Shown here: positions 1 to 64,000 of the stretch, in pieces
Layout of the letters: each line of letters begins with the position of its first letter
How positions within the stretch are numbered: position 1 is the stretch's first letter
NCBI GenBank assembly: GCA_030432565.1
Contig: JAUIGV010000008.1
Location: 124,001-188,000 of the forward strand
From: Verrucomicrobiia bacterium
GTDB lineage: Bacteria > Verrucomicrobiota > Verrucomicrobiia > Verrucomicrobiales > Akkermansiaceae
DNA: 64,000 bases
Direction of reading: 5' to 3'
Made by a program: the position numbers and the translations under genes
The notes under the pieces: model-generated
Database searches by the model: none
Told to the model about the DNA's origin: nothing
Seen by the model: only the letters and a program-made list of their open reading frames with translations

Positions 1-1
1 T

Positions 2-1750
2 ATTTCCGCCGGTCGATTCGACTCCAAGGGATTTAATTCCGAAGCAGAGGCTGAAATCCACGAAGAAAAACTGGCCGCGAAAGCCGACCCCGAAGAACTT
101 CGTACTTGCCCCGACTGCCATGGCGCGAGGCTTCGGGAAAACTCCCGCCACGTCCTTATCGCAGGGCAATCGCTTCCAGCTCTGACATCGCTCAATGTGC
201 AAGACGCCGGCAAAGCCATCAATTCATTCAAATTCAAAGGTCGTGACCTCGCCATCTCCCGGGACATCCTGCCCGAAATTATTCAGCGACTTAAATTCCT
301 CGATCACGTTGGTCTCGGATATCTTCAACTGGATCGCTCCGCCACCACCTTATCCGGCGGAGAGTCCCAGCGGATTCGCCTCGCCGCGCAACTTGGATCA
401 AATCTCCAGGGAGTCCTCTACATTCTCGATGAGCCTACGATCGGCCTGCACCCCCGTGATAACGCCGCCCTTCTGGAAACACTTCAGGCTCTCAAGAAAA
501 AAGGCAACTCGCTTCTCCTGGTCGAGCACGATGAAGACACGATCAAGGCAGCAACCCACTTAATCGATCTGGGCCCCGGCGCCGGAATAGAAGGCGGCGA
601 AATCGTCGCCTCTTTGACCAAGCGTCAGATCAACACTAAATCCGCCTTAAAAAGACACCCGCAATCCCCAACCCTGCAAGCGCTCACCAATCCCCTCGTC
701 CACCCTTCCCGGGGGAAACGGCGCAAAGTTCCGGCCGCTCGTGCGAGAAAAGGCTGGCTTAAGTTAAAGGGGTGCAATTTGAACAACCTGAGGGACCTTG
801 ATGTGCAAATCCCCACCGGATGTCTCACTGTCTTAACCGGGGTTTCGGGATCTGGAAAATCATCACTCATGCGGGGATGCCTGAGCGTCGCTTGTGATCA
901 AAAAGCCAAAGATATCCCGTTCCAGTCAGCAAGCGGCTTTGAGATCTTCAAATATCGCTATGAGGTCGACCAGTCCCCCATTGGCAAAACCTCGCGTTCA
1001 TGCCCCGCAACCTACGTAAAGCTCTTCGATCACATCCGTGCTCTCTTTGCTCAGCTTCCGGAATCGCGGATGCGTGGCTACACCGCTTCCCGGTTTTCCT
1101 TCAACAACAAGGAGGGACAATGCCCCGAGTGCAAAGGCAACGGGCGCATCAAACTCGAAATGGACTTCCTTCCAACCACCTGGATCGACTGTGAGAGTTG
1201 CCAGGGAGACCGCTACAATCCGGCCACTTTGGAAATCCGCTACAACGGCCTGACCATCGGCAACATCCTCAACCTCAATATCAAAACCGCGGCTGAATTC
1301 TTTTCCGCCCACCCAAAGCTCCAAAAGCCACTGCAGCTTCTGGCGGAAACCGGGCTTGGCTACCTCACGCTGGGCCAACCCTCTCCCACCGTATCCGGAG
1401 GTGAAGCACAGCGCCTCAAACTCGTAACCCAACTCACGAAAGGTCGACCCAAGATCACAAACCTGGGCCCGGTGAATACCAACCTCTATCTCATCGAGGA
1501 ACCCACCATCGGCCTCCACCAGCAGGATGTAGCCCGACTCACCGACGTTCTTCACCGGTTGGTCGATGAAGGGCACACTGTCGTGGTTATCGAGCACCAT
1601 ATGGACCTTGCCGCCGAAGCCGACCACATGATCGACCTTGGCCCCGAAGCCGGACCAAACGGCGGAACGATCGTCGCTCAAGGGACCCCCGAACAAGTCG
1701 CCAAAGAGAAGCGATCGGTCACCGCTCCCTTTATCGCGCAGATGCTTTAG
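2..1750 (+). CDS. uvrA: UvrA-type excinuclease ATPase, C-terminal part (5' end outside window)
   Basis: DNA-damage recognition ATPase of nucleotide excision repair, working with UvrB. The frame is open to the left edge, so the start is missing. The visible 582 residues begin just before a CPDCHG motif of the first ATPase half. They contain the first ABC signature (LSGGESQRIRLA) and Walker B (YILDEPTIGLH). The whole second ATPase follows: Walker A (SGSGKSS), the SPIGKTSRS segment, a zinc finger of form C-x2-C-x19-C-x2-C, the second signature (VSGGEAQRLKL) and a C-terminal VVVIEHH switch. In the second Walker B the usual LDEP reads IEEP, and the loop before it is about 8 residues longer than in E. 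coli UvrA. Chlamydiae carry double-length UvrA proteins, so this may be the tail of such a form. The stop overlaps the stop of the convergent downstream gene. Confidence 0.93.
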   Translation: MSAGRFDSKGFNSEAEAEIHEEKLAAKADPEELRTCPDCHGARLRENSRHVLIAGQSLPALTSLNVQDAGKAINSFKFKGRDLAISRDILPEIIQRLKFLDHVGLGYLQLDRSATTLSGGESQRIRLAAQLGSNLQGVLYILDEPTIGLHPRDNAALLETLQALKKKGNSLLLVEHDEDTIKAATHLIDLGPGAGIEGGEIVASLTKRQINTKSALKRHPQSPTLQALTNPLVHPSRGKRRKVPAARARKGWLKLKGCNLNNLRDLDVQIPTGCLTVLTGVSGSGKSSLMRGCLSVACDQKAKDIPFQSASGFEIFKYRYEVDQSPIGKTSRSCPATYVKLFDHIRALFAQLPESRMRGYTASRFSFNNKEGQCPECKGNGRIKLEMDFLPTTWIDCESCQGDRYNPATLEIRYNGLTIGNILNLNIKTAAEFFSAHPKLQKPLQLLAETGLGYLTLGQPSPTVSGGEAQRLKLVTQLTKGRPKITNLGPVNTNLYLIEEPTIGLHQQDVARLTDVLHRLVDEGHTVVVIEHHMDLAAEADHMIDLGPEAGPNGGTIVAQGTPEQVAKEKRSVTAPFIAQML

Positions 1751-2619
1751 TCGACGACCTCGTAGGCATCCTTGTCATTGAAATTGATTAAGATACGGTC
1801 CTTCTCTTCCTGCTTTTTATAACCGAGCTTCCCTTTCAACTTAAGCGTTTTCCCGATCAACTCTTTAAGGGACTCTTCGGTGACCTCGACCTCCTTGAGC
1901 TTCTTGATGTCGCCACTGCCAAAGAACTCGTGACTCTCTCCTTCGAAGATGAGATAGAGATTTTTCTTATCACCGGAAACCCTGACGCTTTTCACCTTCC
2001 CTTTGAAGGTCGCCCGGGTATTTCTGAGAGAAATCAACTGCTCGGCATCTGCAATGGTATAGACATCTTTCTTCGGAAGCAGATCCACCGGATTAATCGT
2101 GGTGATCTCAAAGATCCCCTCGACTTGGATTTTCTCCTCCGAGACCATCCACCCAATAACCTCGATAATCTGGCCGGACAAATGGGCAGCGGATCCTCTC
2201 ACAAGCTGGCCGGTCACTCCGGCCGGCTCTTCGAATTCCAAAACGCCGTCTTCACCGCCGGTTCTCACCTTGCCCTGAAGCCGAACCCACTTCCCCACGT
2301 TATCGGCGAAGTCACTCCGGTTTTTGGAGGAAAGCTCCGCCATATCCGTCTCACGGTCAGGTCGCTCGGTGGTTTCCACCTTCTTGCGGGGCTTGGGTCT
2401 GGGCTTTGGCTTGGGCGGCTCTTCCTGTTTCTTTTCAGCAACCTCCCCTTCATCATTGCCGCCCATCGTCGAGGCCAGGAATAGCCCCCCACCGATCAAA
2501 AGCACGAGAATCCCAATAATAACAAGAGGCTTTTTATTTCCGCCCGGAGGTGGGGCCAATGACTGAACAGGAATCTGTTGCGGTGGATTGGAAGGCGGGG
2601 GTTGCTGATCATTATTCAT
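1747..2619 (-). CDS. Membrane-anchored protein of unknown function
   Basis: 290 residues. A proline/glutamine-rich cytoplasmic leader (about residues 1-30) is followed by one hydrophobic segment (PLVIIGILVLLIGGGLFLAS), then a Lys/Pro/Arg-rich linker and a charged soluble region of about 200 residues. The soluble part seems to hold two similar beta-rich segments, one containing WVRLQGKVR and one containing ATFKGKVKSVR, which may be OB-like nucleic-acid or ligand-binding folds (inference). No family was recognised. It is convergent with uvrA: its TAA and the uvrA TAG share two bases. It is divergent from the sulfatase at 2727. Codon use looks like that of its neighbours. Confidence 0.75.
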   Translation of the reverse strand: MNNDQQPPPSNPPQQIPVQSLAPPPGGNKKPLVIIGILVLLIGGGLFLASTMGGNDEGEVAEKKQEEPPKPKPRPKPRKKVETTERPDRETDMAELSSKNRSDFADNVGKWVRLQGKVRTGGEDGVLEFEEPAGVTGQLVRGSAAHLSGQIIEVIGWMVSEEKIQVEGIFEITTINPVDLLPKKDVYTIADAEQLISLRNTRATFKGKVKSVRVSGDKKNLYLIFEGESHEFFGSGDIKKLKEVEVTEESLKELIGKTLKLKGKLGYKKQEEKDRILINFNDKDAYEVVD

Positions 2620-2726
2620 GGATTTGGTCTAACGACCCTTGGACTAAAATGCCAGTATCGTTTTAGATCTCTTCCGAACTCGTTCCGAATTGCATTTCGT
2701 CCGCGGCCATCAATGATCCCGTCACC

Positions 2727-4184
2727 ATGTTCCGCCTTCTTGTTCCGATTCTCGTATGCGCTGCGCTGGGTTCTGAAAAACCCAACCTCATCGTCATTCT
2801 GGCCGACGACCATCGTTACGACTTTCTCTCGTGCCACCCGGATGCCCCCGACTTCCTCGAAACACCCAATCTGGATCGCATGGCCCGGAATGGTGCCCAC
2901 TTGAGAAATGCCTTCGTCACAACCTCGCTCTGCTCGCCCAGTCGCGCCTCCATTCTCACCGGTCAATACATGCACAACCATCGCGTCGTTGACAATCAAC
3001 GCGCTGTTCCCAAAGACACCCGCTTCTATCCGGAATACCTCCAAACAGCAGGCTATCGCACTGCCATGATCGGGAAATGGCATATGGGCCATGACAATGA
3101 CGAACCCCGCAAGGGATTCCATCACTGGGTTTCCTTTCAGGGTCAGGGCTCCTATTTCGATCAAACGCTCAATATCAACGGAGAGCGTCACGAGCAGGAA
3201 GGTTACACCGCCGACCGACTCACCGACCAGGCGATCACATGGCTCAAGAGCGACCGAGGTGATAAAGATGCGCCCTTTATGATGCACCTTGCCTTCAAGT
3301 CGGTCCACTACCCCTTCCAACCTGCCAGGCGCCACCACGGAAGATATCAGGGTAAAAAAATCGACTATCCCGAAACGATGGCGAACTCCGAGGAAAACTA
3401 CGCCACCCAGTCCCGCTGGATCCGCGAGCGACGTTATGGCATCCACGGCATCGATCACATGGAAACCGGCGCTTTCGACAAGGATCCGGTGCCTTCTTTT
3501 GATGAACTTTACTGGCGATTCTGCGAAACGGTTCACGGGCTCGATGAAAACGTAGGCCGTGTCCTCGACTACCTCGACGAATCCGGCCTCTCAAAAAACA
3601 CCATCGTCCTCTATCTTGGCGACAACGGCTTCCACCTCGGAGAACACGGCTTTTACGACAAGCGCGACGCGTTTGAACACTCCATCCGGGTCCCCCTTTT
3701 GGCCTACGCTCCCGGGCACATTAAGGCAGGCATCCGGCTTGAGGAAATGATTCTCAACATCGACCTCGCCCCAACCCTCCTCGAATTCGCCGGCGTCGAA
3801 AAACCAGCAAACACTCCGGCCTTCGATGGTCGCTCCTTCAAACATCTTCTCGACGGGAGCGGATCGGACAAGCCGTGGCGCGACCATCTTCTTTACGAAT
3901 ATCACTGGGAATGGAACTTCCCAGCCACGCCCACGCTCTTCGCCATTCGAACCGATCGGTACAAGTACATCTACTATCACGGGCTATGGGATAAAAACGG
4001 ACTCTACGATTTACAGACGGATCCTCACGAACGACACAACCTCATCGACGTTCCGGCCTTCGCTAAAAAGAAAGAAGCGCTCAAAAAACAACTCTTTACC
4101 GAGCTCGAGGCCTCCGGTGCCCTGGACGTCCCCATCCGTCCGCCAAAAGGCGAACCACTTCATGACCGGAAACTCCGTCGGTGA
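2727..4184 (+). CDS. Secreted type I sulfatase
   Basis: 485 residues; hydrolyses sulfate esters, probably in the periplasm or outside the cell. A short signal peptide (MFRLLVPILVCAALGS) precedes the sulfatase core. Visible motifs are the metal-binding ADD at residues 26-28, the formylglycine site C69-S-P-S-R73 followed by ASILTGQ, KWHMGH, and the second metal site GDNGFHLGEHG. The Cys form means activation by an FGE- or anSME-type enzyme, neither of which is in the window. Length is usual for the iduronate-2-sulfatase/choline-sulfatase-like branch. The substrate cannot be told from sequence; sulfated algal or animal polysaccharide is likely. It is followed 278 bp later by a second sulfatase of a different subfamily. 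Confidence 0.92.
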   Translation: MFRLLVPILVCAALGSEKPNLIVILADDHRYDFLSCHPDAPDFLETPNLDRMARNGAHLRNAFVTTSLCSPSRASILTGQYMHNHRVVDNQRAVPKDTRFYPEYLQTAGYRTAMIGKWHMGHDNDEPRKGFHHWVSFQGQGSYFDQTLNINGERHEQEGYTADRLTDQAITWLKSDRGDKDAPFMMHLAFKSVHYPFQPARRHHGRYQGKKIDYPETMANSEENYATQSRWIRERRYGIHGIDHMETGAFDKDPVPSFDELYWRFCETVHGLDENVGRVLDYLDESGLSKNTIVLYLGDNGFHLGEHGFYDKRDAFEHSIRVPLLAYAPGHIKAGIRLEEMILNIDLAPTLLEFAGVEKPANTPAFDGRSFKHLLDGSGSDKPWRDHLLYEYHWEWNFPATPTLFAIRTDRYKYIYYHGLWDKNGLYDLQTDPHERHNLIDVPAFAKKKEALKKQLFTELEASGALDVPIRPPKGEPLHDRKLRR

Positions 4185-4462
4185 ACCTGAAAGCACCAAT
4201 TGGTAATACCGCTACTTTTTGAAAGTGATTGATGGGGGTGGGTTTGGATGCCGGAACCTCGAGGACCTTGCCTTCCAACTTAAAATCACCGGAACGACTG
4301 CCCCCCGATCACCAGGGTTGTTCAGAAGCTTGCTGACGGGTAACTTCATCTCCGCCGGGCGACAGTCGCGACACAAGAAACCACGGTTAGACTCCGCAAT
4401 GCCCAAACCCAGAGCAGTCTGGTAACGACCTCCCGTTTGATCTCACTCTCCAAAATGCCCCC

Positions 4463-6358
4463 ATGAATCTGAATCGTTTTTCAATCCTTCTTCTTTTTTT
4501 CACAGCCAGCTTCTCATCGGCCCGCAAACCAAACGTCGTTTTTATTCTCGCCGATGACTTGGGCTGGGCCGACACCACTCTCTTTGGTCACACCAGGCTT
4601 TATCAGACACCGAACATTGAGCGCCTGGCCAAGCGAGGAATGACCTTCTCCCGTGCCTATTCCGCAAGTCCTCTTTGTTCACCGACGCGCGCCAGTATTC
4701 TTACCGGACAAAACCCTGCCCGCATCGGCCTCACTGCTCCCAATTGCCACCTCCCTCCCGTTCACCTGAAGGCCCGCCCTGGCAAGAGTGCTGCGCCCGG
4801 CCAAAAAGCCATCCAGCCCGATTCCGCAACGCGGCTTCGGACCGACATCCCGACCCTTGGAAAAACTCTTCAATCCGCGGGCTACAAAACCGCGCACTTC
4901 GGGAAATGGCACCTTGGCCCCGAACCTTACTCGCCCCTCGAACAGGGATTCGAAATCGATATCCCCCACTGGCACGGCCCCGGACCAAAAGGATCGTTTG
5001 TCGCTCCGTGGAGCTACCCAGACTTCGATCCAAACCACCCCAAGGAACACATCGAAGACCGTATGGCTGAGGAAGCGGTCGCTTTTATCGAGAAGAACAA
5101 AGACTCCTCCTTCTTTCTCAATTACTGGATGTTCAGCGTTCACGCTCCCTTCAACGCCAAGGAAGAACTCATTGAAAAATACCGTCCTCTGATCGATCCA
5201 AAAGATCCCCAGCGCAGCCCGACCTACGCGGCCATGGTGGAATCAATGGATGATGCCGTCGGGACCCTCCTCGACGCTCTTGACCGGCTGAAAATCGCCG
5301 ACAACACCATCATCATCTTTTTCTCCGACAATGGAGGCAACATGTATAACGTCGTCGATGACACCTCACCCACCAGCAACTACCCGCTCAAAGGCGGCAA
5401 AGCCTCACAATTCGAAGGTGGGATCCGTGTCCCCATGATCGTGGCTTGGCCCGGACAAATCAAACCAGCAAGCCGGAGCGATGCCTTGGTGCAGTCCACC
5501 GACTTCTACCCTACTCTCCTCAATATTCTCGAACTCGATCCCGCCGAAGGTCAAATCTTCGACGGCACCAGCATCCTACCTGCCCTGAAAGGAAAGGAAT
5601 TCACCCGCGATCCCATCTTCACCTACTTCCCCCACAATCCGCCGGTTCCCGACTGGATTCCCCCCTCAATCTCCATCCATCACGAGAACTGGAAACTCAT
5701 CCGTGAGTTTCACCAAGGCGAGAATGAAGCCCACCGCTATCGCCTCTTCGATCTCTCGAAAGATATCGGAGAGCAGAAGAACCTTGCCGCCGAGAAACCA
5801 AAACTCGTTCAGTCACTTGACTCGAAGATCGAGGCCTTTCTCCAGGAAAGCAAAGCAGTCGTCCCCCTTCCAAATCCCAAGTTCGATCCAGCCAAATATC
5901 AACCTGAACTTGAGGGGAAAAACCGCGTTGGCCGCGGCAAGAAAAAGCCCGCAATAAAGCCGGCCAAAGACGATGGTTTCGATCCCAAGCTCCAGGGCTG
6001 GAAAGCAAGAAACGCAAAATACACCGTCAAAGAGGGCGTCGTGACCCTAACCGGCACCGCGCCCAATCCCTTCCTCGGCATCGGAGCGAAGCAATTTAAG
6101 AAAGAGACATCGATAAGTCTGCGCGTCAAATCACCAGCAGGAGGCCCGGCAAAAATCAGTTGGGGAAACGGGTCGCCAAAGATCAGCACCATTCCCTTCA
6201 CGCTCAAAAAAGGAGAGTGGACCGAACTCACTCTCACCATCCAACCCGAAACCGATCTCGGAATTCTCCGCATCCACCTTCCCGCCAACAAAGCCCCTGT
6301 TCAAGTAGATCGCCTCGAACTCAGCTCCGGAAAAACCACGGTGACGAGCGAGTTTTAG
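4463..6358 (+). CDS. Secreted type I sulfatase with C-terminal beta-sandwich-like extension
   Basis: 631 residues. Signal peptide at about residues 1-20 (hydrophobic [13 protein letters not shown]), then an arylsulfatase A-like core: ADD metal ligands at 30-32, formylglycine motif C72-S-P-T-R76 followed by ASILTGQ, GKWHLG, and FFSDNGGN. The core ends near residue 490. The remaining 140 residues start with a Lys-rich linker and look like a small all-beta domain of the kind used for carbohydrate binding (inference). It differs clearly from the sulfatase upstream, so the pair is not a recent duplication. Transcription with that gene is possible but the 278-bp gap leaves it open. No maturase is encoded nearby. 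Confidence 0.92.
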
Positions 6359-6387
6359 ATTCAAGATTATCAGCCCCCTTAACAAAG

Positions 6388-7074
6388 CTACTTCACTGCT
6401 CTGACCTGAAGTTTTAGGTCAAAGATATTCCAAGGGGAAAGGTGCTTTTGGGAATCTTGGGATAGCTTCTCAAGCCTCATGATGACCTTCTGAAATTCCG
6501 GCTTACTGACCGAAGATACGAACCCATTTTTGAGCTGTCCCTTTAGCTGCAATAAAAGAGCCTCGAACTTTCTGTCCAGCAGCAAAACCTCGATTCCAAC
6601 AATCGCCTTATAGTCGTATCCGCCGTCTTTATTTCGGTCGACTTTGTTTCGGAGCAATTGTCGCCGCCCCTCATCCATGCCATGCAAGAACAGAGGGGTT
6701 GATACTTCGGCAGTTTTTCTCTCGAGGATAAGAGTTGCCAGATTTAGGACATCTCCTGCGAACGAAATATAACTGGAATTACTTTTCCAGTTTTTTTTCA
6801 TGTCTGGCATGGGAGGCTCCAGAGATTGCAAATACGAAGTCGTTACAAGAAGCAATTCATCAAGCTTCCGAAGGCAATCCTTTTCGAATGGCAGAACCAA
6901 GCTGTCATCCCACTTGTTGCTCTTGATTTCCTTTTCCACTTGCTCCTCAAAACCTTCAACCTGCAGTTCCAATTCAAATCGTTCCTGGGATCGTTCGTCC
7001 CCTAGAACTGGTAACAAACAAGAGAGGCATGACGAAATAAGCACCCAAAACAGATCTAATTTTTTATCAACCAT
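6388..7074 (-). CDS. Exported protein of unknown function in an AT-richer islet
   Basis: 228 residues from the ATG at 7074; a longer reading to 7116 is possible but would put 14 polar residues before the signal peptide. The N terminus (KKLDLFWVLISSCLSCLLPV) is a signal peptide, possibly of lipoprotein type. The rest is rich in Leu, Lys and Glu with likely alpha-helical stretches (FELELQVEGFEEQVEKEIKS) and no family I recognise. Base composition is visibly more AT-rich than the flanking sulfatase and rpoC. The gene lies just downstream of the rpoC terminator on the same strand and ends 29 bp from the sulfatase stop (convergent). Acquisition by transfer is possible but unproven. Confidence 0.6.
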   Translation of the reverse strand: MVDKKLDLFWVLISSCLSCLLPVLGDERSQERFELELQVEGFEEQVEKEIKSNKWDDSLVLPFEKDCLRKLDELLLVTTSYLQSLEPPMPDMKKNWKSNSSYISFAGDVLNLATLILERKTAEVSTPLFLHGMDEGRRQLLRNKVDRNKDGGYDYKAIVGIEVLLLDRKFEALLLQLKGQLKNGFVSSVSKPEFQKVIMRLEKLSQDSQKHLSPWNIFDLKLQVRAVK

Positions 7075-7102
7075 GTTCGAAGTTTTATATTCAAGGCCCC
7101 GA

Positions 7103-7387
7103 TCACCCAAGGGCAAACGCTGAAGATTTCAATACGCTTACCGAATTGTCACTCAGTTTGAGTTTTTTCAGGGCAGGTCCCTCCGGTCGCCACGGAAAGA
7201 AAGAACAACGGTTCGGTTCTAGAACGAGACGAATATTTTTTGGCCCAAGAGAAGAAGTGATTGGGAACCGAACTGGCGAAAAGCTAAATCCCGAATTCGA
7301 CGGAACTTCACTTGTCGTAAAATCAAAACTGAGATCCCCAATGGAGCCACGGCACCACGGCTTGGTCACCCCCCGGACAAGGAACAC
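7103..7387 (-). CDS. Possible small gene of unknown function
   Basis: 94 codons from a GTG at 7387, lying between the rpoC terminator and the exported protein that starts at 7074 (28-bp gap). The product would be Ser/Pro-rich with short beta-like stretches (IGDLSFDFTTSEV, NIRLVLEPNRCSFFPW) and no signal peptide. An overlapping plus-strand frame (7146-7403) is similar in length, so the assignment rests only on strand, spacing and plausible amino-acid use. This is otherwise the only content of the 357-bp stretch 7117-7473 apart from the terminator. Confidence 0.25.
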   Translation of the reverse strand: MFLVRGVTKPWCRGSIGDLSFDFTTSEVPSNSGFSFSPVRFPITSSLGPKNIRLVLEPNRCSFFPWRPEGPALKKLKLSDNSVSVLKSSAFALG

Positions 7388-7414
7388 GACGGGGGCGCCG
7401 TGACTCTTTGATTT

Positions 7415-7450
7415 AAAAAACCCCGAACTGCTTTCGCAGATCGGGGTTTT
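7415..7450 (-). terminator. Intrinsic terminator of the rpoBC operon
   Basis: On the minus strand, CCCCGA and TCGGGG (outer arms, with an A-A mismatch) plus an inner CTGC/GCAG stem and a 4-base loop form a GC-rich hairpin, followed by a run of six T. It starts 24 bases after the rpoC stop codon, exactly where a factor-independent terminator is expected. Confidence 0.9.
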
Positions 7451-7473
7451 GACGTTCTTATCTTCTAGAGAAA

Positions 7474-11649
<4,176 letters not shown>

Positions 11650-11688
11650 AATAAGTTATCGGTAGTAGTTTGGGTTTTGTGTTGAGGT

Positions 11689-15558
<3,870 letters not shown>

Positions 15559-15713
15559 AATATTAGGATCCGGATGAGATTTTACGCCAAGCACACGCGG
15601 TCAACTCGACCGTTTGAGACATGGCGTGATTTCTGGGTCTGGAATTGCAATTCCGTCTATGACTACGTGTGATGGTGGGCACGAACGGAGGGAAAGCACT
15701 ATCGACGAAAAAT

Positions 15714-15732
15714 CCCAAATGTAAAATTTGGG
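15714..15732 (-). terminator. Weak terminator/attenuator hairpin in the rplL-rpoB spacer
   Basis: On the minus strand a 7-bp stem CCCAAAT/ATTTGGG with a 5-base loop is followed directly by ATTTTTCG. It is the second of two hairpins between rplL and rpoB. The AT-rich stem and short T run suggest partial termination, which would lower rpoBC output relative to the ribosomal proteins. Confidence 0.5.
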
Positions 15733-15769
15733 TCGAAACGGGGGCGATTTTACTTTTCCTCCGGCCGGG

Positions 15770-15800
15770 CCCAGCTTCGGCCAAATTAACCGAAGCTGGG
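15770..15800 (-). promoter_or_regulatory. Strong hairpin just downstream of rplL
   Basis: A perfect 11-bp inverted repeat, CCCAGCTTCGG and CCGAAGCTGGG, separated by 9 bases. It begins 16 bases after the rplL stop codon in the direction of transcription. No T tract follows, so it is more likely an RNA-processing or stability element than a full terminator. E. coli has an RNase III site and a partial attenuator in the same gene interval (known). Confidence 0.6.
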
Positions 15801-15816
15801 TGAAATCCGGAGATTG

Positions 15817-16194
15817 TTACTTGAGCTCGACTTTGGCGCCGGCTTCCTCGAGAGCGGTCTTTGCTGCCTCTGCGGCCTCCTTGTTGGCCCCTTCGAGCAC
15901 AGCTACGGGAGCGCTTTCAACAAGCTTCTTGGCATCAGCAAGTCCGAGTCCGGAAGCAACTCCACGCACAGCCTTAATGACGGCGATCTTGTTGCCACCA
16001 GCTTCAGCGAGGACCACATCAAATTCGGTCTTCTCTTCAGCGGGTGCTGCGTCAGCGGCTGGGCCGGCTGCGACGGCTGCGACAGGTGCGGCAGCGCTTA
16101 CGCCCCACTCCTCTTCAAGGTGTTTAACCAATTCGGCGGCCTCCAGGACGGTAAGCTTGCCGAGCTCTTCTGCAATTTTAGTAATGTCTGACAT
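15817..16194 (-). CDS. rplL: 50S ribosomal protein L7/L12
   Basis: 125 residues, the usual size. It forms the mobile stalk of the large subunit that recruits translational GTPases. The N-terminal dimerisation helix ([20 protein letters not shown]), an Ala-rich hinge (about residues 35-55) and the C-terminal globular domain ([20 protein letters not shown]) are all visible. It lies 146 bp after rplJ. The start is preceded by an A-rich stretch (ACTAAAACA) instead of a Shine-Dalgarno sequence. Confidence 0.97.
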
Positions 16195-16340
16195 TGTTTT
16201 AGTTTTTTCGGTATCGTCGCGACCGGGGCTTTCCGATCATTTCAGGGCAACTGCCGTCGTCCCGACGAGGAACCAGTTTTGTTTTCCAGGCCCTTTCAAG
16301 TTCGCGAAGCGAACCCGGCAGGGCCATCCGTTCAAATTGT

Positions 16341-16853
16341 TTATTCTCCTTCGTTGAATTTCGCCTTGATGACACGGGCGAGGCTTGCGCCTGGCTCGTT
16401 GAGCGTGCGCACCAGCTTGGAGGCCGGGGCGTTGATGGTGGAGAGAAGCTGGGCGAGGAGCACTTCGCGTGGTGGAAGAGCAGCCAGCCCCTTGACCTGG
16501 TCGGCGTTCAGGACGTCACCGTCGAGAATCCCGGCCTTGATTTCAGGCTTCTGAAATTCCTTTTGAAAGTTGGCAACCACCTTGGCAACAGCGCACACAT
16601 CGGAAGCGCCGGTAACAAAAGCGGTCTGACCGGCAAGCTCTTCACTGAGATCGGGAAGACCGGCGTCAGAAAGAACGCGCTTCATGAAGGAGTTTTTAGC
16701 AACGTGGCACTCGGCACCCTGCTCGAGAAGGCGGGCACGAAGCTCGTTGAAGGATGGAACCGTCGTACCGGTGTAGTCCACCACGAGAACGAAGTCGGAC
16801 TCGTCAACGCGTCCCTTGATTTCGTCGAGAATGAATTTCTTATCTGGGTTCAT
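16341..16853 (-). CDS. rplJ: 50S ribosomal protein L10
   Basis: 170 residues; anchors the L7/L12 dimers to the 23S rRNA stalk base. Recognised by the N-terminal region FVLVVDYTGTTVPSFNELRA, the CHVAKNSFMKRVL segment and the C-terminal helix that binds L7/L12 (ALPPREVLLAQLLSTINAPA). The start is only 15 bp from the rplA stop. There is therefore no room for the L10-binding autoregulatory leader that precedes rplJ in E. coli, and control must act elsewhere. Confidence 0.96.
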   Translation of the reverse strand: MNPDKKFILDEIKGRVDESDFVLVVDYTGTTVPSFNELRARLLEQGAECHVAKNSFMKRVLSDAGLPDLSEELAGQTAFVTGASDVCAVAKVVANFQKEFQKPEIKAGILDGDVLNADQVKGLAALPPREVLLAQLLSTINAPASKLVRTLNEPGASLARVIKAKFNEGE

Positions 16854-16868
16854 GGTCTGCGTTTCGGG

Positions 16869-17567
16869 TTAAGCGGTGTAAGAAGAGATATCGAGCGAGA
16901 TTCCGGGAAGCATGGAGGCCGCAACGGTAAAGCTCTGAATGTAGTTTCCTTTGGCGGAAGCAGGCTTGGCTTTCACAACACTGTCGATCAAAGAACCAAG
17001 GTTCTCCTGGAGCTGCTCTTCCGAGAAGGAAAGCTTTCCACAAGCAGCAGCGATGTTGGCGCTCTTGTCGACCTTGTAGTCGATCCGACCTGCCTTGACT
17101 GCGTTCACCGCAGCAGCAGTGTCGTCGGTGACGGTCCCGGTCTTGGGGTTTGGCATAAGGCCTCGGGGCCCGAGAACGCGAGCAATCTTACGGACCTCGG
17201 TCATAGCATCCGGGGTTGCAATGGCAGCATCAAAGTCGGTGTAACCACCTTGAACCTTCTTGATAAGGTCTTCGAAACCAACCTCGTCGGCTCCTGCATC
17301 AGTGGCAGCCTTGGCCGCATCACCGGACGCAAAGACAATGACTTTGACCTTTTTGCCGGTTCCGTGAGGGAGGGCAACCGAACCACGCACCATCTGATCG
17401 CTCTTGCGGGGATCCACACCAAGGTGGGCCGAGAGGGTGACAGTTGCGTCAAATTTCGGTGCGGGGAATTTTTTCAGAAGAGCAATGGCGTCGTTCAGGG
17501 AATAGGTCTTCCCTTCTTCGACGAGTGCCGCGGCCTTCTCGTATCTTTTGCTTCGTTTGCTACTCAT
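16869..17567 (-). CDS. rplA: 50S ribosomal protein L1
   Basis: 232 residues, full length. Forms the L1 stalk that moves deacylated tRNA out of the E site. Typical segments are the N-terminal KRYEKAAALVEEGKTYSLND, the central AEVGF-like DEVGFEDLIKKVQGG, and the signature ARVLGPRGLMPNPKTGTVT. It follows rplK after 63 bp, giving the universal rplK-rplA-rplJ-rplL order. The start codon context is AACAAAACA-ATG, without a Shine-Dalgarno sequence. Confidence 0.97.
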   Translation of the reverse strand: MSSKRSKRYEKAAALVEEGKTYSLNDAIALLKKFPAPKFDATVTLSAHLGVDPRKSDQMVRGSVALPHGTGKKVKVIVFASGDAAKAATDAGADEVGFEDLIKKVQGGYTDFDAAIATPDAMTEVRKIARVLGPRGLMPNPKTGTVTDDTAAAVNAVKAGRIDYKVDKSANIAAACGKLSFSEEQLQENLGSLIDSVVKAKPASAKGNYIQSFTVAASMLPGISLDISSYTA

Positions 17568-17630
17568 TGTTTTGTTTGCAGTGCGGTCGGAAAAGCGCAG
17601 AATCGCTTCCCCTCCTGCGGTTTGAAATTT

Positions 17631-18056
17631 TTACCACTCGATCTCGAGGCCCATCTGCATGGCCGTGCCGGCGAGAATCTTGGCGGCCTGCTCGGGATCA
17701 CTGGTGTTGAGATCGGGCATCTTGCGCTCGACCACCTCCATGAGCTTGGCCTTGGTAATTTTACCAATCTTCACCTTGTTGGGCTCGCCGGAACCGGAAG
17801 CGATGCCGGCAGCCTTTTTGAGGAGAACAGCAGCAGGAGGCTGCTTGGTGACGAAGTCAAAACTGGCATCCTTGTAGACCGTGATGACAGTGGGAAGAAG
17901 ATCGCCGGCAGCCGCTTGGGTCTGGGCATTGAACTCCTTACAGAACCCCATGATGTTCACACCCGCCTGACCAAGAGCAGGTCCGACTGGTGGAGAAGGG
18001 TTGGCTTGTCCAGCTTGAATCTGGAGTTTGAGGACTTGTTTTACTTCCTTGGCCAT
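17631..18056 (-). CDS. rplK: 50S ribosomal protein L11
   Basis: 141 residues, the standard length. Binds the GTPase-associated centre of 23S rRNA and is needed for RelA activation. The family motif [20 protein letters not shown] is complete, and the C-terminal rRNA-binding domain ends with [18 protein letters not shown]. It is 108 bp downstream of nusG. No Shine-Dalgarno sequence precedes the ATG at 18056. Confidence 0.97.
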
Positions 18057-18164
18057 GATTTTAGAATTGTAAGTGAGTGTTGCCGCAAGCGGCGGAGGGG
18101 TGTGTGGTAATGTTTATCGAAAAAAGTCAAGATCAAACCGCTTCGATCTGACGAATTTTGTGAT

Positions 18165-18734
18165 TTAGCCCTTCTCAACCTGCCAGTATTCGAGTTCGAC
18201 TGGAGTCGAGCGTCCAAAAATTGTAACGGCGACACGCATCTTGCCGCGCTCTGGGTCAATTTCCTCAACGATCCCGTTCTGGGACTCGAACGGACCGTCA
18301 GAGACTTTGACGCTGTCCCCCACCTCAAACTCGATGGATGGACGAACGCTTCCTTCACGCTCCTCGATCTGACTGAGCATGCTCGCGACCTCCTTGGGAC
18401 GCATCGGGATGGGCTTGTTGCGGGCGCCTGCAAACCCGATCGCCCCATCAAGCTGTTGCATGAAGGACCAGGTGTCCTCCACGACGTCATTGGATTCGTC
18501 GAGGAGATGCATATTGATAATGACGTAACCGGGGAAGAACTTCTTCTTCTGCTCGGTCTTCTTGCCCGCACGCACCTCGGAAACCAACTCGGTAGGCACA
18601 AGAACGTTAAAGATCTTGTCTCCAAGCTCTTCTGCTTCCACGAGTCGCGCAATACGGTCCTTCACCTTGTTTTCCTGGCCGGAAAGAACATGAACGACAT
18701 ACCACTGGTCTTTTGGTGCTGGGATGGTGGGCAT
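18165..18734 (-). CDS. nusG: Transcription termination/antitermination factor NusG
   Basis: 189 residues. The NGN domain begins at WYVVHVLSGQENKVKDRIA and contains the FFPGYVIINM core that contacts RNA polymerase. The C-terminal KOW domain is seen as VGDSVKVSDGPFESQNGIV. It couples transcription to translation and to Rho. Placed between secE and rplK as in most bacteria. The ATG at 18734 has an A/T-rich leader (CTTTTTTAAA) and no ribosome-binding purine box. Confidence 0.96.
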   Translation of the reverse strand: MPTIPAPKDQWYVVHVLSGQENKVKDRIARLVEAEELGDKIFNVLVPTELVSEVRAGKKTEQKKKFFPGYVIINMHLLDESNDVVEDTWSFMQQLDGAIGFAGARNKPIPMRPKEVASMLSQIEEREGSVRPSIEFEVGDSVKVSDGPFESQNGIVEEIDPERGKMRVAVTIFGRSTPVELEYWQVEKG

Positions 18735-18792
18735 TTTAAAAAAGTTTGTTTCGAAGCTGTGTTGAAACGGAAAATGAACGGAGAAAGGACGC

Positions 18793-19020
18793 TTACTTGG
18801 CCAATCCTCCGAGGAATGTCACCGCCTGGGTGTGAATGAGATCCCAAAGCGCCACGTAGGCCGCAAGAAGGATAATGGCAATGAGAACAACGATTGTAGA
18901 ATCGATGAGTTCCTTGTATTTCTTAAATCCACGAACCTTGGGATCGGATTCCCAGGGCCAAGATGCTTTGCGGAGTTCGGTTTTGACCTCACCGATGAAT
19001 TTGAAGAGTTTTTGGAACAT
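18793..19020 (-). CDS. secE: Preprotein translocase subunit SecE
   Basis: 75 residues from the ATG at 19020 (MFQKLFKFIGEVKTELRKAS). A longer reading to 19068 would run into the tRNA-Trp gene and is rejected. The amphipathic N-terminal helix with the conserved K-T-E-L-R-K-A-S-W-P stretch is followed by one membrane segment (STIVVLIAIILLAAYVALWD). This is the small single-span SecE that clamps SecY. It follows tRNA-Trp by 18 bp, so tRNA release must be part of mRNA processing. Confidence 0.95.
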   Translation of the reverse strand: MFQKLFKFIGEVKTELRKASWPWESDPKVRGFKKYKELIDSTIVVLIAIILLAAYVALWDLIHTQAVTFLGGLAK

Positions 19021-19038
19021 TTTAGAATGTGGTGAAAG

Positions 19039-19114
19039 TGGCAGGACAGACAGGACTCGAACCTGCAACCCTCGGTTTTGGAAACCGATGCTCTACCAAT
19101 TGAGCTACTGTCCT
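19039..19114 (-). tRNA. tRNA-Trp (CCA)
   Basis: 76 nt including an encoded CCA end. The acceptor stem AGGACAG/CTGTCCT pairs perfectly; discriminator base G. The anticodon stem TCGGT/ACCGA encloses loop TTCCAAA, so the anticodon is CCA. The T arm contains GGTTCGAGTCC. Position between tuf and secE is the conserved one in many bacteria. Confidence 0.97.
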
Positions 19115-19155
19115 ATTTTGTACTTTCGAGAGAGTTTGTGTTTTGAGGCGACTGA

Positions 19156-19182
19156 GGGGCACTCCTTTTTGAGGAGTGCCCC
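19156..19182 (-). terminator. Strong hairpin between tuf and tRNA-Trp
   Basis: A perfect 10-bp stem GGGGCACTCC/GGAGTGCCCC with a 7-base loop, 62 bases after the tuf stop. There is no T run on the minus strand, so it may end part of tuf transcription or mark a processing or 3'-stability site that uncouples abundant tuf mRNA from secE-nusG. Confidence 0.5.
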
Positions 19183-19243
19183 TGTAAAACCAGCCAACAG
19201 ATCGTCTTTTCAACTTGAAAAGTCAACCTGTCATAAATCGAGA

Positions 19244-20428
19244 TTACTCGATGATGTCTCCGACGCGACCTGCACCAACAGTGCGGCCACCTTCGCGGAT
19301 CGCGAAGCGCATGGCTTTCTCCATGGCGACGGGGGTGATAAGGGTAATTGTAAGGCTGACGTTGTCACCAGGCATGACCATTTCGACTCCCTCGGGAAGC
19401 TCAATGGAACCAGTCACATCAGTCGTCCGGAAGTAGAACTGAGGGCGGTAGTTCGAAAAGAATGGAGTGTGACGTCCACCTTCGTCCTTCGAGAGAACAT
19501 AGACCTCTGCGGTGAACTTGGTGTGGGGATTCACAGAACCAGGCTTCACGATGCACTGACCACGCTCAAGATCATCCTTCTTGAGTCCGCGGACGAGAAG
19601 TCCGACGTTGTCGCCTGCACGACCTTCATCAAGAAGCTTACGGAACATTTCGATGTCGGTGATAACGGTCTTCTGGGTGTCGCGAATACCGACGATCTCC
19701 ACTTCCTCCATTTTCTTGACGATACCACGCTCGACGCGGCCAGTCGCCACGGTTCCACGTCCTTCAATTGAGAACACGTCCTCAATTGGCATCAGGAAAT
19801 CTTGGTCAACCGGGCGCTCGGGCTCCGGAATGTAGCTGTCAACAGCTTCCATGAGCTTGAGGATTGCCTCCTTGTGAGCAGGATCCCCTTCGAGAGCCTT
19901 GAGAGCAGAACCTTTGACAACAGGAATATCGTCACCGGGGAATTCATACATGGAGAGAAGCTCGCGCACCTCCATCTCGACGAGCTCAAGAAGCTCTTCG
20001 TCGTCAACCTGATCGGTCTTATTCAAGAAAACTACAAGCGCGGGCACTCCAACCTGACGAGCAAGCAGGATGTGCTCACGAGTCTGGGGCATTGGGCCGT
20101 CTGCGGCGGAAACCACGAGAATACCGCCGTCCATCTGGGCAGCTCCGGTGATCATATTCTTCACGTAGTCAGCGTGACCTGGGCAGTCAACGTGGGCATA
20201 GTGACGATTTGCGGTCTCATACTCAACGTGAGCAGTGGAGATGGTGATACCACGCTCTTTCTCCTCGGGAGCGGCGTCGATCTCATCGTAAGCCTTTGCT
20301 TCGCCACCACCTGCTTCTGCGAGGATGGTAGTAATTGCGGCGGTGAGGGTGGTTTTACCGTGGTCAACGTGACCGATAGTGCCGACGTTGACGTGAGGCT
20401 TGTTCCGTTCGAACTGTTCTTTAGCCAT
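19244..20428 (-). CDS. tuf: Elongation factor Tu
   Basis: 394 residues, full length. GTPase that delivers aminoacyl-tRNA to the ribosome. G motifs are visible: GHVDHGKTT (G1), DCPGHADY (G3) and NKTD (G4). Domains 2 and 3 follow, ending in [15 protein letters not shown]. It lies between tRNA-Thr and tRNA-Trp and is probably co-transcribed with both. The ATG at 20428 is preceded by CCTAATCAACCAATACA, with no Shine-Dalgarno sequence despite the high expression expected of this gene. Just upstream is a short direct repeat, GGTTTTAGCT twice. Confidence 0.98.
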
Positions 20429-20490
20429 TGTATTGGTTGATTAGGTTTTAGCTGGTTTTAGCTGGTTTTGGGTCGTCTCACACACCTCTC

Positions 20491-20565
<75 letters not shown>

Positions 20566-20679
20566 AGAACCAGAAAGTTGTTTATGAGTGCGATCAGAAG
20601 TGAGTTGAGGGGAGGAAGAAACGCTGTGATTTAGTGCGTCTCTCGGTCTCATCTCGCCCCGCTGCCGAAAGCGGGGCGC

Positions 20680-20707
20680 AAACTAGCAAAGTCGGTCACT
20701 CTGTCAA
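20680..20707 (-). promoter_or_regulatory. Sigma-70-type promoter of the tRNA-Thr/tuf operon
   Basis: A perfect -35 box TTGACA (20707-20702) is followed after 16 bases by TAGTTT (20685-20680), preceded by TG one base upstream as an extended -10. The predicted discriminator down to about 20673 reads GCGCCCC. GC-rich discriminators are typical of stable-RNA promoters under stringent control (known). The start region is followed by a GCCCCGCT/AGCGGGGC hairpin (20656-20677). Confidence 0.6.
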
Positions 20708-20786
20708 AAGTATTTTCAAAAGAAAGTTTTTTTCCTCTGGAGCCTTTATTTTAGGGGATTTCGCGAGCATCGACTTGTCGAAAAAT

Positions 20787-21587
20787 CTATCCCGAAAGAC
20801 CCTCTTGTTCGATCAAACGCGAGAAGCGCTCAATCGAAGTTGCTTTGCCGCTCTCTTCATCCACTTCAACGATGACACCACAAAGGCGCACCGGACCTTT
20901 TGCGACCGGAAATCGCGTCGGCAATCCCGTCCGAAATCGCCAAACCACCGAGTCCACCTCGCGCCCCAAGACCGAAACATCCGGTCCGCACATCCCGGCA
21001 TCGGTTAAAAAGGCCGTTCCCCCGGGGAAAATCTGCTCGTCGGCAGTCTGAACATGGGTGTGCGTCCCAACCACAAGCGAGACCTTTCCGTCCAAGGCCC
21101 GCCCCATCGCAATCTTGTCGCTGGTCGCTTCCGCATGAAAATCAACCACCATCATCTTTACTCCATCTTCGCTTAGGCTCGATATCTCCTCTTCCAACAG
21201 AGTCAGGGGATTCTCGAGCGGAGGATTCATAAATGTCCGCCCCATCGCATTGAGCACTGCCACTTTTCCTTTCGCGGTTTCCAGGACAACCGCCCCCCCG
21301 CCAGGTGCTCCGACGAAATTAATAGGCCTTAACAAGCGCGGCTCGGTCGGAAAGTAATCCAAAATCTCCCGTTGATCCCAAACATGATCTCCCGTTGTGA
21401 CCACCGCCGCTCCGGCGCGAAGCAAATCGATGCAGATTTTCGGCGTAATCCCCCGTCCTCCTGCCGCGTTCTCTCCGTTCACGATAATAAAATCGATCCC
21501 GTGCTCCTCCTTGATTCCCGCCAAGTGATCAATCACCGCACTCCTCCCCGGCGACCCCACGACATCTCCCAAAAACAATATTTTCAT
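20787..21587 (-). CDS. YmdB-type metallophosphoesterase
   Basis: 266 residues. Belongs to the YmdB/TIGR00282 family of dinuclear-metal phosphoesterases, whose Bacillus member hydrolyses cyclic nucleotides. Metal and active-site motifs in order: GDVVG near the N terminus, VNGENAAGG, TTGDHVWD, DFHAEATSDK, and GTHTHVQTAD. No signal peptide, so cytosolic. Two ATGs adjoin; the second (21587) has GGAAGG at 5 bases distance and is preferred. It is divergent from the amidase operon. In many bacteria this gene adjoins rny; here it does not. Confidence 0.9.
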   Translation of the reverse strand: MKILFLGDVVGSPGRSAVIDHLAGIKEEHGIDFIIVNGENAAGGRGITPKICIDLLRAGAAVVTTGDHVWDQREILDYFPTEPRLLRPINFVGAPGGGAVVLETAKGKVAVLNAMGRTFMNPPLENPLTLLEEEISSLSEDGVKMMVVDFHAEATSDKIAMGRALDGKVSLVVGTHTHVQTADEQIFPGGTAFLTDAGMCGPDVSVLGREVDSVVWRFRTGLPTRFPVAKGPVRLCGVIVEVDEESGKATSIERFSRLIEQEGLSG

Positions 21588-21719
21588 CATAACCTTCCGA
21601 GCGACCTTTAAAGGAGGCTCCTATTTCTGAAAAGCCCGGAAAATCGGCCGACCAGCGAAACATCCTTCACAACCGTGTCTTTGGGGGTTGCAGCCCCCAT
21701 TTTATTAGCGACCTTGATC

Positions 21720-22898
21720 ATGATGAGTCCCCCGCCTCCAATCAAAAATGCCCAATGGCTTCTCATCGTCATCCCAATTGGCCTTTTAATCGCGGCAGGC
21801 GGCTATCTTTTTTGGAAATCCCCGGCGCCGGACACGCCGGCGCGCTCTGATCCCCCTCCCTCTTCCCGACCTGAAAACCTCGCCTCACTTGGCCTGCCGC
21901 CCGACTGGTCGAAACTCGACAGGTTTCAAAAAACGATTTCCAGGGAAACCTTCCTCAACCGTCTTGAGACAATTTACACCAAAGATGACTCCTGGAGAAA
22001 ATGGATCACCATCGATGAAGCCAAAAGCCAAGCTGTCATTGGTAACTATCAACTTCAGTTTTCCCCCGAGGACAAACCCGCTCCGGGCTCAATTTTCGAT
22101 TGGAAGACCCGGGCCGATCTTCCGGACGACCGCGCTCTCCCGCTCGAAGGCCTCATGATCGCTCTCGACCCCGGCCACATTGGCGGAAATTATGCCAAGA
22201 TCGAAGAACGCGAACACAAGTGGGGTGACGTGATCATCCGAGAAGGATCAATGACTCTGGAGACCGCCAGAATACTCAAACCCATGCTCGAAAGACTGGG
22301 AGCCTCCGTCACCTTGGTGCGCTCCAGCCTCGAACCCCTTACAAAAAAACAAGCAGAGGACTTTGCAGATCCAAAACTCTTTTACCGCACCTCGGAAATT
22401 CGTGCCCGCGCGAACTTCGTCAATGAATCGATCAAGCCCGACCTCGTTATCTGCCTCCATTTCAACGGATCAAGCTCCACAATCCCCGCTGCCTCCCAAC
22501 ACTTCCACATCATCCTCAACGGAACCTACACCGCGGGCGAACTTGCGCATGAAGACGAGCGCTTCGAGATGCTTCAACGACTCCTCTCCGGCACAATCAC
22601 CGAAGAAATCCCCCTCGCTCGTGAGATTGCCACAGCCTTCAATCAGACGACCAAACTCCCTCCTTACCAATACCCCGACTCTTCTCCGACTTCCCGGAAC
22701 CTCGCCAATCACCCGAATCTCTGGGCACGAAATCTTCTCGCCAACCGACTCTACCAGTGCCCTGTCATCTTCATGGAGCCCTACGTCATGAACAGCATTC
22801 CCTTCATCACCCGATTTCGAAAGAATCCCCGGGAAATCTATCACGAATACGCACAGGCAGTTGCCGATGGAGTCGCCCGCTACTACTCTTCACAATGA
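21720..22898 (+). CDS. Membrane-anchored N-acetylmuramoyl-L-alanine amidase (Amidase_3)
   Basis: 392 residues. Cuts the lactyl-amide bond between MurNAc and the stem peptide, for septum splitting or wall turnover. A single N-terminal membrane anchor (WLLIVIPIGLLIAAGGYLFW) is followed by a linker and the zinc amidase fold: ALDPGHIGG (zinc His), the Glu-bearing SMTLETARILKPMLERLGA, the CLHFN His, and the late catalytic Glu in IFMEPYVMN. The upstream in-frame extension to 21675 would cross a GGGGG/CCCCC hairpin and is not used. The stop overlaps the next start as ATGA, indicating translational coupling. Confidence 0.9.
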   Translation: MMSPPPPIKNAQWLLIVIPIGLLIAAGGYLFWKSPAPDTPARSDPPPSSRPENLASLGLPPDWSKLDRFQKTISRETFLNRLETIYTKDDSWRKWITIDEAKSQAVIGNYQLQFSPEDKPAPGSIFDWKTRADLPDDRALPLEGLMIALDPGHIGGNYAKIEEREHKWGDVIIREGSMTLETARILKPMLERLGASVTLVRSSLEPLTKKQAEDFADPKLFYRTSEIRARANFVNESIKPDLVICLHFNGSSSTIPAASQHFHIILNGTYTAGELAHEDERFEMLQRLLSGTITEEIPLAREIATAFNQTTKLPPYQYPDSSPTSRNLANHPNLWARNLLANRLYQCPVIFMEPYVMNSIPFITRFRKNPREIYHEYAQAVADGVARYYSSQ

Positions 22899-23710
22899 AA
22901 CCTTCTCTCCTCATCGCTGGGGCCGGATATCTTGGCTCCGAAATCGCGGACCTGGCCCACGACTACCACGTTACCACCGCAACAAAATCAGGTGGAGACG
23001 GCCATGAGGCCTGCGACCTTTCCTCACCCGAACAGGTCTCGAATCTCGCAAGCAAAATCCCAAATCCGGCTGTCATCGTACATTGCGCGTCTTCGGGACG
23101 TGGCGGAGCAGATGCTTATCGCAAGGTATTCATCACAGGCGCCGGAAACCTTCTCAAATCATTTCCGGAAAGCCACCTCATCCTCACCTCTTCCACCTCG
23201 GTCTATCACCAGACCGATGGCTCGGACGTTGACGAATCCTCACCCACCGACCCCATTCGCGAAACTTCACAACTCCTCCTCGAAGCCGAACAAATCGTCC
23301 TCGACTCCGGTGGCACCGTGGCGCGCCTCGCCGGCCTCTACGGCCCCGGACGAAGCGTCGTTCTGCGAAAGTTCCTGGACGGGTCGGCCGTGATCGAGGA
23401 GACGGGCCAGCGAATTTTAAATCAAATCCATGTCAAAGATGCGGCGCTTGCCACCCTCCATCTTGCCGGCCAGAAACTGAACGGGGTTTTCAACGTCTCG
23501 GACGATCACCCGATCTCGCAACTCGAATGCTATCAGGGCCTGGCGGACTACTTCGACAAGCCTCTTCCTCCGAGAGGCGAGAAAAACACCTCTCGCAAAA
23601 GAGCCTGGACCCACAAGCGGGTTCTCAATCGAAAAATTCGCGAGACCGGCTGGAAACCAACATTTCCCGGATATTTCGATGCCCTCGACAGCCTGAACTC
23701 CGCCTCGTAG
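22895..23710 (+). CDS. NAD-dependent epimerase/SDR family protein
   Basis: 271 residues starting at the ATG that overlaps the amidase stop (ATGA). The N terminus has a Rossmann dinucleotide site, IAGAGYLGSEIA, and the extended-SDR features LTSSTSVYHQ and VARLAGLYGPGR. This resembles the YeeZ/extended atypical SDR group. The substrate is unknown; a nucleotide sugar or oxidised metabolite is possible. The neighbouring wall-acting genes suggest, but do not prove, a role in envelope sugar metabolism. The gap to the next gene is 12 bp. Confidence 0.85.
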   Translation: MKPSLLIAGAGYLGSEIADLAHDYHVTTATKSGGDGHEACDLSSPEQVSNLASKIPNPAVIVHCASSGRGGADAYRKVFITGAGNLLKSFPESHLILTSSTSVYHQTDGSDVDESSPTDPIRETSQLLLEAEQIVLDSGGTVARLAGLYGPGRSVVLRKFLDGSAVIEETGQRILNQIHVKDAALATLHLAGQKLNGVFNVSDDHPISQLECYQGLADYFDKPLPPRGEKNTSRKRAWTHKRVLNRKIRETGWKPTFPGYFDALDSLNSAS

Positions 23711-23722
23711 ATTAACAGCGAA

Positions 23723-25474
23723 ATGAGATCGGGACTCCTGATTCTAGCGCTGGCCACCGGATATGCCCTGTTACGGGGCTGGCCCGAACAATGGCACACC
23801 ATCGTTCGCATCTGCACCGCCGTCTCCCTTCTCGTCGTCGCCTTTTGCGTTTGGGGCCATCGTGAGAAAACACCGACAACACAGGCCAAGTCAGCCCGCA
23901 AGCCCAGACTCCTCGACTACCTGACAATCGGCATCGCCGTCCTCCTCATCGAATGCTTTTTCCTCGTCTTTCTCTCGATCGCTCCTGAAAAATCGGAGGA
24001 ACTTGCCATTGCCATCGATGACGCCCTCCAGCCTGAATTCGACTACCAGGAGGAGGAAATCAGTGGCGACAAGAATGGAAGGAATGGAGGACCCGGCAGC
24101 AAAAATGGAGGCTTGGTCACCTCCAATTGGCTCTTCTCCGGCCCCGGGCCCCGCTCCCTCAACAAGAACAGGAAAGTCAGGCCGTCAAACCGTCCAGAGG
24201 TCTACCTTTTCCCAAAAACCGCCAACGATGCCCGCATCCTTTTGAGCCGAGAGCGTTTTGTCCGCAATTTCACTCTGGCGACCTACCGTGACGAATCGTG
24301 GCTGCCGCATTCCATGGTGCCCAAAACACTTCAAGCGCAAGGCGGGACGATCACGCGCGACTTCCAGACACCGGGACCAAAAGTGACCTACGAAATCTCC
24401 CACCAAGCCAATCTTGGAGGTCAAACACTTGCGATCACGGTTCCAAATTTCATCTCGATCCAGCAACCCAGGCTCCGGGAAACCTCGCCGGATACCTTTC
24501 GGCTCCCACCAAATTCCGCCCGGGGGAAAGACTACCGTTATGAAGTCACCTCGATCCCCTTTGACTTCAAAAGTGTCCTGGAGGTCGTGCCCGGAGAATC
24601 TCCGTCACCCGAGTATCTGGAGCTCCCGAACAACCCGGAGTTGCGCGGGAAAATCCAAACGCTCGCCGCAGGATTTGGAGCGCCCACCCGTGCCTCCCTT
24701 CTCTCCTTGCGCCAATATCTCCAGGAGAATTGCCAATACTCCCTCGATCTCGCCATTCCCGGGGACGCCGAGCCGGTCGACAGCTTTCTCTTTGAGACCA
24801 GAACCGGCTACTGCACCCACTTTGCCACCGCCACGGTTCTGCTGGCACGCGCCATGGGTGTTCCCGCACGAATCGCCTTCGGTTGGTCCGGCGGACGTTA
24901 TTTCTCAGGTCCCAACCTCTTCGTTTTTCGCGCCCGGGAAGCTCACGCTTGGGCTGAAATCTACCTCGAAAACCATGGCTGGGTGATCTTCGAAACCACC
25001 CCGGCAACCCGCGAGGAAGGGGCCCCTTCACTGGCCGGCACCGATGAAACCTCGCCATATCCCGAGGATCCCGGTAACGAGGACACCACAGCCCCCGAAG
25101 AGGATACCGCGCCTCTCCTCAAAGCCTCGCTTTGGGTTGGAGCAGCTGCCTTCATCCTGCTCCTTGCCGCACTTCTCATCAAGCGCCCGGAAAACCCTGC
25201 CAACGAGCAGAACCCGGCTCCGGGAGTTTTGCCGGAGCCTCCAAACTACCTCAGTGCTTTCAGAAGGGCCTGCCGGGCTCATGGCACCCCCATGCCACCC
25301 GGCCGCACCCTCCGGGCTCATTTGGAAGAAATTCAGGCCCCTTCCTTCACCACCGACCTCCTCAACTATCACTACGCCGTGCAATACGGAGACCAACCAC
25401 GAAACAAGGTCACCGAAAAAAAACTTCTTGGCCAACTTCGCCATTGGGAAAAGAAAGGGAAAGAACCTACATGA
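23723..25474 (+). CDS. Transglutaminase-like membrane protein (TgpA-like) with DUF4129-like tail
   Basis: 583 residues. Two N-terminal hydrophobic segments (about residues 1-45 and 60-88), a large periplasmic part, one late membrane segment (SLWVGAAAFILLLAALLI, near 475) and a cytosolic DUF4129-like tail. The transglutaminase-like core has Cys364 in GYCTHFATA, His408 in AHAWAEIYLE and, where the family usually has Asp in FDPTP, Glu424 in FETTP. Full TgpA proteins have five or more N-terminal membrane helices, so this is a shortened form. It may crosslink, cleave or amidate peptides at the cell surface. The stop overlaps the following ATG. Confidence 0.85.
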   Translation: MRSGLLILALATGYALLRGWPEQWHTIVRICTAVSLLVVAFCVWGHREKTPTTQAKSARKPRLLDYLTIGIAVLLIECFFLVFLSIAPEKSEELAIAIDDALQPEFDYQEEEISGDKNGRNGGPGSKNGGLVTSNWLFSGPGPRSLNKNRKVRPSNRPEVYLFPKTANDARILLSRERFVRNFTLATYRDESWLPHSMVPKTLQAQGGTITRDFQTPGPKVTYEISHQANLGGQTLAITVPNFISIQQPRLRETSPDTFRLPPNSARGKDYRYEVTSIPFDFKSVLEVVPGESPSPEYLELPNNPELRGKIQTLAAGFGAPTRASLLSLRQYLQENCQYSLDLAIPGDAEPVDSFLFETRTGYCTHFATATVLLARAMGVPARIAFGWSGGRYFSGPNLFVFRAREAHAWAEIYLENHGWVIFETTPATREEGAPSLAGTDETSPYPEDPGNEDTTAPEEDTAPLLKASLWVGAAAFILLLAALLIKRPENPANEQNPAPGVLPEPPNYLSAFRRACRAHGTPMPPGRTLRAHLEEIQAPSFTTDLLNYHYAVQYGDQPRNKVTEKKLLGQLRHWEKKGKEPT

Positions 25475-26232
25475 ACCGCAGACATGCTTTCACCACAATC
25501 GGAGCCAGCCTCATTCCAGCCGGTCTCCCCGCTCTTTTAGGCGATTCTGACGAGCCCTCGACAAAGAAAGGCTGGGCCGGTTCGAAAACCCGATTCCACA
25601 AAACCTTTGGCGCGCAATGGTATTACAACTGGACGCCCGGCTGGCAGGCCAACCAGGGGATCGAATTTGTCCCCATGATCAAAAAAGCTTCCGACCTCAA
25701 AAAACTGGGTGCGATCCGACAAAACAAAAGTGCAAAATTCCTCCTGGGCTTTAACGAGCCGGAGCGCAAAAAACAGGGCAATTTGTCGGTCCGGCAAGCT
25801 CTGGGACATTGGCCCGAAATCCAAAAACTGGCAAAAGAGAAAAACATCCCGCTGGGCTCACCCGCCCCTTCCTCTGATCGTGCAGGCCTTGCCTGGCTCG
25901 ATGAATTCATGAAACAAGCCAAGAAAAAAGACCTCCGGATCGACTTCATGGCCCTCCACTACTACCGCAGCAGGGATCCCGATGATTTTGAAAACTTCAT
26001 CGAAGGCATCGCTAAAAAATACAAGCTCCCCATCTGGGTCACCGAATTCAACGGCTGGGCCGGCGACGAAAACGAAAACTATCGTTTCCTCAAGAAAGCC
26101 CTCCGCTATCTCGAACGAAGCAAAGACGTTCAGCGCTATGCCTATTTCAATCCTCCTGCGGGAAAACCTCACAGTCTTATCGACAAGAACGGAGAGCCAA
26201 CCCGGATGGGAAAGCTCTATCAGGACACTTGA
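25471..26232 (+). CDS. GH128-like exported glycoside hydrolase (Asl1-type core)
   Basis: 253 residues, starting at the ATG that overlaps the transglutaminase stop (ATGA). The N terminus (MNRRHAFTTIGASLIPAGLP) looks like a Tat signal. The body is a small TIM barrel: WYYNWTP, LGFNEPE with the likely acid/base Glu, FMALHYYR, and WVTEFNGWAG with the likely nucleophile Glu. The family includes beta-1,3-glucanases and fungal cell-wall proteins. Its coupling to an amidase and a transglutaminase-like protein suggests work on an envelope or extracellular glucan (inference). A terminator follows. Confidence 0.82.
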   Translation: MNRRHAFTTIGASLIPAGLPALLGDSDEPSTKKGWAGSKTRFHKTFGAQWYYNWTPGWQANQGIEFVPMIKKASDLKKLGAIRQNKSAKFLLGFNEPERKKQGNLSVRQALGHWPEIQKLAKEKNIPLGSPAPSSDRAGLAWLDEFMKQAKKKDLRIDFMALHYYRSRDPDDFENFIEGIAKKYKLPIWVTEFNGWAGDENENYRFLKKALRYLERSKDVQRYAYFNPPAGKPHSLIDKNGEPTRMGKLYQDT

Positions 26233-26356
26233 ATACGGATTCTAAAATTGCCTTCAAAAAAGATCCCTATTCTCAATCTGAGTTCGAATAGATTCCACGA
26301 TGTGCGCGTCACACCGGGAGCAGAAACAAGAATGCTCCTGTCCCCCTCTTGAACAC

Positions 26357-26397
26357 AGCCTGGCTCACCTTTCAACGCAGGGAGCCAGGCTTTCTCT
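26357..26397 (+). terminator. Intrinsic terminator of the amidase operon
   Basis: A perfect 10-bp stem AGCCTGGCTC/GAGCCAGGCT with a 15-base loop, followed by TTCTCTT. It lies 125 bases after the GH128-like gene and 34 bases before the carboxypeptidase start, so it separates the two transcription units. Confidence 0.75.
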
Positions 26398-26430
26398 TGC
26401 CAGCTAGAACCGATAAGACACACTCGCGCC

Positions 26431-27303
26431 ATGAAACTTCGGGAGATCGTTCTCATCTCAATTGCCAGTATTCTCGTCGCCTGCAGCCCGGCCCAGGATC
26501 CGCGTCCAACTCCGCCTGCGGCTCCACCGGTCGTAGTCCAACCCAATGTTGTCAGCCCCAACCTTCCGTCGCTCAACGCTCCCTCGGTCCAAGCCCAAAG
26601 CGCCATCGTGATCGACACCATCACAGGTCGCATTCTCTTCCAAAAAAACGCCCGCACTCCAAGGGCCGTCGCCAGCACCCAAAAGCTCCTCACCGCGCTC
26701 TGCGTCTACCGCGCGGGACCGCTGAGTGATCCGGTCACGGTGCAAGCTGCCGACACTAGGGTTGAACCCTCAAAAATCTACGTTAGCGCCGGCGAAAGCT
26801 ACACCCGCCAAGCTCTCGTCAAAGCCCTCCTCGTCAGATCGGGAAATGACGTTGCCAAAGTTCTCGCCCGCGACGTCTCCGGCTCCGAAGCCGCCTTCGT
26901 CAACTACATGAACCAAACCGCCCGTTCGCTTGGCATGACACAGTCGAACTTCAAAAACCCCCACGGACTGACTGAAGAAGGACAATATTCCACCGCACTC
27001 GATATCGCCATTCTCGCACGCGAGGTCACCAAAATCCCCTTCTACCGTCAGTGTATGCGAACCAAGGAGTACGCTTTCCAATACCCCGATGGCCGCACCA
27101 AAACCCTCACCAACACCAACAAGATTCTCAAGCGCCTTCCCTACTGCACCGGCATGAAGACCGGCTACACCTCCGCCGCCGGGCGCTGTCTCGTTTCCTC
27201 CGGCGTCCTCAATGGAAAAGCCGTTATCGTCGTCGCCCTCGGCTGCAAGGGCAACGCAGTCCTGGACGACTCCGAGAAGCTCCTCAAGTGGGCACTGGAG
27301 TAA
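26431..27303 (+). CDS. D-alanyl-D-alanine carboxypeptidase lipoprotein (PBP5-like)
   Basis: 290 residues. The signal peptide ends in a lipobox (SILVAC, Cys18), so the enzyme is probably lipid-anchored rather than held by the C-terminal amphipathic helix used by E. coli PBP5. A Pro-rich linker is followed by the penicillin-binding fold with all three motifs: S82-T-Q-K85, S137-G-N139 and K243-T-G245. It trims the terminal D-Ala of peptidoglycan stem peptides. The C-terminal beta domain of PBP5 is absent, leaving only the catalytic domain. It has its own start region after a terminator. Confidence 0.93.
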   Translation: MKLREIVLISIASILVACSPAQDPRPTPPAAPPVVVQPNVVSPNLPSLNAPSVQAQSAIVIDTITGRILFQKNARTPRAVASTQKLLTALCVYRAGPLSDPVTVQAADTRVEPSKIYVSAGESYTRQALVKALLVRSGNDVAKVLARDVSGSEAAFVNYMNQTARSLGMTQSNFKNPHGLTEEGQYSTALDIAILAREVTKIPFYRQCMRTKEYAFQYPDGRTKTLTNTNKILKRLPYCTGMKTGYTSAAGRCLVSSGVLNGKAVIVVALGCKGNAVLDDSEKLLKWALE

Positions 27304-27337
27304 AGCATTTCGGAGGCTCCACTTCCGCACTCCAAAA

Positions 27338-27877
27338 TCACTTCCGCTTCGCGAGCTTTAGCTCCCAAACCACCTTTTCAAATTCGTCCATCAGACGCTC
27401 TGGCATCGCCACTCTGACCGTCCAGGGAGCGTCTTGATCAAACTCGTCCCCTTTCCGCTGATTGGCAATCATGACATTAAAGTCGAAACCCACGCCAAGG
27501 AACTCCTGCAAGATATCTCTGCCAAAGTCTTGCTCGACCATCTCCCAAAACTCATCGAAGGGCCGATCGTCTTCCAAATCAAAAAGCGCGTTGTAGGAAA
27601 CAAACTCGAAGTCTTTTTCGACCAACTCGCCCAACTTCACCAATTCGGCTCGCGATTTCCGGATCTCCTCGGAATGCATCTCATACTCAGCCGGATCAGC
27701 CCCCATGCTCTCGTCCGCGGACATCGCGAACAAACGCGCCTCGTAGGATGCCGTCACAAACTTCACCCACTCTTTTGTAGGTTGCGGCAGATCTTCCGGC
27801 TCCGGCGCTTTAGGCATTACCAGCAGCCCGACAACGATCACCAAACAGGCGGCAACGAAACAGATCACAACCTTCAT
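27338..27877 (-). CDS. Membrane-anchored protein of unknown function
   Basis: 179 residues. One N-terminal hydrophobic segment (VVICFVAACLVIVVGLLVM) acts as signal anchor. The rest is acidic and helical, rich in Glu and Asp, ending in a short basic tail (ELKLAKRK). No family recognised. Transcribed toward the carboxypeptidase gene (convergent, 34-bp gap) and possibly together with the large heme/DUF1080 gene upstream (69-bp gap). Good coding character but no functional clue. Confidence 0.7.
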   Translation of the reverse strand: MKVVICFVAACLVIVVGLLVMPKAPEPEDLPQPTKEWVKFVTASYEARLFAMSADESMGADPAEYEMHSEEIRKSRAELVKLGELVEKDFEFVSYNALFDLEDDRPFDEFWEMVEQDFGRDILQEFLGVGFDFNVMIANQRKGDEFDQDAPWTVRVAMPERLMDEFEKVVWELKLAKRK

Positions 27878-27946
27878 AGCGCCAGTCTTCCCGATCCCAC
27901 ACCCCGGAGCGATGACAAAGATGACGCTATTTTACAACTTGGTTTC

Positions 27947-30900
27947 TCACTGCCGCTTTGCCTGATAGCGACCTTCGATCTGTAGAGTCTCGCCTTTCAA
28001 AACATGCGTGTAGCCCCCTTCAAGAGTCGCTGAATTTGCAGTCGCTGACTGGACCCGCTTGGTCCAAACAACCTCGTCTCCGTTTCGTAAAACACAGCGA
28101 CCATCCGCCAAAAACTCCCGCGTGTGAGCGCCGGCGTAGCTCCACTTTCCGAGCAAGGCATGATCTTTCATATCCACCGGCTTGGGGGCGGGCGGAGGAT
28201 TGCCAACCTCAACCTCCAGCTTCGTTTCGAACGGCGGAAGCACCCGCAATCTAAGGTTCTTAAACTCAATTGGTGCCCCTTCGGATTCCAGACAAAGATA
28301 GCCCGCAGCCGGACTAATCCCGTCGCCACCCGAAACCTCTTCGCCATTCACCCAAAGCCTTACGACCCCGTCGATGGCCCGGATGTAATAGTGATTCCAT
28401 TCGTTGATCCCCTTGGTCGTTTCCTTCGATGGAAAACTCCGCCTTCCATTCGGTGCCACCGGCGGAAAAGGTCTCATCTTGATCGGCCCCACCGGGAAGA
28501 CATCGCCATGACTGGTGAACCAATCACCCTTCTTCTTATACTGAGCCTCGTAGATTTCCTTGTAGCCCAGATCCAAAACCTGCACCTCAATCCCTTGGGG
28601 CAAACTTCCCTTTCCAGCCATCAATCGGTTAATGGACCGGGGAGTGGCCCACACAAAGACGCCCGAATTCCCGCCCTTCTTCTTATGCATCCACTCGCAG
28701 GAAAATTCAAAATTCGTGAGCGGCTTCCGGTAACGAATCACGCCGGTCGGACTCCCGGTGCACCAGGCGTGACCCCCCTCCCACTTCCAGGTGTCGGCAC
28801 GGCAGTTCACATTCAGAAAGTCCTCACCAGTGAGCTCGACCCACCCCGGGCCCTCCCCGCGGCTGAACTCCGGTTCCATTTTCACGATTAATCCGCTGTC
28901 CACTTCCCCGGCAATATCGCTCCTCAAATAAGCCGCAATATCACGGACGTCCTGATTGCTCAGCCCCATCGCCGAGGCCGAGGGCATCCAGGAATGATCC
29001 TTGAGATACTCAATCCTGGCGTTCGGCCGCCGGTGGGGAACTTTGAGCGTAACTCCTCCCATCGTCTTGACCCGGATCGCCCCGGCATGCCAACTGTAGC
29101 CCCGCGAGACCCCCTCCAGTCGATGACCACTTTGAGTCACCACCAACGGCTTGTCGTAACCATGAGCCAATTCGGCCGAGGGATCGACCATCGCGCGAAT
29201 CACTTCTTTGACATCGCGAACTTGTCCCCAGTTCGTGAGATCAGGACCGAACGGAGTGCCGGTCCCGCCGATCTGATGACACATCATGCACAAGGCGGCC
29301 TTGCTACGTCCGTTTCCGGATTCGGGCTTGAGCGAAGCAATTTCCTCAACCGACCCCAGCTTGGTGGGAATGCCAAATTTGGTCGGAAAAACATAGGACC
29401 GGGTCAGCGGAACCGGATCAGGATCGCTGATGTCCTTCTCAATAAACTCCGTGATGATCACCTGATACTCCTCGCCCTGAAAGGCCTCCTGCCCGGCAAA
29501 CTTCTGCATGAAGGCAAGATTCTGCTTTCGCTCCTCGTCCGAGTAACAGAGCGCAAAAGTGTAGGCCAGGCGCCGGAAGGTCTCCAGATCGACTTTCTGC
29601 GCCATCATGCTGTCGGCAAGATCCGCCAACGCCTCCGCACTCCGAAGCCGCCAAGCCAAATTCATTTGTCGCTCATTCCACTCCTTCGGATCAGGTTGCT
29701 GCGGCTTCACCAACTCCCGGTAAGCCTTGTCCTTAAAGTCATCACAAACGGCTCCCAACGCCTCCAGATACCATCGGTTCTTTCCATCGTATGCTGCGAT
29801 CAATTTCCCCAACGGCACCTTGAGTTCATCCCAAGGCATACCTTTCATGGTGACCAACAACTCTCTTCGGACAGCCGTCGACGGGTCGGTTGCCAGCTTT
29901 GAAATCAGTGCCCTCAGCGATTTTTTTCCGGCCATCCTCAAAGCCCGGATCGCCGAAATCCGAATCCACTCGTCGTTTTCCGAACACATCGTTTCAACCT
30001 GCTCCGCCCCGGCCGGCTCCTTGAGTTGCGCCAGAAGAAAAATCCCTCTGGACTGGTAAAAAGGATTTTCACGATTTTCGCCAATGAACGACATCACGTC
30101 ATTCACCACCCGCGGCTGCTGTTTCAACCGGTCCTGAGCCACCCATCTCACGCCGGGAGCCGGACTCTTCAATGCTTTCAACAAACCTTCTGTCGTTGTG
30201 AAGTCAATCCTGGGAGGGTTAACCTTCGCTCCCTTTTTCGAGATCCGAAAGATTCCGCCCAGCGCATTTCCCGATCCACGTGCGTTGGTGTGTGAATTCC
30301 AGTCACTCACAAAAAGCGCACCATCCGTTCCAGCCACCACATCTGATGGCAGGAAACCTGACGCCGCCTTATTTTTCGAACGACGATCGGTCGCAAAGAA
30401 TGATTTATTCAAATTCCCCAACTCAATCTGCGCATCGCCGCGCTTGAGATCGAACGCAAAGACCGCCCGATGGACCGTTTCGCAAACCAAATACTTTCCG
30501 CGATACTCCCTTCCCAATTCATCTCCCTCAATGAAGTAATCACCCGTCGGAGCGCCGGGCCCCCAGAGATTCCCCGGAGGCGTGACGCCTGGAAAGTGCT
30601 CCCGCCAGTGTCCTTCATCACGACGCAGCGATGATTTGGAATGCCCCTCGTAAGCATCTTCCATGATCCCGGCCGTCACCGTCTTCTTCTCCCAGCTCTT
30701 CGCAGAGTCCTCCCACGAACGATTGCCATCTTCCAACGCGGCATAGCCAAAATTCGAATGCTCCATCACCCAGGCCGCCCTCGCATGCGCAGGATCATCA
30801 TTGTCCGCCTGCAGCACATCGCCAAATGAGGTCACCGACATGGCGTGGGCATTGCGCGAATTTTGAAAAATCACCTCCGCTCCACTGCCATCCGGATTCA

Positions 30901-31549
30901 TCCGCAGCCCAAAGCCGCCGACATAAAGTCTTCCGTCAAAACTCTTCTTCCCAATGCTTTGGGGATTCTGACTGTAATAGGAACTGGCATGAATCTCACG
31001 CCCGTCCGACATCGTGACATCGGCTCCGATGTTGCCATGATTCACATACCACTTCCCGCTTGGCCCCGGCACCACCGCATGAAGAGCGTGATCATGGGTG
31101 CGACCATGAAACCCTCTTGCGATGATCTCTTCCTTGTCGACCTTGGGGTCAAAAACATCATCACGGTTTACGTCGGTATAAACGTGGATGTTTGGTGCCA
31201 TCGAGACCACGATCTTGTTGTCGAACACGCTAATCCCCATCGGCTTCGAAGTGAAGGTCGGCCCGAACACCTTGACTGAATCCGCCTTCCCGTCCCGGTC
31301 GGTGTCCTCCAGAATCTTGATCCGGGCATGTGGCCCCTTCCGCCCCGATCCCTGCAAATCCTCCGTCACCCAAACCCGACCCCGCGAATCCACATCCATC
31401 GCTACCGGGCTGTGCACCAGATCCGACCCCGCCCACAGGACCGCCTCCAATCCCGGCGCCAAGGTGAAACTTTCCAACATCGCCTCCTGTTCGGCGAGGA
31501 CATGGCCGGCAAGCAATGCGCTGGAAAGAGTCAATGGGAGCAATTTCAT
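27947..31549 (-). CDS. PVC-type heme-binding beta-propeller protein fused to DUF1080
   Basis: 1200 residues with a signal peptide (MKLLPLTLSSALLAGHVLA). From the N terminus: a six-bladed sugar-dehydrogenase-like propeller (VDSRGRVWVTEDLQG; TIGR02604 type) to about 430, helical HEAT-like repeats to about 700, and a cytochrome c module with C754-M-M-C-H and GTPFGPDLTNW. A DUF1080 beta-jelly roll follows at about 900-1105 (GGNSGVFVWATPR), then a small beta tail of about 75 residues. DUF1080 members include 3-keto-glycoside hydrolases. Combination of a redox module with DUF1080 suggests periplasmic oxidation and cleavage of glycosides (inference). Common in Planctomycetota and Verrucomicrobiota. 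Confidence 0.9.
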   Translation of the reverse strand: MKLLPLTLSSALLAGHVLAEQEAMLESFTLAPGLEAVLWAGSDLVHSPVAMDVDSRGRVWVTEDLQGSGRKGPHARIKILEDTDRDGKADSVKVFGPTFTSKPMGISVFDNKIVVSMAPNIHVYTDVNRDDVFDPKVDKEEIIARGFHGRTHDHALHAVVPGPSGKWYVNHGNIGADVTMSDGREIHASSYYSQNPQSIGKKSFDGRLYVGGFGLRMNPDGSGAEVIFQNSRNAHAMSVTSFGDVLQADNDDPAHARAAWVMEHSNFGYAALEDGNRSWEDSAKSWEKKTVTAGIMEDAYEGHSKSSLRRDEGHWREHFPGVTPPGNLWGPGAPTGDYFIEGDELGREYRGKYLVCETVHRAVFAFDLKRGDAQIELGNLNKSFFATDRRSKNKAASGFLPSDVVAGTDGALFVSDWNSHTNARGSGNALGGIFRISKKGAKVNPPRIDFTTTEGLLKALKSPAPGVRWVAQDRLKQQPRVVNDVMSFIGENRENPFYQSRGIFLLAQLKEPAGAEQVETMCSENDEWIRISAIRALRMAGKKSLRALISKLATDPSTAVRRELLVTMKGMPWDELKVPLGKLIAAYDGKNRWYLEALGAVCDDFKDKAYRELVKPQQPDPKEWNERQMNLAWRLRSAEALADLADSMMAQKVDLETFRRLAYTFALCYSDEERKQNLAFMQKFAGQEAFQGEEYQVIITEFIEKDISDPDPVPLTRSYVFPTKFGIPTKLGSVEEIASLKPESGNGRSKAALCMMCHQIGGTGTPFGPDLTNWGQVRDVKEVIRAMVDPSAELAHGYDKPLVVTQSGHRLEGVSRGYSWHAGAIRVKTMGGVTLKVPHRRPNARIEYLKDHSWMPSASAMGLSNQDVRDIAAYLRSDIAGEVDSGLIVKMEPEFSRGEGPGWVELTGEDFLNVNCRADTWKWEGGHAWCTGSPTGVIRYRKPLTNFEFSCEWMHKKKGGNSGVFVWATPRSINRLMAGKGSLPQGIEVQVLDLGYKEIYEAQYKKKGDWFTSHGDVFPVGPIKMRPFPPVAPNGRRSFPSKETTKGINEWNHYYIRAIDGVVRLWVNGEEVSGGDGISPAAGYLCLESEGAPIEFKNLRLRVLPPFETKLEVEVGNPPPAPKPVDMKDHALLGKWSYAGAHTREFLADGRCVLRNGDEVVWTKRVQSATANSATLEGGYTHVLKGETLQIEGRYQAKRQ

Positions 31550-31607
31550 AAGGCTAAAACTAGGACTTTCTACTCACCCTGAAATCCTAAAACTTTCAGA
31601 AAAACCC

Positions 31608-32489
31608 TCAGCCTTTTCGCTCCCGCAGCAATTCCCCGACCAATTCATTGGGATACCTGCGACTGGGAGTAATCGCGTAAAAACTTTCCGAGAGATCCTT
31701 GAATCGATAAACCTCCTCCAAGAGTCCCCTTTTCAGCTCTCCTGACACCACTACCGGAGGAACCAAGGCCAATCCCGCTCCCTCCCGTGCCAGCAGACGC
31801 AACATCGACATGTCATCGACCTCCGCCGCGATCATCGGAATGATGCCCTCCCGCTCCATCACAAGATCAAAGGCAGCCCGCAAATTCGTATCCAGCGACG
31901 GCAGCAAAAGCGGAGTCTTTGCAAGATCATCAGGGAATTTAAATTCCGCATTGCTCGCACTCTTCCTGCCAACCAGAGCGACCGGTTGCTCTTCCAATCG
32001 ATGACTGTGCCACGAGGTTTCGGCCTCCCGCCTCACCGGCAAATTCGAAAGCACCACATCCAGGGTATGCGACTGGAGCTGGCTCAACAACTCGCGCAAG
32101 CTTCCCGACCGAAGCACCAGTTCCACATCATCGCGCCCGATGAAGGGCTGCAAACAAGACAATTGAAAATTTCGCGAAAGCGTCGCCACCGAACCCACCC
32201 GTAAAACCTTCCGCTTACTCGTAGGGCGATTCTGCAAAACACTCATCAACTCCTCGCCCGAGCTAAAGATGGTTTCGGCATAATCCAGCGCAATCTTGCC
32301 CGCTTCCGTGAGAACGAGGGACTTGCTTTGGCGATGGAACAGAGGTTGCCCAATGCTTTCCTCCAATTGCTTCAGCTGAACACTCAGGGAAGACTGGGCC
32401 ACACCCAGCTTCTCCGCCGCGCCCGTCAGCGTGCCCTCCGTGGCGATCGCACGAAAATACCGCAAATGATGATAGTTAAGAAAAGCCAT
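31608..32489 (-). CDS. LysR-family regulator, NhaR-like
   Basis: 293 residues from the ATG at 32489 (MAFLNYHHLRYFRAIATEGT); a start at 32570 would add 27 residues not typical of the family. The winged helix-turn-helix spans about residues 1-60 (GAAEKLGVAQSSLSVQLKQLEE), followed by the periplasmic-binding-like effector domain from about 95. The NYHHLRYF start is the mark of the NhaR branch, which in E. coli responds to sodium. Target unknown; divergently placed to the small exported protein at 32603, the usual arrangement for a LysR target, and 58 bp upstream of the large heme protein on the same strand. Confidence 0.9.
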   Translation of the reverse strand: MAFLNYHHLRYFRAIATEGTLTGAAEKLGVAQSSLSVQLKQLEESIGQPLFHRQSKSLVLTEAGKIALDYAETIFSSGEELMSVLQNRPTSKRKVLRVGSVATLSRNFQLSCLQPFIGRDDVELVLRSGSLRELLSQLQSHTLDVVLSNLPVRREAETSWHSHRLEEQPVALVGRKSASNAEFKFPDDLAKTPLLLPSLDTNLRAAFDLVMEREGIIPMIAAEVDDMSMLRLLAREGAGLALVPPVVVSGELKRGLLEEVYRFKDLSESFYAITPSRRYPNELVGELLRERKG

Positions 32490-32602
32490 CAGTAATTCTG
32501 ATTTCCCGAAGCATATCCCGTTCCGTATCAACTGAGAAGAACCTTCATCACTTTTACCTTCTCTTGACAAAATCCCCCTCCGGGAAACTTTATAACCCTA
32601 TC

Positions 32603-33397
32603 ATGCACAGGCCAATCCTTTCCCTTCTTCTCGCTTTGGCAATCGTGACGGCCCGAGGGCAAGACCGCCTCCAACGCCTCGCCAAAATCAAAGAAAACGA
32701 CGTTGAGATGAAGTCTCTGGTCTTTGCGAAATCGTTCTGTGTGGCAATGCGCCGAAACCATCAACTTCAAAACCCAACAAAGCTTCTTCAATTCATCGAT
32801 CCCCGCTATCTGGCTGAACACAAAATCAACACCACCAAACCCAACCTCGAAACATTCCCCCTTTTCAATATCTACGACATCAAAATCTCCACCGACCCTT
32901 CAACCATCCTCTGCATCGTTGACACCAAGGGAGGCCCCCGCCAAGCCCTCCTTCTAAGGACCAATACCTCCAACGGAAAACTTCACCTCAACCCTGTTGC
33001 CCCCCCGTCAAAAGCCAATCAATCGTTCACACCATGGATTCTTCGCATGCAGGCAGCTCCGGCCCTCGATGGTGGGAAAAAAAACATCACCCGGGAAAAG
33101 CGGCTCCTGGCAGGCATCCTCAGGCACTTCCCTCAAGACGTCAAAAGCGTCGAAGCCTGGGAAGGCAGCGAATTCAAAATCGGAGACTCCACGATCATCC
33201 CCACCAAGGAGATCACCCGGGATATTCTCCTCAAGTTTGTTGGCCAAAGTGTGAGCATCACTGGAAACTGGAATCCCGGAGAAAACCAGAGCCACGCGAA
33301 AAGTGAGAAATTCCACTCCCATCCAATCCTTCCCCAAGGAGGATCCGATATCGTAGGGTCCGGCCTTGAAGCCATCTCGATTCGGAAAATCGATTGA
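32603..33397 (+). CDS. Exported protein of unknown function
   Basis: 264 residues from the ATG at 32603 (an upstream ATG at 32564 lies inside the divergent promoter region). Signal peptide MHRPILSLLLALAIVTARGQ. The mature part is basic, has no low-complexity tract, and includes a Cys in FAKSFCVAMRR. The last third has a beta-like pattern (KFVGQSVSITGNWNP). No family recognised. It is divergent to the LysR gene and may be under its control. Next gene starts 33 bp later on the same strand. Confidence 0.65.
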   Translation: MHRPILSLLLALAIVTARGQDRLQRLAKIKENDVEMKSLVFAKSFCVAMRRNHQLQNPTKLLQFIDPRYLAEHKINTTKPNLETFPLFNIYDIKISTDPSTILCIVDTKGGPRQALLLRTNTSNGKLHLNPVAPPSKANQSFTPWILRMQAAPALDGGKKNITREKRLLAGILRHFPQDVKSVEAWEGSEFKIGDSTIIPTKEITRDILLKFVGQSVSITGNWNPGENQSHAKSEKFHSHPILPQGGSDIVGSGLEAISIRKID

Positions 33398-33430
33398 TTG
33401 GACAAAACTTGTTGGCACCTTTAAACGGCA

Positions 33431-33787
33431 ATGGCTTCTTTTTTCACCTACTTCACCAGCGCTATCGGAACGCTTGTCATCTCTTCTTTTCTGCTTTCCC
33501 TAATGCTGCAGAGGCATCTGTCGCTTGGCTACTTTGGCTTGATCGGCTTCCCCCTCATCGCGCTTTGTTACGCAATCACAAGGAAGATGATGGCACCTGA
33601 ATCGGCGAACGAATCCCTGCAAATTGCAAACAAAGCCAGCGAAACAAAAAAACATCCTTTGTATCCAAAATTCGTTTCGGATGACCCGGAGCGGCAATAC
33701 CTTTACAAGGAAGTTCTTCCCGGTGCCTTCCGTTCGTGGCTGGATGAGCAGAACCGCTCAACGAAATCGAGCGAAGACGACAGGTAG
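33431..33787 (+). CDS. Small membrane protein of unknown function
   Basis: 118 residues. Two closely spaced hydrophobic segments (about 5-26 and 31-50) and a charged cytoplasmic tail with PKFVSDDPERQYLYKEVLP. No family recognised. Spacing suggests co-transcription with the exported protein upstream. It converges on the gene at 33804, with a 16-bp gap between stops. Confidence 0.65.
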   Translation: MASFFTYFTSAIGTLVISSFLLSLMLQRHLSLGYFGLIGFPLIALCYAITRKMMAPESANESLQIANKASETKKHPLYPKFVSDDPERQYLYKEVLPGAFRSWLDEQNRSTKSSEDDR

Positions 33788-33803
33788 AATTCGAGGGAGC
33801 CGA

Positions 33804-34244
33804 TCACCACCAAAACCAAAGCCTGGCACCATCGCCGGACATTGCCCAGTCCCCGTCACCGCGCGCAATATCTTTGATTCCCTTTTCGAACTCATCGAGG
33901 CGAGCCCGGCCCATTTCGAAAACCACCTCCTCTTCCGTCTCGAGTTCCACAAAATGATCCTTCTCCAACTCCGGGCTGAAGACCAACTCAAGCCGTCGCA
34001 AGCTGATGGTCTTCTTTCCATGGTTCGGCACCCCGGATTGCTCCTTTGTCACCTCCGCAAGCGCAAATTTTTTCCGCCCCCCGGACTCCAAGTTCCTAAT
34101 TATCCCAATCAAACCCAACAAAAACCGACATCCCTCGCGATCTGCCGTCATGTGGTGGCCGATCCACCCTCTCGAAGCCTCGAGATAACGCCACACATAG
34201 ATTTCCCCGGTATTGTTCCACTGCCAAACCTCTTCCGTATGCAC
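33804..34244 (-). CDS. Small conserved-looking cytosolic protein, function unknown
   Basis: 146 residues, no signal or membrane segment. Rich in aromatic and acidic residues. Segments such as GEIYVWRYLEASRGWIGHHM and LARLDEF-like ARLDEFEKGIKDIARGDGDW suggest a folded domain and a C terminus ending in WFWW. It covers most of the 541 bp between the membrane protein and cca, and no plus-strand frame there is as good. Convergent to its left neighbour and divergent from cca. Confidence 0.6.
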   Translation of the reverse strand: MHTEEVWQWNNTGEIYVWRYLEASRGWIGHHMTADREGCRFLLGLIGIIRNLESGGRKKFALAEVTKEQSGVPNHGKKTISLRRLELVFSPELEKDHFVELETEEEVVFEMGRARLDEFEKGIKDIARGDGDWAMSGDGARLWFWW

Positions 34245-34328
34245 GACCGGGCTCTACTCAAAAAAACTCGCCCTTCCAGCCTTCGATATTGCCACTTTCA
34301 CATTCCGGGCGCAGCTTCCCACACCGAC

Positions 34329-35648
34329 ATGAGCACCCAGAAGGAACTCGCCATCGAATCCGCCCGCGTTTTGCGTGAGGCTGGTCATGTCGTCTATTTC
34401 GCCGGCGGTGCCGTTCGCGACCAACTTCTCGGACAGACTCCGAAGGACTACGATCTTGCCACCTCGGCCCGGCCCGATGAAGTGCAGGCTCTCTTCAAAA
34501 AATCCGATGCCGTGGGCGAGCACTTCGGCGTCATCATTGTGAAGGGCTCGGGCGAAATGATCGAAGTCGCAACCTTCCGCACCGACGGATCCTATAAGGA
34601 CGGTCGCCGACCCGAGTCGGTCGAATTCTCCTCGCCCGAACAGGACGCGCAACGCCGCGACTTCACCATCAACGGGCTCTTCCAAGATCCGCTCACCGGA
34701 GAAATCATCGACCACGTGGGTGGACGCGCTGATCTTGAAGCGAAAGTCCTGCGGGCCATTGGCGACCCCCGGAAGCGTTTCGAAGAAGACGCCCTCCGGC
34801 TCCTGCGCGCCATCCGCTTCTCCACCACCACCGGATTTGAGATCGAAGCGAAAACCTGGGCCGCGATTCAGGAATGCGCCCCCCTCCTCTCACAAATTTC
34901 CCCCGAGCGAATTCGCGACGAATTCTCCCGCATCCTAATGGCAGCTGACCGCGCTCGCGGCCTTGACCTCCTTGTCGACTCCGGACTCATCAAAGAGTTT
35001 CTACCCGAGGTTCTGGACCTGCAGGGCTGCGAACAACCACCGCAATGGCACCCCGAGGGAGACGTTTACGTACACACCCGCATCGCTCTCTCTCTTCTCA
35101 ATTCACCGCCTCTCCACTTGGCTCTCGCCGTGCTCCTGCACGACATCGGAAAGCCGGCCACCCAAGCCTGGGACGCGGAAGCAGAACGCTTTCGATTTAA
35201 CGGCCACGACAAGGTTGGAGCATCAATGGCCGAAAAAATCCTGCGCCGCCTTCGTTATTCAAACCAAACGGTCGAAGACGTCACCTTCATGGTCTCACGT
35301 CACATGCAGTTCATGCACGTGAAGGACATGCGCACCGCTAAGTTGAAACGTTTCATGTCGGCGGAGACCTTCGAGCTTGAGACCGAACTTCATCGGGTCG
35401 ACTGTGACAGCTCAAACGGTTTCCGAGATAACTACGATTTTGTTCGTACTAAAAAAGAGGAGTTCGCCCGGGAACCCCTCATCCCAAAGCCACTCCTGAC
35501 CGGGCACGATCTCATCCGCGATTTCAAGATCGCCCCCGGCCCGGAAATCGGCACAATCCTCCGCGACGTTCAAACCGAACAACTGGAGGGAAGACTTTCT
35601 GATAAAGAAGCCGCCTACCAATTCGTAAAAGAAACACTTTCACAATGA
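34329..35648 (+). CDS. cca: CCA-adding enzyme / poly(A) polymerase family with HD domain
   Basis: 439 residues from the ATG at 34329; the open frame runs far upstream to 33624 but that part antisenses the 33804-34244 gene. Repairs or completes tRNA 3' CCA ends. Motifs in order: FAGGAVRDQLLG and the metal site DYDLAT, RRDFTINGLF, EDALRLLRAIRFS. An HD phosphohydrolase domain follows (LLHDIGKP, FNGHDKVGA, VSRHMQFM). Both tRNA genes in this window encode CCA, so the enzyme may mainly do repair. The stop overlaps the next start (ATGA). Confidence 0.92.
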   Translation: MSTQKELAIESARVLREAGHVVYFAGGAVRDQLLGQTPKDYDLATSARPDEVQALFKKSDAVGEHFGVIIVKGSGEMIEVATFRTDGSYKDGRRPESVEFSSPEQDAQRRDFTINGLFQDPLTGEIIDHVGGRADLEAKVLRAIGDPRKRFEEDALRLLRAIRFSTTTGFEIEAKTWAAIQECAPLLSQISPERIRDEFSRILMAADRARGLDLLVDSGLIKEFLPEVLDLQGCEQPPQWHPEGDVYVHTRIALSLLNSPPLHLALAVLLHDIGKPATQAWDAEAERFRFNGHDKVGASMAEKILRRLRYSNQTVEDVTFMVSRHMQFMHVKDMRTAKLKRFMSAETFELETELHRVDCDSSNGFRDNYDFVRTKKEEFAREPLIPKPLLTGHDLIRDFKIAPGPEIGTILRDVQTEQLEGRLSDKEAAYQFVKETLSQ

Positions 35649-36748
35649 GCAACATCCCGACTGAACACGACGATCCTATCAACGCCAAGATTCTCAGCGT
35701 CTCCGAAGACCTGGTCTCCGGCTTCCAGCAAGACCCGTTTTCCATCATCGCTGAAGAGTCCGGAGTCGAACTCAATGTCGTTCTGGAACGCATCCGCGCC
35801 ATGCTCGAAGCCGGAGTCATTCGCCGTGTTCGCCAGACCATGCTCGCCACCAAGCTGGCACACGGAGCACTTGTCGCCTGGCGCGTTCCCGAGGAAAAGC
35901 TCAACGACGCCTTCGACTTCATGGCCAAGGAGGATCCCTTCTCCGGCCACGTTGTCATTCGCTCGACCGATGGCCAAATCTCCGGTTCCGGCTACCGCCT
36001 CTGGACCACTCTCAAGGTCCCCCAGGGCGAGTCTCTGGAGGAGCATGGCAACGTCCTCAAACGTCTTGTTGGGGCCGAGGAATTTATCCTCATGCCGGCC
36101 AACGGAGTTTTCGCGCTTGGCGTGGGCCACGTTCGACGCAAGGGCCTTGAACCCGGGGCAAAGCTGGATGTCCCGGCAGAAATGATGACCACCACAGTCG
36201 TCGATCTCACCAAGGAAGAATGGGACGTCCTCCTCGCCCTCAAAGAAGAACTCGCACCAGATGAAGTCATCGTCAATTGCTGGGATCGCCGCGCCGAAAT
36301 GGCAGGCGTTTCGCTGGAGCGCTTCTATGAAGTTGCCCGAATCCTCGACAGCAAGAAAGTCATCGGGCGCTTCTCAACCTTCCTTGAACACGTCAAGCCC
36401 TCCGACACCGGAAAACGCGTGACCCGTTTCAATGGTCTCTTCCACTGGGCCGTTCCCAAGGGTCGTGAAATGGAGGCTGGCGGTGAAGTCGGCCGCCATC
36501 ACTGTATGACCCACGCCTACTGGCGCGAAGGGGGCCCCAAATTTGGTAATGTCAACATCATGGGCGTGGTTCACGGAACCGAGAAAGACAAGGTGCTTGA
36601 GCACAAGGCCGCCATCGACAAACACCTCGAAGCAGTCGGAATCCCTGTCAGCTACACCAACGTTTTTTGGGGAGGTCGCTCGGAAATAAAGCCCTCGGAA
36701 ATTTCCCCGAAGATTTACCGCGAGTGGCATGAAAAGCATGCCGAATAA
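35645..36748 (+). CDS. Fused AhbA/AhbB-like (siroheme decarboxylase/NirD-L-type) AsnC-fold protein
   Basis: 367 residues made of two similar halves, each a winged helix followed by an AsnC/Lrp-like ferredoxin fold. Half 1 has VLERIRAMLEAGVIRRVRQT and SGYRLWTTLKVP. Half 2 has ILDSKKVIGRFSTFLEHV, FNGLFHWAVP, HHCMTHAYWREGGPKFGNVN and IMGVVHG. The last two match the AhbB/NirL pattern (SHCY...WPYNL..MVHG) better than that of classic Lrp regulators. AhbA-AhbB convert siroheme to didecarboxysiroheme. Normally they are two proteins; here they are one chain. No other heme or nitrite genes lie nearby. An Lrp-type regulator remains the alternative. Coupled to cca by ATGA. Confidence 0.7.
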   Translation: MSNIPTEHDDPINAKILSVSEDLVSGFQQDPFSIIAEESGVELNVVLERIRAMLEAGVIRRVRQTMLATKLAHGALVAWRVPEEKLNDAFDFMAKEDPFSGHVVIRSTDGQISGSGYRLWTTLKVPQGESLEEHGNVLKRLVGAEEFILMPANGVFALGVGHVRRKGLEPGAKLDVPAEMMTTTVVDLTKEEWDVLLALKEELAPDEVIVNCWDRRAEMAGVSLERFYEVARILDSKKVIGRFSTFLEHVKPSDTGKRVTRFNGLFHWAVPKGREMEAGGEVGRHHCMTHAYWREGGPKFGNVNIMGVVHGTEKDKVLEHKAAIDKHLEAVGIPVSYTNVFWGGRSEIKPSEISPKIYREWHEKHAE

Positions 36749-36802
36749 CCGGAAACGAAACGCCAGCTTGCTTTCGACGCTCTAATCTGAAATCCTCGCC
36801 GG

Positions 36803-39800
36803 ATGACCAATCCTGCTTTTCTATTGGCGGGAACCTTGCTGGCGGGAATGTCAGCCTGGGGTGACATCGTAATCAACGAGATCGTCAGCCAAAATAGCCC
36901 CGATGGCCTGGCCGCCGCAGACGGGAACAACTACGATTGGATCGAACTCCACAACAATGGGGTCGTGGATATCGATCTTCAGGAAGCTTACCTGACCGAC
37001 GACCAAGACGATCTCACCAAGTGGCAGTTCGAGAGAAGCTTTATCATTCCGGCGGGAGGGTTCGCGATCGTCTTCGCTTCCAACCTTAATGGTCTCGTCG
37101 AGGGACAGGAACATCTCAATTTCAAACTCAATGCAGGCGACGGGGAATACCTGGCGCTCGTTTCCCAAGATCGAGAAACAATCATCGATGATTTTTTACC
37201 GGGCTTTCCTCCTCTTCGAGAAAACCTTTCATTTGGCGTCGCGGCCGGAGAAGAAGAACCCGCCATTCTGCTCAGCCCCACTCCGGGGACCGAAAACACC
37301 CGCGCCGCCCCCATCCCTCAAATCAATTCCCTCGCAGCGTCCAAAGCTGTGATCGCAAATGGTGAGTCAGTCACCATCTCTTGGGAGAGCGTGAACGCCG
37401 AAGCCATCACGCTTGAAACGTCATCAAGTCAGAACGCCAGTGTCGAACCGAATGGCTCAGTCATACTTCGCCCCACCCACCATGAAACGATCACGCTAAC
37501 TGCCCGCAACGGATACGCCGTGATTTCGAAAACCATCGAAGTCCTCGTTGGCCCGGCAATAACCAACTTTTCAGCAGCTCCAGCAACCATTGCCACCGGA
37601 GGAGAAACAGTGATCAGATGGGAAACCACCGGCCCGGATCAGATTGTGGAATCAAATCACTTTCCGGCGACAGCGGTCTCCGCGCCCGTCAGATTCACCC
37701 CGACGAATCTCAATTTGATCGCTTCCGATGCAACCTGGAAACAAGCCCCGGCCACGCCCGGGGAGGGATGGCAATCCATCGGCTACGATGACTCCGCCTG
37801 GAGCGATGCCATACCTCCCTTTGAAGGCAATCAATCGTATCGCAAAAGCTTTTTAGTATCCGATCCGGGAACCCTCGCCATCGGTGCGATCCAAATTTCG
37901 CGCCCTCAAAATCTGCATGTCTCCCTGAACGGACATACAATTTTGAGCCCAGCGATTTCGAATGGAGTCCCCGGGATCTCCGATGGGATCGTGCGGTTTG
38001 ATCCCGCGCTTCTTCGCGAAGGCGAAAACATTCTCACCGCGAGACTGGTTTCTCAAGCCGGCAAATACGACATCAGGCTCGACGCCTGGAGAACCCGACC
38101 CGTCGACACCGTGATACCCGTCACCCTTCTTGTGCGTAACGATGCCGGGGAAGAAAGCAGGACGGTCGAGATCACCGTGCTTGCAGAAAACACTCCGCTT
38201 CCGCCACTGCCCACGATTGCGATTTCTGAATTCTTCTGGGGCTACAACGGGACGCTTCCGGTGGAACCTTACCGCTTCTTTGAGTTTCAAAACTGCGGCA
38301 ACCAACCCATCGATCTCAGTGGGACCCAGTTGACCGGCGACTCATATTTCTCTTTCTCAGATGCCACTAACCCGACGCTCGATCCGGCTGAGGTCGCTGT
38401 CATCGTCACCCATCACCCAACCTTCGCTGAGAACTGGCCAGGGGACCGCAATATCATCGGACAGATCGAAGATCCCCAAGCCATCGAGACCTATCAATTC
38501 GACTTCGAACTCGCCCTTCTCGACCCCTTCGGCCGCAGCTTCGAGCACGTCAACATTCGATCTCTCCCTGGGTTTGGTGACTTTCTTCAAACCTTCGAAA
38601 GAGTCGACCCAAAGACCTCATCCCTTGAACCTTCAAACTGGTATGTCGACAGCGAACTTGGCTTGGGGCATGGTGGAGGGACTCCGGGAGAACTTCCCTT
38701 TCGTGTCACCGAGTTTTCGTTCGACCCTCCTGCAGCCAAGCCCGGCGATCCGGTCACTCTCACCTGGAGTGTCTCACGTCCCGCCACCCTTCAAATTGCC
38801 ACCCTTGGTCCATTATCGGGAACCACTGGCTCCATTGACTTCGTTGTTCCTGAAGACGCCCGCTTCTTCCGTTTCTGGCTTCATGCTGAGACGACCTTCT
38901 CCCGCCGGAACGTCCTTGCGTCGCTGATTCTCCCTCCCTCAATCAGCTCATTCAGCTCCTCAAAAACAGCCATCCGTCCCGGTGAAGAAGTCACCCTCCG
39001 CTGGGCGCAGACCATCCCCTACATAAATTACGAGGCCGAGATCTCACCGGAAGTTCCTTCCGGTGTTTACGGAAGCAGCCACTCCTTCACCCCTTTGATC
39101 TCGGGATTCCCAAAAGGAGGTGATTGGCGGACCCGCGCCCACGAAACTCCGCCGGAAGAAAACTGGAAAGCAATCGACTTCGAAGTGCCTTGGCGGAATC
39201 GTCGCGCTGCAATCGGATACGGAAATGATCAGGTCATCTCCGAAATCAGGCCGCAGAATTGGCTAAGCGCTTATTTTCATCGGAACTTCCAAATCACGGA
39301 AGTGACGGAAATCGATGAACTTTTCCTCGACCTCTGGAATGATGACGGCATTGAAATCCATCTGAACGGACAAGAAGTGATTCGGGAAAACCTCCCGCAA
39401 GGAAAGATCGATCACCTCACTCCGGCGCTGACCAAAATTGCCCCGCTCGAGCGGACTTTCAAAATTGACCAAACCTTGCTCGTTGAAGGTGAAAACATCA
39501 TCGCCGTTGGTGTTCATAACAGCTCAATTGATGACGACGACCTCGTCTTTGACCTCGGGCTCAGGGCCATGCGGAGGATCCCGGATTCAGGCCGAAAACA
39601 CTACCTCTTCACGGGATCCAATCAGGCCGGATCAGACTCCGCCCAAGTCACCATCCTCTTTCAGGAACCTCTCAGCGCAGCTGACTGGCAGAACGAATTG
39701 GGTCTGAGCGGAGACCCGAAAATCTCAGACGCAGACGGAGACGGCTTGACTGATTTCCTCGAATTCGTCACTGGCACAGACCCCCTGCAAGGCAACTCAA

Positions 39801-40042
39801 ACCCGATCTCTCTCGCCCGGGATCAAAATGGCTTCATCACCGTCAGCTACCCGCACAACCTCCTTTCAGAGAAAAATTTTCTGAGCCTCCAAAGCTCAAC
39901 CGATTTGGAATCCTGGAGCGATCTTAGTGACTTCAGGTTTGAAGGAGCGGTCGCCCCGGATGGATCGGAGATCGCCCGGGTCAGATATCGGTCGTATTCC
40001 CCCGTTAAAAAGACGCGCTACTTCCGACTAATCACGAACTAA
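36803..40042 (+). CDS. Large secreted lamin-tail-domain protein
   Basis: 1079 residues with a signal peptide (about 1-20). Two lamin-tail (LTD) domains are visible: near 20-150 (IVINEIVSQN, YDWIELHNNG) and near 470-610 (ISEFFWGYNG, FFEFQNCGNQPIDLSG). Between and after them are Ig-like segments (ESVTISWESV) and two galactose-binding-like beta sandwiches with WxxxxYDDSAW and LHVSLNG or IEIHLNGQEV features. A single EF-like calcium motif DADGDGLTDFLEF precedes the C-terminal domain, which ends in YFRLITN. Likely exported and surface-associated; LTD proteins often accompany nucleases or spore-coat kinases, but none is fused here. The 3' end overlaps the next gene tail-to-tail by 15 bp. Confidence 0.85.
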   Translation: MTNPAFLLAGTLLAGMSAWGDIVINEIVSQNSPDGLAAADGNNYDWIELHNNGVVDIDLQEAYLTDDQDDLTKWQFERSFIIPAGGFAIVFASNLNGLVEGQEHLNFKLNAGDGEYLALVSQDRETIIDDFLPGFPPLRENLSFGVAAGEEEPAILLSPTPGTENTRAAPIPQINSLAASKAVIANGESVTISWESVNAEAITLETSSSQNASVEPNGSVILRPTHHETITLTARNGYAVISKTIEVLVGPAITNFSAAPATIATGGETVIRWETTGPDQIVESNHFPATAVSAPVRFTPTNLNLIASDATWKQAPATPGEGWQSIGYDDSAWSDAIPPFEGNQSYRKSFLVSDPGTLAIGAIQISRPQNLHVSLNGHTILSPAISNGVPGISDGIVRFDPALLREGENILTARLVSQAGKYDIRLDAWRTRPVDTVIPVTLLVRNDAGEESRTVEITVLAENTPLPPLPTIAISEFFWGYNGTLPVEPYRFFEFQNCGNQPIDLSGTQLTGDSYFSFSDATNPTLDPAEVAVIVTHHPTFAENWPGDRNIIGQIEDPQAIETYQFDFELALLDPFGRSFEHVNIRSLPGFGDFLQTFERVDPKTSSLEPSNWYVDSELGLGHGGGTPGELPFRVTEFSFDPPAAKPGDPVTLTWSVSRPATLQIATLGPLSGTTGSIDFVVPEDARFFRFWLHAETTFSRRNVLASLILPPSISSFSSSKTAIRPGEEVTLRWAQTIPYINYEAEISPEVPSGVYGSSHSFTPLISGFPKGGDWRTRAHETPPEENWKAIDFEVPWRNRRAAIGYGNDQVISEIRPQNWLSAYFHRNFQITEVTEIDELFLDLWNDDGIEIHLNGQEVIRENLPQGKIDHLTPALTKIAPLERTFKIDQTLLVEGENIIAVGVHNSSIDDDDLVFDLGLRAMRRIPDSGRKHYLFTGSNQAGSDSAQVTILFQEPLSAADWQNELGLSGDPKISDADGDGLTDFLEFVTGTDPLQGNSNPISLARDQNGFITVSYPHNLLSEKNFLSLQSSTDLESWSDLSDFRFEGAVAPDGSEIARVRYRSYSPVKKTRYFRLITN

Positions 40043-40906
40043 TTCCGCCATCGCCTCATCGATCGTCGGGTAATGGAATTTGTATCCGGCATCGAGCAGC
40101 ACTTGTGGCACGACCTTGGTGCTCGCCAAAAGCCCCTCCTTGGCAAAGTCGCCCAGAAGCAATTTCAAGGCAAAAGCTGGCGCCGGAAAGGGCGTGGGGC
40201 GTCTCATCGCCTTACCCACCGCTCTGGTAAAATCAGCATTCCGCACCGACTCCGGCGCAACCAGATTCACAGGTCCCGAAATCTTCTTTTCCAAAGCGAA
40301 AATCATTCCGTCGATTTCATCCTTCAGGTGGATCCATGGCATCCATTGTTTCCCATCGCCAAGTTTACCGCCAATTCCCCATTTAAAGATCCCGTTCATC
40401 TTATCCCAGGCCCGCCCTCCTTTCCCGAGGACAACCCCGGTCCTCAAAAAGACCGTTCGGACACGATGCGGGACTTCAACCGCCCCCTCCCAGTCCCGAC
40501 AAAGCCCGGCCAAATACCCCTCTCCGGGCAAAGCGGTCTCCGTAAGACTCTCATCTCCCCGGTCACCATAGATACCGATCGCCGAAGCATTGAGCAGAAC
40601 TTCGACCCCGGAATTTGAAATCGACCTCGAGAGCTCCTTGGTCAAATTGACCCGGCTCTTCCGAAAGTCCACTTTGCGCTTCTCGGTCCATCGCTGATCG
40701 ATGGCCTCTCCTGCCAGATTGATGACCGCCCCCAATCCCTCCAAATCAATTTCCCCTTCTCCCGACCACCTTCGCCAAGCCACCTCATCGTCCTCACGAT
40801 CGGATCGGGAAAACCCGGTAACCTTCCAACCTTTCTCAAGAAGGGCCCCGCATAAGCGGCCTCCAATCCAACCTGACGCACCGACCACTCCTACTGATTT
40901 GTTTTT
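40028..40906 (-). CDS. TIGR01777-family NAD-dependent epimerase (YfcH/SulA-like)
   Basis: 292 residues from the ATG at 40906 (MKNKSVGVVGASGWIGGRL). The Rossmann site GASGWIGGRL, the VINLAGEAI motif, SAIGIYGDRGDE, the catalytic-type segment FLRTGVVLGKGG and the C-terminal DUF1731 region (FKFHYP-like YKFHYPTIDEAM) are all typical. Reaction unknown; the family is often linked to cell division in older literature without proof. Convergent with the lamin-tail gene (15-bp overlap) and divergent from lptD. Confidence 0.9.
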   Translation of the reverse strand, partial: KNKSVGVVGASGWIGGRLCGALLEKGWKVTGFSRSDREDDEVAWRRWSGEGEIDLEGLGAVINLAGEAIDQRWTEKRKVDFRKSRVNLTKELSRSISNSGVEVLLNASAIGIYGDRGDESLTETALPGEGYLAGLCRDWEGAVEVPHRVRTVFLRTGVVLGKGGRAWDKMNGIFKWGIGGKLGDGKQWMPWIHLKDEIDGMIFALEKKISGPVNLVAPESVRNADFTRAVGKAMRRPTPFPAPAFALKLLLGDFAKEGLLASTKVVPQVLLDAGYKFHYPTIDEAMAELVRD

Positions 40907-40998
40907 CATCGAACAGTTCAGGTTAGACTCGATCCCGAACAATTCCAGCAAATCCTATCGACAGCTTTTTCACTCCTCCCTAGCCTGTCGCTGGTTTT

Positions 40999-43386
40999 AT
41001 GCGTCGGCTGTTCGCTCTCTTCTTTCTGACCTCCCTTCTCGCTGCGAGCCAGGACGACCTGCCCACGCCCCTTTCTCCCCCGGACCCGGAAGCTCTCCCG
41101 GAGCCTGACGAAGATCCTATTTCCGACCTCCTCAACAACCCGGTTAAAAAGCCCTTCGCCACACTCCCGACAGGAGTCGAAATCTACAGCAAAACAGTTC
41201 GCCTTGATGGCTCGCTAAGCCCGGACCGCAGTAACGTCACTGATGCCATTATTCGCTATGTTGGAGACATCCGTCTGAAAGCCAACAACGGACTCGAAGC
41301 CTATGCCGACAATGCTGTCGCCAATTTTTCAAAGAAGACGGTCCATCTCACCGGAAATGTCAGCCTTTATCAGGATGGACTTGTCTATCGCGGCCAATCC
41401 TCCGTCTTTAACCTCGAAACCAAATCCTTCGAGACCCGCGACCTCAGACTGGGGTTCTCCCCGATTATGCTGAAGGCCAGGAGCATTCGCCAGATCACCA
41501 GCGATGGGCGGAAGGCATTTGTGGCAGAAGACGCAGGCATCACGACCCACGATGTTGAAAACCCGGACTTCTGGCTGCAAGCCAAGCGCGCTACCATCTT
41601 TCCAAACGACAAGTTGATCTTCCAGGACTTCAACCTTCGTGCCGGAAACCGGAACCTCCTTTGGCTTCCCTATTTGGCCCAACCCCTGGACGCGAATCTG
41701 GGCTACCTCGTTGCTCCCGGTGGTCAGACCAACCTGGGAGGCTTTGTGAAGAACCGCTACGGAGTGATGCTCGGCGGCGAGCGCGATCCCGAGACTGGTG
41801 AGAAGAAGGGAGCCTGGCTCCTCTCGCAATGGCACGCCGATTTATATTCCAACAAAGGACTCGGAATGGGCGTGGACCTATTCGACACCCGCATCGATTC
41901 GAAAGATGAATTCGGCTTGCTGAAACTTTACTACATTCACGATCTCAATCCCGAGGACGAACGTGCCGGAGTCGACCGGGGCAACCTCAACCCAAATCGT
42001 TACCGTGCAGAATTCGTCCACCGAATTCCGTTCCGCGAGACCCCCGTCTCAAAATACACTTTCGATGCCAATCTCACCCTGCTCAGCGACGCATACTATC
42101 TCGAAGATTTCGACCCGACTCTCTTCCGCATCAACCGGGCACCCGACAACTACCTCGGATTTGCAAGACGCTCCGAGAACAGCCTGACCCAGCTTGGAAC
42201 ACGACTGAGGCTCAACGACTTCTATCAAAGCGACACCCGGCTTCCCGAGTTCACCCACGATTGGATCCGACAGCCCTTCCTCGATTCACCAGTCCTCTAC
42301 GAGAGCCAAACCTCGCTTGGCATTTACCAGGAAAGGCTCGCAGAATTTCAACGAGACAGCCTCAAGAGCCAGGCCGGGGACCTCCTCCCCGGCGATCCCC
42401 GGCTCGACGAAATCAACCGCCTTCTCGATGAGCGAGGCTTTGCCCGTTTCCACACCTATCACGAGTTTTCGCTCCCGGTCAAAGCAGGCCGTTTAAATGT
42501 CGTGCCGCGCTTCGGTGCCGGTCACACCAACTATCAAGCGGTCGAGGGGCCGGATGACTCCACCAACCGCACCCACGTTTCCGCCACCATCGATGTCTCG
42601 ACCAAGCTCACCAAACTCCTCCCCGATTTCACGAGTGAAAAATGGGGAATTGATGGCACACGCCACGTCATTGAGCCCTACGCTTCACTCAGCTGGCTCT
42701 CCACCAACGAACTCGATTCATCCTTCGGCCGCGTCGATCGCCTGACTCCCACCAGTCGGCCCAGACCACGACAAGTCGGGCGCTTCACCGCCATCGATGA
42801 CCTGCAGGACTGGAGCATTCTGCGACTGGGCATGAGAAACCGCCTCGTCACCCGCCGCGACGGAGGAACCCACGACTGGCTCATGATGGATACCTATCTC
42901 GATGCCTTCATTGAGGACCCGGAACTCGATCGCGATTTCTCAAATCTTTACAATGACATTCATTGGAACCCGGTCCCTTGGTTGGAACTGAATCTTGAAA
43001 CCCAATTCCCGGTTTCCACCACCGATAACTTTACCGAGGTCGCCTCTTCCCTAAGTTTCATGCCGAACGATGACCTTGAATTTAATATCGGCTACCGCCA
43101 CCTGAACAACCACCCCATCCTCCGCGACTCGGACCGCCTTGTTCTCGAGAGCTTCGCCCGGCTCAACGATTACTGGGGAATTGGAACCTACCACCGCTTC
43201 GAACTCGTCGACAGAACTCTGGAGCTGCAGCAGTACAACGTTCACTACGACTTTGATTCATTCGTCGGCTCTGCCGGATTCTTCATTCGAAACAATCGGG
43301 AACAGGATGAATACGGAATCATGTTCAGCTTTGGCATTAAGGAAATTCCAAGCCTTTCCTTGCCAATCCAGATTGGAGCGCAATGA
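40999..43386 (+). CDS. lptD: LptD-like LPS-assembly outer-membrane protein
   Basis: 795 residues with a signal peptide (MRRLFALFFLTSLLAASQ). After a Pro/Asp-rich linker, an OstA/LptA-like beta-jelly roll occupies about 55-200 (AIIRYVGDIRLKANNGLEAY, VHLTGNVSLYQDG). The C-terminal 550 residues are a beta-barrel with alternating aromatic residues and typical LptD segments (LLWLPYLAQP, NRYRAEFVHRIPF). It ends in Gln rather than Phe. It inserts lipopolysaccharide into the outer leaflet with LptE. This supports a diderm envelope with LPS. The stop overlaps the nitroreductase start (ATGA). Confidence 0.82.
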   Translation: MRRLFALFFLTSLLAASQDDLPTPLSPPDPEALPEPDEDPISDLLNNPVKKPFATLPTGVEIYSKTVRLDGSLSPDRSNVTDAIIRYVGDIRLKANNGLEAYADNAVANFSKKTVHLTGNVSLYQDGLVYRGQSSVFNLETKSFETRDLRLGFSPIMLKARSIRQITSDGRKAFVAEDAGITTHDVENPDFWLQAKRATIFPNDKLIFQDFNLRAGNRNLLWLPYLAQPLDANLGYLVAPGGQTNLGGFVKNRYGVMLGGERDPETGEKKGAWLLSQWHADLYSNKGLGMGVDLFDTRIDSKDEFGLLKLYYIHDLNPEDERAGVDRGNLNPNRYRAEFVHRIPFRETPVSKYTFDANLTLLSDAYYLEDFDPTLFRINRAPDNYLGFARRSENSLTQLGTRLRLNDFYQSDTRLPEFTHDWIRQPFLDSPVLYESQTSLGIYQERLAEFQRDSLKSQAGDLLPGDPRLDEINRLLDERGFARFHTYHEFSLPVKAGRLNVVPRFGAGHTNYQAVEGPDDSTNRTHVSATIDVSTKLTKLLPDFTSEKWGIDGTRHVIEPYASLSWLSTNELDSSFGRVDRLTPTSRPRPRQVGRFTAIDDLQDWSILRLGMRNRLVTRRDGGTHDWLMMDTYLDAFIEDPELDRDFSNLYNDIHWNPVPWLELNLETQFPVSTTDNFTEVASSLSFMPNDDLEFNIGYRHLNNHPILRDSDRLVLESFARLNDYWGIGTYHRFELVDRTLELQQYNVHYDFDSFVGSAGFFIRNNREQDEYGIMFSFGIKEIPSLSLPIQIGAQ

Positions 43387-44042
43387 TTTCGCGCATGAGC
43401 CAACTCTCTCCTCAGGACCTTATCGATCAGCTTCAGTGGCGCTACGCCACCAAGAAGTTTGATGCCACCAAGACCATCCCCGGTGAAGTCTGGTCGGCCA
43501 TCGCAAGCTCCTTGGTTCTCACTCCTTCATCCTTCGGCCTTCAACCCTGGCACTTCATCACCATCCGTGACCAGAAGATCAAAGAAGAACTTCTCCCCCA
43601 CTCCTGGGGACAAGCGCAGGTAACCGACTGCTCCCACTTCGTCGTTCTTACCGCCAGGATTTCGATGACAGAGACTGAGATTGACTCCTTTCTGGCACGC
43701 ACCATCGAGATTCGCGGAGGCAAAATCGACCAACTCAATCCTTACCGCGATATGATGGTCGGCTTCACCAAAAACATGGATGACGCCGCCAAACTTCAGT
43801 GGGCCAAACTCCAAACCTACATTGCCCTTGGTCAACTGATGACGAGTGCCGCAGTCCTGGGAGTCGATGCCTGCCCCATGGAAGGAATAGCCCCGGCTGA
43901 ATACGATCGCATTCTGGGACTTGAGGAAAAAGGCCTCACAACCTCGGTCGCCTGCGCCCTCGGTTACCGTAGCTCCGACGACAAATACGCGACCGCGCTC
44001 AAAGTCCGCTTTGATGAAAGCGAGGTCCTGACGCTACTCTGA
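43383..44042 (+). CDS. NfsB-like FMN nitroreductase
   Basis: 219 residues; reduces nitro compounds or quinones with NAD(P)H using FMN. The FMN-binding N terminus (WRYATKKFDATKTIP), TPSSFGLQPWHFI, and the C-terminal GVDACPMEGIAP and KGLTTSVACALGYRS match the NfsB branch. The first ATG overlaps the lptD stop; a second ATG at 43395 is also possible. Cytosolic, no signal. Coupling to lptD is odd functionally and may only reflect compact packing. Its 3' end overlaps the convergent neighbour by 9 bp. Confidence 0.9.
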   Translation: MISRMSQLSPQDLIDQLQWRYATKKFDATKTIPGEVWSAIASSLVLTPSSFGLQPWHFITIRDQKIKEELLPHSWGQAQVTDCSHFVVLTARISMTETEIDSFLARTIEIRGGKIDQLNPYRDMMVGFTKNMDDAAKLQWAKLQTYIALGQLMTSAAVLGVDACPMEGIAPAEYDRILGLEEKGLTTSVACALGYRSSDDKYATALKVRFDESEVLTLL

Positions 44043-44537
44043 CGGCTCTTGTGGCGACTGGGCATCCGCCTTCGCCTTTTCAGCCAGATCAAGATACTGC
44101 TGAAATGAAGGTTCATCCTCCACGACATCTTTCACCGCCCTCGTGTAAATAAATTCGGCGATCTTTGTCAGATCCTCATTTTGTTTCCGCTTGCCCACCA
44201 GGCCGATTTCGATCGAATCCTTGCGCTTCACAAATCTGACTTTGATTGCCTCCTTGAGATGTGAAACCGCTTCGTCGGACGGCACTCCCAGCTTGGCTGC
44301 ATACTCCGTCTCCTCGGCAATCTCTTTCAAAACCTCCTCGTCGCTCAAAACTTTCTGAAAAGCTGATTCCCACCTGTCGCCCAGCTTATCCTTCAGCTCT
44401 CCGTTCAGCCCTTTGAGCGGAATCGCAATCCCTTTGAAGGAATTTGCATTCATCTTCCATGTGATAAAGCCAAAGACCGATCCCCCAACGAGAATCAGCC
44501 CGAGGATCGCGGTGACAAGGAACGTCTTCTTGTTCAT
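44034..44537 (-). CDS. Single-span membrane protein of unknown function
   Basis: 167 residues. N-terminal membrane segment (TFLVTAILGLILVGGSVFGF) followed by a periplasmic, helix-rich region: a segment with EVLKEIAEETEYAAKLGV, a beta strand KVRFVKRKDSIEIGLVGKRK and an acidic C terminus. The strand order and single anchor recall Wzz-type chain-length regulators but the match is weak. It points away from the M16 peptidase gene; the shared upstream region is 128 bp. Confidence 0.65.
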   Translation of the reverse strand: MNKKTFLVTAILGLILVGGSVFGFITWKMNANSFKGIAIPLKGLNGELKDKLGDRWESAFQKVLSDEEVLKEIAEETEYAAKLGVPSDEAVSHLKEAIKVRFVKRKDSIEIGLVGKRKQNEDLTKIAEFIYTRAVKDVVEDEPSFQQYLDLAEKAKADAQSPQEPSE

Positions 44538-44665
44538 GCAAATTGATTAACACTTTTAAAAGCCGGGGTCAGGAACTTTCACACAAAAATCCCACACCCC
44601 CTTTTCTCCCACTCATTCTTGAATTCGATATTGGACGTTGCGATCCGATAACGCCATCCTCCGGC

Positions 44666-47182
44666 ATGGAATTTCCCGCCAGCACGGCAAGACTCGTCAC
44701 GCTTGATCCCGAATTCGATACGATCCTGGACCCCAACAAAGAGTCTCCGGTCATTTCAGCCCAAATCTGGGTCGAAACCGGATCCCAGCACGAATCCGCC
44801 CTCGCCGGTTCCGGCATCTCGCACCTCCTCGAGCACATGGTCTTTAAAGGAACCGACCGCTTCTCAGGCGAGGCCCTCTCGCAAGAAGTGCAGGCGGCCG
44901 GAGGCCAGTGGAACGCCTACACGTCCTTTGATCGCACGGTCTACTATATCGACGGCCCCGCCAGATCGCTCGACCTCTTTCTTTCCGCTCTCATCGAGAT
45001 GGTCTTTCGCCCCACCTTCCCCGAAGATGAATACGAAAAGGAAAAAGATGTCATTCGGCGCGAAATTGCGATGGGGCTCGACGATCCGGATTCCGTCTCC
45101 TCGCAACTCCTCTTTCGCACCTGCTACCAGCGCGACAACCGACGCCACCCGGTTATTGGCCACCGCGATCTCTTCGACGCCATCACTTACGATGAGATGA
45201 AGACCTACCACGCCGCCAAATATCGTCCCCACAATTCCTTCCTCGTCCTCTCCGGCGGCTTCGATCCGGCCGAGGCCAAATCCATCATCGAACGTGAACT
45301 CGCCAAAGGCCTCCGCCCACCGGCCTCCTTTCCCATCGTCGCTCCCGTCGAACCACGCCAAATGGGACCACGCCGTGCCTCCCGTTCATTTGCCATTCCC
45401 AACACCCACCTTGCCCTCACATGGCAAATCCCCGGTCTCACCCACGAGGACGCTCCCGCACTTGAACTTCTTTCCGTCATCCTCGGCGGGGGCCGGGCCT
45501 CCCCGCTCTACCGCGTCATCCGCGAGGAAAAATCGCTCGCGCATTCCATCGGAGCCTATTCCTGGATGCCCGCCGACGGACCCGGAATTTTCAGCGCCTA
45601 TGCCGAGGTTGAACCCGAAAACACGGAAACCGTCGAAAAGGAAATCCTCTATCAAATTCAGAAACTTGGGGGCGCGGATCTTACCCGCCCCATCGCCCGG
45701 GCATTTCGTCAGATCGCGTCGCAGCAATTCAAAACGCTCACCACCGCCTCAGGTCGGGCCTCGGACCTTGCCTCCAACTGGCACAATGCACGCGATCTCA
45801 ATTACACCCGCTCTGCGATCCAAAAACTTTCCCGGGTGACCGAGGGCGATCTTCGCCGCGCAATCCAGACCTATCTCAATGAGGAAAATCTTACTGTCAC
45901 CACCCTCATTCCCGAGAGCCTGGAAACAGAATTCTCGGCGCATGCCTCCCCGTCTGGTCCTGACAAAATTAGCGAGCACACCTTGTCAAACGGACTGAGG
46001 GTCATCCTTCAACGTGACCCCACTGTCCCCGCTGTTTACAGCCAGACTTCCCTGCTTGCAGGGTCACTCTCGGAATCCCCCGAATCAGCAGGTTTGAATT
46101 CCTTGCTCTCCCGCCTTCTTACCAAAGGCACGAATACCCGCGATGCGCAAAATATCGCCGAAACCCTGGAGGATCTTGGCGCAAGTATCGGAGCCGCAGC
46201 CGGCAACAACACCCTCATGCTTTCCTCCTACTGCCTGCGCGCTGACCTCCCGACCGTAATCAGTTTGCTGGGCGAAATCATTTGTGAGCCCAGCTTTCCC
46301 GGAGATGCCATCGAGCGCGAAAAAGCAGCCCTCATCGCCGGCCTCGAAGAACTCCTCGAGGATCCCGCCAGCCGGGCTTTCCGCGAAATGCGCCACCAAC
46401 TCTGGAATGGACAGGGCTACGGTGTGCCCTCTTCCGGAACTGTCGAATCGCTCCAATCGCTCGACCGTCTCACGATTTCCGCACAGCACTCGCGCTACTT
46501 CACCGCCAGGAACATGGTCTGTGCCTTCTTTGGAGATCTTGACCCCGAAGCGACTCTCCAGGCACTGGAAAAATCACTCGGCACGCTCCCAGCCGGTGAC
46601 CCACCTTCCTTCGGGGAGGCACTGGCCGCCCAGGCAGGCGAGCACGCCCTCAAACTTGAGAAACAACAGGCCGTCCTTGCTATCGGCTTCCCCGGACTCG
46701 CGCAAGATGACCCCCGCCGCTTCGCGCTTGAACTGATCGATGCCTATTGCTCCGATATGGCGGGCCCGCTCTTTACCCGGATTCGCGAAGAACTCGGGCT
46801 CGCCTACTATGTGAGCACCTCGCAATTCCTCGGAATCAACACCGGTCTCTTCGCCTTCTACCTCGGCACCGCGCCCGATCAACTCGACTTCGCCCGCCGA
46901 GAGTTACAAGGCGAAATCACCAAAATCATCGAAGACGGAATCCCCGCCGATGCCATCGAGCGAGTCAAAGCGAATGTGGAGGCCCGGGAGGCGCTCCGCA
47001 ATCAAAGCCCCTCCGCCCGTGCCAGAATGGCCGCACTCGATGTTCTCCTCGGCCACCCCGCCGACCACCACCTCTCACAGAGCAAACGCCTCAACGCTGT
47101 CACTGCAGAGGAGATTCACCAACTTGCCAAAGAACTCTTCAACGAAGACAAAGCCACCATCGTGACCGTCTCCCCGGGCTAA
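44666..47182 (+). CDS. M16 (pitrilysin/insulinase) metallopeptidase, two-half chain
   Basis: 838 residues from the ATG at 44666; earlier starts would add 41 residues with no family likeness. The N-terminal half has the inverted zinc motif H53-L-L-E56-H57 and the distal Glu in VIRREIAMGL. The second half (from about residue 440, HTLSNGLRVILQRD) has the same fold, but the zinc motif is replaced (LNSLLSRLLTKG), as usual for the non-catalytic half. It ends in a signature TRIREELGLAYYV. No signal peptide is evident, so it is probably cytosolic. It degrades peptides inside a closed chamber. Confidence 0.92.
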   Translation: MEFPASTARLVTLDPEFDTILDPNKESPVISAQIWVETGSQHESALAGSGISHLLEHMVFKGTDRFSGEALSQEVQAAGGQWNAYTSFDRTVYYIDGPARSLDLFLSALIEMVFRPTFPEDEYEKEKDVIRREIAMGLDDPDSVSSQLLFRTCYQRDNRRHPVIGHRDLFDAITYDEMKTYHAAKYRPHNSFLVLSGGFDPAEAKSIIERELAKGLRPPASFPIVAPVEPRQMGPRRASRSFAIPNTHLALTWQIPGLTHEDAPALELLSVILGGGRASPLYRVIREEKSLAHSIGAYSWMPADGPGIFSAYAEVEPENTETVEKEILYQIQKLGGADLTRPIARAFRQIASQQFKTLTTASGRASDLASNWHNARDLNYTRSAIQKLSRVTEGDLRRAIQTYLNEENLTVTTLIPESLETEFSAHASPSGPDKISEHTLSNGLRVILQRDPTVPAVYSQTSLLAGSLSESPESAGLNSLLSRLLTKGTNTRDAQNIAETLEDLGASIGAAAGNNTLMLSSYCLRADLPTVISLLGEIICEPSFPGDAIEREKAALIAGLEELLEDPASRAFREMRHQLWNGQGYGVPSSGTVESLQSLDRLTISAQHSRYFTARNMVCAFFGDLDPEATLQALEKSLGTLPAGDPPSFGEALAAQAGEHALKLEKQQAVLAIGFPGLAQDDPRRFALELIDAYCSDMAGPLFTRIREELGLAYYVSTSQFLGINTGLFAFYLGTAPDQLDFARRELQGEITKIIEDGIPADAIERVKANVEAREALRNQSPSARARMAALDVLLGHPADHHLSQSKRLNAVTAEEIHQLAKELFNEDKATIVTVSPG

Positions 47183-47266
47183 CGAAAACTCTGGAGGGTG
47201 GAATCAATTACGGGGTCGTCCCCGTGCTCTCTCGCGACTGATCATCCTCATCAACCGGGAGCTCGA

Positions 47267-47676
47267 TCATTCTGGAAGTCGGCAAAACTGCTCCCGGAGG
47301 AACCCCCACTTTACCCTTCCAAAAAAGTGGCGTGTCTCCTCGATGATCGAAAGCCCGCGGATATCACTGCCTTTCTCGACAGGCGCATAAATATCGCCTG
47401 GAACCATCCATCCGCGAAGAATCACCCGCTGTTCATTGCCGGAATTAGCAACTCGCATCAGAGCGTCACCGGCAGCCCCCGTCTGCAAGGGCTCGTGGTC
47501 ATACAAACACGTCGCAAAACCGACGGAACGAGCGGACTCTTCCTCCGGAAACAAAATATGCGGGAGATTCACCAGGGGACGGGCAGGCTATCTTTTAAAA
47601 ACGCCGCTGGCAATTTCAGGTCCCTCCATGGCACGGCGCGGTAGCGGATCCACCGCTCTGGCAGGACGCCGACCAT
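47267..47676 (-). pseudogene. Frameshifted gene of unknown function
   Basis: A reading frame from the ATG at 47676 (MVGVLPERWIRYRAVPWRDL) stops at 47569, but the -1/+1 frame continues without a stop to 47267 (VNLPHILFPEEESARSVGFA; then GWMVPGDIYAPVEKG). Joining them at the four-G run 47575-47578 (one base missing) gives a smooth 136-residue protein ending in CRLPE. The joined sequence looks protein-like on both sides of the break. This is either a decayed gene or a sequencing error at a homopolymer. It fills the otherwise empty 592-bp stretch between the M16 peptidase and the first cytochrome gene. Confidence 0.45.
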
Positions 47677-47798
47677 CCAAAATGCGGCAAGGATGAAGGA
47701 AAATCATTATTAGATACTCAAAATGCCCTCAAAGAAGTTGGGCCTCAGGTGAAAAGAGGCGGCTTATCTGACCGTTGACTAATGACAGACTCCTGATG

Positions 47799-50162
47799 AT
47801 GACCGTTTTACGCCTCCGAACGATCCTTTCGACCCTCTCGCTGGCGGTCGGAATCTGCTTTGCGGACAAGGAAGCAGAAAAAGAGGTCGAAATCGAATTC
47901 CAGAAAAAGATCGAGCCCCTGCTGCAGGACTATTGTTACGACTGCCACGGCGACGGGGCGGACAAGGGTGATTTCGTTCTCGATGGTTTTGAGAACACCA
48001 CCGCCCTCCTTCAAAACCAACACGTTTGGCTTCGTATTTGGGAGAATCTCCGCACCGAGATGATGCCTCCGGCGAAGGAGGAATTCCAGCCGTCCCCCAA
48101 GGAACGGAAGGAGTTGGTCGCATGGATTGAGAAAAAGGTCTTCGCCCTCGACCCCGAAAACCCCGATCCGGGCCGCGTCACGATCCGGAGAATGAACCGC
48201 GAGGAATACCGGAACACCATCGCAGACGTTGTTGGAGTGGATTTCAACACGACCGACAACTTCCCCCCCGACGACACCGGCTTTGGTTTCGACACCATCG
48301 GCGACGTCCTGACCATCTCACCGCTTTTGATGGAGAAGTATCTCAACGCGGCCGCAGAGATTGCAGAATTGGCTCTACCCGCTGATGCCGGGAAACCAAA
48401 ACCGATCGCAATCGATGCCGGAAGTTTTCGCGATCGCGGAGGCAGCCAGACCGCTCGTTTTATGGAGGCGAACGTTGCTCAAACTGTTTCCGCAAAACGA
48501 CGCATCGACGCAGGAGGTAAATACTCACTGGAAGTTGCCTACACCGTGAAAAGCGAAGGCGGGAGCCCGAAAGGACAATCCGCCAAATGGCAAATGCTCA
48601 TCGATGGTGAGAAAGTCCGGGAACTTGACTTCAATTCCGACAAGTCACGTGGAAGCCGCTTCGTTCAGGAATTCGACCTGGCGAGAGGCGAGCATCGTTT
48701 CGAGTTCGTCATCATTCCCGAAAACAACGGAGAAGGGAATGGCACCGTCGGAATTCAGGTCGATCGCTTTAAACTGACGCGTCTCGGATTGGATGACAGT
48801 TGGGATCTTTACCCCGAAAGCTATCAACGGATCTTTGTCGATGGCCTGCCTCCTGCCGGAGAAAAGGAAAAGGCAACCTACATGCGAAAAATCGTCGAGA
48901 ACTTCGCCTTTCGCGCCTTCCGACGCCCCCCGCGGAAGAAGCTCATTGACCAAATCACAAATCTTGCCGTGACCAAGAGCAAAGAGAGCAAGTTTGTCGA
49001 TGGCGTTCGCCTTGCCGTCACCGCAACCCTGACCTCTCCCAGCTTCCTCTTCCGCAGTGAAACCCAGGCGGAACCGGACAATCCCGGCAAAGTCGTCTTG
49101 CTCGATGAATACGCGCTCGCTTCCCGGCTTTCCTACTTCCTGTGGAGCTCTGCTCCGGACAAAACGCTTCTGGATCTTGCGGAGAAAAAACAACTCCGGA
49201 AATACCTCCGCGGACAAGTGGACCGCATGCTCGCTGACAAAAAATCAGACCGAATGGTCGAAAACTTCATCGGTCAGTGGCTTCAGGCGCGAGATTTGCA
49301 GGGACTGAGCATTGATACCCGGCGCATTCTGCGGGAACGGGACAGCCGGAAAGCCAATCGGGTTTTCAATCAGGGAACACGCCGGGATATGAAAATAGAG
49401 ACGGAAGAATTCTTTCGTCACGTTCTCGTTCAAAACCGCCCCATTTTAGAACTCCTCAACGGGAATTATTCTTTCCTCAACGAAAACCTTGCCAATTTTT
49501 ACGGGGTGCGCGGCGTGAGCGGCAGAGAGTTCCGCAAGGTCGAGTTCGACGAGAATGTCAAGGGTCGCGGCGGGCTTCTCGGCCAGGGCACCTTCCTGAT
49601 TGTGACCTCGCAGTCCACCCGCACCTCTCCGGTCAAGCGGGGTCTTTTCGTCCTCGATAACATACTCGGGACCCCCGCTCCCCCTGCCCCGCCCGATGTC
49701 CCGGAGTTGGAGGAAGTCCAGAAAAAGCTGGAGAAAGGAGCAACCATGCGGGATCTGATGGAAGTCCACCGCGAGAAACCACTGTGTGCCTCGTGTCACG
49801 AACGCATGGACCCGATCGGGCTTGCCCTCGAGAACTTCAACGCCCTCGGCCAGTGGCGGGACAATGAAGATGGCAAGGAAATCGACAGCGCCGGCAAGCT
49901 CGTCACCGGAGAGAGATTCTCAAATGTCATGGAACTTAAGACCATTCTGGCAGGTTCCCGCAAACAAGATTTCTATCGCTGCCTCACCGAAAAAATGCTG
50001 ACCTACGCTCTTGGCCGGGGCGTCGAGTACTACGATGCCCCAACTGTGGATGCCATCATGACCCAGCTCCTAAAAGACGGTGGCGGAATGAAAGATCTCA
50101 TTTATGCTGTCATCGAAAGCGTTCCATTTCAAAAACGAAGAGGGGACGGAAACGCCTTTTAA
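47799..50162 (+). CDS. DUF1587/1595/1592/1588/1585 c-type cytochrome protein (cassette 1)
   Basis: 787 residues from the ATG at 47799 (other in-frame ATGs at 47775 and 47796 only extend the leader). Signal peptide about 1-22. Two heme sites: C46-Y-D-C-H in the PSCyt1 domain and C663-A-S-C-H in DUF1588 (followed by [13 protein letters not shown]). DUF1587 ([20 protein letters not shown]), DUF1592 and DUF1585 ([12 protein letters not shown]) can be placed in order. The family is typical of Planctomycetota/Verrucomicrobiota and is nearly always next to a DUF1552 gene, as here. Function unproven; periplasmic electron transfer in polymer or organic-compound oxidation is inferred. Confidence 0.93.
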
Positions 50163-50170
50163 AAAAGGCG
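50153..50170 (+). repeat. Inverted repeat over the cytochrome stop codon
   Basis: CGCCTTTT and AAAAGGCG separated by two bases, covering the TAA at 50160-50162. It is a perfect 8-bp stem with an impossible small loop if fully paired, so about 6 bp would form. It may modulate read-through to the DUF1552 gene 56 bp downstream. Confidence 0.3.
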
Positions 50171-50225
50171 CAGCAAAGCCCTTCACCCTCTTTCAAACCC
50201 ATCAACTCCCAAACGACCAAGCCCC

Positions 50226-51590
50226 ATGAACAAACCATCGATTAACTTTGGACGTCGCGCCTTTCTTCGCGGCCTCGGCGCCAGTGTTGCCCTGCCCGCC
50301 TTCCGATCCCTCGGAGTTGAAGTCAAAGCCGCTGCCGCTGCCCGCGGTGTGACCGCGACCGGTGCTCCCCTGCGAATGGCCTATTTGTATGTTCCAAATG
50401 GCGTCATCATGGATAAGTGGCGTCCGGAGGGAACAGGCTCGGATTTCAAATTCAACGAGTCGATGAAGTCGCTCAACGAATTCAAAAAGGACCTGCAAAT
50501 TGTCAAAGGACTGGAACAGGCCAACGGCTGGGCCGGCCCCGATGGCGCCGGTGACCACGCCCGGGGCGGTGCCACCTTCCTCACCGGTGCACGCCCCCGC
50601 AAGACCGCAGGTTCTGATATCCGACTCGGTGTCTCGGCCGACCAAATGGCCGCAAACTACATTGGCTCGGAAACCCGCCTCCCCTCGCTCGAGCTCTCGT
50701 GTGATGCTGTTCGCAAATCGGGCAATTGTGACTCGGGGTATTCGTGTGCCTACCAGTACAATTTGTCGTGGCGCTCCGCCACCCAGCCGATGACACCCGA
50801 GTCGAATCCACGCTTGGTCTTTGAGCGCTTGTTTGGAGGAGGCTCCAGCGAGGAGCGCCAAAAGGGTCTCGCCAGACGCCGGGCGGAAAAGCGTTCCATC
50901 CTGGACATCGTAATGGACGATGCAAAAGCAATGAACGGCGAATTGGGCCGGAACGACCGCAATAAGCTCGATGAGTATATGACCGGGGTGCGTGAGATCG
51001 AACGGCGCATTGAAAAAGCCGAAAGCTTCGGCCCTCCGCCCGAGCCCGGTGTTGATGCTCCCGACGAAGGAGTTCCGCGTGAATACCAGGAACACATCCG
51101 CCTTCTCTTCGACATGTTGCTTCTGGCCTTCAAAACCGATCAGACCCGCATCTCCTCTTTCCTGCTCGCCCACGACGGCAGCAACCGAAGCTTCTCAAAC
51201 CTTGGATTCAACGAAGGCCACCACAGCCTTTCACACCATCGCAGTGCACAGGACAAGATGGACAAGATCGCCAAGATCGATGCCTTCTACACCCAGCAGT
51301 TGGCCTACTTCTTGAAACAGATGAAGTCGACCGAAGATGTCGATGGCAACACTCTGCTTCACAACTCCATGATCGTTTGGGGAAGCGGTATCTCCAATGC
51401 CGACCGGCACACCCATGACGACCTCCCCATCATTCTGGCCGGTAACGCGGGTGGAAAGTTCCAGACCGGGCGTCATGTCGAAGTCCCTGACAACACTCCT
51501 CTCAACAACCTCTATATGCGAATGCTCAAAGAAGCCGGAGCATCCGTCGACCGAATTGGAGATTCCAGTGGGCTGCTCACACAAGTTTAG
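50226..51590 (+). CDS. DUF1552 Tat-exported protein (cassette 1)
   Basis: 454 residues. Tat signal with twin arginine (NFGRRAFLRGLGASVALPAF). The DUF1552 body follows: LRMAYLYVPNGVIMDKWRP, a metal-type motif GDHARGGATFLTGA, FAFKTD-like LLAFKTDQTRISSFLLAHDG, GHHSLSHHRS and the C-terminal NADRHTHDDLPIILAGNAGG (quoted in part). The fold is related to alkaline phosphatase/sulfatase-like DUF1501 proteins. No enzyme activity is known. Tat export means it is folded, perhaps with a cofactor, before reaching the periplasm, where it probably partners the cytochrome encoded upstream (63-bp gap). Confidence 0.92.
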   Translation: MNKPSINFGRRAFLRGLGASVALPAFRSLGVEVKAAAAARGVTATGAPLRMAYLYVPNGVIMDKWRPEGTGSDFKFNESMKSLNEFKKDLQIVKGLEQANGWAGPDGAGDHARGGATFLTGARPRKTAGSDIRLGVSADQMAANYIGSETRLPSLELSCDAVRKSGNCDSGYSCAYQYNLSWRSATQPMTPESNPRLVFERLFGGGSSEERQKGLARRRAEKRSILDIVMDDAKAMNGELGRNDRNKLDEYMTGVREIERRIEKAESFGPPPEPGVDAPDEGVPREYQEHIRLLFDMLLLAFKTDQTRISSFLLAHDGSNRSFSNLGFNEGHHSLSHHRSAQDKMDKIAKIDAFYTQQLAYFLKQMKSTEDVDGNTLLHNSMIVWGSGISNADRHTHDDLPIILAGNAGGKFQTGRHVEVPDNTPLNNLYMRMLKEAGASVDRIGDSSGLLTQV

Positions 51591-51598
51591 TCAGCCCC

Positions 51599-53911
51599 CT
51601 ATCCTCCCCGACGCTTCTGAAAAGGCGAGCTCCTGATGATTGCAACAACCAAATCCTTTAGTGTGCCTTCACCTTCGCTCAGTTCCTTTATCAGGGCATC
51701 GATCGTGACGGCATCGAAATATTCCGGCCCCCGCCCAATCGCGTAGGTGAGAATCTTCTCGCTGAGACAACGATAAAAATCATCCCGCCGTTTATCGGCC
51801 AGAACGTTCTTGAGCCCGGCGATGTCGCTGAACTCCTCGCCGGTGATCAGCACTCCGGCAGAGTCGATGGGCTGCCCTGCTTCCTTATCGCGGAACTGTC
51901 CTATGGCATTGAAGTTTTCGAGCCCCAAACCAATCGGATCCATCCGCTTGTGACAACTGGCACACATCGGTTTTTCACGATGCACCTCCATCATCTGCCG
52001 CATTGTCAACGGCTTCCCCTGATGCTCTGAAACCTCTTCCAGTTCCGGCACGTCGGGCGGGGCGGGCGGGGCGGGAGTGCCTAAAATGTTATCGAGGACA
52101 AAAAGGCCGCGTTTCACGGGCGATGTCCGAGTTGGATTGGAGGTCACCAGGAGGAAGGTGCCCTGCCCCAAAACCCCTCCGCGCTGCGGATGCTCGTGCA
52201 AATCAACCAGTCGATGCTCGGCACCGCGGACGCCGGGAATGTCATAAAACTTTGCCAATCTCTCATTCAGAAAACTATAACGCGCCGAGATCAACTCCGC
52301 AGCCGGTCGGTTGTTCTTAAGAATGAATTCAAAGAAGAGTTCGGATTCCTCCTTCATGTCACTGCGAAGCCGTTCATTGAAAATCCGGTCTGCCTCCCGC
52401 TGATCCGTCGTTCCAATCACACGACCGGCGTCAATGGCGACATTCTCGACATCCCGCGCCTGAAGCCATTGCCCGACAAAGTTATCCACGAACCGACGGG
52501 ACTTGGGACTCGCGATCATCCGGTCAATCTGGGCATTGAGATTTTTACGAAGCTCTTTTTTAAAGGCGAGGCTCAGCAATTCGTCATCGGGAACCGAACT
52601 CCAAAGAAAGAATGAAAGACGCGCAGCTAGGGCATATTCATCCAGCATCACGATCTTCCCGCGATTATTGGGTTCCGGTTGGATTTCCGCGCGGAACAAG
52701 AAGCGGGGTGAAGCAAGTACCGCCGTCATGGCATGCTTGATGCCATCCTCAAAGCTCCGGCCCGGGGTCTGATCCACCTGCATCGCCATCTTTACAAGCC
52801 GGGCCACAGTGCCCCGATCAAGAGGACGGCGAAACGCCCGGCTCACAAAACTCCGCATGATCTTGCGAGCATACAACTCCCGCTCGCGCATTTCCTCCGG
52901 AGCCGGTCCATCAACCATGATCATGCTGTATCCCTTGGGATACTCCTTAAAGCTGCCATCAAGCGGCCCTTTAATCGTAACTTGTTTCAAAATTGCGGAT
53001 TGTTCCCCCTGCCCCTCACCGGGCGGATTTTTTGGGCTGAGACGGACCTCCACGGTATTGCGTCCTTTTACCAGATCAGCCTGCCCCCCCATCGAGATCT
53101 TGTCGCGTTGATCCCAGCCGATGATCCGCTCGGCAATCTTTTGGCCATTCACCCAAAGTTCGAGTCCGGCACTCTGGTCGGTGGCTGCAGCCGAACCCCG
53201 GACGGCATAGTCAAGGGTAACCTGATAAACACCATTCGCTGGCGCATCCCCCTTCAAATAGACTTTGCGCTCATCCTTAAACTCCAACCAATTTGCCTGC
53301 TGCTTCTCGTCCCCATCCTTGCGAAACCGGCTTCCTTCAAAGAGCCGAACCGGAGTCTGCATCGCCGCCCCCTTCGGCAAAGCCTTCTCAACAATAGACG
53401 AAGCCGCTTCGAGATACTTCTCCATGTGAAGGGGAGAAATGGAAAGGACATCTCCGATGGTATCGAATCCGTATCCCGTATCGTCAGCCGGAAAGTTCTC
53501 CCAGGTTTCATACTCCACACCAAGAAGGTCCTTGATCGCATAGTAATATTCGACCCGATTTAAACGCCGAATTGTCACCCGCCCCGGATCCGGGTTTTCG
53601 GGATCGAGCTTGAAGACCCGCTTCTCGATCCACCCCATGAGCTGGCGCTTCTCGGCGAGATCAGGTTGATCCTTTTTCGGGGGCGGCATGATTTGAGACC
53701 TCACATTGCGCCAGACCGCGAGCCAGTGGTCGATGTCATCGAGATGACCGGAAAGATCATCGTACTGGTCCATTAAGAAATCCCCTTTCGAAGAACCATC
53801 ACCATGACAGTCGAAACAATAATCTTCGAGAATCGGCTTGATCTCCTTCTCGAAGGTCACATCACCCGAGGCCAGGGCAGGCAGGAATAGAAAGGCCAGG
53901 AGTCGCTTCAT
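51599..53911 (-). CDS. DUF1592-family c-type cytochrome protein, inverted paralogue
   Basis: 770 residues. Signal peptide MKRLLAFLFLPALASG; heme motifs C32-F-D-C-H and C650-A-S-C-H (followed by KRMDPIGLGLENF). Same domain order as the protein at 47799 and closely related to it; both contain the stretch [20 protein letters not shown]. It is on the opposite strand, ends 8 bp from the DUF1552 stop, and has no DUF1552 partner of its own. It may share the one between them. The upstream region is divergent to the TIM-barrel gene. Confidence 0.93.
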   Translation of the reverse strand: MKRLLAFLFLPALASGDVTFEKEIKPILEDYCFDCHGDGSSKGDFLMDQYDDLSGHLDDIDHWLAVWRNVRSQIMPPPKKDQPDLAEKRQLMGWIEKRVFKLDPENPDPGRVTIRRLNRVEYYYAIKDLLGVEYETWENFPADDTGYGFDTIGDVLSISPLHMEKYLEAASSIVEKALPKGAAMQTPVRLFEGSRFRKDGDEKQQANWLEFKDERKVYLKGDAPANGVYQVTLDYAVRGSAAATDQSAGLELWVNGQKIAERIIGWDQRDKISMGGQADLVKGRNTVEVRLSPKNPPGEGQGEQSAILKQVTIKGPLDGSFKEYPKGYSMIMVDGPAPEEMRERELYARKIMRSFVSRAFRRPLDRGTVARLVKMAMQVDQTPGRSFEDGIKHAMTAVLASPRFLFRAEIQPEPNNRGKIVMLDEYALAARLSFFLWSSVPDDELLSLAFKKELRKNLNAQIDRMIASPKSRRFVDNFVGQWLQARDVENVAIDAGRVIGTTDQREADRIFNERLRSDMKEESELFFEFILKNNRPAAELISARYSFLNERLAKFYDIPGVRGAEHRLVDLHEHPQRGGVLGQGTFLLVTSNPTRTSPVKRGLFVLDNILGTPAPPAPPDVPELEEVSEHQGKPLTMRQMMEVHREKPMCASCHKRMDPIGLGLENFNAIGQFRDKEAGQPIDSAGVLITGEEFSDIAGLKNVLADKRRDDFYRCLSEKILTYAIGRGPEYFDAVTIDALIKELSEGEGTLKDLVVAIIRSSPFQKRRGG

Positions 53912-53984
53912 CTGGAGACAGAATACGCGCGAAAAAAGCGTTTTCTAATTCGTAATCCCGGAAAAGTTCCGGTATCGTTCTTGC

Positions 53985-54857
53985 ATGAAACGCCGCGCTT
54001 TCCTCACTACCGCTTCTGGAGCATTTGGCTCCCTCCTCGCTGCCCCGGCCGCAAATTCACGGATCTACCTCTCGCTCAAAGATGGCATGATTGGTGGAAA
54101 AGGGTCACTTGAAGAAAAATATCAGCTCGTCAAAGACCTGGGATATGACGGGGTTGAATTCAGCGTTCCCGGTCGCTCGGATCTCGAGCAGGCCCTTGCC
54201 GCTTCCAAAAAGGTCAAGCTCCCCATCCACGGCGGTGTCAACATGCGCCACTGGCAGATCAAAATGTCTTCTCCCAACGAAGAGGAACGCGCCAAAGCGG
54301 TCGACGCCATGAAGAGGTCGCTTCAAGAAGTCCACCAGGTCGGCGGGACTTCCGTCCTCCTCGTCCCCGGGGTGGCCGGTGGAGAAGTCACCCAGAAAGA
54401 AGCCTGGGAGCGCTCCATCGTCGAGATCAGGAAATGCCTGCCTCTCGCCTCCAAACTCGGCATGCACATCCTCATCGAAAACGTTTGGAACGGGATGTTC
54501 TATGATCCCAAAGGCCCCAACACCCAGAGCGCGGATCGCTTGAAAAACTACCTCGACGAAATCGACTCGCCCTGGGTCGGTTCCTACTTCGACATTGGGA
54601 ACCACCAACGTTTTGGAAAGCCCGCCGAGTGGATCAAGACTCTCGGGCGCCGCATTGTGAAACTTGATGTCAAGGATTGGGGAATCAAGAGTGGCTTCAG
54701 CAAGATTGGCGACGGTGACGTCGACTGGCCCGCCGTCCGGAAGTCCCTCGAGGAAATCGGCTACTCCGGCTGGGCCACTGCCGAAGTGGGCGGAGGCAAC
54801 AAGGAGCGCCTTGCCGAAGTTCTCAAAAACATGCGCACCCACCTGCTTGGACAGTAA
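53985..54857 (+). CDS. Tat-exported sugar phosphate isomerase/epimerase-like TIM barrel
   Basis: 290 residues. Twin-arginine-type signal (MKRRAFLTTASGAFGSLLAA). The xylose-isomerase-like barrel shows GYDGVEFSVPG, ILIENVWNGM (metal Glu), YFDIGNHQRFG (Asp and His), KLDVKDWG and WATAEVGGG (Glu), so the metal site is complete. Related to hydroxypyruvate isomerase and to 3-keto-sugar-processing epimerases found in Planctomycetota/Verrucomicrobiota. Export suggests work on periplasmic sugars, in line with the DUF1080 protein in this window (inference). Its TAA touches the tdh ATG, so the three genes 53985-57112 probably form one operon. Confidence 0.88.
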   Translation: MKRRAFLTTASGAFGSLLAAPAANSRIYLSLKDGMIGGKGSLEEKYQLVKDLGYDGVEFSVPGRSDLEQALAASKKVKLPIHGGVNMRHWQIKMSSPNEEERAKAVDAMKRSLQEVHQVGGTSVLLVPGVAGGEVTQKEAWERSIVEIRKCLPLASKLGMHILIENVWNGMFYDPKGPNTQSADRLKNYLDEIDSPWVGSYFDIGNHQRFGKPAEWIKTLGRRIVKLDVKDWGIKSGFSKIGDGDVDWPAVRKSLEEIGYSGWATAEVGGGNKERLAEVLKNMRTHLLGQ

Positions 54858-55892
54858 ATGAAAGCTCTCGTAAAATCAGAAGCCGCTCCCGGCCTCACCC
54901 TCACCGATGTACCAAAGCCCGTTCCCGGCGCACGCGATGTCTTGATTCAAGTCGATCGCACCGGCATCTGCGGGACCGATCTCCACATTTATAATTGGGA
55001 TTCCTGGGCTCAGAAAACGATTCCGGTCCCTCTTGTGGTCGGCCACGAATTTGTCGGTCGTATCGTGGAATTGGGCAGCGACGTGGACTACCTAAAGATC
55101 GGCGATCTCGTCTCGGGCGAAGGGCATTTGATTTGCGGCCGTTGCCGGAATTGCCTTGCCGGACGCCGCCACTATTGCAAGGACACCCGTGGAGTGGGCG
55201 TCAACTCGCCCGGCGCTTTTGCCGAATTCATGGTTCTTCCGGCCACCAACGTCTGGAAGCTTGCTCCCGAAGTCTCCAAAGATAGCGCGGCGATTTTCGA
55301 TCCTTTTGGCAATGCCACCCATACTGCGCTCGCTTTCCCGCTTCTTGGCGAAGATGTCCTCATCACCGGAGCCGGGCCGATTGGCTGCATGGCCGCCGGA
55401 ATAGCCAGACACGCCGGTGCACGACACGTTGTCGTCACCGACTTGAACCCAAAACGCCTCGCCCTTGCCACAAAACTGGGCGCCACCCGCACCGTCGATG
55501 TCACCAGGGAAAAGCTGCCGGACGTGCAAGCAGACCTTGGCATGACGGAAGGCTTTGATGTCGGCCTCGAAATGTCCGGCAACAAACACGCCTTCAACGA
55601 CCTCATCGCCAATATGCGTCATGGCGGACAGATCGCACTTCTCGGCATCCCCGAACCGGGAATCGGTATCGACTGGAATCAGGTCATCTTCAACTCGCTG
55701 ACCATTCAGGGAATTTACGGGCGCAAAATGTACGATACGTGGTATCAAATGACGTCGATGATCCAATCCGGACTCGAGATTGACCCGGTGATCACACATC
55801 GCTTCGACTACCCCGACTTTGAAAAAGGATTTGCCGCCATGAACGAAGGGTCATGCGGCAAAGTCCTGCTCAACTGGGCCGACCTCGGCTAA
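54858..55892 (+). CDS. tdh: L-threonine 3-dehydrogenase
   Basis: 344 residues, near the E. coli length (341). Zinc-dependent medium-chain dehydrogenase; oxidises threonine to 2-amino-3-oxobutyrate with NAD+. Catalytic residues align by number with E. coli: Cys38 and Thr40 ([12 protein letters not shown]), His43, His63-Glu64 (VVGHEF). The structural zinc lobe is [15 protein letters not shown]. Nucleotide site [15 protein letters not shown]. Immediately after the TIM-barrel gene and 20 bp before kbl; together tdh and kbl degrade threonine to glycine and acetyl-CoA. Confidence 0.96.
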
Positions 55893-55912
55893 CTCAAAAC
55901 CAACTTCCTCCC

Positions 55913-57112
55913 ATGCTCACTTCGCAATTTCAAAATCAGCTCACCGAAACGCTCGACGAGATCAAATCCGCCGGACTCTACAAAACCGAACGTAAGATCG
56001 CATCCGCCCAGGACGCCGAAGTCACCCTCGAAGATGGCCGCCGGGTCATCAACATGTGCGCCAACAACTACCTTGGGCTTTCCAATCATCCCGAGGTTTG
56101 CGAAGCCGCGCGCTCCGCAATTTCAAGCCACGGGTTCGGGCTCGCCTCGGTTCGTTTCATCTGCGGAACACAAACCCTGCACCGTGAGCTCGAGGAAAAG
56201 CTGAGCGAATATCTCGGCACTGAAGACACCATCCTCTACCCCTCGTGTTTCGACGCGAACGGCGGACTTTTCGAGACCATTCTGACTGCGGAAGACGCCG
56301 TCATCTCCGACTCGCTCAACCATGCTTCCATCATCGACGGCGTCCGCCTCTGCAAAGCAAAGCGCTACCGCTACGCCAACAATGATCTCGCTGATCTTGA
56401 AAAGCAGCTTCAAGAGGCGGATGCGGCCGGAGCGCGCCACACGCTCATCACCACCGACGGATCCTTCTCGATGGACGGAGTCATTGCCGACCTGGCCGGC
56501 ATTCATGCGGTCGCTGACAAATACAAGGCGCTGGTCCACTTTGACGACTGCCACTCGACCGGGTTCCTTGGAGCGACCGGCCGCGGCACCCATGAGCACT
56601 GCGGCCTCCTGGGAAAGATCGACCTCACCACCGGCACGCTGGGCAAGGCACTGGGCGGAGCATCCGGCGGCTACACTTCCGGAAAAAAGGAAATCATCGA
56701 TCTTCTCCGTCAAAGATCCCGCCCTTACCTGTTTTCGAACAGCATCGCCCCTCCCATCGTCGCGGCTTCGCTGAAGGTCCTTGAACTTCTAACTGAATCC
56801 ACAGAGCTTGCTGATCGGGTCAAAGACAATACGAAATACTTCCGCGATCACCTCGGCTCGACCGGCTTCGAGATTCTTGGCAAAGAACATCCGATCTCTC
56901 CAGTCCTGCTTGGCGATGCTGAACTATCCCAGCAGTTTTCTACAAAACTCCTTGAGAAAAACATCTACGCAATCGGTTTCTTCTTCCCCGTTGTACCTCA
57001 AGGAAAGGCCCGGATCCGCACCCAGATCTCGGCAGCCCACACCAAAGATCATCTCGATCAGGCCCTCGAGGCCTTTGTCGCCGTCGGGCGGGAACTCGGA
57101 GTCTGCAAGTAA
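55913..57112 (+). CDS. kbl: 2-amino-3-ketobutyrate CoA ligase (glycine C-acetyltransferase)
   Basis: 399 residues from the ATG at 55913; a frame extension to 55853 overlaps tdh and is not typical. PLP enzyme of the alpha-oxoamine synthase family; splits 2-amino-3-ketobutyrate with CoA into glycine and acetyl-CoA. Motifs: [44 protein letters not shown] and the PLP lysine in [15 protein letters not shown]. Ends GRELGVCK. A bidirectional terminator follows. Confidence 0.96.
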
Positions 57113-57122
57113 AGGACACCCT

Positions 57123-57170
57123 CAAAAAAAAACCGTGACGGACGTTCTCGTCCATCACGGGTTTCTTTGT
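57123..57170. terminator. Bidirectional intrinsic terminator between kbl and the calcium-repeat gene
   Basis: A 12-bp stem (57133-57144 with 57149-57160; one C-A mismatch) with loop TTCT. It is flanked by nine A on the left and GTTTCTTTGTT on the right, so it ends transcripts from both strands: kbl (stop at 57112) and the convergent gene whose stop is at 57188. Confidence 0.85.
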
Positions 57171-57187
57171 TGATACGGTCGACTCTA

Positions 57188-59608
57188 CTAATCTCCGGCA
57201 ATACGCACGCGGTAGAACTTCTTCGCCGCAACCGGCGGGAAGATCGACGAGTTCACGATTGTCTCGGTCGCGCCTTCGGCTCCCTGGAAGTCATTGACCT
57301 CCGACCACGGATCGAGGAGACCATCCGATTCCTCAAGCAAATAGCTTGCTCCGGCAACAGTTCCCCCTACGAGCAACTCCAGTTGATTATCAGTGCGAGT
57401 GAAGGAAAGGATTTGCAGTTCTCCACCTCCAAGCCCGGGCACGGGTGAAATAGTTCCATCGGCAAGTCCGGCGATCAATTGCGGACTCATCGAAACTTCC
57501 CAAACTCCAACGTCATTGATCTGACCCAGGAAAAAATTCCCGGTGGCATCAAAAACACCACCTCCGCCAATATTGAAGAAAAAGTCCGATGCGTTGAGCG
57601 GAGTTCCTGCAGCACCAGTGACCACAGGCTGACCATCAATATAAATGGTCCGTCCGGTCGCATCACCCACGAAGGCAATATGAACCCAGTCCTCGGAAGG
57701 TACCAGTGTGGCATCAAGCGCCCCACCGGGATTTGACCAAAGATGGACGTTTGAGGCGGTCGTAAATCCAAACTCCAAAATATCATTCTGACCAAAGAGG
57801 CCCGAGCGGTCGCTCTGATCAATCGGGAATCGAATCCAGCCGGCCATCGTAAATGCTCCGATATTGTCCAAGGTCATCGTCGTCGTCACCGCATCGTCAA
57901 TCCCGTCAAAGTCGATAGCAAAGTCACCGGGAATTCCGGAATGACCTTCGACGTAGGTGGGGTTCCCAACGACGGTGCCATCATTCCCATTGGGGGAAAG
58001 ATCTGCTGTTGTCGCAGCACCTTGGTCATCGAAGGACCAGAAGCCAAGCGGCGTGAAGAATGCCGGCTTGCTTGCAGGGTCCGTAGGATCGGTATTTGCA
58101 GCCAACTCCTGTTCGTCGAAATATCCATCGGAATCACTATCGTGCACATGGGGGTTGGTTCCAGTGGCATCAGCGTCGACAAAGTTTCCGTCGTTGGTTT
58201 CCACCCCGTCGAGAAGGGTGTCGTTATCCGTATCCGGATCGAGAGGATCGGTACCGGTCTGGGTCGCGCTCACCCAGGTTCCCGTGTTATCTTCGTATCC
58301 ATCCAGCAGGCCATCATCATCGGTGTCGTCGTTTTGAGGATCGGTTCCACGATCAAATTCCGATTGATTGTTCGAGGTGTCGGAATCCGGATCACCTGCG
58401 GGGCCGTTGTTCACGTCAATGGTTCCGTCGTCGTTTGGATCAAGGCCGTTCGTGCCCTCGTATCCATCGGTAAATCCATCCCCGTCGGTGTCAGGATCGA
58501 ACGGATCCGAACCCGCTTGATTCTCGTCCACAAAATTTCCGCTCGTGTCCTCGGCTCCATCAAGCAGACCATCGTCGTCGCTATCGCTGTCGAGGGGATC
58601 GGTCCCGGTATCGGAAAGATCAACAAAAGTCCCTGTGCCGGTTTCGACATCATCGTTAAAGCCATCGGCGTCCGTATCAGCCAGGATCGGGCTGGTTCCG
58701 CCACTTTGCTCCTCCAAATTCGTAAGATTATCCCCGTCCTGGTCCCCGCCGGCTCCATCATTCCCCTGGTCACTGTCGGGATCGAGGCCGAAGCTGACCT
58801 CCCAGCCGTTTAAAAGACCGTCTCCATCCCTATCACCGGCCGGATCATCCACGAAATCCAGAATTTGAATCGCGTTCAAAGGTCCACGCCCGGCGTCCTC
58901 CGGATCCCCGTTCCCTGCCGCACGCACCCGGAAGTTGCGGGCCGTGAGACCAGAGAAAACAATGTAGTTTCCAGTTGCCACATCGACATTAACTGGAGCC
59001 AATGTTTGCGGAAAGTCGCTCCCGGCCTGAATGAAAACTCCGTCATAATCGTTACTGAGGATGGCCACTTGATCAGTGATTGGCACTCCCTCGGCCAACG
59101 GGTCCGTCCACTCCTCGATCCAGTAGCGCCCGATAGCACCACTCGCGGCGTCACCGTGGACGTAAACGACAACCGTGTAGACGGGCAGAGCTCCATCATT
59201 GAGAGAGAAATTGACATAGGGTTGATTGTCATTCCCATCATCAAGATAACCATTCATCAAGGTGGCATTGGCATCGGCATTCCCGGCACCCGAACGCCAG
59301 GTATTCGCCGCGTCATAGTGGACAGGATCGACATTGGCCCCGTAGGTGATATCCGCCAAACTGGTGGTAACAACTCCACCGGCATTCTTAATTTCTGTGA
59401 AAACGATATCGTTTTCGGCGTTACCCGACCAATCGGTTTGCAGAAAATTCCAATTGGCGGCCTCGAAATCCGGAGCACCTGCCGGAACATCCACCCCGAA
59501 TGGAACATCATTGGTATCCTGAAATTTAAAACTAAGTGTATCCGCTCTCACCGAAAAAATCGGCAGCAGCAGGATCGCGGTGATTTGAGCCTTCTTTAGT
59601 GTCTTCAT
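57188..59608 (-). CDS. Secreted LamG protein with thrombospondin-3-like calcium repeats
   Basis: 806 residues from the ATG at 59608, chosen because AAGGAG lies 9 bases upstream and a signal peptide follows (AQITAILLLPIFSVRA). Domains: an N-terminal beta domain (about 25-260), then about seven Asp-rich calcium repeats of type DPDTDGDGFTDGYE (roughly residues 270-510), and a LamG/jelly-roll domain (about 525-690, GAFTMAGWIRFP, GRTIYIDGQPV). It ends with FYRVRIAGD, a C terminus common in secreted Verrucomicrobiota proteins. Probably surface-bound or released, for adhesion or glycan binding. Confidence 0.85.
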   Translation of the reverse strand: MKTLKKAQITAILLLPIFSVRADTLSFKFQDTNDVPFGVDVPAGAPDFEAANWNFLQTDWSGNAENDIVFTEIKNAGGVVTTSLADITYGANVDPVHYDAANTWRSGAGNADANATLMNGYLDDGNDNQPYVNFSLNDGALPVYTVVVYVHGDAASGAIGRYWIEEWTDPLAEGVPITDQVAILSNDYDGVFIQAGSDFPQTLAPVNVDVATGNYIVFSGLTARNFRVRAAGNGDPEDAGRGPLNAIQILDFVDDPAGDRDGDGLLNGWEVSFGLDPDSDQGNDGAGGDQDGDNLTNLEEQSGGTSPILADTDADGFNDDVETGTGTFVDLSDTGTDPLDSDSDDDGLLDGAEDTSGNFVDENQAGSDPFDPDTDGDGFTDGYEGTNGLDPNDDGTIDVNNGPAGDPDSDTSNNQSEFDRGTDPQNDDTDDDGLLDGYEDNTGTWVSATQTGTDPLDPDTDNDTLLDGVETNDGNFVDADATGTNPHVHDSDSDGYFDEQELAANTDPTDPASKPAFFTPLGFWSFDDQGAATTADLSPNGNDGTVVGNPTYVEGHSGIPGDFAIDFDGIDDAVTTTMTLDNIGAFTMAGWIRFPIDQSDRSGLFGQNDILEFGFTTASNVHLWSNPGGALDATLVPSEDWVHIAFVGDATGRTIYIDGQPVVTGAAGTPLNASDFFFNIGGGGVFDATGNFFLGQINDVGVWEVSMSPQLIAGLADGTISPVPGLGGGELQILSFTRTDNQLELLVGGTVAGASYLLEESDGLLDPWSEVNDFQGAEGATETIVNSSIFPPVAAKKFYRVRIAGD

Positions 59609-59617
59609 TGTGTGTAT

Positions 59618-59623
59618 CTCCTT
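59618..59623 (-). promoter_or_regulatory. Shine-Dalgarno sequence of the calcium-repeat gene
   Basis: AAGGAG, 9 bases before the ATG at 59608. Worth noting because nearly all other starts in the window lack such a box; it decides this start over the upstream in-frame codon at 59698. Confidence 0.75.
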
Positions 59624-59678
59624 AACACACAGCGAACCATACCCACCCGACGACCACAAGACAGAAGGGGCCGAACTT

Positions 59679-59696
59679 GTCTGACATAACAGACAC
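59679..59696. promoter_or_regulatory. Inverted repeat upstream of the calcium-repeat gene
   Basis: TGTCTG and CAGACA separated by 6 bases (ACATAA), about 70 bases upstream of the start at 59608. The symmetry suits a dimeric repressor or an mRNA leader hairpin. No matching copy was noticed elsewhere in the window. Confidence 0.35.
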
Positions 59697-59789
59697 AAAT
59701 CTTGTTCCTGTCATTCCCTGGCTGATCCCAATCGCAGACGACGGGATGCCGGGACAAATTCAGTTTGAAATCAGCTCGTTCCGCCCCCT

Positions 59790-62273
59790 TTATCGGGACC
59801 TGAAGATCTCGCTCACCAGCGCCTCTTCGACAAGAGTCCGCAGCCCGTTTCCTTTCGACCGGGCCCTTTCTTGAACGTCACCAATTTCAAACTCGTCCAC
59901 GGCTTCCATGTGGCGGCCACTTGCATAGGTCAGAATCGTAGTGATCAAATGTTTTGCGAATACGTCCGACCGGGTCTCAACAAGGACTTCCCGCAAACCG
60001 CGGAAGCTCTCAAACTCTTCACCCGAGGGCATTTCTCCGGAAGCATCAACTTTCAACTTTGGGGCCTTCTTTCCCTCTCTTGGATAGTGATCCCGCCACC
60101 TTCCCAACTGATCAAATGTCTCAAGTCCGAATCCGAGGGGATCGATTTTCCGGTGACACTCGGCACAGGTTTTTGATTCGCGGTGCTTTTCCAATCGCTC
60201 GCGCAAAGTGGTCGCCCCTCTGACATCGGGCTCGATTGGCGGGACTTCGTCAGGTGGAGGTGGTGGCACCACACCCAGAATATTCTCCGAGACAAAAACC
60301 CCGCGGGTCACTGGCGAGGTATCCACTCCATTGGCGCTCACGGTAAGCACGGCGGCCATTCCGAGAATCCCTCCCCTTCGGTTCTTATCCCCAAGCCTGA
60401 CCTTTCGAAAACCATCTTTAAGCCGAAGCGTTTTGGCTTCGGGAAGTCGATACAGAGCTGCCAGATATTTGTCCACGAACGTAAAATCAGCATCGAGCAG
60501 GGTCCCAACCGGTAGATTTTCATTCAACATATGGGCAAAAAAATGGCGGACCTCCCCTTTCATGGAAGCCGGCCAGTTTTCGGAATAATATCGTCGGGCT
60601 TTCTCCCGAGGAGGGGGCATGCCGCCAAGATCACGGAGATTGAGCCAGGAATCCAAAAAGCCATTCACAAATCCCCCGGATCGTTCATCCTCAAGGAGAC
60701 GTCGTACTTGCTTGCGAAGGATTTCCTCGCGCACCAATTCTCCGGAAGCCGCCAATCCCAACAACTCTTGGTCCGGAGGCCCCGCCCATAAGGTATAGGA
60801 AAGGCGTGACGCCAGGTCATACGGCTGCAGAGCCGGATCATCTTCGGGAGTAATCTCGCTGAGATAGAAAAACGACGGAGAACAGAGGATCAACTTCAAG
60901 GTATCAAGGGCCGCCTGACGGGCCCCTGACTTTTCCTCGATTCGCTCCCGATAGAATCGATGGATTCGCTTCCGGTCGATTTCTGAAAGTGGACGGCGGA
61001 AGGCTCTTTCCGCAAATCTCTCCAATTGTTTAAGCGCCTTCCCTGCCTTGAAGCCGTCTTTTCCGAAAACCGCGACTTCTTCAAGCCCTCCCTGTTTTTC
61101 CTCGATCGGACCATGCACCTTGACTTCCGAGATCCGGATATGGGGAAGCTTTCCTTCACGGAGAAGAGACGAACGACTGACTCCATTCGAGGGGTTTTTA
61201 AACTCATCCTTATACCGTTTGTTCAATTCAATCACCGATCTCCTCGACTCACTGGGACCATTGGGAAAAATAAAACGCGGAGTCTGACCCTTCTCAAGCC
61301 AGACCCGGAAGTTGATCCACTCCGGCTTGTCATCCGGAACCAACGAAGATCCCAGGAGCGGCTCAACCCGCTGCGGGTAGTGAATATGCCCTTTCATCAC
61401 ATCACCGGGCACCACCCCGAGGATGAAAGGCTCACTCAGATCGATCCCGAAAATTGACGGATCATAGTGGGTGTCGCGGTGCATTCCCTGCACCAGGACC
61501 TTGAGATCATAAAGACCCGAGACCGGAACACCCTCCAAAAAATCCTCAATGTGCCCGTAACTACCCTGCCGGGTATCCGTGTCCGGCTGCTCGTAGACGC
61601 AGAGGAACCTATTTTTAAAGACAGCCCGGTGGGATCCGGCCAATTCTTCATACTGCTTGAAGTTGTCCGTGAAATGCCAATCCCTCGCCTTCATGTCCGG
61701 TTTACCGAGGCGATTTTCAACCAAACGATGAGCCGCTTGAAAATATTGATCGAGAAGAAATCCGGAGGTTACCAAACTCTCTCCGATCGTATCAATATGA
61801 CGACTGGTTTTCTCTTTGGGAAAATCCGCAGTCAGTCCCAGCGTGTCCACGCGGCGGCCAAAAAGGACTTCCAGGGTGTTTTCATATTCCCGATTGGAGA
61901 GGCGGCGCATCACCGTCTTTCCACCGTTACTTCCGAATCTCCCTCTGGCCGCTTCCACCTCCGACCTCAGGACCCCAAGCACTTCCAGGCGCTCCTCGTC
62001 GGAAGGTTGGTCCTTCTTCCTGGGCGGCATCTCCTTCAGAGTGATTTGGTCGATGATCTCCCGCGCTGCCACCAAATCCTGGATGCTTTCCAAGGGAATC
62101 TTGAGACTTTCGAACTCCCTCTCTCCTTTTTCGGACGCCGTATCGTGGCAATCGAAGCAGTAGTTGTGAAGAAAATCGCCAACGATCTCCCGGGACGACG
62201 AATCCGCGCCGGCGAATGACGCTCCGAGCACAAAAACAGCCAGGAATTTGCCAATGATTCTCGTTGCAATCAT
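59790..62273 (-). CDS. DUF1592-family c-type cytochrome protein (cassette 2)
   Basis: 827 residues. Signal peptide about 1-23; heme motifs C39-F-D-C-H and C703-A-E-C-H (followed by RKIDPLGFGLETF). Domain order as in the other two, but a more distant member: the proline-rich linker reads VVPPPPPDEVPPIEPDV, and there is an insertion in the middle (HRDTHYDPSIFGIDL). Starts 6 bp after the DUF1552 stop and so is certainly co-transcribed with it. Gene order here is DUF1552 first, the reverse of cassette 1. Confidence 0.93.
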   Translation of the reverse strand: MIATRIIGKFLAVFVLGASFAGADSSSREIVGDFLHNYCFDCHDTASEKGEREFESLKIPLESIQDLVAAREIIDQITLKEMPPRKKDQPSDEERLEVLGVLRSEVEAARGRFGSNGGKTVMRRLSNREYENTLEVLFGRRVDTLGLTADFPKEKTSRHIDTIGESLVTSGFLLDQYFQAAHRLVENRLGKPDMKARDWHFTDNFKQYEELAGSHRAVFKNRFLCVYEQPDTDTRQGSYGHIEDFLEGVPVSGLYDLKVLVQGMHRDTHYDPSIFGIDLSEPFILGVVPGDVMKGHIHYPQRVEPLLGSSLVPDDKPEWINFRVWLEKGQTPRFIFPNGPSESRRSVIELNKRYKDEFKNPSNGVSRSSLLREGKLPHIRISEVKVHGPIEEKQGGLEEVAVFGKDGFKAGKALKQLERFAERAFRRPLSEIDRKRIHRFYRERIEEKSGARQAALDTLKLILCSPSFFYLSEITPEDDPALQPYDLASRLSYTLWAGPPDQELLGLAASGELVREEILRKQVRRLLEDERSGGFVNGFLDSWLNLRDLGGMPPPREKARRYYSENWPASMKGEVRHFFAHMLNENLPVGTLLDADFTFVDKYLAALYRLPEAKTLRLKDGFRKVRLGDKNRRGGILGMAAVLTVSANGVDTSPVTRGVFVSENILGVVPPPPPDEVPPIEPDVRGATTLRERLEKHRESKTCAECHRKIDPLGFGLETFDQLGRWRDHYPREGKKAPKLKVDASGEMPSGEEFESFRGLREVLVETRSDVFAKHLITTILTYASGRHMEAVDEFEIGDVQERARSKGNGLRTLVEEALVSEIFRSR

Positions 62274-62279
62274 TTTTGC

Positions 62280-63563
62280 CTAGGAAAAGCGACCCGTGCT
62301 ATTTCCAAATGAATCAGTCTCGATTCCCATGCGCTGCGCGAGATCCACGTAGAGGTTGCACAAGCGAACTTTGTTAAGTCCCCGGGACTCGACCTTCTTG
62401 AAGTCGCCATGCTTGTATCCTCCGCCAGCAAGAATGACCGGAAGATCTGAGTTGGTGTGCGAGTTTCCGCTCCCAATGCCACTGCCAAAGAGAACCGAGG
62501 TTGAATCCAAAAGAGTCCCTTCTCCGTCCTGAATCGCCGCGAGGCGGCCGAGGAATTTACCATACTGCTCAATCTGGTAAGTCTCCAGCTTGATCAGATG
62601 GGCGATGGCATCCTCCTTGTTCCCGTGGTGCGACAAACTGTGATAGGATTTATCAATGCCAAGATTCTGCGGTAAAAACGATCCTCCGATTTCCAGAGTG
62701 GCAATGCGAGTGGAGTCGGTTTGCAGGGCCAGTGCGATCAACTCGTAAAGCATCGGCAGATCATCCACCGTGTTCTTGTTGGCCGGCTTTTCAAAGGGAG
62801 CGTCGGGCTTCTCATGATCGGCCCAGCGATGCCGGAGATCAAGCCGCTTTTCCACATCGCGAATCGAGGTGAAATACTCATCCAGTTTTTCACGATCCTC
62901 GCGGTTTACCTTTCTGGACAGGCCTTTCGCCTCGTCGTTAACCGCATCCAGAATGGATCGATGCAGCTTATTCTCGCCCTTGCGCTCTTGTCTGCGCTGT
63001 GGACTATCGTTGGCAAACAAACGGTCAAAGAGATCGGCAGGATTCGTAATCGGAGGGACCCGCACTCCCGAACGGGTCCACGAAAGTTGACATCCCCCGT
63101 GGATACCGCCCTCCGATCCGACCGTCAGTGAAGGAAAGCGGGTTTGATCCCCCACTTTCTCGGCAAGATACTGATCAAGGGTGACATTCCCGTCTTCGCG
63201 GTCGCGAGCCTCGGAATGGAGAACACCGGACAAGAAAGAATGGACGGCAAAGTGCCCTCCCTTAATTCCATGATCGAGACCACGATAGACCGTCATATGA
63301 TCCCGAAGCGATTCGAGCGGCTTGAGCAGGGTCGTCGACTCGTAGTTGCGGCCTTCGGTCGAAGGAAAAAAACTCTTCTGCTGGAAACCAAGTAAATTTC
63401 CCACGGCCACAAAGCGCCTTGCACCAATTCCGGCTCCACGGGTCGCCTGAACTGTTGCCAGCGAATCCACGGTCTTCGCCACCAACGATGACAGGCCGGG
63501 AAGGGCGAGCGTGGCCCCTGCTGATTTCAGAAGGAAGCGGCGGCGGTTCAATGGGGCATTCAT
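62280..63563 (-). CDS. DUF1552 Tat-exported protein (cassette 2)
   Basis: 427 residues. Tat-type signal (NRRRFLLKSAGATLALPGLS). DUF1552 features: ARRFVAVGNLLGFQ, MTVYRGLDHGIKGGHFAVHS, LTVGSEGGIHGG, LALQTDSTRIATLEIGGS, YHSLSHHGNKED and the C-terminal GSGNSHTNSDLPVILAGGG. It is much diverged from the cassette 1 protein. Followed after 6 bp by its cytochrome and preceded after 30 bp by the DtxR-type gene, so all three may be one operon. Confidence 0.92.
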   Translation of the reverse strand: MNAPLNRRRFLLKSAGATLALPGLSSLVAKTVDSLATVQATRGAGIGARRFVAVGNLLGFQQKSFFPSTEGRNYESTTLLKPLESLRDHMTVYRGLDHGIKGGHFAVHSFLSGVLHSEARDREDGNVTLDQYLAEKVGDQTRFPSLTVGSEGGIHGGCQLSWTRSGVRVPPITNPADLFDRLFANDSPQRRQERKGENKLHRSILDAVNDEAKGLSRKVNREDREKLDEYFTSIRDVEKRLDLRHRWADHEKPDAPFEKPANKNTVDDLPMLYELIALALQTDSTRIATLEIGGSFLPQNLGIDKSYHSLSHHGNKEDAIAHLIKLETYQIEQYGKFLGRLAAIQDGEGTLLDSTSVLFGSGIGSGNSHTNSDLPVILAGGGYKHGDFKKVESRGLNKVRLCNLYVDLAQRMGIETDSFGNSTGRFS

Positions 63564-63593
63564 AGTAAGGACAAGAGGATTACGAAAGAATGG

Positions 63594-64000
63594 TCAGTTG
63601 ACTTTCACGACGAGTAAAGATCGGGAGGCCGGGGTGGAAATTTGGACCGGAACATCCTGCCCGCCCAGTTGAAGGCTCAGGGTTCCTGCCATTGAGTTGA
63701 TCGCGGACAGAACGAACTCCGTGCCCGGAAGAAGTTGCAACTCGGAAAGCCATTGTAAAAATGCCGGCTGGTCCTCCCGCACTCGTTTCAAAAGGTAGCG
63801 ACCGGGCTGGCAGTCGGCTAAAACAGCGGTCCCGTCCTGCCTGAGTTCGCCATCGGAACTCGGAATCGGGGCTCCATGTGGATCATGGGTGGGATGGTGC
63901 AACATCTCATCCATGCGACGCAAGAGCCGGTCAGACACCACATGCTCCAGGACCTCGGCATCCTCATGAACCTCGGCCCAGTCCAACTTCATCACTTCCA
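63594..64000 (-). CDS. DtxR/MntR-family metal-dependent regulator, C-terminal part (5' end outside window)
   Basis: At least 134 residues; the frame is open to the right edge, with EVMKLDWAEVHEDAE at the start, so the DNA-binding domain lies outside. The metal-binding and dimerisation domain is clear: WAEVHEDAEVLEHVVSDRLL and HHPTHDPHGAPIP supply the Glu, His and Asp ligands of iron or manganese sensors. A C-terminal FeoA/SH3-like domain follows (PGRYLLKRVRED, LLPGTEFVLSAI). Such proteins repress transport genes when metal is plentiful. Here the stop lies 30 bp before the DUF1552 gene. Confidence 0.88.
   Translation of the reverse strand, partial: EVMKLDWAEVHEDAEVLEHVVSDRLLRRMDEMLHHPTHDPHGAPIPSSDGELRQDGTAVLADCQPGRYLLKRVREDQPAFLQWLSELQLLPGTEFVLSAINSMAGTLSLQLGGQDVPVQISTPASRSLLVVKVN

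Follow-up and report, generated by a model that had tools for sequence, protein, structure and literature searches.

The window analysed here (the whole 64,000-nucleotide stretch of DNA, part of a 5.93 Mb draft genome, G000, that is 97% complete) carries an ahbAB-like gene whose product is very probably a single-chain siroheme decarboxylase feeding heme synthesis. An earlier note on this DNA had proposed a 'siroheme decarboxylase out of context', and this reading is supported by profile scores, by the residues of the pocket and by a fold that matches NirDL. The gene would be central to an unusual way of making heme that most members of one bacterial class share. The pattern described below offers a single testable answer to the heme-gene gaps of Haloferula, Roseibacillus, Luteolibacter, other Akkermansiaceae and, probably, the Xiphinematobacter symbionts, for which the 2015 genome paper lists hemD, hemE, hemY and hemH as missing (PMC4607532), and it would bring aerobic bacteria into a siroheme route otherwise associated with archaea and sulfate reducers. 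Members of the family are easily taken for Lrp/AsnC regulators; the pattern described here suggests heme-biosynthesis enzymes. Our literature search, which covered sources other than subscription journals, returned no account of such a route in Verrucomicrobiota, although a prior mention is possible.

A divergent, fused relative of AhbA and AhbB

The features of the locus are:

34329..35648, + strand: cca, upstream neighbour, tRNA nucleotidyltransferase family, 439 aa (Pfam PolyA_pol and others)
35645..36748, + strand: ahbAB-like gene with ATG start, encoding a fused siroheme-decarboxylase-like protein of 367 aa (open reading frame; PF17805 twice; NCBIfam AhbA/AhbB; NirDL as top structure)
35726..36124, + strand: AhbA-like half, residues 28-160, winged helix and first ferredoxin-like domain (NF040708, PF22451)
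35948..35962, + strand: H102-V-V-I-R106, counterpart of AhbA His115 (iron ligand) and Arg119 (from an alignment with 4ch7 and 4czd; roles as given in PMC4145669)
36275..36631, + strand: AhbB-like half, residues 211-329 (NF040707)
36512..36526, + strand: H290-A-Y292-W-R294, counterpart of AhbB His98, Tyr100 and Arg102 (alignment to 4ch7 and 4czd; PMC4145669)

The NCBIfam profiles for AhbA and AhbB match the two halves with 52.3 bits (E 5e-14) and 76.9 bits (E 1.2e-21), respectively, both under the curated equivalog cut-offs of 140 and 125 bits. Pfam PF17805 is found twice in the protein (65.3 bits), and the NirDL-like winged-helix domain PF22451 reaches 26.6 bits in the AhbA-like half, against a cut-off of 27. 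The LrpA profile (NF040820), whose cut-off is 250 bits, reaches 13.6, and no Lrp/AsnC regulator model exceeds its cut-off. Judged by these matches, the protein is a predicted divergent variant of siroheme decarboxylase lying under the curated AhbA/AhbB cut-offs. The earlier note's claim of two fused halves, one AhbA-like and one AhbB-like, is borne out by the same profiles. Its description of the known AhbA and AhbB proteins as separate subunits does not hold, as fused forms are known (4CH7/4CZC; haloarchaea, PMC8305020); since NirDL (PMC4835899) is itself a single chain, the fusion is not novel.

Palmer et al. (PMC4145669) identified His115 of AhbA as the iron ligand, named Arg119 of AhbA and His98, Tyr100 and Arg102 of AhbB alongside it, and found the Arg102Ala variant of Desulfovibrio desulfuricans AhbB to be inactive. 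The counterparts of these five residues, H102, R106, H290, Y292 and R294, are invariant in 76 sequences (72 family members and four canonical relatives), and V104 of the first half stands where a Tyr is expected. An AlphaFold2 model, for which 47 close homologues were aligned (mean pLDDT 86.2, pTM 0.78), has NirDL as its top Foldseek match (E 4e-19), with Lrp-type regulators first appearing at E ~2e-3. In VIA-align, NirDL (4ch7) reaches Z 23.8 over 302 residues and single Lrp chains Z ~9, and the two AsnC-like ligand-binding (ferredoxin-like) domains form one barrel, as judged by the paired PF17805 matches and by comparison of the model with 4ch7. Because AhbA and AhbB outscore LrpA, the pocket His, Tyr and Arg are all present and the NirDL fold fits best, what was found speaks for, rather than against, the decarboxylase put forward in the earlier note.

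From homology, the fold, the conserved residues, the genes that each genome has or lacks, and purifying selection we infer the chemistry, substrate and order of steps as follows. The two ferredoxin-like halves would close into a single barrel with a siroheme-binding cavity, in which H102 would be the ligand of the siroheme iron and R106 would contact a propionate; H290, Y292 and R294 would decarboxylate the C12 and C18 acetates, yielding 12,18-didecarboxysiroheme. In the route as a whole, uroporphyrinogen III would be converted to precorrin-2 by a CobA-HemD fusion, precorrin-2 to siroheme by a two-domain chelatase of the CbiX/DR2241 type, siroheme to didecarboxysiroheme by the fused AhbAB-like protein, didecarboxysiroheme to coproheme (a step for which G000 yielded no enzyme candidate) and coproheme to heme b by ChdC.

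The gene alternates with the classical heme genes

A fixed set of 50 genomes of the class, 26 with the ahbAB-like gene and 24 without it, was searched for nine families. The 22 genomes in which HemE exceeds the cut-off are exactly those in which ferrochelatase (HemH) and HemY/CgoX do so too. When the ahbAB-like gene is present, all three are missing from 25 of the 26 genomes, G069 alone having the full set; when it is absent, 21 of the 24 genomes have all three. ChdC is found in 22 of the 26 genomes with the gene versus two of the 24 without. Fisher tests that ignore phylogeny return p 8e-10 for the HemE/HemY/HemH association and p 4e-8 for ChdC, values that are inflated because the genomes share descent and the counts overstate their independence.

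More telling than these tests are the swaps inside the gene-bearing order. G034, a member of the window's own family (L284, L285), and G041, from the same order (L286), have HemE, HemY and HemH and lack both the ahbAB-like gene and ChdC; in G041 the genes form a hemE-hemN-hemY-hemH cassette. G069 (L287) has both routes, with hemE, hemY and hemH clustered, and its family-mate G221 has the siroheme-type route only. The host itself encodes a ChdC that scores above the HemQ equivalog cut-off (257.7 against 253) and, of the other CPD heme pathway enzymes sought, lacks HemE, HemY/CgoX and ferrochelatase. Replacement of HemE within an otherwise classical pathway was considered and rejected, because HemY and HemH are absent as well. 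The HemH pattern in the 50 genomes agrees with a published ferrochelatase survey, in which the Verrucomicrobia ferrochelatases are confined to Opitutaceae and Puniceicoccaceae (PMC8529089).

The four gene-bearing genomes that lack ChdC belong to genus g3 and carry instead a tandem of AhbC/NirJ1-like and TIGR04053/AhbD-like radical SAM genes. Three genomes, G004, G019 and G086, have neither the ahbAB-like gene nor the HemE set. G004 and G019 are the only genomes with ChdC and no detected ahbAB-like gene; being drafts that are 92-93% complete and do have ChdC, they may carry the gene in unassembled sequence. G086 (L196), which is 99% complete and also belongs to genus g3, has the AhbC-like/AhbD-like pair, but lacks the ahbAB-like gene, HemE, HemH and ChdC.

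Siroheme supply and the proposed path to coproheme

The host has the siroheme supply that an Ahb pathway draws on, SUMT and a chelatase, in the absence of HemE, HemY and HemH. Its hemA, hemC and cobA/hemD genes lie in a row, and its CbiX chelatase, a two-domain protein of the PRK02395/DR2241 type, is encoded ahead of a DR2241/4Fe-4S protein. Of the 22 genomes that have both the ahbAB-like gene and ChdC, 20 also have a two-domain CbiX chelatase. Four genomes (G092, G113, G221 and G328) keep SUMT and have no sulfite/nitrite reductase of the NIR_SIR family; the HemE user G135, also without NIR_SIR, has lost SUMT. Between G092 and G113, dN/dS is 0.08 for the cobA half, 0.11 for the ahbAB-like gene, 0.14 for cbiX and 0.15 for chdC. 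These two 0.9 Mb, symbiont-like genomes thus retain the ahbAB-like gene, the methyltransferase, the chelatase and ChdC, but no siroheme reductase. With SUMT kept in the absence of NIR_SIR, precorrin-2/siroheme is probably made there for heme.

The proposed pathway has gaps, because the host lacks AhbC and a recognisable SirC. An ahbC gene elsewhere in the genome, which the earlier note suggested looking for, was not found: the best match of the TIGR04546 search in G000, at 46 bits, is MoaA. AhbC is also missing from most aerobic members, while AhbC-like proteins do occur in some relatives. Matches of 81-93 bits in f8 genomes were rejected as AhbC candidates; on a reading of the sequence they are PqqE-like and adjoin pqqB/pqqC-like genes. 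The surroundings of ChdC, CobA-HemD, CbiX and the ahbAB-like gene hold no recurrent candidate for an AhbC substitute; the sole recurrent partner of CbiX is the DR2241/Fer4_23 protein, a known companion domain. As for SirC, no precorrin-2 dehydrogenase of the SirC/CysG N-terminal type is recognisable in the 50 genomes (best PF13241 score 32 bits), most of which do have SUMT and siroheme reductases, and the PF13241 match in G000 turned out to be the NAD domain of HemA. The missing precorrin-2 dehydrogenation runs through the whole sample of 50 genomes and is not specific to the ahbAB-like gene.

We lean slightly towards the view that aerobic members of the class mostly use a hybrid route, made up of siroheme, a divergent AhbAB, an AhbC-independent and probably oxygen-tolerant formation of coproheme, and ChdC. 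As AhbC is missing, the AhbAB-like protein would have a wider activity and carry out more than two decarboxylations, or another enzyme would replace AhbC in removing the ring A and B acetates. The pattern exposes a missing enzyme or activity, one that leads from didecarboxysiroheme to coproheme without AhbC; in Haloferax, the coproheme source for aerobic ChdC was already called uncertain by Kosugi et al. (PMC5746218).

Alternative functions

The missing AhbC and SirC of the host would also be explained if the decarboxylase had shifted its substrate to iron-uroporphyrin III (or a related uroporphyrin) and removed all four acetate carboxyls, giving coproheme for ChdC without siroheme or AhbC. 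Such a shift would account for the divergence from canonical AhbAB (22-27% identity, long branch), and NirDL has been crystallised with an iron-uroporphyrin III analogue. We nevertheless consider it improbable: it leaves unexplained why SUMT stays under strong purifying selection (dN/dS 0.08 for the cobA half) in reduced genomes lacking any siroheme-dependent reductase, the CbiX-type chelatase that tracks the ahbAB-like gene is of the sirohydrochlorin class, and the Akkermansia-like members with AhbC/AhbD-like pairs and no ChdC fit a siroheme route.

Less probable again is a transcriptional regulator of the Lrp/AsnC type, or one sensing heme or siroheme, with putative DNA binding. While the two winged-helix plus RAM-like modules, the PF13412 winged-helix match (E 0.01) and the rank of single-domain Lrp proteins as next structural matches (Z ~9) agree with a regulator, the gap between LrpA (13.6 bits, cut-off 250) and AhbB (76.9 bits), the invariant catalytic residues and the retention of the gene in 0.9 Mb genomes do not, and a regulator would not explain why the gene alternates with heme enzymes. 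The swap with HemE, HemY, HemH and ChdC likewise disfavours the earlier note's other suggestion, a 'regulator derived from' a siroheme decarboxylase. We give hardly any weight to the role that NirDL plays, in making heme d1 for cytochrome cd1 nitrite reductase. No solved structure is closer than NirDL, and the related genome G041 has NirJ/NirF-like genes, yet G041, with its d1-like cluster, lacks the ahbAB-like gene, the host has no NirJ-like radical SAM protein (the AhbC/NirJ search returned MoaA only), and the gene follows the presence of ChdC and the absence of HemE.

Comparison with known systems

NirDL of Hydrogenobacter thermophilus (4CH7/4CZC) is the best solved relative by sequence too. 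Like the window's protein, it is one chain with AhbA-like and AhbB-like halves, HxxxR in the first and HxYxR in the second; structural identity is only ~21%, and the window's protein differs in an insertion after R106, in V104 in place of Tyr and in a conserved C-terminal extension. NirDL acts in heme d1 synthesis (PMC7242693), unlike the heme role proposed here. A probable heme d1 cluster was seen in G041 (contig C19; L289, L072), where a NirJ-like radical SAM protein is encoded between NirF/NirN-like propeller proteins.

The catalytic residues of D. desulfuricans AhbA (His115/Arg119) and AhbB (His98/Tyr100/Arg102) are all matched (4CZD, 4UN1), but these proteins are two subunits that work in a pathway with AhbC and AhbD, whereas the window's genome lacks AhbC. 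Haloarchaea, which also have a CbiX2, offer a parallel in their two-domain AhbA and AhbB proteins and in a siroheme route that ends aerobically with ChdC (PitA), as proposed here for the window's genome (PMC8305020, PMC5746218); Haloferax, however, combines two genes of this kind with AhbC, AhbD and SirC, and neither AhbC nor SirC is detectable in the window's genome.

Canonical fused AhbAB proteins of other Verrucomicrobiota classes (L189, L190, L191, and L192 as the second copy in G265) share the architecture and the catalytic residues; a long, fully supported branch sets the window's clade apart from them. The three that were scanned (L190, L191, L192) score 182-238 bits with AhbA and 218-230 bits with AhbB, over the NCBIfam cut-offs. 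L190 is a full heme operon with hemA, ahbC (692 bits), an ahbD-like gene, an AhbAB-CbiK fusion, sirC, a hemC-cobA-hemD fusion and hemB; the canonical AhbAB (L190:4712-6559) is fused to a CbiK-type sirohydrochlorin chelatase and adjoins the HemC-CobA-HemD triple fusion. The L191 operon holds ahbC (703 bits), an ahbD-like gene, ahbAB, a hemC-type gene, hemB and hemL (in both operons, the names hemA, hemB and hemL come from a reading of the sequence). PF17805 (AsnC_trans_reg2) and ChdC occur without HemE or ferrochelatase in three control genomes, those of Deinobacterium chartae, Haloferax volcanii and Sulfolobus acidocaldarius, which suggests that other phyla use a heme route of this kind.

Distribution and genomic context

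Among named records, a Verrucomicrobiota MAG comes closest (98% identity), followed by Akkermansiaceae, Haloferula, Roseibacillus and Luteolibacter. The ahbAB-like gene is present in 52 of 58 relatives; in the phylum sample, it occurs in members of the same class, including the complete 0.9 Mb genomes G092 and G113, presumably Xiphinematobacter, and many genomes of 2-3.5 Mb from genus g3, presumably Akkermansia. This recurrence far exceeds chance. Within the family, the tree of the gene roughly tracks taxonomy, and the plasmid collection gave one weak AsnC-like match only. A second copy, 70% identical and with intact catalytic residues, is found in G000 (L005:9506-10621, G000:C62:73538-74611; further loci L291, L292 and L293). 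In G000 and G021 it sits between an aldo-keto-reductase-like gene and ligA; G026 agrees on the reductase side, the one side that its contig shows, and G003 has a degraded copy, interrupted by stops, at the same site.

In the window, cca and the ahbAB-like gene share the ATGA at 35645-35648, so the 4 bp overlap claimed in the earlier note is real. Its remark that no heme genes lie nearby agrees with our searches: hemE, SUMT, AhbC, ferrochelatase, ChdC, HemY, SirC, NIR_SIR and CbiX have no match in the 64 kb, these families being encoded on other contigs of G000 or absent from it. As to the proposed coupling to cca, the linkage is conserved, with cca directly upstream in many Akkermansiaceae contigs, and nothing points to a functional link: several relatives have no cca inside the flank, and response-regulator/kinase genes are often found downstream. 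We regard the arrangement as ordinary linkage. In two MAGs (L203, L204, around 7960-8012; also L009, L011), an extra base before the ATG joins the cca and ahbAB-like frames into one of 856-870 codons from stop to stop, with the internal ATG kept; as the two MAGs were published separately and share it, the joining is probably real.

That the host needs heme is indicated by c-type cytochrome motifs. Three large proteins encoded in the window (47775-50159, + strand; 51602-53911, - strand; 59793-62273, - strand) contain two CxxCH heme-binding motifs apiece and resemble cytochrome-containing proteins common in Verrucomicrobiota.
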